From: Beroe forskalii
Lineage: Eukaryota; Ctenophora; Nuda; Beroida; Beroidae
DNA: 64,000 nt
Direction: 5' to 3'
Assembly (NCBI GenBank): GCA_011033025.1
Contig: WFMF01000227.1
Span: 210,295-274,294, forward strand
Shown here: piece after piece, positions 1-64,000 of the stretch
Position numbering within the stretch: the first letter of the stretch is position 1
How the letters are laid out: each line of letters begins with the position of its first letter
Notes under the pieces: generated by a model
The model's database searches: none
What the model was told of the DNA's origin: nothing
Seen by the model: the letters and a program-made list of their open reading frames with translations, nothing else
Program-made: the position numbers and the translations under genes

Positions 1-13
1 TATTACTTATTAC

Positions 14-1300
14 TTAAAGGTGCATGACGCGAAAAAAACAACTTTGCTTAAAATAGTAGCAGATCACTAGTGGATCACTTCTACGTATATCCCGCAACGC
101 GTGCCTAATTAGATCACCCTCATTAGAGCCCTCAAAGATTCCGATTTCTGCAGCAATACAGCACCCTGCGCTGCATATCAATATCAACAACAGTACGCTA
201 GAGATACAGCGAGGCTAATTGCATTATAATTACAGTCTTGGTACTACATTCCACTTTTCACCCGCATAATTATGACATTGATTAATATCATTTGATTCAC
301 CAGGCTGAAAAATTTTAAAAAACAAATGCTTTATGCGACAAAATGAACAGTTTCAACAGTCAATTCAATCTTTTTTGACTAGATCACTACAGCCAGTGTA
401 ATTTCCATGTGGGTCCAGAGTGAACTGGTGTTGGAGTGTGGAGATGTCAGAGTGCAATGCTCTCGGAGTGCATTGGACATTGGTGTGAAATTTAACTGGT
501 GTCACAGTTGGGTGCTGGTGCCCGAGCGCACTGCAGACAGAAGGCACCAATGTCAATGTGAATGGTGTCAAGAGTGCAATTAATGGTGTCACTGTAATTA
601 GAGTTTACTGGTGTCAGGCTCATAGTGCGCTTGTATCAGAATGCACTGGTAATGGTGTTAGAGTAAACTCGTGTCAGAGTGCGCTGCTGTCAAAGCAGAC
701 TCAGGGTGTGTTTGTATAAGAGAGTGCTGGTGTTGCAGTGTACTGGTGTCAGAGTGCACTGGTCTTATGGTCTAAGAGTGCGCTGGTGTCAGAACCGATT
801 GGTGTCAGAGTGGACTGGTGTCAGATCAGAGTGCACTGGTTTCGGAGTGCATTGGTCTAGGAGTGCGCTGGTGTCTGAGTGTAACTGGTCAGAACGCTGA
901 AGATTCGTTATTGTTGAAACTTGAAATGCATAGTTGTTCGTTTTTAACTATTAAGCTATTATTATGGCAATTAAAAAGTTCGAAAAAACCTTATTACAGT
1001 GTGTTAACAAGAGAACATAATTAGCCGAGGTGCATAAAACGAGAAACATGTATTTTTACAGCACAACATGACACTAAAACACGAACAGAAACATGGAACG
1101 CAATGTAAACAATACATGATCAGAGGCGAAGGTGCTGTATTGCTGCATCCGGCACAAATTAGTTTATCCAATTAGACCGGTAATACATGAAATTTACACG
1201 CCCATACTTACCACAAGTTTTTGTTATGCTATAAGGATCACATTAAGCCAATAAAATGTATATGTTAATTTTTCATGATTATCGCGTCATGCACCTTTAA
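14..1300. mobile_element. TTAA-flanked element with 15-bp terminal inverted repeats
   Basis: AGGTGCATGACGCGA at 18-32 is repeated as its exact reverse complement at 1282-1296, and both ends are flanked by TTAA (14-17 and 1297-1300). TTAA target duplications are typical of piggyBac and Kolobok DNA transposons. No transposase-like reading frame is present in the 1.28 kb between the ends, so this looks like a non-autonomous copy. A degenerate internal echo of the end sequence occurs near 1026-1045. The family is inferred only from the target site and the inverted repeats. Confidence 0.7.
415..900. repeat. Degenerate 12-16 bp minisatellite
   Basis: A run of imperfect units resembling GAGTGCACTGGTGTC, variably spaced, fills the left interior of the TTAA element. 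Small open frames here on both strands are repeat-derived and show no codon logic. Confidence 0.75.
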
Positions 1301-1590
1301 GCTTAAACAAAAAAGGAAAGAAAGAAAGAAAGGGAAAAGGAAAAAAAGTGGCACATACCTTAGGCACAGAAGTCAGAAAGTGGAGGAAGGAACTTCTGAC
1401 TTCACAAAAAGTACAGGAGTAAGGGTTCCCTTATCACAGGAAATAAGGTCGGAACAATGATAATTGGAAATCAGAAATTGATAAAAATAAAATAAAAAAA
1501 CAAAAAAAAACGATCAAGAACTAACGGCGAGACGTAAAACACAACACACAAACAAACGGCCGAAAAGAAATGAATCAGGCAAAGCACAGC

Positions 1591-1715
1591 GTGCACGTGC
1601 GCGCGCGCTCACCGCTCTGACTCGTTCTCTTCCCTGATTGGTCCAGGGAATTGTCACGTGACGCGCGCATTGTCACGTGACACTGTCACATGACCATGCG
1701 CGCGTCACGTGACTG
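1591..1715. promoter_or_regulatory. Cluster of GTCACGTGAC palindromes (E-box/CLEAR type)
   Basis: Three perfect copies of GTCACGTGAC lie at 1653-1662, 1672-1681 and 1704-1713, with a fourth related site GTCACATGAC at 1685-1694, embedded in CGCGCG tracts and preceded by a CCAAT-type sequence (CTGATTGGTCC, about 1635). In vertebrates this 10-mer is the TFEB/MITF/USF-type CLEAR or E-box motif. The cluster is inside the NDUFS1 locus, about 640 bp before the first exon visible here, so it could be an intronic enhancer or an internal promoter. No transcript start is provable from sequence alone. Confidence 0.5.
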
Positions 1716-2169
1716 TGACTTGGACAGTGTGGTGAAGCACAGAGATACGAGCGGGTAAAAGCACAGCACTTCTGTACTTCGGTTTGTAGATTAAAACTAC
1801 CTCAGGAAAGCAAGGAAGCTGTGGGATAAGATACACAAGCAGATGAGTGAATCTGAAAGAATTGAAGAAATTCAGTACAGATTCAGAATGATAAAATAAA
1901 ACATACCTAAAACCAATTTTTAACTTGTACCAAAGTGTATTCAGTCGTGCTGACGCGAAATCCTAACGACAATATTTCAAACAGATATGATTTCCTTGTG
2001 CGCGCAATGCTATTTTGTAGAGCGCGCGCAGAAAATTCCATCTGTTAAATTATTTAGCTTGCCAAATCGATACACACTCAATCGATACATTTCATTTTAT
2101 AAAATTCCCAAACTCAGGTCAAGGAAATCCATAGATTTCAGGTGTACCGGCGGGATAAATCTTCAGAGC

Positions 2170-2285
2170 TAGCAAACGGCCGGTTACCATTTCTCAATAA
2201 ATCCGTTATCCGGTTTCCCCTGGCTATAAAGCTCGGTTACTGGGCATTCTTGCATTTCGGTTCGGTAAACTGGTCATTCCCTTTT
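2170..2285. repeat. CCGGTTA-type dispersed repeat
   Basis: GGCCGGTTACC, AAATCCG, CCGGTTT and GGTTCGGTAAAC elements recur here in the same order as at 15417-15520 and 10448-10522, and in pure tandem form at 42470-42566. It appears to be a short dispersed family rich in the palindrome CCGGTTAACCGG. Confidence 0.5.
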
Positions 2286-2353
2286 CAGAACAGCGTACTT
2301 TTCTGAAAATAGTGCAACGTGTCCTCATTTTTAAAACATTTTCAACATTTCAG

Positions 2354-16579
<14,226 letters not shown>

Positions 16580-17048
16580 AAGAGGAGAGGGGGAAAATTC
16601 CAGAAAAATTTCGAAAATGAACGAATTTTTTCGGACATTTTTGCGAAATTTCGAGAATGTGAACTATTTTTTCGGACATTTTGTGCGCTATTCCTTCACG
16701 ATTTTGGAACAATTAGTAAAAGATAGGTTTGAGAACCTTTTAGGGTTGTGATGAGAAAGGAATCTTGTGGCCCTCATTGAATTTGGCTTGTATCAGACTT
16801 AAGTATCTTCAGTACACCTTCCATTGTGTACGGATTGATAACTCTTTTTTCCAAATACCACCCCCTTTAATCTGGTTGATAAATTTTAGAGGGGAATTGC
16901 TACTTTGTTACGTACAGCCTATAGGCATAATCAAACATTAAATGCGTTTCACATAGAATAAGTGTATTTAAGTTATTGTATCATACGTTTTTGATTGACA
17001 TCGTATCACTTTCAGTTCTATCTGCAACTTTTCGGACACCTGATTGCA

Positions 17049-17054
17049 AATAAA
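17049..17054 (+). terminator. NDUFS1 poly(A) signal
   Basis: AATAAA about 470 nt after the NDUFS1 stop. A 5'-UTR-like exon edge of the next gene (TTCTAG then GGGACC) is only about 85 bp further on. Confidence 0.5.
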
Positions 17055-17398
17055 GTGTGAAAAAGTGGCATTTTTTTTCGAAAAACCCTCCTATATTGCA
17101 CCATATATAAACTCTCATAATGTTTTTATCCTCCTTCTAGGGGACCATGTCAATGTGAATGAACCGAGGCTAAAACAGATGGTGAGTCAGTCAAACTCTT
17201 GCTTGTTTGTCTCCCACGCTGTCGAGTGTTTGGCAAAATTTTACAACCATGATTAGAGCATAAAACTTCAGAAAAATTATTCATTAAAACTTATGATTGA
17301 TCAAGATGATAATGTGTCTCTGACATCTAATTCATCCAAATACATAAGATTCACCGTATTTCATTCCACAGTGGTGAAGGGATAACAACATCAACACA

Positions 17399-19749
17399 AT
17401 GAACTTTCCCAAGAAATCATCTGGGAGCAGCAAGGACAGGATGATTGCCAAATTCATGCAGGTAATTGAAAATTACGCGGATTTGTATAAAGTTGTGTTG
17501 TATAAAAGTCTAAACTTTATTTAAACGAACGAATTTTAAAACTGATGAAGATGTATGTTTTCATCATCGAAAAGTTTGGAGATCTCCTAAGAACGCACTT
17601 CAATTTTGTCGCAAAAAGTGTGAATTAGAATTTATCGGAACTACGGATCAAAACTACGTATGAATTTGACCTCAATCATTATTTCAGTTGACGGCTACGG
17701 GTGAGAAGACTGCCAACTTTTGTCTCTCAGTGCACGGCTGGAAACTGGAGGAGGCTTGCGATTACTACTTCAGGTACGCAATTTGCCCATAAAACGCGTA
17801 TAAGTGCTGTACTTTTGACAGAAGTTCTATAAATAGTCAAATTGCGCGCGCTGTAAAATGCGCGTCTTTATTAATCCCAGCATCGATCGATGCATGCGCG
17901 TGGGTGATCTTGATGAAATTCTACTTCAGCAATCCTGAGAAGTACTGCAGGGACCACAAACAACAGATTCTTGTGGATCGTAAGAAGATCCAGCACCTCT
18001 TTGAACGATATAAAGGTAAGGATTAATAAAGCTTTCTTAGAAAATTCAATGAAGTCTACTTAGAAACTTCTATAAAAGCTTACTTGAAACTTCTATTAAA
18101 ACTTACATACTGTAAAACTTCTATGAAATGAACTTTCTTAAAAACTTCTATATAAAGCTTACTTAAAAACTTCTTTGAACGATATAAAGGTAAGGATTGA
18201 TATATAGGTTACTTAGAGACTTCTATAAAGTTCGCTTACTCAAAAACTTGTATAAAATCAACTTAAAAACTTTTCTTAAAAATAAAACTTCTGTAAAAAA
18301 CTACTTAAAAGTTCTATATAAAGCTTACTTCGAAAACTTTTAAAAGCTTCCATAAAAAGCTTCTTCCATCTCAGATTCTAACACAGACATGGTCCTGGTG
18401 GACGGGTTGCTCCGGTTTTCCCAAGAAATCCACCTGGACGTTTACTCAATCGACGCTCTGATCTTCAACTGGAAGTTGGGGGCCGCCGAGCAAGGGCAGT
18501 GGTCCAGAGACGAGTTTTGTAATGGACTCGTGGCGCTCGGTTGAGTAAATGAGTAATTAAACTAACGAATGGGAGTGTGATATCGAAAATGATAACCCAG
18601 CCCTAACTCTAACCCTAAATTGATTTTATGCACATAAGCAACAGCTGTATGTTGATAAGATTTATTTTTTTTCGCAGAAGTGTAAATCAAATGAGAATTT
18701 CAAATATTTACTTTATATGTCCCTTTGGCAGTTGTGACAGCGTAGAGAAGCTCCGTCAACGGATCTGTCAGCTAGATAACGACATCAAGCAGCCTCAGAA
18801 ATTCAAGGATTTCTACCAATACGCCTTCAACTTCGCTAAGGACACCGGCTCTAAAAACCTGAGTGAGTTTTGACAGTTGACTGTTCGATCGTTGCTTCGT
18901 GCTCATATACCGAAGCAATTCGGTATGATTGCTTTACAAAACTTTAAACTTTACCTTTCGACCCTTTGATTGTATTCTCAAGGATTTTCAGGGATTTTCT
19001 TAATATCATCATGTTTTTTTGAGGATTTTTAAGGAATTTATCCTATTCTCAGATATTGAGCACGCTATCCAGACCTGGAAGATAGTTTTGGCGGGGCGGT
19101 TCAACTTGTTAGAAGATTGGTGCACCTTCCTCGCGGTAAGATATTTTCCGCTCCAATTTTAAAATTTTGCATTAATTTCAAATCAGCGGTATTTTGATTC
19201 TATTTTCTCGTTTTTCTTGCGTGTTAAATACCCCTATGAAATTTTCGTTTTCATAGTAAGTCACGTATATTTTCTTTCTCTAGAAACAAATACATCGTAT
19301 TTAACAACCCTGCCCGCAGCAACACGACAGAAGGGCCATTCCACGCGATACCTGGAACCTACTCCTCGACTTTGCCCTGACAATCAACTCAGACCTCTCC
19401 AACTACGACGACGAAGGTGGGTAACTTTTTATATTGAGGAATTAATCAAATGTTTTCTTATTCCTATGGTGAAATAGTTCGCAATAAATTTATGAGAAAA
19501 TGGGAGATCATGTAAAATTTATATGGCCGTATACCAGCCGTATCTCCCATTTTCTCTAAAATGGTGAAATCATCGAAACCTTACCAAACGGTTTTAAATG
19601 CTCTCATTAAATTGCTCATTAAATTGCTGACAATTTTAGAGGTGTCGGCTGACTTCTCCATGCCTTTCCCAGGGGCATGGCCATGCCTGATTGACGAGTT
19701 CGTATCGTGGGTCCGTCCTAAGTTGGAAGCAAACAACGAGATGTCATGA
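17399..19749 (+). CDS. DCUN1D: DCN1-like protein (cullin neddylation co-E3)
   Basis: Scaffold that binds cullin and the NEDD8-loaded E2 and promotes cullin neddylation. Eight coding exons: 17399-17461, 17688-17773, 17930-18015, 18375-18540, 18732-18862, 19053-19135, 19320-19416 and 19673-19749. They total 789 nt, giving 262 aa against about 259 in human DCUN1D1/2. The N-terminus has the UBA-like segment ([23 protein letters not shown] in register with the family). The PONY domain follows, with [14 protein letters not shown], an AIQTWKIVL helix, DTWNLLLDF and the [13 protein letters not shown] end. The ATG follows a non-coding exon start whose acceptor is just before 17372. The 18541-18731 intron joins correctly only as TT-AG. 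The end of exon 3 with its donor is duplicated in the next intron (about 18171-18200). DCUN1D1 and DCUN1D2 cannot be told apart here. Confidence 0.95.
18016..18374. repeat. Intronic degenerate AAACTTCTATAAAGCTTACTT repeats
   Basis: About a dozen imperfect 20-25 bp units fill the DCUN1D intron. Among them, TTCTTTGAACGATATAAAG with GTAAGGATTGA (18171-18200) is a near-perfect copy of the end of the previous exon plus donor (17997-18025). Confidence 0.8.
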
Positions 19750-21425
19750 TGGCGTTAATTCCCTGTCTCAAGGAGTTGTGAGTCGGTATCCCTTGGCAAC
19801 TTGGTTTGGTCATAACGCGTGATGTAACGCGTTACCATGGTCACACGTGGGCTTGCAACGCGTGGTGTAACGCGTTACCATGGCAACTCGGGTGGTCTTG
19901 AAATATGGTAGCGCGTGAGTGCAGAGAACTGTTTACATGGACTGAGTTTAAGTTCCCTCCTACTTTCAGCCAAAGCTCGGTGACTGGTGTAAGGTACTTA
20001 TATAATTTGGCACTGGTTCTCATGATATGATACCTCGGATGAGATCCCATCATTATTCCTGGGAAAATATTCATAACGTTGTGTGTTGGTTTTAATTTAG
20101 TTTTTGGCTTAAATTTTGGCTCTAATATGATCATAACCAATTAACCACCCATAGCATAGGAGCTTATGCTTGCTTATTGTTAAATATGACAATCCACTAT
20201 CAATAATCGGCGGCGAATTAGCATTATAGTATTAACAATGAGTGCACCAATAGGATCTCGAAATTTTATGATATTGCCCCATCAGTTCGTGAGTTGACGT
20301 TCAAACAGCGCGCTGATTGGACTATTTCAAATAGAACGGTTCGGTCAGCTGATAAGCCGCCGATTTGAAGTGACTCTGAAAACCAATTTGAGTACGGGTT
20401 CATTGTCCCTAAATTTTCCGTTAAATCCAGGAAAAATTCCGAAAAAGGCTTGAAACCAACGATCTATAGTCTTTTTGCACTGTTGAATATGGTTAATGGT
20501 TATTCTTAATTTAGATTACTTATTTAAAACATAATTTGATATCAATTCGATGTTTGGGTTTGATTGATCGCGTCCTTTATATCATGTCTGCATCTTAAGT
20601 TCCCCCAATTAACAACTTCCACCAGGACCGCAGTTTCAAAGTCTGATTTTACGGTAAATGGCAACTTACAAATACCATCAAGTAAATTTACTAATTTAGC
20701 GCAACTAAAATCACCGCCTTACGACATATTTTTCATTCAAACCCCAAAAATATCAGGTATTTTCGACAGATTAATTAAGTGAATTGCATGCCTAATTGAC
20801 CGAATTAGATGTAACAAAGGGCACTGTGACCCAACCCTGGTATCGCTGACAGCTGTTGTAGGTCATGCCGTATTTTATAGTTAACCCACAGCTCTCAATT
20901 TCTCAACCAATAAGCGCGGAGTATCCTACAAATGCTGCACTCTGATTGGTTAAGCCTTAGCGTGTTATGGGTAAACTGACTCTGTAAAAATAGCTTTACC
21001 GCTCACGGAATGAATGCCGTCAGTATTTAAAGTTGTTCTTTAGTGAAGTCTTCTGCCTGTCACGTTCGTTCTAGAGAATTAATTAAGTTTTAGGCTATTT
21101 TAGGAGCTGATTTAAGAGAAAATATGTTGAAATTATCTAGAATTTATAACGTGTCGATGTGGAAAGAATTGAAATAGCTGTCATGCTATCATATGCGGCA
21201 TGTTCAAACGTGTTGCAGAAACTCTGGAAAAATTAAAAATTATTGAAAATTATTTCTATTAAAGATTAAAATTTCATAAAATGAAATAAATTTTTGAATC
21301 AGTTTTAAATTTCATTACCTATGAAAAATCCAGCCTTGAAAAAAATCGTTAATTCTTCAGCGTTTGAAAATTTATTACGTACGTACATGTAAAAACAATG
21401 ATCGTTTGTAATCATCGCAATCTTT
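19750..21425. other. Intergenic stretch without recognisable gene
   Basis: Holds two copies of ACGCG(T)G(A/G)TGTAACGCGTTACCATGG (19813-19882) and an inverted CCAAT-type hairpin (20880-20970, CAACCAATAAGCGCG against CTCTGATTGGTTAAGCC). Otherwise it is AT-rich sequence with no supported exon. Confidence 0.6.
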
Positions 21426-21433
21426 TTATAGCT

Positions 21434-24400
21434 ATGGGTGGCAGATCGGCCAAGTTACAGAAGCAGATGTTCCCTCGAAGCAGAACAAAGTTGGAAGTGA
21501 TCCAAGATAAGTTGACTGGGAATGTTCCTTCGTATCCGAGTGTTCCTGCGAGCTCCCACAAAATAAAGGTGAGTTCGTAGAATAAAGGTGAGCTGGAAGA
21601 GTAAAGGAGGTGAGTTGGAACTTCCAAGATTGCGCTTTAGTCAAGAGTACACTAGGCCTTACTCTGATGAATTTTGCTCTGCTTTTGCCCTTCCACATAT
21701 TATGATGTTTACGCGTTAGCGGATAATCTTTTATCAGACCTGTTCATAGGGTCTAAGAAAAGATTTTTCAAATAAAATGACGTTTAAGTAAAAACGACAT
21801 AAAATTATTGAGATTTCCTTTTATTAATTGAGTTTCGCGCGCTAAGATAAGCAGTCCAACTTTCTCCTTCATTCCTTCATTCTATTAATTGTTTGGGGGC
21901 TGATTATCTTATCATTGAATTCAAAAGCACGCTTCTAGCTGAAGGGTTCAATGGATCTATGATGTAATGGACTGCATTTTCGAGTCTCAAATCTGAATTT
22001 ATTTTTACCGACTTGAAATCTAGAAATTATGAAATATTTCACAAGCCAAGCCGTACCAAGAACGAAAAGCACGCTCTTTCCACATATTATGACGGAATGG
22101 TTTTTCCAATTAGGTTGATCCCGACGGAACGCCCCAATATTCGAATCTGCTGAAAAACGTGGCGGGAAATATTCAGAGTACTAAAGATAATTTAAGGTAG
22201 ATATAAATCGATTAAATTTACTTATCTGATAGATTGCCAGACGTTGCCTGGCCCCCTTCGCGCGCGCCCAGAATCGGAGAGTCTGATTTATAATATGGGT
22301 CAAACAACGTCTGGCGAATGAGAGATTTGCTTTCGGCGAAGTATTCATTTCATTATTATGTGACCACCATAATATTTTATGGCGAATTATTTTCATTATC
22401 ATTTCATAATTTATTTATCAGGTTTAAAGAGTTCTGTATGAACCCCCCCTGCGGCTATACCAGACCAGGGGTGCACCCCCTTTCATACACTAAACTCTGT
22501 AGGTTCAAAGAGTTCAGTATGAACAAACCCCCTGCTGCCTTACCAGAGGTGGTACCCCCTACCCTCTTTCTACACCCCACTAAACTCTGCGGGTTTAAGG
22601 AGTTCAGTGTGAACAAACCCCCTGCTGCCCTACCAGAGGGCGGCACCCCCACCCTTCCCTCTTTCTACACCCCAATAAATTCTGCAGGTTTAAAGAGTTC
22701 AGTATGAACAACCCCCCTGCTGCCCTACCAGAGGGCGGCACCCCCACGCCCCCAGGATTCCTGGATAAGGAGATGCTGACTAAGATATTCATCACGGAGA
22801 AAGGGTCCTCTGATCTACACACCAGGTACTGTGCACTCGCGAAAAAATACGTGAAAATACGCGGGCTGATTTGAAATGTATCATGCAAAGTTTCAATATA
22901 CAGTTTCTGCCAAAAAAAATACGTATCGTATTTTCTGCTGTATTTTCAAAAAATACAGCAGAATCTTGCCTAGCATTGAGGGCCGGGTTGGTCATGAAAT
23001 TAGGATGTTCAGATTTGGGAGATTTTTCGAGCACATTTGGCCACTTGCCCAGTCCTGCCGCCAGAATTATAATGAGTTATGACCGTATGATCCCATGACT
23101 TTGCTATGACGACTGTTTCACAATCCCATGATTGTGATAGGAACCCATGACTCTGATACGGAATCACAAGTTTAGGACGAACCCATGAGTCATGGGCTAT
23201 GCTGGCATGAATTTGATACGAACTCATGACTTTGGTATGAACCCATGAGTCATGGATTCGAACCAAAGTCATGGGCCATGAATTTGGTAGGAACCCATGA
23301 CTTGGGTAGGAACCCTTATTATATCCACCATACCAAATATGATTTGGTTAGAACTTTGGTAAGAACTCATGATTATGAAAGGAACCCTCGTTATGTATTG
23401 AAATATCTGAAATGTTATTAAATTAATATTTTTATGGGCTCATCTTTCCGCACTTAATAATCAGTACAAGGTGTGGCAGATGTTAATAGTTCTGAAGAAA
23501 GTTTAATTAATATTTTTCCCAAAACCAAAAAGGATTTGGTTGTGATGGTCCGCGGCGGTTTTAAGGCGTTCTTTACTGTAAAACCCATGATATGAGAAAG
23601 AACGCGACGGTTGAAACTGCAGCTGCAACGTCACAATATACAGCATTCACGTAACATTAATGCATCAAGAAAGTGCCGTTGCGGCAGTTTCAACCGTCGC
23701 GTTCTTTCTCATATCATGGGTTTTACAGTAAAGAACGCCTTAAAACCGCCGCGGACCATCACAACCAAATCCTTTTTGGTTTTGGGAAAAAATATCACCC
23801 TTTTTCTGTGCCCAGATATTGAAATTTGGCGTCAAATCGCGCGTAAAAATTCGCGTCACCTAGCATTACTGATGACGTCACAATTACGTCATAAAATTAG
23901 ATAAGCTATCTGAGACCCATTCATTAACACAATTGGGACTATGACCGACAACATATCCAAAGATGAAGTTCTGGGGTTGTCCCGTTCTCTCTCCACTAGC
24001 TTCACAAGTTTTGCCATTTTTTGGGATTTTTTTCGTGTCAAAGTGTTTCAAACAATCGCATATATCTCAAGGATGCTGGGGAGTTTAGAACTTTTCAACC
24101 ACATTTTTAAAAAGTACATTAAATTTCCTTTCCACGCTAGGAGGGGCATTTTTTCCTATCTCGAAAGCTTCATACCGAAAAATTGCGTTGAAAAACGCCC
24201 ATTTTTGGGAAAATCGACATTTGAAATTCTTAGTTTTGTGACGTCATTATGACGTCATCATCGTGACGTAAAATAGTTTTTAAGGGCATTTTTCGCAAGT
24301 TCTATCCTTCTACTTTCCAACGCTGGGTCGATGAGCTCTGTATCTTTTACCGTTCCCGAGATATGACCGTTTAAATAGGGTATACTTCTTGCACTAAAAG

Positions 24401-27400
24401 CGTCATCTCTCTATATGTATCAGCGTCGTAACCCTTTTTAACAAGAACACCCTCAATTTTGGCGATTTCAAGTAGTTATAACTCAGCCATTTCTGAACGA
24501 ATTGATCTCAAATTTTAAACTCCGAGCGCGCGCACAGCGAAGGCGCGGAAACTCAATTTTCAATTGATTTGATCGTCGGGAAGGTTCCGTAAAAAATTTT
24601 GAAATTTGGCGAATCCACAAAACATATATATGGGGGCTGGCAAGCGCAGCGATGCGTACGCATCGCGTGTACGATTTCGGTGCGAATAAGTTGTCATAAC
24701 TTGGGCATCTTTTATCCAATCGATCTGAAATTTTGACAGTTGCACCTTTGACCCTCAAACATGCGACGTATAGATTTTGGTGGAAATCCAATAACGGAAA
24801 TTGCCCAAATTTCTTCGTGAAATGAGGGGAAATACATGAGATTTCTCTCGTTAGAATCGCCGTCCAATGCTCGCCCTCGGACCCTTCGGGTCCTCGGGCT
24901 CGCAGCTCGGGCCTTCGGCCCTCGCACTGTTAGGTTCGCCGTCCAATGCTCGCCCTCGGGCCCTTCGGGCCCTCGGGCTCGCAAACCGCCGCGGGGGGCT
25001 TGCAAGCCCCCTGATGACGAGCTGGGTAATGTCAGTCATTTAGTTCTGTTTCAGAAGTTCAGATTTATCAATTGTGAATTGATGTCGTCATTATTGATGA
25101 TTTCATTATTTTGGGTCAATTGCCGATGTCATTTCCGGTCCGTCCATTATCATCAATATCACTTAAAATTCTGTTTCAGATGACTTAATGAATGGCAATT
25201 GACGATGTCATCTTGATTTAACTTTCTAACTTTCACTTTCCACTTCCATGTTTAACATTTTGGAGACAATCTCAGCCAAAAAAATTATAAAAATCTCTCA
25301 AAACAGGAGCATTACGAACAGCAGTTTATGCGGCTTCTGTGTGTGCGGCGTAAAATCGTATGAACAACATGTCTGTCCGCCGTGTAAACTTAAGCCGCGC
25401 ACACAAAAGACGCGTGCCCTGCAGTTCGAACTGTCACCATTACGCCACCCTGTTTCAGGGTTGGTCTTACCGAGGAGGAGCTAAATAAGATATACTCGTG
25501 TTACTCAGGCTACCGAGTACATTACGACACCATGTTTCAGGGTTGGTCTTACTGAAGAGGAGTTAAATAAGATCTACTCGTGTTACTCAGGCTACCGAGT
25601 ACATTACGACACCATGTTTCAGGGTTGGTCTTACTGAAGAGGAGTTAAATATATACTCGTGTTACTCAGGCTGAGTACATTACGACACCATGTTACAGGG
25701 TTGGTCTTACTGAAGAGGTGAATATACTCGTGTTACTCAGGCTACCGAGTACATTACGACACCATGTTACAGGGTTGGTCTTACTGAAGAGGAGTTAAAT
25801 AAGATCTACTCGTGTTACTCAGGCTACCGAGTACATTACGACACCATGTTTCAGGGTTGGTCTTACCGAGGAGGAGTTAAATAAGATCTACTCGTGTTAC
25901 TCAGGCTACCGAGTACATTACGACACCATGTTTCAGGGTTGGTCTTGCAGGCTACCAGTACGTCACCATGTTTCAGGGTTGGTCTTACCGAGGAGTTAAA
26001 TAAGATATACTCGTGTTACTCAGGCTACCGAGTACATTACGACACCATGTTTCAGGGTTGGTCTTACTGAAGAGGAGTTAAATAAGATCTACTCGTGTTA
26101 CTCAGGCTACCGAGTACATTACGACACCATGTTACAGGGTTGGTCTGACCGAGGAAGAGTTAAATAAGATATACTCGTGTTACTCCGGCTACCGAGTACA
26201 TTACGACACCATGTTTCAGGGTTGGTCTTACCGAGGAGGAGTTAAATAAGATCTACTCGTGTTACTCAGGCTACCGAGTACATTACGACACCATGTTACA
26301 GGGTTGGTCTTACTGAAGAGGGAGTTAAATAAGATCTACTCGTGTTACTCAGGCTACCGAGTACATTACGACACCATGTTTCAGGGTTGGTCTTACCGAG
26401 GAGGGTTAAATAAGATCTACTCGTGTTACTCAGGCTACCGAGTACATTACGACACCATTACGACACCATGTTTCAGGGTTGGTCTTACCGAAGAGGAGTT
26501 AAATAAGATCTACTCGTGTTACTCAGGCTACCGAGTACATTACGACACCATGTTTCAGGGTTGGTCTTACCGAGGAGGAGTTAAATAAGATCTACTCGTG
26601 TTACTCAGGCTACCGAGTACATTACGACACCATGTTACAGGGTTGGTCTTACCGAGGAGGAGTTAAATAAGATCTACTCGTGTTACTCAGGCTACCGAGT
26701 ACATTACGACACCATGTTTCAGGGTTGGTCTTACTGAAGAGGAGTTAAATAAGATCTACTCGTGTTACTCAGGCTACCGAGTACATTACGACACCATGTT
26801 TCAGGGTTGGTCTTACCGAGGAGGAGTTAAATAAGATCTACTCGTGTTACTCAGGCTACCGAGTACATTACGACACCATGTTTCAGGGTTGGTCTTACTG
26901 AGAGAGGTTAAATAAGATCTACTCGTGTTACTCAGGCTACCGAGTACATTACGACACCATGTTACAGGGTTGGTCTTACCGAGGAGGAGTTAAATAAGAT
27001 CTACTCGTGTTACTCAGGCTACCGAGTACATTACGACACCATGTTACAGGGTTGGTCTTACCGAGGAGGAGTTAAATAAGATCTACTCGTGTTACTCAGG
27101 CTACCGAGTACATTACGACACCATGTTTCAGGGTTGGTCTTACTGAAGAGGAGTTAAATAAGATCTACTCGTGTTACTCAGGCTACCGAGTACATTACGA
27201 CACCATGTTACAGGGTTGGTCTTACCGAGGAGGAGTTAAATAAGATATACTCGTGTTACTCAGGCTGCCGAGTACATTACGACACCATGTTTCAGGGTTA
27301 CGAGGAGGAGCTAAATAAGATATATCGTGTTACTCAGGCTACCGAGTACATTACGACACCCTGTTTCAGGGTTGGTCTTACTGAAGAGGAGTTAAATAAG

Positions 27401-30324
27401 ATCTACTCGTGTTACTCAGGCTACCGAGTACATTACGACACCATGTTTCAGGGTTGGTCTTACTGAAGAGGTTAAATAAGATAAAGTACATTACGACACC
27501 ATGTTTCAGGGTTGGTTAAGTTACTCAGGCTACCGAGTACATTACGACACCATGTTACAGGGTTGGTCTTACTGAAGAGGAGCTAAATAAGATCTACTCG
27601 TGTTACTCAGGCTACCGAGTACATTCCGACACCATGTTACAGGGTTGGTCTTACCGAGGAGGAGTTAAATAAGATATACTCGTGTTACTCAGGCTACCGA
27701 GTACATTACGACACCCTGTTTCAGGGTTGGTCTTACTGAAGAGGAGTTAAATAAGATCTACTCGTGTTACTCAGGCTACCGAGTACATTACGACACCATG
27801 TTTCAGGGTTGGTCTTACCGAGGAGGAGTTAAATAAGATATACTCGTGTTACTCAGGCTACCGAGTACATTACGACACCATGTTACAGGGTTGGTCTTAC
27901 CGAGGAGGAGTTAAATAAGATATACTCGTGTTACTCAGGCTACCGAGTACATTACGACACCCTGTTTCAGGGTTGGTCTTACTGAAGAGGAGTTAAATAA
28001 GATCTACTCGTGTTACTCAGGCTACCGAGTACATTACGACACCATGTTTCAGGGTTGGTCTGACCGAGGAAGAGTTAAATAAGATATACTCGTGTTACTC
28101 CGGCTACCGAGTGCATTATGCCACCATGTTACAGGGTTAAATGGTCTTACCGAGGAGGACATTTAAATAAGTTGGTCTTACCGAGGAGTTAAATAAGATA
28201 TACTCGTGTTACTCAGGCTACGACACCATGTTTCAGGGTTGGTCTTACCGAGGAGGAGTTAAATAAGATATACTCGTGTTACTCAGGCTACCGAGTACAT
28301 TACGACACCATGTTACAGGGTTGGTCTTACCGAGGAGGAGTTAAATAAGATCTACTCGTGTTACTCAGGCTACCGAGTACATTGACACCATGTTACAGGG
28401 TTGGTCTTACCGAGGAGTTAAATAAGATACTCGTGTTACTCAGGCTACCGAGTACATTACGACACCATGTTTCAGGGTTGGTCTTACCGAGGAGGAGTTA
28501 AATAAGATATACTCGTGTTACTCAGGCTACCGAGTACATTACGACACCATGTTTCAGGGTTGGTCTTACTGAGAGGAGTTAAATAAGATATACTCGTGTT
28601 ACTCAGGCTACCGAGTACATTACGACACCATGTTTCAGGGTTGGTCTTACTGAAGAGGAGTTAAATAAGATATACTCGTGTTACTCAGGCTACCGAGTAC
28701 ATTACGACACCATGTTTCAGGGTTGGTCTTACCGAGGAGTTAAATAAGATATGGTCTTGTGTTACTCAGGCTACCGAGTACATTGTCCACCATGTTTCAG
28801 GGTTGAGAGTTAAATAAGATATACTCGTGTTACTCAGGCTACCGAGTACATTACGACACCATGTTACAGGGTTGGTCTTACTGAAGAGGAGTTAAATAAG
28901 ATCTACTCGTGTTACTCAGGCTACCGAGTACATTACGACACCATGTTACAGGGTTGGTCTTACCGAGGAGGAGTTAAATAAGATCTACTCGTGTTACTCA
29001 GGCTACCGAGTACATTACGACACCATGTTACAGGGTTGGTCTTACCGAGGAGGAGTTAAATAAGATATACTCGTGTTACTCAGGCTACCGAGTACATTAC
29101 GACACCATGTTTCAGGGTTGGTCTTACTGAAGAGGAGTTAAATAAGATCTACTCGTGTTACTCAGGTACGCTACCATGTTTCAGGGTTGGTCTGATAAGA
29201 TCTACTCGTGTTACTCAGGCTACCGAGTACATTACGACACCATGTTACAGGGTTGGTCTTACCGAGGAGGAGTTAAATAAGATCTACTCGTGTTACTCAG
29301 GCTACCGAGTACATTACGACACCATGTTACAGGGTTGGTCTTACTGAAGAGGAGCTAAATAAGATCTACTCGTGTTACTCAGGCTACCGAGTACATTACG
29401 ACACCATGTTACAGGGTTGGTCTTACCGAGGAGGAGTTAAATAAGATATACTCGTGTTACTCAGGCTACCGAGTACATTACGACACCATGTTTCAGGGTT
29501 GGTCTTACTGAAGAGGAGTTAAATAAGATATACTCGTGTTACTCAGGCTACCGAGTACATTACGACACCATGTTTCAGGGTTGGTCTTACTGAAGAGGAG
29601 TTAAATAAGATATACTCGTGTTACTCAGGCTACCGAGTACATTACGACACCATGTTTCAGGGTTGGTCTTACCGAGGAGTTAAATAAGATATACTCGTGT
29701 TACTCAGGCTACCGAGTACATTACGACACCATGTTTCAGGGTTGGTCTTACCGAGGAGGAGTTAAATAAGATATACTCGTGTTACTCAGGCTACCGAGTA
29801 CATTACGACACCATGTTTCAGGGTTGGTCTTACTGAAGAGGAGTTAAATAAGATCTACTCGTGTTACTCAGGCTACCGAGTACATTACGACACCATGTTT
29901 CAGGGTTGGTCTGACTGAGGAGGAGTTAAATAAGATATACTCGTGTTACTCCGGCTACCGAGTGCATTACACCTCCAAGGAAGATGAATTGGCAGATAAT
30001 TTGAGAAAGGGTGAGTGCGCTCAAGCAACAATCGTCCTCAAAGATAACGTACCCCAACCCGTATTTTTGCGTCGATCAATGAAGGAATTGATCATCAGAA
30101 ATGCGCATTTTACCGTGCGTGCAATCTATTTTTCATGGCAATTCTGTCGTTTAATGCGCATTTTTATTCATCGATTCATGTGTACACCTGTGTAACACCC
30201 CATTATTTCAGAAGGGACCCAGTCGCCCCCTATGATGAGCGTCAATACGCCTGAAGTTAAGCAGCACATGATGTACGAAGCTGAGATGAAGCACCGGAAG
30301 GAGCAACAACAGGAGAACACTTGA
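21434..30324 (+). CDS. Unrecognised 191-aa protein, five exons
   Basis: Exons 21434-21568, 22114-22196, 22688-22825, 29904-30010 and 30212-30324 have canonical sites and phases that agree, giving 576 nt (191 aa plus TGA). The protein starts MGGRSAKLQKQMFPRSR. The middle is Pro-rich (NNPPAALPEGGTPTPPG), followed by GLTEEELNKIYSCYSGYRVHY and a charged Lys/Glu/Gln-rich tail. There is no signal peptide or membrane segment, and I recognise no family. ATG is taken as the start because it follows the acceptor TTTTATAG directly. Exons 3 and 4 are each preceded by tandem copies of their own 5' ends with acceptors, and exon 1 is followed by extra donor copies. Exon 4 here is the last unit of a 4.4-kb array. 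A broken paralogue lies at 32718-35004. Confidence 0.8.
22410..22750. repeat. Tandem copies of exon-3 start with acceptor
   Basis: Four copies of (C/T)AG, GTTTAAAGAGTTCAGTATGA and a Pro-codon stretch start near 22421, 22501, 22591 and 22688. They are separated by CTCTTTCTACACCCCACTAAACTCTG-type pyrimidine tracts. Only the last continues into complete exon 3. The three upstream copies are truncated versions of the same exon edge, and one has lost its AG. The paralogous block 32906-33320 has further copies. Confidence 0.9.
23085..23400. repeat. Degenerate ACCCATGACTTTGGTA(C)GA repeats
   Basis: About 14 imperfect units of roughly 18-22 bp built on AACCCATGA and TCATGG, partly inverted. A GGATTCGAACC inside it is part of the repeat, not a tRNA T-arm. 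Confidence 0.8.
23509..23794. mobile_element. Large near-perfect palindrome (arms about 111 bp)
   Basis: The left arm 23509-23620 and right arm 23684-23794 are reverse complements with almost no mismatch, around a loop of about 60 bp. Ends read ATATTTTTCCCAAAACC and GGTTTTGGGAAAAAATAT. It contains GGTCCGCGGCGG and GAACGCGACGG blocks and no open frame. Such freshly identical arms suggest a recent foldback element or recent inverted duplication. Confidence 0.85.
24236..24266. promoter_or_regulatory. TGACGTCA pair
   Basis: GTGACGTCATTATGACGTCATC contains two overlapping-spaced perfect CRE palindromes (TGACGTCA), with a third partial GTGACGTAA following. It lies in repeat-like intron sequence, so a regulatory role is doubtful. 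Confidence 0.3.
24855..25012. repeat. GC-rich duplicated hairpin
   Basis: Two copies of CGCCGTCCAATGCTCGCCCT (24859 and 24938), each followed by strong hairpins such as GGGCCCTTCGGGCCC and CGGGCCTTCGGCCC. Very GC-rich against AT-rich surroundings. Long open frames on both strands here come from composition only. Confidence 0.8.
25305..25442. mobile_element. Hairpin element, family A
   Basis: GCGGCTTCTGTGTGTGCGGCG, ACATGTCTGTCCGCCG and CTGCAGTTCGAACTGTCACC match the family. It ends just before the 82-bp array and is present at the equivalent place in the second copy (34450-34560). Confidence 0.7.
25443..29903. repeat. 82-bp array of exon 4 starts, each with its own splice acceptor
   Basis: About 54 head-to-tail units, some truncated. 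Each has an acceptor (GTTTCAG or GTTACAG), then GGTTGGTCTTACCGAGGAG, codons for ELNKIYSCYSGYRVHY, then GACACCAT back to the next acceptor. The period of 82 is not a multiple of 3, and many units carry TGA after GGTCTTAC. Reading through is therefore closed; no unit but the last has a donor. In the second copy of the locus (34577-34702) there is a single unit. There, TTACGCCACCA just before the acceptor and TTATGCCACCA inside the exon are exactly 82 bp apart, which defines the array unit and its junction. Confidence 0.95.
30076..30195. repeat. Family B repeat (GATCGAT ends, TGCGCGCAAT core)
   Basis: CGTCGATCAATGAAGGAATTGATC, GTGCGTGCAATCTA, CATGGCAATTCTGTCG and ATCGATTCATGTGTACAC, repeated in the same order at 34756, 39712, 52013 and 58607, with palindromic variants at 10790, 17800 and 50992. 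It fills the last intron of the 191-aa gene. Confidence 0.6.
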
Positions 30325-31433
30325 GGTTGTTTTCCGTATATTAGCTTACTCGAAATCGTCATGAACTCGTTACATCAGTATCCATCGATCGATTGAACTG
30401 ATAGGTTAAAAACGCGCTCAAGTGCTCGTGCACGCGTGGCTTTGCGCGAACGTCATTGGAATTCATCTCGTAATTCATCGAATCAAAAGGCAAACCGTGC
30501 TGGTCTGCTGAAGTTTAGGCAGGTTTGGTTTAGATCTTCGAGTTAACTCTTTGACCCCCCTGTTAATTTATTTACCCGTCCCTCATTGATGTAATTTATT
30601 TTTCTAAAACTCGTTTTATAAAAAACTGAGTTTCATCATTTCTTTTTGGTATCAGTAAAAAGGTGAAGGGGACCAGGGGTTAGATATTTGAGAGGGCAAA
30701 ATTTTAGACGGTCAAACATGAGGGATGAATTTTTTTAACCCCATAAATCACCTTTTTGGCCCCAGAGGCTGCAACAATTTTTCTAACCCCATGAATTAAT
30801 TTTCGGATTTAATTCAAATCATGATTTTTTTTGAACAATTGAAACAACATTTAAAACAAACATAATCAAATCCGGAACCATTTTTATTATTTCATAATCG
30901 AATGTCAATAATATATCAAATATATAAGAATAAATAATAACCCCGGTCAAACAAACAATAAATAAAATGTTTCAAGTTATATCATACCTTCTAAATAATA
31001 AAAGCTTGAACTCTCTGTCAAATACTAGCAAGATATATAATTTATTAAATTTAATTGTAATATTTTATTAAATTTAAATAATCTCGCTACATGCAAATTC
31101 AACTGCTCCTGCGATTGAAAAGTTCATAAAATTCAAATAAACCCCTTATCAAATAACTATCAAATAAAAGATGTTCATTGTTAATTTCGTTAAATAAACA
31201 TGTTTTTCTATTGATAAGAATACCTTAAAAGTCTCTTCGTTGATTTTATCATGTAACATTTCATGATAACAACCATGAACTGTCATTTTCTTCCACCTTG
31301 ACAATGACACCTTTTTCCTTCCATCTTGACTCTTTTTTCCCTCCATTGTGACACCAGCAGAACCTTGACACCAGCAGCATCTTGACACCAGCTCTATATT
31401 TTAACACCTAATCCTAGAGTTACTAAAGGATCG
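30325..31433. other. Inter-gene AT-rich sequence and 3' UTRs of converging genes
   Basis: No supported exon. It holds the 3' end of the 191-aa gene (plus) and the 3' UTR of the precursor gene (minus, several AATAAA on that strand, e.g. near 31063-31068). Nearly the same sequence recurs at 35005-35998. Confidence 0.6.
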
Positions 31434-32051
31434 TCAGCTCCTCGTCTCACACACCCCCTCCTCCACTAACCTCCTCCACTCCGTCCTATCGTGTACCCGT
31501 ACTCTCACACAACATACCCGCCGCTCGGTGGGCGATGAGAGTGTCCCGCAGGACACTGCCCTTCTTCTGTGGGTCTTTTCCGAGGGAGCTGTCTTTTCCT
31601 CATCTGTTGTCACTTTTGTTGTCACTTGTGTTGTCAGTGTCGTTGCAACATCAGGATTCGCAACTTTCCCTCTTTTCTCCACCCCCACTGCTCTTCTCTT
31701 GAATAAAATCCCTGAAGTTGTCGTGGGTGGAGCCCAGAACACTCCCCTCTCCATCATTCCTGCAGGCTGTTCAACCCTGGAAGAGGATGATCTCCGGCTC
31801 CTTTTAACCGCAAAAAGCAGTCCTTTATTGTCATTTTCCTTCTCCTCTGGCGGGTCTGGAGCGTAGAAAAACCCGTACTGTAACCGGGTTGGATGTACGG
31901 AGCCTTTCCGATGGTGTCTGGTCCGATGATGGCTGATCTGGTGGTGTCTGGTTGGTTGGGATCCAGAGTGGATGCTGGCTGTTTCTATGACAACTGTCAC
32001 CATGGCGACCAACGACAAAACGAAGAAAACTGTTGATCTGCTGAGACTCAT
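31434..32051 (-). CDS. Prohormone/neuropeptide-like secreted precursor, copy 1
   Basis: Single-exon gene; 205 aa from MSLSRSTVFF (ATG at 32051-32049), the first true ATG after the TATA box. It begins with a hydrophobic signal peptide (VFFVLSLVAMVTVVI), then a His-rich stretch. Dibasic and multibasic sites follow (VKRSRR, FKRR, THRRR, ERR). Between them are two related segments: GFFYAP ending GLLFAVKR, and GVFWAP ending GILFKRR. The tail has four cysteines (SCG, CC, GVC). Repeated peptide motifs ending at basic sites are what proprotein convertase substrates look like. No Gly precedes the cleavage sites in an amidation position, and I recognise no named family. An alternative is a processed antimicrobial-type peptide. 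A paralogue with the same architecture is at 35999-36601. Confidence 0.75.
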   Translation of the reverse strand: MSLSRSTVFFVLSLVAMVTVVIETASIHSGSQPTRHHQISHHRTRHHRKGSVHPTRLQYGFFYAPDPPEEKENDNKGLLFAVKRSRRSSSSRVEQPAGMMERGVFWAPPTTTSGILFKRRAVGVEKRGKVANPDVATTLTTQVTTKVTTDEEKTAPSEKTHRRRAVSCGTLSSPTERRVCCVRVRVHDRTEWRRLVEEGVCETRS

Positions 32052-32216
32052 TATATCTGGTTGAAAAGTGTCGAAATATAACAAAGTGTGTGTTGTCGAG
32101 GCAAAGTGTCGAGATTTATAAACGGGTTGGGGAAATATTTATCTGACTTAACAATTGTCGAGATAAGAATGTGAATAAAAGCGTTGGATATAATGCGAGT
32201 TGTGAGCGGGTGATGT

Positions 32217-32225
32217 GTTTTATAT
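32217..32225 (-). promoter_or_regulatory. TATA box of precursor gene copy 1
   Basis: TATATAAAA on the minus strand, about 165 nt before the ATG. It is kept at the equivalent place in copy 2. Confidence 0.6.
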
Positions 32226-32324
32226 AAATTCTAACGCGAGGAGCTCACGCACTGTAGATGACATCATACGACACACAGTATCACAAATATTAACCTTCCA
32301 GCGCGTGATGTTATAGGGGTGCAG

Positions 32325-32332
32325 TGACGTCA
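32325..32332 (-). promoter_or_regulatory. Perfect CRE (TGACGTCA) upstream of precursor gene copy 1
   Basis: A palindromic cAMP-response element about 100 bp upstream of the TATA box. Such sites are common in peptide-hormone promoters. It is identical in copy 2. Confidence 0.5.
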
Positions 32333-32717
32333 TTATCATAGCTTAGAATGGAGCGGTAATGAGATCACCCCTATATTTACGTAATATAGCCGAATGTTCT
32401 GTAGTATTACTTCGTTGTATATGGTAAGACCTGCTCAGATAAGCAGTCCAACTTTCTCCTTCATTCCTTCATTCTATTAAATTCTAAATTGTCTGGGGCC
32501 TGATTATCTTATCATTGAATTCAAAAGCACACCCCTAGCTGAAGGGTTCAATGAATCTATGATGTAATGGACTGCATTTTCGAGTCTCAACTCTGAATTT
32601 ATTTTTACCGACTTGAAATTTAGAAATTAAAGAATAATTTAAATTCCAAGCCGTACCAAGAACGAAAAGCACGCTCTTTCCACATATATTATGACGGAAT
32701 GGTTTTTCCAATAATAG

Positions 32718-35004
32718 GTTGATCCCGACGGAACGCCCCAATATTCGAATCTGCTGAAAAACGTGGCGGGAAATATTCAGAGTACTCAAGATAATTTAAG
32801 GTAGATGAGATTTATCGATTACTTAAATATCTGATAAATTGGCGTCTGGCGAAGTATTCCATGTTATTTATGTATTGTGTAACGACCATATTTTCAAGCT
32901 AATCAGGTTGAAAGAGTTCTGTATGAACACCCTCCCCCCCCCCCTGCGGCTATACCAGACCAGGGGTGCACCCCCATTTTCTACACTAAACTCTGCAGGT
33001 TTAAGGAGTTCAGTATGAACAACCCCCCTGCTGCCCTACCAGAGGGTGGCACCCCCCCCCCCCTCTTTCTACACCCCACTAAACTCAGCAGGTTTAAAGA
33101 GTTCAGTAAGAACAAACCCCCATTCCTTCACCCCACTAAATTCTGTAGGTTTAAGGAGTTCAGTATGAACAACCCCCCTGCCGCCCTACCAGAGGGCGGT
33201 ACCCCCACACCCTTCCCTCTTTAAACACCCCACTAAATTCTACAGGTTTAAGGAGTTCAGTATGAACAAACCCCCATTTCTACACCCCACTAAACTGTGC
33301 AGGTTTAAAGAGTTCAAAAAGAAACCCCCCCGGGGTTGGTTCAGGGGTTAAAACCCCCACACCCTTTTTCACATTCCCATAAAATCTTTCAGGTTTGGGT
33401 TTTTAGTATGAACAAACCCCCGCGCCATACCCAGAGGTCACCCCCCTTTCCCCCCTTAAATTCCCGGGTTTAAAAAGTTCGAGGGGAAAAACCCCCCCTG
33501 CAACCCGGGACCCCCCACCCTCTTTTTTTCACACCCTACTTTATTCTGAGGTTTAGAGGGTTTAGTAAGAAAAACCCCCCCCCCCAAAGGGGGACCCCAC
33601 CCCAGGGGTTCCTGGATGGGGGATGCGACAAAATATTCTCCCCTTAGAAAGGGGGCCCCTGATCCACACAAAGGTACCGGCCCCCCCGAAAAAAATGTGA
33701 AAAAATGAATATTTAAATGTATTAAAGTTTAAAAGTTTCTGCCAAAAAAATAGGGATTTTCAATTTTTAAAAAAAAGAATCTTTTTAGCATTCAGGGCCC
33801 TTGGGGCGTTAAAATGTTCAATTTAGATTTTTTATTTTTTTGGGGGATCCTGCCGCCGGGAAATTTTCAAGGAAAATTGGACTGTTTGTCCCATGACCTT
33901 TTCTAGACGACTGTTTAAAACCCCGTGGTGAAAACAAACCCTGACTTTTATACGAAATCCAAAAGGAAAATTTGGGCATGGGTTCCACAAATCATCCCTT
34001 AGAAAACCCCGACTTTGGTTGGTCCCTTACCCAGTCCTAGTTTAATTCCCTGATCGGGAAAAGAACCTAGTTTATTAAAATAATCCAAATTTATTAAAAA
34101 ATTTTTAAGAAACTCATTTTTTCCACTTTTTAATCAGTACAAATTTGCGGATTTTAATAGTTCTAAGAAAGTTTAATTAGTATATACGGGGGAAAATTGT
34201 CAGTCATTTGGTTTTTGTTTTTTGGGTTCCCGAAAATTTAAAATTGGGTGTCTCTTAGATATTTATTATTTGGGGGCAAATGAGCATTTTTATAAGTCAT
34301 TATCATAAATATCACTTAAGTTGTTTCTGATGACTTAGTGTGGCAATTAACGATGTCATCTTGATTTAACTTTCACTTTCCACTTCCATGTTTAACATTT
34401 TGGAGACAATCTCAGCCAAAAAAATAATAAAAATCTCTCAAAACAGGAGCATTACGAACAGCAGTTTATGCGGCTTCTGTGTGCGCGGCGTAAAATCATA
34501 TGAATAACATGTCTGTACGCCGTGTAACTTAAGCCGCGCTTACACAAGACAGTGCCCTGCGGGGACCAATTCACCCTTACGCCACCATTTTACAGGGTTG
34601 GTCTGACCGAGGAAGAGTTAAATAAGATATACTCGTGTTACTCCGGCTACCGAGTGCATTATGCCACCAAGGAAGATGAGTTGGCGGACAATTTGAGAAA
34701 GGGTGAGTGCGCTCAAGCAACAATCGTCTTACTTACCCCGACTGATATTTTTGCTTAGCGTCGAACGATGAAGGGATTGATCGATAGAGAAGCGCATTTT
34801 ACAGTGCGCGCAATCTACTTTTCATAGCAATTCTGTCGCATTTTTATCTATAGATTCATTTACACACCTGTGTAACACACCATAATTTCAGAAGGGACGC
34901 AGTCGCCCCCTATGATGAGTGTCAACACGCCTGAAGTTAAGCAGCACATGATGTACGAAGCTGAGATGAAGCATAGGAAGGAACAACAACAGGAGAACAC
35001 TTGA
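32718..35004 (+). pseudogene. Broken paralogue of the 191-aa gene
   Basis: Exon 2 (32718-32800), exon 4 (34596-34702) and exon 5 (34892-35004, TGA) are intact with splice sites and few changes. Exon 1 is absent because the duplication began in intron 1. Exon 3 is preceded by several truncated copies (32906-33320), and its body at about 33390-33680 is ruined by base changes and indels. Exon 4 exists as a single unit. Probably not translated as in copy 1, though exons 4-5 could serve as alternative 3' exons. Confidence 0.8.
33290..34300. other. Degraded duplicate resembling low-quality base calls
   Basis: This aligns to about 22650-23500 and 25020-25150 but with lengthened C, G, A and T runs, dropped bases and many substitutions. 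The flanking duplicated segments are about 95% identical. For example, GGATTCCTGGATAAGG becomes GGTTCCTGGATGGGG. Abrupt loss of quality inside an otherwise good duplicate suggests sequencing error more than neutral decay. Confidence 0.55.
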
Positions 35005-35998
35005 GTGCAAATGAGAGGTTGACAGGTTTTTATCCTCGGCGTAACAGTTTAATCTCGGAATTCAAAAGGCAAACAGTGTTGATCTGCTGAACTTTAGGCA
35101 GGTTCAGTTTGGACATACTCCGAATCAACTCTTTGATTCCCATCCCATGAATGTTAATTTATTTACCCGTCCCTCATTGATGTAATTTATTTTCCTTAAA
35201 CTCGTTTTATAAAAACCGAGTTTCATCATTTCTTTTTGATATCAGTAAAAAGGTGAAGGGGACAAGGGGTTAGATATTTGAGAGGGCAAAATTTTAGACG
35301 GTCAAACATGAGGGATGAATTTTTAACCCCATAAATTAACTTTTTTGGCCCCTGAGGCTACAACAATTTTCTAACCCCATAAATTAATCTTCGGATAATC
35401 CAAATCATGATTTTTTGAACAATTGAAACAGCATTTAAAACAAACATAATCAAATCCGGAACCATTTTTATAATTTCATAATCGAATGTCAATAGTATAT
35501 CAAATATATAAGAATAAATAATAACCCCGGTCAAACAAACAATAAATAAAATGTTTCAAGTTATATTATACCTTCTAAATAATAAAAGCTTGAACTCTCT
35601 GTCAAATACTCAAGATATATAATTTATTAAATTTAATTGTAATTTTATTAAATTTAAATCAATAATCTCGCTACATGCAAATTCAACTGCTCCTGCAATT
35701 GGAAAGTTCATAAAATTCAAATAAACCCCTTATCAAATAACTATCAAATAAAAGATGTTCATTGTTAATTTCGTTAAATAAACATGTTTTTCTATTGATA
35801 AGAATACCTTAAAAGTCTCTTCGTTGATTTTATCATGTAACATTTCATGATAACAACCATGAACTGTCATTTTCTTCCACCTTGACAATGACACCTTTTT
35901 CCTTCCATCTTGACTCTTTTTTCCCTCCATTGTGACACCAGCAGCACCTTGACACCAGCTTTCCCTTGACACCTAATCCTAGAGATACTAAAGGATCG

Positions 35999-36601
35999 TC
36001 AGCTCCTCGTTTCACAGACCCCCTCCTCCACTAACCTCCTCCACTCCGTCCTGTCGTGTACCCGTACTCTCACACAACACACCCGCCGCTCGGTGGACGA
36101 TGGGAGTGTCCCGCAGGACACTGCCCTTCTTTTGTGGGTCTTTTCCGAGGGAGCTGTCTTTTCCTCATCTGTTGTCACTTTTGTTGTCAGTCTCGTCGCA
36201 TCATCAGAATTCGCAACTTTCCCATTTTTCTCCTCCCCCACTGCTCTTCTCTTGAATAAAATCCCTGAAGTTGTCGTGGGTGGAGCCCAAAACACTCCCC
36301 TTTCCATTCCGGCAGGCTGTTCAACCCTGGAAGATGATGATCTCCGGCTCCTTTTAACCGCAAAAAGCAGTCCTTTATTGTCATTTTCCTTCTCCTCTGG
36401 CGGGTCTGGAGCGTAGAAAAACCCGTACTGTAACCGGGTTGGGTGTACGGAACCCCTCCGGTGGTGTCTGATCCGATGATGGCTGATCTGGTGGTGTTTG
36501 GTTGGGTGGGATCCAGAGTGGATGCTGGCTGTTTCTATGACAACTGTCGCCATGGCGACCAACGACAAAACGAAGAAAACTGTTGATCTGCTGAGACTCA
36601 T
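35999..36601 (-). CDS. Prohormone/neuropeptide-like secreted precursor, copy 2
   Basis: Paralogue of the gene at 31434-32051; 200 aa from the equivalent MSLSRSTVFF (ATG 36601-36599). The signal peptide, GFFYAP..GLLFAVKR and GVFWAP..GILFKRR segments, multibasic sites and four C-terminal cysteines are all kept. Indels remove whole codons only: one Met after PAG and a four-residue TTQV-type block in the Thr-rich spacer. Substitutions concentrate in the spacers (e.g. EKRGK to EKNGK), while the repeated motifs are unchanged. The frame is intact. Neighbouring sequence is duplicated with it. Confidence 0.75.
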   Translation of the reverse strand: MSLSRSTVFFVLSLVAMATVVIETASIHSGSHPTKHHQISHHRIRHHRRGSVHPTRLQYGFFYAPDPPEEKENDNKGLLFAVKRSRRSSSSRVEQPAGMERGVFWAPPTTTSGILFKRRAVGEEKNGKVANSDDATRLTTKVTTDEEKTAPSEKTHKRRAVSCGTLPSSTERRVCCVRVRVHDRTEWRRLVEEGVCETRS

Positions 36602-36774
36602 TATATCTGTTTGAAAAAGCTTAGTGTCGAAATAAAACAAGATGTGTGTTGTCGGGACAAAGTGTCGAGATTTATAAACGATCAGAGGGAAATATTTATC
36701 TGACTTAACAGTTGTCGAGATAAGAATGTGAATAAAAGCGTTGGATATAATGCGAGTAGTGAGCGGGTGATGTG

Positions 36775-36783
36775 TTTTATATA
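36775..36783 (-). promoter_or_regulatory. TATA box of precursor gene copy 2
   Basis: TATATAAAA on the minus strand, at the same position relative to the ATG as in copy 1. Confidence 0.6.
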
Positions 36784-36881
36784 AATTCTAACGCGAGGAG
36801 CTCACGCACTGTAGGTGACATCATACGAGACACAGTATCACAAATATTAACCTTCCAGCGCGTGATGTTGTAGGGGTGCAG

Positions 36882-36889
36882 TGACGTCA
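36882..36889 (-). promoter_or_regulatory. CRE (TGACGTCA) upstream of precursor gene copy 2
   Basis: A perfect palindromic CRE at the same spacing from the TATA box as in copy 1. Confidence 0.5.
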
Positions 36890-38149
36890 TTATCATAGCT
36901 TAGAATGGAGCGGTAATGAGATCACCCCCTATATTTACGTAATATAGCCGAATGGTCTGTAGCGTTACTTCGTTGTATATGGTAAGCCCTCCTGGCGAAA
37001 AATAGGCGGTTATTTTCAGCAACACTTGGCAGCGCGCACAATAGGAATGACGTATCACTGTGACCGCCTATTCATATTCTGAGCATTCATTAACTATTCA
37101 AAGTTCTAGATGTAACGTCAATAGGTTAAATATAATTCTACTCTTACGGCATAGAATTATATTTATAAAATATGCAATAGATTATTTTTGGAAAGAACTG
37201 AAAAACGGGTGAAGAACATGATTTAAATATACTTCTTCCGACAGGAATAATTATGTCGCATAATTAGGCAAGATAGAGATTTGTTTGAGTATTTGTATAA
37301 CGTCATCATTAAATCCGAATGCTCCCCTGACACATTTCTTGCCAGGGCCACATTGGCACAAGTTTTGTCGGCAACGTGATTTGTGATGATTTTACGAGGT
37401 TAATATGTATAATACGATTATAGATCGGTGTTTTTTGGAGATTGCCAAAATGCAGGATTTCCTTATAATCGATAAATAATCACCGCACAATTTAAAAGTT
37501 TCAATGCCAGGAAATATATTAGTTAAGTCATATCATCTATTGAATTTATTCTATTAAATTCTATGATGTAGTTTAAAAAAGCACTGACAAAAAGACTTCT
37601 TTGAGGGATAATGACATCATAATGGTCAGATTTCTCCAGGTGCTTAGTCAATATTCTCATCGAAATCGCGACTTAACATTTTATAAAAACCACAGATTTC
37701 CTTTTTCATCATCCATCAGTAGACAAGCCCATGAAATCAAGGATGATACTTGGACTTGGAGGGACAATGGTCTCGTCTCGACAACTGCACTAATCCCTAA
37801 GGCTAAACACGTGTGTACACCCCCTTTTCTCGCTTGAAAGAAACGCCCATTTTCGGGCATTTTGTGAGCGCAAAGTGCAGCCTTTTCGCCTCAAAACAAT
37901 TGACCTCATGAAAATTTTACCTCCCCTCTGGCTTTTTGAAGAGGTTTATAAAAAAAGGTATTAGTTTGGGTGAAAAATAGCTAAATAGTATACGTGACCT
38001 TGTCTCATATTAATACGAGACAAGGTCACTTGTACTTTTTAGCTATTTCTATTTACGAGTGATAATATTTCACCTCCACGCAAATAGGTTAAGCCCCAGG
38101 AAAGAGAGACGTGATTTCGAATGTTATACTAGAACTTCAGGTGACATTT

Positions 38150-38292
38150 GCAGTGACAGTTCGAATTGAATTTTGCGCGTCTTAAGTTTGCGCGGCGAAC
38201 AGACAAGTTGGTTATATTATGTTCAATATACGCCGCGCAAACTGAAGCTGCGCACACAATTAGAGATGCGCAAAGAGCAGTTCCAACAGCCC
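38150..38292. mobile_element. Hairpin element, family A
   Basis: GCAGTGACAGTTCGAATTG, GCGCGGCGAACAGACAAG, then CGCCGCGCAAACTGAAG and GCAGTTCCAACAGCCCCTG form imperfect inverted arms. Confidence 0.65.
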
Positions 38293-39711
38293 CTGTAAGT
38301 GTATATTGCTTCTCGGTGCAGAAAATTTGACTTGGAATTTATCATAAAAGTATTTCAATTTTAGCAATTTTAATTAAAGTTTTTTGCAAAAAAATCAATT
38401 CGACTCATATCAAACTTCCCATTCAAAATCTACGTATCATTGGTTAGAATGACTTCATCATTATCCCAACCCATTTACGTCAAGCAATCCTTCATTCACA
38501 GACCCCATCATTCGTTCTAGAAGTAGAATGACGTTAAAGGCCCTTGCATCTGCTGATGATTCACAGTTTTTAGTTTTTTCCCTTTCCTCTCTGATCCTTG
38601 GATTAGAAAATCGATATTCAGTGTTTGTTTTAATTTTATGTTTGTCATATACCCATACAACCTTTATGGACAAGACTTTGGATAACCCCACTCCAGAAAG
38701 TCCTACATTTTGTATTATTACGTCAATCAGTCCATGTTTGACGTACGTGGGACGAAGCACGACCGTGATTCCTCCTGGAAACATGAAATCATCTGAGGAA
38801 TCTGAATTATTTCAAGAATTTAGATCAGCTAAATAGAAGAGCCATTGTTAATGACGTTAATAGAGCTGGTGACGCACAATGAATGAGACACAATATGAAT
38901 ATTGTGAAATATTTAGCCGAGGACTGGACCTATACGATCTCTAACTCAATATCAAATCATCATTGCATAATGCATAATGCTTACGTAAAGTGGCCTTGAT
39001 TAAGTCAGGAAAATATGAATGCCGAAAGTATGGAAAAGAACAGATGGGACCCGGTAAGCCTATTGAGTGTCCATGATAGTGGTAAACCGTCTATGTCTTC
39101 ACTGACATAGCATCTGTTCAACGAACAAATGCTATAAAGTCAAAAGGTGTTATAAATGTGGCGTCGGCGAGAGAACTGGAATTAGTCGGTGACGACTGCT
39201 TCTAAGACAAATATTTGATTCTAAACGACTGTTAAAGACAAAAAATTATTTGATTCTAAAGGGCTAGAATGAAATAGAATTGGGTAGAATATGGTAGAAT
39301 TTGATAGAATAGGGTAGAATAAAGTCCCTCTAGCATTCGAATTGATCACTCTTATTCTTATAATATCACGTCAAGATCCCAAAATATACTGACAACATGG
39401 AGAATTAACAAGGCTCCTAATTCTAGACAAAAAATCGTTTTTTGATAATCTCAATAAAATGCGTAATGACACTTTTCTGAACGAAAATAAAACTCTAAAA
39501 ACTCTCACGTTATAATTTGTATAATATTTTAATCATTTTTGAAAACATGTTAATTATATTTCTGTGCTAAACATTATCTGATTTTCACGCCAGGTACATT
39601 ATAATGATCGTCCATGTTCATTTCGTAACCTTATAAGTGACCTCTGACCATGCCAAATCGTTATCATGACCCATATGCTACGCCACCCTATCTCTAAGGC
39701 ACCTGCATCGT

Positions 39712-39848
39712 TCCGCGTCGATCGAATGAATTGATCAAATGAGGAACACACACAATTGCTCGCGCTTGCTGTTTTGCGCGGAAGTCATCGTAAAAGTGTA
39801 TTGTGCGCGTTTTTCATTTGATCAGTTCATTCGATCGACGCGGAACGA
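39712..39848. mobile_element. Family B palindromic element
   Basis: TTCCGCGTCGATCGAATGAA at the left and TTCATTCGATCGACGCGGAA at the right are exact complements, enclosing TTGATCAAATGA/TCATTTGATCA and a GCGCG core with TGTGCGCG. It ends about 10 bp from the stop codon of the secreted-protein gene. Confidence 0.75.
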
Positions 39849-39857
39849 TGAAACCAC

Positions 39858-42800
39858 CTAACTCTCATGCTCGCTCCCTCCTCCCTGAGCGTTGACCTCG
39901 GCTATCCCTTGCGCCGCCAGCTCACTGTTCTTCGACACTTGGCCGCAGTTGGTGGCGGTCGATGCGCCGTCCAGTGTCGTCAGCTTGCTGCAGTTGGGGT
40001 TGAAGTGGGCCCGCTGGCGGTTCCCGGCGGTCGTGGTGGCGTCCGTGTGCCATATCATGCCGCTGTTCATGTCCGAGCAGCACAGGTAGAGTCCGAGGGT
40101 CTTCTTTTGGTCCTGGAGGGGTCTAATTAGCCTCATTAGACTCTAGCTAATTAGTCTAATGGGACTCTAGCTACGCTGTTCATGTCTGAATAGCAAAGGT
40201 GATGTAAATTCAATAAAATTAGAATTTACCCCGTTGACGATGAATCTGTCTGGGTGAATTAGCTGCTGGAAGTCATACACGTTGGAGCCCATAAAGCACT
40301 GCGGAGCCCATCTTGGTAGGTTGTTCCCGAACAGACCAATTCCGTTGGCAATTTCTATGGTGCCCGCTGCTACCCGCTGAAAGTAAAGTCATGACCCATG
40401 CTCGATCCGACGATCCATGCTCGATTGATCGAGCGTGGGTGTGGCTACATCAGAAATAGGCGGTTGAGATGAAATCTACAAGCATTATTATGGACCAAGT
40501 CACTACTACTAGAAGGGGGATGGGCCAGCGAGGGCCCAGGCGGCGCCCAGGAGAGGACCAAGTCAGGAAGTTTATGAACTCATTATCATGGAACAAATTC
40601 AGGGTGTTTACAGAACGTGATGAATTTACCTCATCGTATTCCCTATCAATTACATTCTGATTTGTCGTGTCCATCTCCTTGCCTATGGCTGCCTTGGCGG
40701 TCTCCACCAATTCCGTGGTGTTTCCTTTACTCCTGGCCTGCACAAAAGCCCGGGCCTTCTGACATTGGAGTTCCAGGCCTGCGGGCCATGTTTCACACTG
40801 CCCAAACGCAAACCTGGGCACGGTATATTGGGTCAGTGACCAGTCGGATATTTAGCAAACTTTCTCGATGCTTTCGGGTTATTTTTCGAGTCGCCGACGA
40901 AAAATAGACGACTTCAGTCTTCAATAAATGGATTTACCATTTTAAACCATGATGTATTTTGATTGGCACTCCCATCCATCTTTTATCTATAATATTGATC
41001 ATGATGAAAGACGTTTGCGATAGCGTGTCGAACTCCTACGTGCGCGGCTTTTCTATGCGCGGCGTAATGGTGCGCGGCTCACTAGACTGGCAGTTGTTGA
41101 TGACAATTATTGACACGCACTCACAGTGAGCCGCGCAGGAAAGATCCGCGCACGTACTGGAGGCGGACGTTTTAGCTATAACGTCCGCCTACGGTCTAGT
41201 ACCTACCTGGTCAAGCTAGCGGAACCTGTCGTAGAAATGGTGAATGTTGTGCCCGCATGTGCTGCATACCTGAAATTATCGAGTTTTACTGTCGTCATTT
41301 GAAAAATTTTCAGATGATATGAACATTCAGTACGAAGAATAAAATGTCGGATTTCCTGGTCATTTATATGACTCGTTAGGTTTGCTCGTTAGGTTCATAT
41401 TGCTGACTTCGCTGGAAAATTGGAAAATATTATTGCAGGTGATTCACTTATCCAACCTAACAGTGGCAGTTCGAACTGCAATTTTGTTTGCGCGGGGTAA
41501 ACACAAAAACTGCAGTTCGAACTGTCGCCGTAACGAAAAAGTAAGACTTGCGCAGATAATTCACTTTAATATAAAAGTCATCCACAGCAAACGTGTCTTT
41601 GCAATTTGAATTTCAATCTTACTTGTTATTGATTGTGAGAAGTTTGTTTATGTCTTTGTACTGGAACCCTTTATTTACGGGTGGTGAAATGATGTCGAAC
41701 GTAATTGGGTCTCTTTGCACCTCGACTTTCACATTGGACTGAAAAGGCTCTTAATAATAATGATTTTTTTAATTAACATATCGCACATAAGCAACCCTAG
41801 TATCAAGCATTCAAACGATCCTACCCACAGACAACCCTATCCTCAAGCAACCCTACCTCAGGCAACCCATAGCTCCATAGCCCCAGGCAACCCATAGCCC
41901 CAGGCAACCCTACTTTCAGACAACCCTAATCCCTATCCTCGACTAACCCTACCTCAGGCATTCAGGCAACCCTAAAGACTATTAATATCAATTACCTTAA
42001 TTTTCTTCGAGATCCCTACTGTTTTCGTTTGTAGGGGCTGAGCGTTGAAGATCCAACTCAGTTGATATCGGTTGTTGATCTTCAGTATCAAGTCGAAGGT
42101 GCCGTCTTCCCCAACACACGGTCCGTTTAGCGTACCTGCAATGGAGAGGTCCTTTATTTATTGTGGTGTCTTGACCTTTACCCTTTTGATTTCCGTGTAA
42201 CAATCCCATATTCTTCCCTGTCTCCTCCCCTTTGAATCCAATGTCTTATCTATAGAGGTGTATGGGTATACTACAAACATAACAAAATACTGCATATCGA
42301 TTTTCTAATTCAAGGATTGAGAATGTACCCTCCTCACTTCCCAACCCTTGCATACGAAGCGTACATACCGCTCAATTCCTCCGTAACTCCCAGGTTTGCT
42401 TCGTCATCGACCAAGCTGGTTAGGGTGTCTTCTTCGACTCCCTTTTGTGTGAACCTGGTGTAGAAATCGACCGGTTAACCGAATAACCGGTTAACCGGAT
42501 AACCGGTTAACCGAATAACCGGTTAACCGAATAACCGGTTAACCGAATAACCGGTTAACCGGGCGTTTTTAGCAAACCCAAATCGGATTTATTCAGCATT
42601 CTTGGATGAAAATGCTTCAAATTTTCACAGACGCTATCATAAAATGTATCCATACAAATGTAAGCACCGATCGGACAGAAACATGGACGACGGACGTGTC
42701 GAACTCCAACGTGTGCGGCTTTTTCTTGCGCGGCGTTATTGTGCGCGGCTCACTGCCTGTCATTAACAGCCAGTGAGCCGCGCACGATTAAGCCGCGCAA

Positions 42801-44707
42801 GCAGGAGTTCGACACGACACCGTAATGTTCCTTACTGGCTTGTCCAGGTTCCAGCTCCGCAGTCGATGGTTGTTTGGTAAACCACACCACCCTCAGCCGT
42901 CAGTAACTTAGCTGAAATGATTGGAAATGTTCAAGTCAGTAACTTAGCTGAAATGTATTATTGGAAATGTTCAATGTGATATATTATGGATGACTATCAT
43001 TCCTAACTTAGCTGAAATGTATTATTGGAAATGTTAAATTTGATATGGTTGGCAATCATTCTTCAACATTTACTGAATAATATCGTTCTCAAATTAAGCT
43101 CATTCTCCCAATTAATCTCATAGTCATTCTCCGAATTTATCTGACTCTCCCAATTAAGCTCATTCTATCATTCCTCAACATTGACTTAACTACATGGTTC
43201 TCAAATTAAGCTCATTCTCCAAATTATGCTCATCCTCCCTTTTTATCTCGCCCTCTCAATTTATCTCATTCTCCCAATTCATCTCATTCTCCCAGTTAAT
43301 CTCACTCTCCCTATTTATCTCTTCCTCCCTTTTTATCTCGTCCTCCCAATTTATCTCACTCTCCCAATTATATAGTCTCATTCTCCCAATAAATCTCATA
43401 TTCCCTATTTATCTCGTCTTCCCAATTTATCTCACCCTCCCTATTTATCTCGTCTTCCCAACTTATCTCATTCTCCCAATTTATCTCATTCTCCCAATTT
43501 ATCTCACCCGTTATCACAGAATCTGAGTCAGCGGTATCTGACCCATACACAAAGAAGCTGTACTGCTCGCCTTGCCACTGATTAGGGTTAGTTTGGACGT
43601 TCGGCATTTCATACGAATACTCCGTTGTGGATGCCTGCAATACGTTGGGTTTATGAAACGCAAGGAAATATTTTCTAAATTGTAATTAAACGCAAGGAAA
43701 TGTTTTCTTAACTAAATGAAACATAAGGGAATATTTTCTAAATATTTTTGAATTTAAATGAAGTTCAGGGAATTCTTTTCTGAGGAACTTTTTCTAAAAT
43801 TAAATGAAACTCAGGAAAATATTTCCTGAATTTTAAATTCACCACGAAATATTTTCTAAATTTCAATGGAACACAAGGAAATATTTTTTTGAATTGTAAG
43901 GACACACAAGGAAATATTTTTTGAGTCCTTAATGAAACACAAGGAAATTTATTCCTAGCATTAATAAGATACACGTTTTTCCTAAATTTCAAATTAACAC
44001 AAGGAAACATTTTCTACATTTCAAGGGAATACAAGGATTTTTTTTCTAAATTTCAATGAGACGAAGGAAACCCGAAACATCTTTTCAGATTTTAATGAAT
44101 CACAAGGAAATATTTTCTGAATTTTGATGAAACACAAGGAAATATTTTCTAAATTTTGATGGAACACAAGAAATTTTTTCTAAATGTTAATGAAACAAGT
44201 TTTTTTTGCTTTTTCCAAATGTTGATGTTATACAAGGAAATGTTTAGATAATTTTCATAGAGAGAAAATTGATAGCTAACGCAATTTTTCATAGAATTCC
44301 ATTCTTGAATTCTATTTTCGAATTAAGGCTGAATATCTATTTTCAGGCTGAATATCAAAAAACTTTGTGCAACATTAATGCAAAGGTTTAAGGAGCCGTC
44401 ATGTTTATCAACATTGGTGACGTCAAAACAACCTAGGGCGTGTCCTATCTCTCCCATTATTGGTTGAATTCAGCCCACGGTGTGCCCTCTGATTGGTTGA
44501 ATTCAGCCCACGGTGTGCCCTCCGATTGGTTGAATTCAGCTCACGGTGTGCTCCGATTGGTTGAATTCAACTCACAGTGTGCTCCGATTGGTTGAATTCA
44601 GCTCACGGAAAGCTGTGGATTTAGAAGAGGTGTGTACTATTCTCCGATCTAAAGAGGTGTACTATTGGTACATGCGATGACTACGGACAGGTCATAAGTA
44701 GTAGGCG

Positions 44708-44803
<96 letters not shown>

Positions 44804-47475
44804 TGTGTTTGTGTGTGTGTGTGTGTGTGTTTCACGAGTGTGTTGGTTTTAAGAGAGTATGAGTGACTGTGAGTGAGTGTGTAAAGTATGAACACTACAC
44901 ACACGGTATGACCAAAATTTGAATAATTTAGCCGGAGACTGGACCTACGATCTCTAACTCAATATCAAATCAATATTGCATTAAACGCTTACGTACAATG
45001 GTCTTAAAGTCAGGAAACTATGGATGCCGAAATTATGGAGTATGAACAAGTACAGCTGGAACAGTATGAACAATACACACCGTCGTATGAAGTTTTGTAT
45101 TGTCAAGAGTGAATACCTTATTACAGGAAATATCGCCTACAGAAAAATGAGCCTACATGTCATTAAGCTACATGAAATTAAGCCCTTTTTGAAGCCCTAG
45201 GGCTTAATTACATGTAAGCCTAATTTAATGCATTCTTAAATACATGGAGCCAAATTATCATTGTGGAGATATAAGTTCCATAAGATAGAAATTTCAGCCT
45301 TGTATGCAAATAATTAATACTTTATATGTTACGAATTAGGAATTTTTGGCTTTATTTCTTTATTTGACACTAATGATAGTTTAAATTACTCTCCAATTAC
45401 CACTTTACACATTTGGGGAGTTTCCAGAGACGATAATTACTATGAAAAAATAACCTATAGAATAAATTATCACAGCATCACGAGAATCTTATCAGGCACA
45501 TCAAAATATTAATGATCGAATATGTACCCACAAAACACCGCATAATAGCTGATTATTATAACAGCCTTGAAAACATTGCATGCTATAATGTAAATTCAGT
45601 TATGAAAGTACTGGGGTTTGAAGGTATGATGGAGTGTTAAGGAGTGAGCTCCAGGATGTGTCTCTTGCATTATTGATAGTCTTGCAAAATCAGTGGCTTT
45701 TCATTAGGCATCAATTCAAAACTTAATCGATAGACGATACTGAATAATGAATAATTGAAAAAAACAATGTTTTTGAACTTATTATGTTCAAATTTGCTTG
45801 AAAAATAAGTCTCCATGAAATTAAGAATACATGTCATTAAGGTGCGTGAAATTAAGCCCTTTTTGAGACCTTAGGGCTTAATTATATGTAAACTTAATTT
45901 CCTGTAATAAGGTAATTGACTGCTCAGTCTTGAAAAGTAATGCTAATTATGCTGGATAATTTTCTACCAATCGTGAACCATAAGTGAACCAATTTCAATT
46001 TCATATTTGATATCATTATTTCAGAGAAGGTCTCGAAGATCTTCGAAAACTTATTTAGTATTTGGTGACGCGAAATTTGGTTTTTAAGTTAAATAATATT
46101 GATAACGTTTCACCAAATTCCACACTAAAGCCATGATTTTTATCCTTTTTTCAAGTTATTCGTCAGTTTCCTCCGCATAAGTTTTAAAAAGCCTTGAGTA
46201 GCAATTCCAACTTCTACTGGCGAATGTTTAAGAAAATAGGGTCTTTAGCTGCTCCGTTCGATGCCCCCTTTTTTGCCTCACTTATACCACATTTTTACAC
46301 TTGTGGGACTTGGAAGCTCCCGCAGAGTTTTTTTTCTTTTTTAGTGGGAAGCTTCTGAAAACTAAGGAGTCCTAAACTTCTATAATTTTTGCTTTAAACT
46401 TATAAAATTCTTTGCTTTAAAATAATTTTACTTTAATTTTAAAATACTTTTTGAAGGAAAAAGGCTTTTTGCATGCTTCTTTCTAATCTGAAAAGGGTGA
46501 ATTTCAAGGAAATTTCTGTTTAATTTGATGTTAAAATTTTTAAGAAAATCCTCAAGTAAAGCCTAGGCCCCCTAGGTTTTTTCTAAGGGGGGTTTTGAAA
46601 AACAGGGGGGCGCCCCATGAATCGGAGAATTAATACACCATTGTCCAAGAACTCCCTCAATTCCCTCTCCAAATGTGTCCCAATTTAAAAGCCAAATTTG
46701 TGAACTTTTTCTTTGTGAACTCAGTATCCACTGCGCGAGTGGATTCTGGATTTCGAAAATATCGGAGTTTTTAATTTATTTGAAATAACCATTTTGACTT
46801 TGAGAATTAATATTTTCACTCCTGCATCGGTTCGAGGTATCAGGAGGTATCATGATACCTTCTGATACCTCGAACCGATGCAAAAGTTCATTTTAATGCC
46901 TAAGAACATGCTGGCAAGTTTCAAGTGTTAACCTCAAATTTTGTTGGTGAAGAATAGAAAGATGGAATGGAAGATAGTTGAGGTTTGGCAAATCGTGCGC
47001 ACCATGACTAATTATGGTGGCAAAATCACGATTTTCTAAAAGTCAAATTATGCCCTTGACGAATCATAAGTATAACTTCGTGTAGGAACAATTTTTCTCA
47101 TGCGATAAAAAAGCTCTCTGATATTGAGAAACTACAGTAAAGAGACCTTGTCAAAATCTTCAATTTCCTCCTAAAAATGATAGAAAATACCTTATCCAAA
47201 CGAAAAGACTAAAAATAAAATCAGCCGGGCAATACGCTCACCCCACTGAGGTCAAGCGTAGACCGACCTTTGCACCCCCCCCCATGCTCCCCACTTTGCA
47301 ACCCCCCCCCCCATGCTCCCCACTTTGCTCTCCTCCCCCTTTTGTTCCCCCATGATTGAAACAGCAATATGCTCACCCCACTGAGTTCTACGTCTATCTC
47401 GCAGTTTGCACTCTGCCCTGACACACCAAACACTGCCACGGCAAGCAGACCCACCAAACAGCGAATCTGACTCAT
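39858..47475 (-). CDS. Secreted protein of unknown family, 430 aa, ten exons
   Basis: Exons: 47475-47377, 43634-43508, 42911-42836, 42454-42369, 42135-41996, 41738-41623, 41269-41207, 40813-40630, 40376-40230 and 40112-39858. All junctions are GT-AG and all phases agree. The sum is 1293 nt (430 aa plus TAG). MSQIRCLVGLLAVAVFGVSG is a clear signal peptide (another in-frame ATG exists at 47499). The mature part starts QSANCEIDVELSG and has scattered cysteines (IDCGAGTW, NGPCVGEDG, GQCETWP, LQCQKA, PQCFMG, YLCCSDM, NPNCSK, TNCGQ), which suggest disulfides. There is no transmembrane segment. I do not recognise the fold; the N-terminal half looks beta-rich. Two exon edges have duplicated copies in the adjoining introns (47226-47255; 42935-43030), and the donor of exon 43634-43508 opens a 20-bp minisatellite. 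Confidence 0.8.
41025..41172. mobile_element. Hairpin element, variant A'
   Basis: GTGTCGAACTCCTACGTGCG, GCGCGGCGTAATGGTGCGCG and GCTCACTAG with inverted CAGTGAGCCGCGCAGG and CGCGCACGTACTGGAGG. Same layout as 42690-42825 and related to family A. Confidence 0.7.
41458..41536. mobile_element. Short hairpin element, family A
   Basis: TAACAGTGGCAGTTCGAACTG and its inverted CAGTTCGAACTGTCGCCGTA enclose only about 35 bp. This is a deletion derivative showing the complete ends with TA flanks. Confidence 0.75.
41795..41990. repeat. CAACCCTA(C/T)-type minisatellite
   Basis: About 13 imperfect units such as CAGGCAACCCTAC and CAGGCAACCCATAGCCC. The motif resembles telomeric CCCTAA superficially but is irregular. 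It lies in the intron upstream of exon 42135-41996 (minus sense: downstream). Confidence 0.75.
42470..42566. repeat. 16-bp tandem repeat CCGGTTAACCGAATAA
   Basis: Five to six perfect or near-perfect units, each containing the palindrome CCGGTTAACCGG across unit borders. It is next to the acceptor of exon 42454-42369. Confidence 0.9.
42690..42828. mobile_element. Hairpin element, variant A'
   Basis: GTGTCGAACTCCAACGTGTG and CAGGAGTTCGACACGACAC form the ends, with GCGCGGCTCACTG and CAGTGAGCCGCGC inside. The right end is 8 bp from the donor of exon 42911-42836. Confidence 0.75.
43095..43507. repeat. 20-bp TCTCATTCTCCCAATTTA minisatellite starting at a splice donor
   Basis: About 20 units follow exon 43634-43508 without a gap. 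In gene sense (minus) the intron begins GTGAGATAAATTGGGAGAA and that sequence is itself the repeat. Units at 43433-43440 and 43505 keep GGTGAGATAAAT, i.e. potential donors. Open frames through it encode ENEINWENEI-like peptides and are artefacts. Confidence 0.9.
43640..44245. repeat. AATGAAACACAAGGAAATATTTTCTAA repeats
   Basis: About 15 imperfect units of 30-40 bp. Open frames on the minus strand (KIFPCVSLQFKK-like) derive from the repeat. Confidence 0.85.
44448..44612. repeat. GATTGGTTGAATTCAGCCCACGGTGTG tandem repeat
   Basis: Five units of 29-33 bp, each carrying a reverse CCAAT box (ATTGG). Confidence 0.9.
44705..44831. repeat. (GT)n microsatellite
   Basis: About 125 bp of GT dinucleotides with a few TTTGTG interruptions. 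Confidence 0.97.
45114..45914. mobile_element. 797-bp TA-flanked element (Tc1/mariner-like, non-autonomous)
   Basis: Ends CCTTATTACAGGAAAT (45116-45131) and its exact complement (45897-45912) are flanked by TA on both sides. Subterminal segments contain the foldback GAAATTAAGCCCTTTTTGA..GGGCTTAATT in both halves. No transposase frame. It lies in the 3.7-kb first intron of the secreted-protein gene. Confidence 0.75.
46820..46884. repeat. Perfect inverted repeat
   Basis: TGCATCGGTTCGAGGTATCA and its complement TGATACCTCGAACCGATGCA flank a shorter nested pair (AGGTATCATGATACCT). About 62 bp folds as a single stem. Confidence 0.85.
47222..47345. repeat. Duplicate of exon-1 donor region plus C-rich repeats
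   Basis: In minus sense, GACCTCAGTGGG then GTGAGCGTATTGC (47226-47252) copies the end of exon 47475-47377 plus donor (GAACTCAGTGGG, then GTGAGCATATTGC). Between them are three copies of CCCCCCATGCTCCCCACTTTGC-like sequence. Confidence 0.8.
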
Positions 47476-48380
47476 ATCTGACGACCGGGCAAAGAACACG
47501 GCCAGAGAAAACTTGAAAATTAACTAATTGACTAACGATTTATAATTATGTTAAAACTAGGAAAATATATACACAATCGAGTGTGTGTGAAAATATCTTC
47601 TGCTCTATGTGAAAGTAATAAATCAGAGACAGATCGAGCGTTGTGAAAAGTGTGTGCATTACACACACCTTCGCAAAACGCCTCTTTGGATAGCGTCTTG
47701 TTAGCGTCGTCTGATTCCCCGTGTGTGTAAGTGCTAAAAACACTCCGCAAAATTAATAGGCGGTTAAATACGGCGTAAATTAACTACTCTCAGCTGTGAT
47801 GATGATGTCGTTTGGGAGCTGTTAATTGGTTGCGGGAGACTGGTTTTATGTCAAATAATATAAAATGGGAGGTAGGATCAGCTAGGAGCTAGGAATAATT
47901 ATAGTTGGGCTAAGGAACTGAGTGTGAAAAAAATATGGTGCATCAATTTACTATCCTAAATCATGATAATTACGTCCCATCAAACCGCCTATTGTTTGAA
48001 ATTCTCAGCGTCACCTGTAAAAACAGGTGTGCTAAGGTTATCAGGACATCAGGTGAGCGTAAGCCCAAAATTCTCCAACTATTATATCGCAGGTGTCACA
48101 GTTTGAGTTATGTTGCAACATATCACAGGTGTCACAGTTATGTTGCAACAAATCACAGGTGTACGTACAAATGGCGCTCATTTGGAAAACATAACCCTAA
48201 CTTTACTCAATTACTCAACGCCTTAACTCTTACCCGGGCCATAATCCAGACCTCTATATATAACGCGGTTCACCTTATATCACTGATATAAGGTGAAATT
48301 TCTGAGCTGAAAAGTCTGAAATTTCGGGTATTTTCAGATTTCGCAACATTTAGTTTTACGACAAAAGCAGTTGTACTTAC

Positions 48381-48485
48381 TTCCAAGTTTTCGTCCGTTT
48401 CACAATTCGAACTGTAGCTGTGAACAAGTTGTAGCAGGACCGAAAAAAGGCATAAATTGAAGATCCGTGATTTCCCTTGATTCAT
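48381..48485 (-). CDS. Candidate alternative signal-peptide exon
   Basis: MNQGKSRIFNLCLFSVLLQL, then VHSYSSNCETDENLE and a canonical phase-0 donor (GTAAG) at 48380. It resembles the first exon of the downstream secreted-protein gene in layout: signal peptide, then (A/S)NCE-x-D, then a phase-0 donor. It has the same strand and phase and lies 0.9 kb upstream, and no other minus-strand exon lies between. It may be an alternative first exon, or the start of a separate gene whose remainder I cannot find. Confidence 0.5.
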
Positions 48486-48689
48486 GATCAAATCAATGTA
48501 ACAACGAACCCGGGTTTTCACAAAAATGTATATTACGCCACGGGAACTGTATAGAATTGTGTAAAAAACGTTGGTGGAAAAAGGCTGCGTTACAAAAAAA
48601 TGATGTATACTTGCTTCGCTGAAAATGAGCCTCTTGAAAAACTGTCTTTTTAGCTGCTGTAAGTTGTAACGTGAAATGCACCACCTGCT

Positions 48690-49135
48690 ACAAGTTCAAA
48701 ATAATGTAACTTAACTTACAGTAATTTACACTGTGCTGAACTTTACAGCTGAACTTGTTGGTTCTACCAAACTTGTTACAAGTTTGGTAGAACCTACAAG
48801 TTACTTGTACTACCATAATGATACAACGTACACTGTACAGTATCCTACACTGTAACTTACACTGTAACTTACAGTAATTTACACTTATCGTCAAAATGCA
48901 ACAGTGCTGAACTTTAGGTTCGGTACGATTGCGCAACTCGGCACCTCGAGAAATGAGAATTCTTCTGAAATTTCCGATCGCGCGGCACCATGTACGTAGG
49001 TGAATATACTGTTAAATCAGTATCACACGCGTACATATTGTGATTTTGTGGAAATTTCAGACACCGATCTCAGAGGTGGCGACATCTCAGTTACCAAGCT
49101 GCACACTTGTGCCGAACCTAGAAGTAGAAACGTAC
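48690..49135. repeat. TTACACTGTAACTTACAG repeats and inverted segments
   Basis: Short repeats of AACTTACACTGTAACTTACAGT on both sides of a palindrome (GGTTCTACCAAACTTGT and complement, 48759-48795). Then come TAGGTTCGG(T)ACG and CCGAACCTAG blocks in inverted order (48914, 49113). No coding signal in 48930-49385. Confidence 0.7.
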
Positions 49136-49384
49136 CGAACCAAAATAGTGTAACTTTCATAATTACTTGATAATATAGTTATAGATGATATAAGGGATTT
49201 GCACTGATAATTACTACTAAGTTTTTAACATATGTAATTGGAAATTATCAAAGTGATTCAATTGAATTGAAGAATATACAATGATGAACATAACTATGAG
49301 CAAAATATTATCTCTTGTCTCAATTGAGTGTAATTCCTGTGTACCACAATCCTAAAAATACCTGAGTTGGTTGCTTGCGCATTT

Positions 49385-50790
49385 TCTAAGGAAACACGTT
49401 TCGTTCGCATTTCCTGAGGAAACGCGTTGCGTACACATTCCTGAGGAAACGCGTTGCGTGCACATTTCCTGAGGAAACGCGTTGCGCGCACATTTCCTGA
49501 GGAAACGCGTTGCGTGCACATTTCCTGAGGAAACGCGTTGCGTGCACATTTCCTGCGGGAATGTGCGTGCGCATTTCCTGCGGGAATGTGCGTGCGCATT
49601 TCCTGCGGGAATGCGCGCGCGACCCATTTTCCGCAGGAATGCGCGCGCGACGCATTTCCAGCGGGAATGTGTGCGCGACCCATTTCCAGCGGGAATGCGC
49701 GCGCGACGCATTTCCAGCGGGAATGTGTGCGCGACGCATTTCCAGCGGGAATGCGCGCGCGACGCATTTCCAGCGGGAATGCGCGCGCGACGCATTTCCA
49801 GCGGGAATGCGCGCGCGACCCATTTCCAGCGCGCGCGACGCATTTCCAGCGGGAATGCGCGCGCGACGCATTTCCAGCGGGAATGCGCGCGCGACGCATT
49901 TCCAGCGGGAATGCGCGCGCGACGCATTTCCAGCGGGAATGCGCGCGCGACGCATTTCCAGCGGGAATGCGCGCGCGACGCATTTCCAGCGGGAATGCGC
50001 GCGCGACGCATTTCAGCGGGAATGCGCGCGCGACGCATTTCAGCGGGAATGCGCGCGCGACGCATTTCAGCGGGAATGCGCGCGCGACGCATTTCCTGCG
50101 GGAATGCGCGCGACGCATTTCCAGCAGGGAATGCGCGCGCGACGCATTTCCGCGCAGCGGGGAATGCGCGCGCGACGCATTTCCTGCGGGAATGCGCGCG
50201 CGACGCATTTCCTGCGGGAATGCGCGCGCGACGCATTTCCAGCGGGAATGCGCGCGCGACGCATTTCCTGCGGGAATGTGCGCGCGACACATTTCCTGCG
50301 GGAATAAACGCGCGACGCATTTCCTGCGGGAATAAACGCGCGACACATTTCCTGCGGGAATGTGCGCGCGACGCATTTCCTGCGGGAATGTGCGCGCGAC
50401 GCATTTCCTGCGGGAATGCGCGCGCGACGAATTTCCTGAGGGAATGCGCGCGCGACGCATTTCCTGCGGGAATGCGCGCGCGACGAATTTCCTGAGGGAA
50501 TGCGCGCGCGACGAATTTCCTGAGGGAATGCGCGCGCGACGCATTTCCCCTGGTAATGCGTGCACCAAAAATTTTTCTGGAAATGTATGTGCACCGCATA
50601 ACCTCTCCGAATGCGTGCGCGACGCATTTCCTCCGGGAAATACATTTTACACGCATTCCAAAAGAATTGAGTTGTACACGCAGTCCCAGACACCAGAGGA
50701 AATGCGTTGCGCACGCATAACCAGGGGAATGCGTTGCGCACGCATTACCAGGGGAATGAATGCGTTGCGCACGCATTTCAAGAGGAAATG
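49385..50790. repeat. 28-bp GC-rich satellite
   Basis: About 49 units of CGCATTTCC(A/T)GCGGGAATG plus CGCGCGCGA. The left end (49385-49550) is a diverged subtype with GAGGAAACGCGTTGCGTGCA. Each unit is half-palindromic (GGGAATGCG / CGCATTTCC) and carries a CGCGCGCG run. Because 28 is not a multiple of 3 and the unit lacks stops on either strand, it stays open in all six frames for hundreds of codons. These open frames are not genes. Confidence 0.95.
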
Positions 50791-50991
50791 CACTTAGATT
50801 GCACTTAGATCAAAGATGGAAACACTTTTGCAATAAGTAAAAATATTAAAAACCAGAATTGCAAATGATAGAGTGGCAAAATATCTGGACCATGAACGCT
50901 TATGGTGGACCGAATGATACTACTAAAATAGCATCGCCTACGTACAATACTACAAGAAAACTCATGGAATATCATAAACATTCTCAGATCG

Positions 50992-51172
50992 GGCGACACG
51001 CGTATGTGTGCACATGGATCGATCGAAAGACCCGTCGAAAGAATGCGCAAATTTCAGCAAAAATTCAATTTAAAAATTTTAAAAGCAAATTGAAACCTTG
51101 CGCGCGCACTGTAATTTGCGTGTTCTTTCGACGGGTCCTTCGATCGACCCATGTGCACACATACGCGACAAG
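50992..51172. mobile_element. Family B palindrome, well preserved
   Basis: CGCGTATGTGTGCACATGG, ATCGATCGAAAGACCCGTCG and AAAGAA at the left are mirrored at the right (TTCTTTCGACGGGTCCTTCG, ATCGACCCATGTGCACACAT). The arms are about 50 bp around an AT-rich middle. Confidence 0.8.
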
Positions 51173-51537
51173 CCTGAATCTTTAGGTGACCAGACGCAAG
51201 GATAAAGTCGAATTAGATCATAATTAAGTTACCATAATAACTAAGCAATTAGATAATTAATCATAATTAAATAACTTTTTAAATGACACGAAAGCGTTAG
51301 ATATTCCATTCTTTAAATCTGAAACAATGAACTAAACCATGTGGATAACATTTAATACCAATAAGCATCAACAATCACGATCAAAACATCTCTATTTCAT
51401 CAGATTCAATTCTAAGAATTATTTAAATCTATATAAAATCATTTAATTTAATATCTCAAGCCCAGGAATCCCTTTCCACTTGGCATTCTTCTGGATCCTG
51501 GTCCCCAAATCCCAAAGTGAAGCCAACGAAAAACTAA

Positions 51538-51772
51538 CGGTTACAGTTCGAACTGCAATTTGCACATATTTTGTCTGCGCGGCGTAAGACTATCACTAAG
51601 TCTGCGCGTCGTACAGAAATGTTCCCCTTACCTGAACCAGGGGCGTCGCGTAAAACTAGGGATCTGGTTAGAGCAAACAGGCATGCTATTCACATTTCTA
51701 TACGCCGCGCGAACTAACGCCGCGCACACAAAAGACGCGCAGAGTGCATTTCGAACTGCCCCAGTAATAACT
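51538..51772. mobile_element. Hairpin element, family A, with internal insertion
   Basis: ACAGTTCGAACTGCAATTTG and the inverted TGCATTTCGAACTGCCCC ends are far apart because about 90 bp of other sequence (CCTTACCTGAACCAGG region) splits the middle. It begins only 13 bp after the stop codon of the zinc-finger gene, so it would form most of that gene's 3' UTR. Confidence 0.7.
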
Positions 51773-51784
51773 TAACATTACAAC

Positions 51785-54700
51785 TCAACCGTAACGGAAT
51801 CGTCTGTTTTCCGAGTGTTCTCGGCTTCTGAGATGGTGCTGTGCTTCGTTCGTTGAGTTAAAGTGCCAGGAACATGTTTCGCAGAAGTACTGGGTGCCTC
51901 GGATCTTCAAACCTGGCGGATGGAGATGGTTAGGGAGCAGAAACTTTAATTATGTCATCTCATTAGAAACTGAAATCAGAACTATTGCAATCAGTTCACT
52001 AGCATCGAACTACGAAAATGATAATGCCGCGCATTTCACAGTGCGCGCAATTTACACTTTCTGTCAAGAATTTCTGTCAAAAGTACAGTTTTTTATGCGT
52101 TATCATCGATCAATACATGAGCACACATATGCCATTATACCATGGGTAAGGTAGCAGACTAGCAAACACTCACCTGGAATTCCCGGGAGTCTGATATCCC
52201 CGTCCCCAGGATATCCTGGCCCAGCACTTCCCAGAGTAACAGTCATTGTGGGAGGGGTACTTCGAATGAGGGGTGCTTTCGTCTCCGTTACTCGCCTTCC
52301 AAACTGACCCTCGTTAGCAAACTGACGTTCGTTAGGAAACTGACGATCGTTAGGAAACTGACGTTCATTTGGAAACTGACGATCGTTAGGAAACTGACGT
52401 TCATTAGGAAACTGACCCTCGTTAGCAGTAGGAAATTGCCTGTTGTCAGCAAACTGACGATCGTTGGGAAACTGTCTATTGTTAGGGAACTGACCATCGT
52501 TTGCGTTGGGAAATTGACGATGATCACTGGCAAATTGCCCATGGTTTGGGAACTGCCTATCATTAGGGAACTGCCGATCATTAGGGAATTGCCGATCATT
52601 AGGGAATTGTCTATCGTTAGGGAATTGCCGATCGTTGGCGAATTGTCTATCATTAGGGAATTGTCGATCGTTAGGAAACGGACCATTATTGGCAAATTGT
52701 CTATCGTTAGCAAATTCTCTATCGTTTGGAAATTGCCGTCTATCGTTGGCGAATTGCCCATCGTTAGCAAACTGCCGATCATTCGCAAACTGCCCATCGT
52801 TAGGGAATTTTCTATCGTTTGCAACTTGCCGATCGTTATGGAATTGTCTATCGTTAGGGAACTGCCGATTATTGGCAAACTGCCCATCGTTAGGAAATTG
52901 TCTATCATTAGGGAATTGCCCTTCGTTAGCAAATTGCCTATTCGGACCATCAAAAGGCCTCTGATCGTTGTCCACACTGGGCCTCACAACCCTAGCTGCT
53001 TCAACCCTGGGTGACACTTTGATCGTCCCCGATTCTTGGACAGAACGGACAGTCCGGGATGTCTTTGGAAGTTGGTTGGTAGGGAAGGGAGGAGCATGAG
53101 TCTCAGATGAACGAGGAGGAGGGGGCTGTTGGAAGGCTTGGGGATCAGAAGGACGCACGAAGTTATTGGGCTCAGAAGGGCGGGAGGGTATGGAGTGGGG
53201 ATGCGGTGCCTCCTTGGAAGCCAATCTCCGTGATTTCCTCCTCATTTCCTCACCACTGACTTCAACTCTCTTTGGCCCCAGACGCCCTGCAATGCCTGAA
53301 GGCCTGGTTGTCTTAATGTCAGCAGGGTTACCAGCTGGTCTTGCAGATGGCTGAGAAATGACCCTGTTGTTGGCAGAGTTTAGCTTATCAAGGTCTACAC
53401 CGCCTCCTCCAACAGCAGCTGCAGCAGGTGCTGGTCGAGCCACATCTGGGGCTGTTCGTGCAGCTGGTCGAGCCACATCTGGGGCTGTTCGTGCAGCTGG
53501 TCGTGCCACATCTGGGGCTGTTCGTGCAGCAATCGCTGCAGCAGTTCGAACAGCGGCTGAAGGAGAATTTGTTGCAGCAGAAGTAGCATTTTTTGCAGCA
53601 GAGGAGGCTGTTCGACTTGCCGTAGAAGGAGCCGATCGAGCATAACAAACTTTGCCACCCTTGATGATCCTTGTGACTTTGGGCTTTGGGGCAGGAGCAT
53701 CTGGACCGGTTATGGTCTTCCTTTTGAAGACCTTAGTGACCTTCTTCGGTATTGTGACGATGTTCTTGTTTTGAGAGGGTGCTTTGTCTGTTTTGCTCGT
53801 CGAGGTACTGTTGGAGGCCGAGGGAGGTCGCTTAAGAGGGGGCTTTGGAGCTTCTTTTGACTTGGAGCTCGACGGAACAGTTGATTGAGGAGTAGAAGAA
53901 ACCTTGGGTTTCGTAACAGGACCCTCTCCTTTCGATGGGTTCACAGCGGATTTTGTAACCGATGCCTTCGGCAGAACAGAAGACTTTACAGGAGATGTCT
54001 TTGCAGTTGAATTCGCAGGTTTCTCAACTTTATCTGGAGACTGCTTTTTGGGTGCCACTGCAGATCCACTGTCTAGGTTTACTGGTGCAGATGGCTGAGA
54101 GGTTGACGATGTAAGAGCCTTTGCAGTCGATCGCGTGACTCTTTTCACTCCCACTTTGGTTTCATCTCCCTTTGAAGAAGCTTTCCCTTTTGTATCATCT
54201 GTTCCATCAACAGTAGCCTTAGCAGTGACTTCTGAAACAGAAGGAGAAGTCGTATTAGTGTCTGAAGCCAGAGATGCCTGGGACAGTTCAGGCTTAGCTC
54301 CAGTGTTTTCCGATACTTTTGGGATAGCAATCACAACATCACCTTTTTCTTCCAGAGAAACGCTAGCAGCTAAAGAAAGTTGTGGATTGCTGTTGTTAGA
54401 ATCGGATACATCTTTTATCGTCGAAGGGGTTTCAGGACACTCCACTTCTTTGACATTAAACTTTACCGATATATCCAGTTCATTCTTCGTCTCAACTTCT
54501 TTTTGGTCATCAACTATCGATAATTCCTGGGTCTCCATTGCATCGTAGTCATCGATAATCGAGATATCATTGAAGTCCAATTCATCATCGGATAAGTTGT
54601 CATATATTCCGGGTTCACCAGCCTGGGTTGTCTCTATAACATCTAACCGATCACTCACAGACACCTCTATCTCTATATCCAGTGTGCTGGTTCCTAAAAT

Positions 54701-57700
54701 TTCATTTGGCGTCTCACCATCATCCTTATCAGTTGTTTTATCTTCCTTAGGTGCCACTTCTTTAGATTCCTCTTGTGGATTTGCATCTAGAATCTTACTT
54801 TCATCTGCAGGTGGAGGGTCTTTGCTTTGGGAATCAGTAGAGATTTTATCAGTAGCAAGGTCAGTTGTTGGAGGAAATTCCTTTGAAGATGTATCAACTT
54901 CTTCAAGTGGGTGCGAACTGCTTTCGGGAGATTTGTCTTCAAGGTTTCCATCTTTAGTCACGGATGAAGGTGCTTTGATTGCAGATTCAGGCGGGTGGAT
55001 GGAATTGGCTGCATCATCTGTGGTTTCCGAATCGATTTCCATTGGTTTATCAACTTGAAGCGTTTCTTCTTTTTCAGATACTATGGATGATTCCGGATCA
55101 GTAACGTTCTCAGTACTAACATTTGAATCTTTAACTGGTGGTCCTTTTGAATCGGGATTGGTGGCTGGTTTTGGCACGGAATCCTCGATTTCAAGGGTTG
55201 AGGGAACTTCTACCACTGTTTTATCAACCAATTCTGATTTTTCTTTACTTTCACTGGATTCTCCTGCTGGTATTTCTTCCTCTGAATCCTCTCTGATAAC
55301 TATAATAGACTCCTCCTTTACAGACTCTTCCTTTATAGACTCTTCTTTCTCATCACGCTTTCCTTGCGGAGTGACACTTCCACCACTAGCTGTATTTTCT
55401 GATGACTCAGTAGTTTGCCCATCAGCTGGAGGAGGATCCTGATCTTCAGCAACCAAAGTCTCATCCATTATTTTATCACTCTCATCCAGAACCAAACAGG
55501 AAGAAACATCGGACGGTAAAGTAGTTTCCTCTTCCGACACCTTCCTTTATTTCCTCTTCCACAGGTTCCTCTTTTTTCTCTTCCACAGTTTTCTCTATTT
55601 TCTCTTCCACAGTTTCCTCTATTTCCTCTTCGAGTGTTTCATCTTCTACCGTAGTTGATTGGTCATCAAAATCAAAGTCAACCACTTGAAGACCCAGCAT
55701 CTCATCGTCATCGTCATGCGTTGGAGCAGGGAGTTCTTTTTTAGGAGGAGGATTTATGGAGGTAACTTCATCATCGCTAATGTCAATAACTTCCTTGGCT
55801 TCCTCAGCTTTCTTCACTTCCTTCACTTCATCATCTTTGGAGTCTTTTGTGGGTTCGATAATGATGCATTTTTCCGAAGTTGGTTTGATGGAACACTCGT
55901 CAGATTTCACAAAGTAACCGTATTTCCGGTCCTGCTTGCTCCGTCTTTCTGAAGACCTAGATCGGGATTTTCTGGAAGAATGCCGCTTTTCAGGGGATTT
56001 GGATCGGGATTTTCTTGTGGAATGTCTCTTTTCAGGAGATTTTGATCGGGATTTTCTTGAAGAATGCCGCTTTTCGGGGGATTTCGATCGCGATTTCCTA
56101 GAGCAACGAGGGTGTCGCCGGTTCTCCCTACTCCGACTCCGTTTAGGGGACTCTGCTGACGATTTCCTTCTTTTCCGTTCACTAGCTCCTGCGATAAACC
56201 GAATGTTAAGTTCAGAAAATCAAACATACAAAGAAGCAACCAAGAAAATCGGTTTCATATCGTTTGCCTAAACCCTTCCTCAAGACGTCTAAGTTTAAAC
56301 GTTCAACTGATACGATGAAGTTATCATTTGAAGCTTTCGAAAAACCCTTCCATTTTGAGAAAACACCCCATACCTTCTTCTGTTGAGCTGTCTGAGTCGT
56401 ATTGTTTCTGGAGGGAGGAGAGGGTGGCTGATCCTTGGGACGCACCAGCTGCACCTGAAACAACAAATTTAGTTAGAGTTCGCGCGTATTTGAATAGTGC
56501 CGGCTAGGTTTTGGGTCACGTGACCAAACCAGTGCCATTCGAATAACGCACCTGAAACAGAATTCAGAACAACCAATTCTCAGTTGTTTCATATTTTGGC
56601 GACATCATCCGCCATCTCTCCATTTAAAAATTAAATTTTGCGCTATAAAAACCAAATTTCTGTGAAATAACGGATACGATCCACTGACCCGATGTGGAGG
56701 CATTAGGTTTAGGACCAGGTTTAGCGGACGGCTCTGGCGGGGAAGGGTCGTCGTTGATAACGATCGTTGTGTTTCGCTGTGGTGTCACGGGGTAGTTTAT
56801 TCCGGGAATTGGGATGCCGAACTTGATGAAGATGCCCAGGGTCTGAAGAGAATGTGATCAGGAATATGAAGAATTGTGAATCAAGGATTGAAGGGTCCGT
56901 AACTTTGTCCGGAAGGTCTTAAATTCAGGTTTAGCGCCGGTTTGGGTAAATAAAAATTGTGAATTGGCCTGCATTAGACTGGCGCCCGGACAAAGTGGCA
57001 AACGGATCTATGCCCGAATTGTGAATTCACTTGGGCATAAAGAATTATGAACTAGTTTTGTAAGGGTGTAAAGAAATTTGTGAATTCAAAAAAACTAAGG
57101 ATTTGCGCGGCGTATACATGTCTGTTCGCTGCGTGCAAAGACGCCCACACAAAAGACGCGCAAACTGCAGTTTTCACCGTATTATAAATCACAACCCTAC
57201 CTTTTTGTGCAGCAGGAGGCTGACGTGGTTGGCCAGATGACCCTCATCAGGAAACCACATGTTACACACTGCACAGAACTGCTGGGGGAAGGGATGCGGC
57301 GTTTTCACTTTCAGGTCGTTAATCATAGCGGCTATGACCTTTTCATGCGCAATGTATTACGACAGTCACGTGGGACTGCAGGTTGTTGGATGAAGTCTTT
57401 TTTTTCTGCTGAATTTTGCTTTTCTGAATTTCAATGACAAGATTTGTAGTAACTGGAATTAATCTTTTAAAAAAAGTCATCACCTTATAAGCCGTGGATA
57501 ATAACTTCCATTAACAAGAACAAGATTTGGAAGCTCTGCCAAATTTTGGAAAACCCATCAAATGGCATGATTTAAATATCCAAAAAAAGGGCAAAAGAAG
57601 GGGAAAAAGGGAAAAATAAAGGCATAAACAAAGTCAAAGGAGGGCACCCTGCGAGAGATGGGCAAATTGCCAGCTAACCTCAACGCAGTCAAGCTTCATG

Positions 57701-60700
57701 CGACACTCGTAACAGAAAGTCTTAGCGAACTCCTGTTCATCTTGCTTGGCAGGGGTTATATCGGAAGGTTTCCTCATCTCACCCACACTAAGGCTGGGGG
57801 TGGGGAGACTGGAGGTGGTGGTAGGGTGCTGAACAGCTGAAATGTGGAGTGGATTTTAGTCGAAACTTTCGATAATCAGTAATAGTCATTGATCGTCTAC
57901 ATCATAGTCGAAATTAGAGTTTTTATTTAACTCAATTAATTTCCTGCACCATTAGCTTGTTAGGTGAAACAAAATGAAAAGATTTCCCTCCACCTACCAT
58001 TGAATTGAGGGGACATATCAGGAACGGGAACAGAGAGGGCCGGATAACTGGCTAGATCAGGTCCTTGCTTCTGAAATGAGATGGAAAGTGTGAGGGAACG
58101 GTTTATGAGGGAAAAAGAAAACAATAAACAAAACTCACAAAAAAAACAGGGATTGACAGTTGAATCTTAAACTATCTATTCCTCATTTATTGATTATACT
58201 AGTTTCTGAAGTCGAATGATTGGATAGCGGTTAACCCTCCCTCTTTCCACGGGCTTGGGACCGTCAGTATGCTATAGTTTACGTAGTGTCACGTGACATC
58301 AAATCCAGCAATTTCATTGGCTGATTGCGCTATCACGTGACATTACGTAGCGTAGTGTCGCGAGTTCGAAATAATTCTGATCTATCGAACTTGCAACACC
58401 TGTTTTACACTTAGTGCTATAACATACAGGCGAGGTTACATCCAACACAAAGGATATGAAATGCACGCGATATTGCATTCGATAAATGTGGAGGAATCCG
58501 CCCAAAGGGGCAATGTGCTCAAATACCCAAGTAATTATATTCATTGCATGGGTTAACGTCAAGCCTCGAGGCACATTTTTCGTAGGTCAAGTATCCGATT
58601 ACTCATGTGTATACACATGCATCGATCGATGAAGGGATTCATAAATACGTGCATTTGATAGTGCGCGCAAATCACTTTATCATGGAAATTCTGTCGAAAT
58701 TGACGCCTTTGTATCGATCCATGTGCACAAATATTATGGGTTATCATAGGGCTATTATATATTTCAACTCACGGAGCTAAGTGCTAGATGTATCTCTCCG
58801 ATGTTATGATTAGCTAACTCGTCCACCGTTTCAAACACCAAACTACAGAGCTGACAGGGGAATACCCGCTTCTTCCTCTTGGCAAGGCGGTCCTTTGACA
58901 TACGCTGAGAAGCGTTTCTTGTGGAGGTTCGTGTCGAGGTGGTCGAGGAAAGGCTGAAAAGAGAGAGGTTTTAGGGTGTGATTTTTGAGGGTTGAACGAA
59001 GGAGTGTGTTTTGTAGGGTGTTGAAGCGGTTTAGAGCTGAAAACAAGAGGAGTTTAGGGGACGGAGATATTCGTACCAAGGGCCTATTTTATAATTCGAT
59101 TTATTTATTCAAGGCGGGGTCTGGGGGCGTTGCCTCGATAAAATAATTGAAAAGACTTTTGGGCCTATCTGGAAGTTGAAAGCTTAGGCCGGCGACGGTT
59201 GTCGCCATAACTCCTCCTCTCTACGGCTAACTTCGTGTTATAGGGGTCAAGGAAAGTAGAAAGGAAAGGAAAAGATGCTGCAGTAAGCAGTTGGTGTCAG
59301 TCACATGTTTGACAATTATTTTCTGATAAATTCTAATTTTCGTCTCATTTGCGACAAAACAAGAAGCAGCTTAAAATTGTGGCCACAATCTACCCATCTT
59401 TATTTGGTTATTACGGCACCAGTTTATGTCTATTATATTGGCTGAATTTGGAAGGCATGACTGAAATGGGAAAATCTTATTTATTGCTCAAGTGATCAGA
59501 AAGGGGTGGCTAGGGAAAAATTTCGATGTAATGCAGTAGTAAAAAGTCGGATAAAGAAATAAATAAACATGATATTTCCTAAATCAATACAATATTTATA
59601 TCGATTATTCATCAATATGAATGAAAAATTAAACAAATAAATAATACTAAAAGCGAATGAATTGGCTAACTAGTTCAACTAATGGTTAATTTTGAAAATT
59701 GATCCCCAAAAATGAAATAGTTGATTTTTAAAAGAGAAAGTAAATATTATGATTTAAAGAAAATTCAAGCACAGCCTTCCGTTTTACACTCGCTATTATT
59801 GTGTTAGAAAACAAAGCTTCACAATAATCCTATCATTTCATGGACAGCCAAAACTAAAGATATGGGAAAATATGTACTAAACTAAAAACTCTGCTTTAAA
59901 ATATTCCTGCTTCAGCCCCTTTAAAAACTCGGCAAGAATCGAGCTCAAAGCAGTGCAAAATTCTGAATGAGCTCGATCATTTTCTGTTCAAAGCAACGCA
60001 TTGCGAACGCAAGGTTCTGAATAAATATAAAAACTCAGCAAGAATCGAGCTCAGAGCAGTGCAATGTTCTGAATGAGTTCTAGGAGTTTCTGCCTCCTAT
60101 ACTCCATGAAGTGAAGCTGAACAAACGACGCGGCCTCCGCTGCTTTCTCTCCCACCCACGACTTAAAATGATCCAAATCCTCCTTTATAGCACCAAAACA
60201 GTTCTCTATCAGACCCTTTCTGTTATCAACGTGAGCTTCCAATTTATGCTGTTTCAGATAGGTTTCACTCTCCGAAACACACATTGTCTTCAGTGCCCCC
60301 AAAGTATCAGCCACGCTATCAATAATAGCAACTATTTCACCCCAAGAAGCCGAGCCCTCGAAGTTCGTACCGATCATTGCATCAGCGATATCGATGCTTT
60401 TCCGCATTTCATGCCGAATGTTCTGTAGATCGTCTCCCCATTTGTCCTGGTATTTGAAAGTCTCAGGAGGCCGTTTGTAGGCCAATTCTTGGAGTTTAAC
60501 GAGATGTTCTAGAATGTTCTGTCGGTTCTTTTCGATGACAAAAGTGTAGGACATATTATGGCAAGGTGTTGTAGAGTTTTCCTGGGTTTTCCTGAGAGTG
60601 GAAGTGATGGTCTCCAGTTCTGAAGCAATGGGTTCGAAAACATCCCACAGTTGTTTTTCCCGGACCTGTCTAGCCCCTTCACTCAAACCTTTATCTGTGA

Positions 60701-63700
60701 GGAAATCATTGCAAGCTGTCCAACACGATTTATGTAGGGTCTTCAGTAACTCCGTACTTTCTTCTGCATTCTCGATTATTTCATGGAATAGTGTTGCGAA
60801 TGCACTTACTTCCAACCCCCATTTGAACTGCAAAATGTCGACAATACGTTTGATTTTGGCTGTTTCGGGCCCCAGATCAATTCCACAAAAGGAAGCGAGT
60901 TGGTTAAGTTGATCTTTAGGAACCATAACTTTTCTTCCACCTAAAACCTCCTGGCTGGTACTATCATGGGGCAGGCCGTTTGTTTCAGATGATTTAGTTT
61001 TAGTTTCTTCAACCTCATTTGCTTTAACAGTTTCTTTATCTGCTGTGGTCAAAGCTGGAATGACTTCATCATCGGTAATTGCTTCATCATCGGTAATAGG
61101 TTCGATATCAGCAATGGGTTCGACATCGTCACTAGATACTACATTTGTTGATTTAGCATTGACAAGACTGATGTTTGATTTATCATTAGTAGCAGACTCA
61201 TTTTGTGTTTGAATTTCATCATCCTGAAATAATGAGTCAATTTTAAGATAGATTATTAATTGAGAGCTCGTTTATCTATAGATCACGTATAATTCATATA
61301 ATATCAGGTCAGACATACAAGGAAATCCCCATATTATCGATCCATCCAAAGTGTCGACACTCGACAGCCAAAACAATTTGTCCGATCCGATGCAATTCAA
61401 AATGTTACGGAGCAAAAAGCAGATACGTACGTACGTGCGCGCTTTTTTCTGAAAAGATGCCTTTGAAATAGGCATGCGCGTTACAAAAAGAACGCGATAA
61501 AATTGTAAATTTGTGACAAAATGTCACAATCGCAATCGATTTGCCCCAAAGTGGCAACGCTTAACCTGTCGATTGCAACCAATGATAAATAAATCTCTTT
61601 GCATCGTGAATTCAATGCAAATTCATTATCAGCAAATACCCCACGTTTTTCACTCTGAGCTTTTTGCTTTTAAAAACCTACGTACCCATACGGGCTTTGA
61701 AATTTCAATAAAAGCAGAAGTTAAAACGCAAAACCTTTTTCGTTTTGAAGTTGAGATTGCAAGGTGAGCACCGGTATGTCTGTTCGTTTGTCTCCGATGT
61801 TTTCCTAGTCTTGTTAGGCATGGGTCCTGTGACAGCAGCTTTAGTCTGACTAGAGGGGGTTGCTGGGGTTGAGGTGTGGAGGTTGTAAACTGAGGGGTTT
61901 CAGGGGGTGGCAGCATCTGAAATCATGGTATCAAGTAATGACATACATGTCACATGGTCAAAATTGTCAACTATCAAATCAGCCCGGAAAATCGTGTGTA
62001 AATCAAGGGAAACCCCGAAAAATTAACAAGTTATATACAAGCAATGAAATAAGTGGTGTACTTTTGAACTTATTGTACTGCACTTATTGCACTGCACTAA
62101 TCGCACTGTACTTATCACACTATTGCACTTTACTTACGCCCCCGGCGGAGTGTATGGGAGGGATGTAGGCGGTCATTACGGGGGCTGGGGGTGGGAGAGG
62201 CAGTGGGTAGGGCATAGGTGCTGTACTGTACTGCCACGCTGCACCGTACGTTACTGGTAACATGGGGGGTTAATCGATTGATAAAATAGGATAAATTAAT
62301 CACTTCATATTCTCATAGAACTATACGACTCTTATTCGACAACTCAACAGTCTTTTGAATTGATAAAATATTTCCTCGCGTTTGAAAAATCTCTGGGAAA
62401 ATGCGTACAGGTAAGTAATTCACCTGGTAGCATTAGGGGGCGGGGGGAGCGCCCCAGGAGGTACGGGTTCAGGAGGAGGCAGCGCCCCGGGAACAGAACG
62501 AGGGGGTCCCAGACGACCCGAGGCAGCCAAACTCGTGATGCTATGACCTGGAGAAAGGAGGTGCAATTGCATGATTTGAATAATCTTACTTTTCTAGTTC
62601 ATTTTGTTGCAGCTCTCAGTCAAAAGGGTTTGATTGCTTGGTTGAAAACCCATGTTGGGGTACTACTAAGGGCTTTGAAGGAAATGGAATCATGACAATA
62701 ATTAAATATAAATCATTAAAAATAAAATCCATCTCCGGGCAACAAGTTGATCTTAAGTCAAGTTTTCAGTTGGAATAATAAAATGGGCATCATTCGTTAA
62801 ATCACCTGAGCTTGGAATTGGCCCACTTCCCAGAGCAGCAGCTAGTTTCGGATAGTTATCACTCATAACCCGCGATATCGTCTCGTTATCCAGCTCCGGT
62901 GCTCTCTTCCGCTCCGGTTTCCGGGAGGATTCCTTCTCTCGGCTCCGGGATCGCGAGTGTCGGGATCGTTTCCGTCGTTCTCGGGATTGCCGGCGCTCGG
63001 AGTCCGAGTACCGGCGACTTCGGTGTTTTTCCTTCGAGGATCGCCTGAAATTCGGGACATTTAAGAGGACATTGACAGGTCTTTCACCTTGCAGACCACC
63101 AACTTAATTTACATACAGTTATAGGATTCCAAATAACAAGGAGAAGCCGAGTGCAAATCATTTTGCTTATCGCACCAGGGGAAGCCGAGTGCTATAGGCA
63201 CGTAATTATTGCAGGAGTTATTGCAAATAAGTATCTACAAATTTCACTACTAATAACCTTCGTGGAGAGCGAGAGCGGGAGCGTCTCTCAGGGGACTTCC
63301 TCCGCTCCACAGACTTCCTTGTGGTGGTGATCTTCAGCGGACTCATGCTCCTCCGTGCCTTACCGATTATACTCAGACTCTCAGTCAGACCTAGGGGAGG
63401 TTGTTAAAAGTTATAAGTGCTGTCTTTCAGCAGAATAAGGAACCCCCTCTTTATGAACCCCCGAAAAATGAATATAAAATAAATGATCTAAGCTTGGGCC
63501 GAAGGGGAAACCTTTGAACACAATTCAATCAAAAGCTCTTTATATTGCGATTCATAAATCAATCCAAACCTTCCTCTTCAACCAACTGCTTGGCAACTTC
63601 TCTGATCTGGGACTTGAGAAGTTGCTCGACATCTGCTGCATTGAGATCAGTAGTTGATTTCTCAGGTTGGTTCTTCGCAAGAAGAGGGTTGGATATGCCC

Positions 63701-64000
63701 TTGACCGCGTTGAGAATGTTCTTAACGATGTTGTCTTGATGGGCGGTACTGAAAATTGAAATGATTTATAAAATCATTGGATAAAATAAGGTCTTCACTC
63801 TACATCAGACAAATTAAAGATGTTTATTCCCACTAAAATGGTTTGAAAATGATAGTTCGAAATGATAAACTTTCAATTATATTTTACCTTTCATCTGTTT
63901 GGAGTTGAGAGGACCTAGAAGGTTCATTCCTATATCTTGAATCAGTATCCATCATATGTCCCTGATTAGCTTCCCTCTTGCTATATGAACGATAGGGATC
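51785..64000 (-). CDS. Large RS-rich nuclear protein with four matrin/U1-type zinc fingers (5' end outside window)
   Basis: Supported exons: >64000-63888, 63748-63570, 63390-63258, 63044-62806, 62540-62424, 62253-62138, 61916-61735, 58953-58773, 58070-57998, 57836-57679, 57338-57201, 56842-56689, 56454-56374, 56188-52174 and 51912-51785 (TGA). Order: RS-rich N-terminus (RSRSRE-type runs), Pro-rich part, then C-x2-C-x12-H-x5-H fingers. These are YRCSPCNLNF..H-x5-H (split by the 61734-58954 intron), FPCQLCSLVF, FCAVCNMWF and a C-terminal YFCETCSWHF. The 4-kb exon encodes RS repeats (SRKSRSKSPEKRHS, four copies), long acidic Ser/Glu-rich sequence, AARTAPDVARP repeats and about 35 copies of QFPNDR/QFANDR. 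Such architecture suggests an RNA-processing or chromatin-linked nuclear protein; ZNF318 is one vertebrate protein to compare, unverified. One-base frameshifts occur at 61855-61859, 58915-58917 and 55540-55541. Phases of the two Pro-rich exons at 62.1-62.5 kb are uncertain. Confidence 0.8.
52013..52142. repeat. Family B repeat in last intron of the zinc-finger gene
   Basis: GCGCATTTCACAGTGCGCGC, CTGTCAAAAGTAC and ATCATCGATCAATACATGAG match the family. The apparent C-terminal extension of the big exon past the donor at 52173 reads into this repeat. Confidence 0.65.
52310..52950 (-). repeat. 18-21 bp coding repeat (QFPNDR/QFANDR)
   Basis: About 35 in-frame units of Gln-Phe-(Pro/Ala)-Asn-(Asp/Asn/Glu)-(Arg/Gly). 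The unit length is a multiple of three and the frame is kept, unlike the intronic arrays. Codon changes such as CCT/GCT and GAT/AAT fit selection for the hexapeptide or recent expansion. Confidence 0.9.
57095..57180. repeat. Family A fragment
   Basis: TTTGCGCGGCGTATACATGT, CTGTTCGC, CACAAAAGACGCGCAAACTG and CAGTTTTCACCGTA match the family's centre and right half. Confidence 0.55.
58607..58745. repeat. Family B element
   Basis: TGTATACACATGCATCGATCG, ATAGTGCGCGCAAATC, CATGGAAATTCTGTCG and GTATCGATCCATGTGCAC in family order. It lies in the intron after exon 58953-58773. Confidence 0.65.
59080..60050. other. Intron sequence of the zinc-finger gene / 3' UTR of the exon at 60051
   Basis: AT-rich. 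Its notable content is 59935-60005, a second copy of the last codons and stop of the exon at 60051-61223: in minus sense GAGCTCATTCAGAATTTTGC, then ACTGCTTTGA. No other supported exon. Confidence 0.7.
60051..61223 (-). CDS. 3'-terminal exon encoding a 390-residue domain of unknown family
   Basis: After a canonical acceptor (TTATTTCAG), a phase-0 frame begins DDEIQTQNESATND and runs 390 codons to TGA. The first about 95 residues are acidic and Ser/Thr-rich with repeated TDDEA/TDDEV. From about VMVPKDQLNQLASFCG on, the sequence is predicted all-helical with regular hydrophobic spacing and coiled-coil-like stretches, ending EYRRQKLLELIQNIALL. No ATG precedes the frame in this exon, so it must be spliced from upstream. 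It lies inside the intron 58954-61734 of the zinc-finger gene, same strand. That gene's upstream exon 61916-61735 also ends in phase 0, so this could be an alternative last exon replacing all zinc fingers; a nested separate gene is the other option. Confidence 0.65.
   Translation of the reverse strand, partial: DDEIQTQNESATNDKSNISLVNAKSTNVVSSDDVEPIADIEPITDDEAITDDEVIPALTTADKETVKANEVEETKTKSSETNGLPHDSTSQEVLGGRKVMVPKDQLNQLASFCGIDLGPETAKIKRIVDILQFKWGLEVSAFATLFHEIIENAEESTELLKTLHKSCWTACNDFLTDKGLSEGARQVREKQLWDVFEPIASELETITSTLRKTQENSTTPCHNMSYTFVIEKNRQNILEHLVKLQELAYKRPPETFKYQDKWGDDLQNIRHEMRKSIDIADAMIGTNFEGSASWGEIVAIIDSVADTLGALKTMCVSESETYLKQHKLEAHVDNRKGLIENCFGAIKEDLDHFKSWVGEKAAEAASFVQLHFMEYRRQKLLELIQNIALL

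Follow-up and report, generated by a model that had tools for sequence, protein, structure and literature searches.

How can the start of a single coding exon be repeated dozens of times, and which of its many acceptors would the cell use? This question is raised by a stretch of 64,000 nucleotides from Beroe forskalii (contig WFMF01000227.1, below C278), here called the window, in which the end of an intron and the beginning of an exon form a long tandem array. The answer that we propose, and that we consider quite probable as a whole, is a mirage-type minisatellite, born at a spaced microhomology, grown by unequal exchange and spliced at its last acceptor. Positions are those of the window, and features lie on the plus strand unless stated otherwise.

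The repeated exon start and its gene

The array consists of 57 tandem units at 25440-29966, mostly 82 bp long. Its extent was given by Tandem Repeats Finder, which called 82-bp arrays between 25438 and 29970, and by a search for the motif CAGGGTT with at most one mismatch in 25401-30010. The motif was found at 58 sites, of which the one at 26401 was out of register and was excluded; a unit with more than one change in the motif would be invisible to this search. The first-pass annotation had already recognised the 82-bp array, and its estimate of about 54 copies is replaced by the count of 57. Exactly 82 bp are measured in 38 of the 57 units (the last unit was trimmed to 82 by hand), and 19 are altered in length, 14 of these by a non-multiple of three.

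Each unit combines 19 bp of intron end, including CAG, with approximately 63 bp of the start of exon 4. The CAG before the exon start (CAG/GG, with the border predicted from sequence) is present in 57/57 retained units, as are the first codons of exon 4, both of which had been claimed for every unit. Among the donor motifs tried, GTAAG is absent from 25441-30020 and GTGAG occurs there once, at 30011; no GTRAG lies inside the array, and unit 4 carries GTGAA at 25718. Only the last unit continues to the donor at 30011, in agreement with the earlier reading. In searches of the 216-Mb assembly, exon 4 sequence was found in the array and in the nearby second copy of the locus only, both on C278.

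The last unit is the start of exon 4 of copy 1 (29904-30010), which is followed by the donor GTGAGT at 30011 and continues in frame to the last coding exon (30212-30324), which runs to the stop codon. Upstream lies exon 2 (22688-22825), whose end, in phase 2, is in frame with exon 4 and joins it directly; read from a possible start at the ATG at 22704, the protein has 113 aa. No Pfam family was matched, at E up to 10, by either the 113-aa reading or a longer joined reading, and the PDB, searched by sequence, returned one match, with an E of 1.2. A relationship with NDUFAF4 (PF06784), suggested from remembered motifs, was rejected on the lack of a match in the Pfam searches of the protein readings. 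The PF06784 profile search of the genome gave one weak match, on another contig and below the cut-off.

Both copies of the locus carry the last two coding exons, in copy 2 at 34596-34702 (exon 4) and 34892-35004 (last coding exon). Over 73 codons, the first of them completed with the AG of exon 2 in both copies, there are 12 synonymous and two amino-acid codon differences (dN 0.011, dS 0.367). This predominance of synonymous differences shows that the last two exons have been translated under purifying selection. The gene product would be a small protein, constrained over these two exons in both copies. A search with exon 2 and exon 4 together found full exon 2 once, at this locus; in copy 2, the match is limited to the first 18-28 residues of the exon and occurs twice, within repeats.

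The first-pass annotation had placed the array in a 191-aa gene with an exon 3 before it. The sequence of this supposed exon belongs, instead, to the end of a dispersed foldback element (MITE-like, 25315-25439, with TTA on both sides and ends set by eye, good to a few bases), and the array begins at the right end of this element. A genome search named 452 candidates, of which 40 were scored, and all 40 match: 38 are other copies and two are the copies in the segmental duplication. Another 17 matches were found on the other strand. An exon 3 is therefore not supported, and neither is the 191-aa model, since exon 2 joins exon 4 directly in phase. Furthermore, the phase-0 end of the ATG exon at 21434-21568 gives no in-frame join at the CAG of exon 2, so that the longer gene is not supported from this side either.

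Of the foldback element, at least 40 copies are present in the genome; the window holds three, one of these at C278:215343 (approximately 5.05 kb of the window). Its copies end near CGGTGACAG/CTGTCACCG, with TA or TTA on both sides. The element folds better than shuffled sequences in copy 1 (z -3.6) and hardly so in copy 2 (z -1.4), which, with one case each, is only a hint that the hairpin may have triggered the array.

Probable birth at a spaced microhomology and the two copies

The locus is arranged as a tandem segmental duplication, with copy 1 (or the first of two tandem-placed alleles) at 21841-32432 and copy 2 at 32433-36990. Where copy 1 has the array, copy 2 has a single unit (34577-34669) with microhomology sites at both ends. 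As had been noticed before, these sites, TTACGCCACCA (34577) and TTATGCCACCA (34659), are exactly 82 bp apart. The pair is the only 11-base match of at least 10 at a distance of 82 bp in 34001-36500. Over the whole window, 2684 positions match in at least 10/11 bases at 82 bp, and six of them lie outside seven repeat stretches that were masked by hand: the 34577 site, one at 33488, where the sequence is poor, and four that overlap one another at 62276. In copy 1, the sequence after the last unit (TTACACCTCCA) matches the intron site in 9/11 bases, and the resemblance is therefore not peculiar to copy 2.

A recombinant of the two sites, made of the exon-side site and the intron end, is expected to read TTATGCCACCAT..., and this is read exactly at one of the 56 inner junctions (28116). 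At this junction between units 34 and 35 (28116-28134, TTATGCCACCATGTTACAG), TTATGCCACC is joined to ATGTTACAG. Forty-four of the inner junctions read TTACGACACC(A/C)TGTT(T/A)CAG after one identical 20-base flank, and the remaining 11 are variants or deletions. Aligned to the microhomology sites, the inner unit borders match, and the proposal that the junctions correspond to a recombinant of the two sites is borne out, with the exon-side version at 28116. Unit 34 equals copy 2 across its whole exon part, and unit 10 does so up to the last site. These two units may retain the ancestral state or may result from conversion by copy 2.

Array birth by the 82-bp spaced microhomology appears well supported, as far as can be read from sequence. 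Mispairing or end joining of TTACGCCACCA, which lies in the intron and ends 8 bp before exon 4, with TTATGCCACCA in exon 4 would have duplicated the acceptor together with the exon start. Repeated unequal exchange may then have led to 57 units, with a homogenised interior and with both edges keeping some paralogue-like states.

The order of events can be approached through the divergence of the copies. The flank stretches at 30480-32432 and 35058-36990 differ by 7.5%, whereas the 38 full-length units have no more than four sites at which one unit alone differs, one of the four being paralogue-like. Compared with the flank difference, four single-unit substitutions indicate that the present array is freshly homogenised, which gives no date for its birth. 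In the exon part, the array consensus is five sites away from each working exon, while the working exons are two sites apart. The array has therefore not been freshly copied from its own last unit.

One alternative, which we consider rather unlikely, is that the array is older than the duplication and that copy 2 contracted to one unit, or that the assembler put two alleles next to each other. The single unit of copy 2, which the first-pass annotation took for the ancestral state, may be just that, but a contracted array would likewise end as one unit between two sites, and a tandem-placed allele would look no different. Copy 2 is without a second unit, and all array units match one place, 34577-34669. 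The five sites of the consensus versus the two between working exons look as if the array lineage had split first or evolved faster. On the other hand, a paralogue-like unit with the expected junction lies inside the array, as if the exon had been paralogue-like at birth, unless the unit was converted from copy 2. Poor sequence in copy 2 makes a nearby mis-assembly possible, but with a dS of 0.37 the copies are very far apart for alleles.

This poor sequence lies at approximately 33250-34250, where homopolymer runs of at least 4 take up 0.28-0.40 of the bases per 250 bp (mean over the window 0.093, sd 0.068). Alignment identity between the copies falls there to 0.35-0.67, part of this drop being misalignment from longer exon 2 repeats, and is back to 0.96 after 34313. 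The stretch with smeared homopolymers, 33330-34250, includes the place of exon 2 of copy 2 and has weak homology; it looks like poorly polished sequence rather than evolution and was treated as unreliable. In copy 1, approximately 1.5 kb (23510-25035) are without counterpart in copy 2, and the stretch 23510-23795 matches its own reverse complement at 91%. A long open frame on the minus strand (31437-32138 and 36002-36787), with an ATG and then a hydrophobic stretch, is kept in both copies and looks, by eye, like a secreted precursor with basic motifs.

A second, smaller array of acceptor and exon start is found at the start of exon 2 (22420-22775), with acceptors at 22420, 22501, 22591 and 22686, spacings of 81, 90 and 95, and no AG at 22591. 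The corresponding region of copy 2 (32905-33330) is longer and has six comparable starts, from 32905 to 33301, plus another in the poor stretch. At 21562-21620, a 19-bp repeat multiplies the donor after the ATG exon, with GGTGAG at 21568, 21587 and 21609.

Arrays with a period of at least 15 cover 11.1% of the window without the 82-bp array. They cover 4.8% of 47/74 loci (165,793 bp). Repeat cover was measured on loci from the best 30 of 135 kinase matches, of which 29/30 are without an internal stop and hence poor in splice sites. With tandem arrays covering approximately 5-11% of the sequence measured, finding one at a splice site is no rarity, and those at exon 2 and at the 21568 donor give little reason to see anything special. 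Elsewhere in the window, a 28-bp minisatellite of approximately 36 copies (49547-50548) is open in several frames on both strands, and an exon of a complex I large-subunit homologue lies at 2540-2818 (Pfam Fer4_Nqo3, E 4.7e-18).

Variation among units and choice of the acceptor

Across the 38 full-length units, the exon part has nine variable sites. Eight are shared by at least two units, and all eight are synonymous; the ninth is found in one unit only and changes an amino acid. If sites are independent, as all of these tests assume, the chance of at least 8/9 synonymous sites at a synonymous share of 0.2625 is 1.6e-4, and sites varying in at least two units are more frequent at third positions (7/20) than at first and second positions (1/42, p 0.001). 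No significant difference separates the intron part, with 2/19 such sites, from the first and second positions (p 0.23), and it is therefore no strong control. Six alleles are present in the array yet in neither working exon, and these are all synonymous.

The edges of the array have states of their own. Paralogue-like states are found at k5 in unit 1 and at k28, k67 and k79 in unit 57, the last three recurring, among full-length units, in units 10 and 34 only. The edge sites k31 and k37 in unit 57 are not paralogue-like. The interior is homogenised and the edges are excluded from this, with the paralogue-like states of k5, k28, k67 and k79 being rare inside.

Most likely, the shared variants arose or were filtered in translated copies, either as coding alleles from before the amplification or in units that were temporarily the last. 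Today, the units are hardly translated, as indicated by the length changes in 19/57 of them, 14 by a non-multiple of three. A more far-reaching reading, which we put forward tentatively, is that an intronic array of 4.5 kb comes under the selection that acts on one coding exon. By unequal exchange, units would take the last, translated position in turn, so that only synonymous changes would survive and spread, and the spliced-out array would both document and store the synonymous versions of the working exon.

From 56/57 acceptors, the frame hits a stop before the donor at 30011, which confirms the earlier statement that any acceptor but the last brings in stop codons. Between the last exon start and the donor there are 107 nt, as against at least 189 nt for all other exon starts, distances at which exon definition would be expected to choose the last acceptor. 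Judged from the sequence, it is most likely that the last acceptor is used in this way and that the other 56 units stay intronic, leaving with an intron of approximately 7 kb. The use of any of these 56 acceptors would give an early stop.

Early stops could also have a function. Upstream units might be used, giving short C-terminal variants or targets of NMD and thereby tuning expression, as could be suggested by 57/57 intact and close to identical acceptors and by the synonymous nature of the shared exon variants. We regard this as improbable, because 19/57 units changed length, 14 by a non-multiple of three, and because the array is without an internal GTRAG. Another reading, in which GTACAT and GTGTTA inside the units serve as donors of tandem mini-exons, was rejected by inspection: both are poor donors when compared with the donor consensus, and the introns would be 24-43 nt long.

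A duplication of multi-unit blocks was rejected as well, the longest shared run of unit types being two, which was matched by 407 of 500 shuffled orders. Finally, an assembly artefact is highly improbable, since, despite the poor sequence a few kb downstream of the array and one-base length changes in units 12, 19 and 40 that could be consensus errors, many variant combinations and deletions of up to 42 bp distinguish the units, the longest repeated run of unit types is two, and sequence outside the array is joined to both of its edges.

Relation to known mirages

By its anatomy, the array is a mirage-type minisatellite, and thus a known kind of object. The founding paper on mirages reportedly dates from 2002. 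In the accounts cited here, they are described from lancelet Adh3, the globins BflGb6 and BflGb9, and troponin C, with similar repeats in PGBD5 (PMC3087553; PMC3902484). The sections on BflGb6 report repeats that span the 3' end of an intron and the 5' part of an exon, with many, but not all, units keeping splice signals, and with cluster edges excluded from homogenisation (PMC3087553). For the lancelet globin mirages, RT-PCR suggested undisturbed splicing, and the mechanism is called unclear in the same text (PMC3087553).

Our array resembles the lancelet mirages, as described there, in its tandem repeats across an intron/exon border, its homogenised interior and its edge effect. All 57 retained units span the predicted border, and the authentic edge copy continues into the full exon, from the last unit to GTGAGT and in frame. 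The differences, relative to the same descriptions, are the number of units (57 versus six and three in two BflGb6 haplotypes) and their length (82 bp versus 150-160 bp in BflGb6 and 10-72 bp in Adh3). In addition, a candidate birth site is readable here, whereas the lancelet globin paper, in the part cited, calls the mechanism unclear (PMC3087553). Size, a readable birth site and all-synonymous shared exon variants are what is new compared with the lancelet mirages described there.

Two other systems are related. In human segmental duplications, internal tandem repeats at exon-intron boundaries are described, with a mean of 30-bp units repeated four times, some giving new introns (PMC2812944). 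As in that description, minisatellite variation between recent paralogues alters gene structure here; unlike in it, there is no new donor, and all that the repeats do is to make an intron that is already there longer. A tandem duplication that contains a splice site is also involved where introns are gained by duplication of AG/GT sites, as discussed in PMC3087553. Such a gain takes a new donor and a new acceptor within the duplication, whereas in our array the acceptor is repeated without a GTRAG donor, and no intron is gained.

In COX1 of the mitochondrial contig (13,339 bp), the best PDB match (7o37_a) has Trp aligned with 5/5 TGA codons, and Arg (five), Lys (one) and Ala (one) aligned with the seven AGA/AGG codons. 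The mitochondrial codes of lancelets, ascidians and echinoderms differ from this code. It fits a non-bilaterian animal, plausibly a ctenophore, and looks unlike that of the lancelets, from which mirages are known.

For this minisatellite, which carries a splice site in every unit, birth can be tied to a visible microhomology, and an inner junction still shows the expected join. With 57 near-identical acceptors and a single donor, the gene is also a natural test between exon definition, in which the last acceptor wins, and intron definition, in which the first one wins. That all shared variation is synonymous suggests a coding filter through which units pass, or once passed. If selection on the coding exon does reach the array, variation biased towards third positions would be expected among the units of other mirages.
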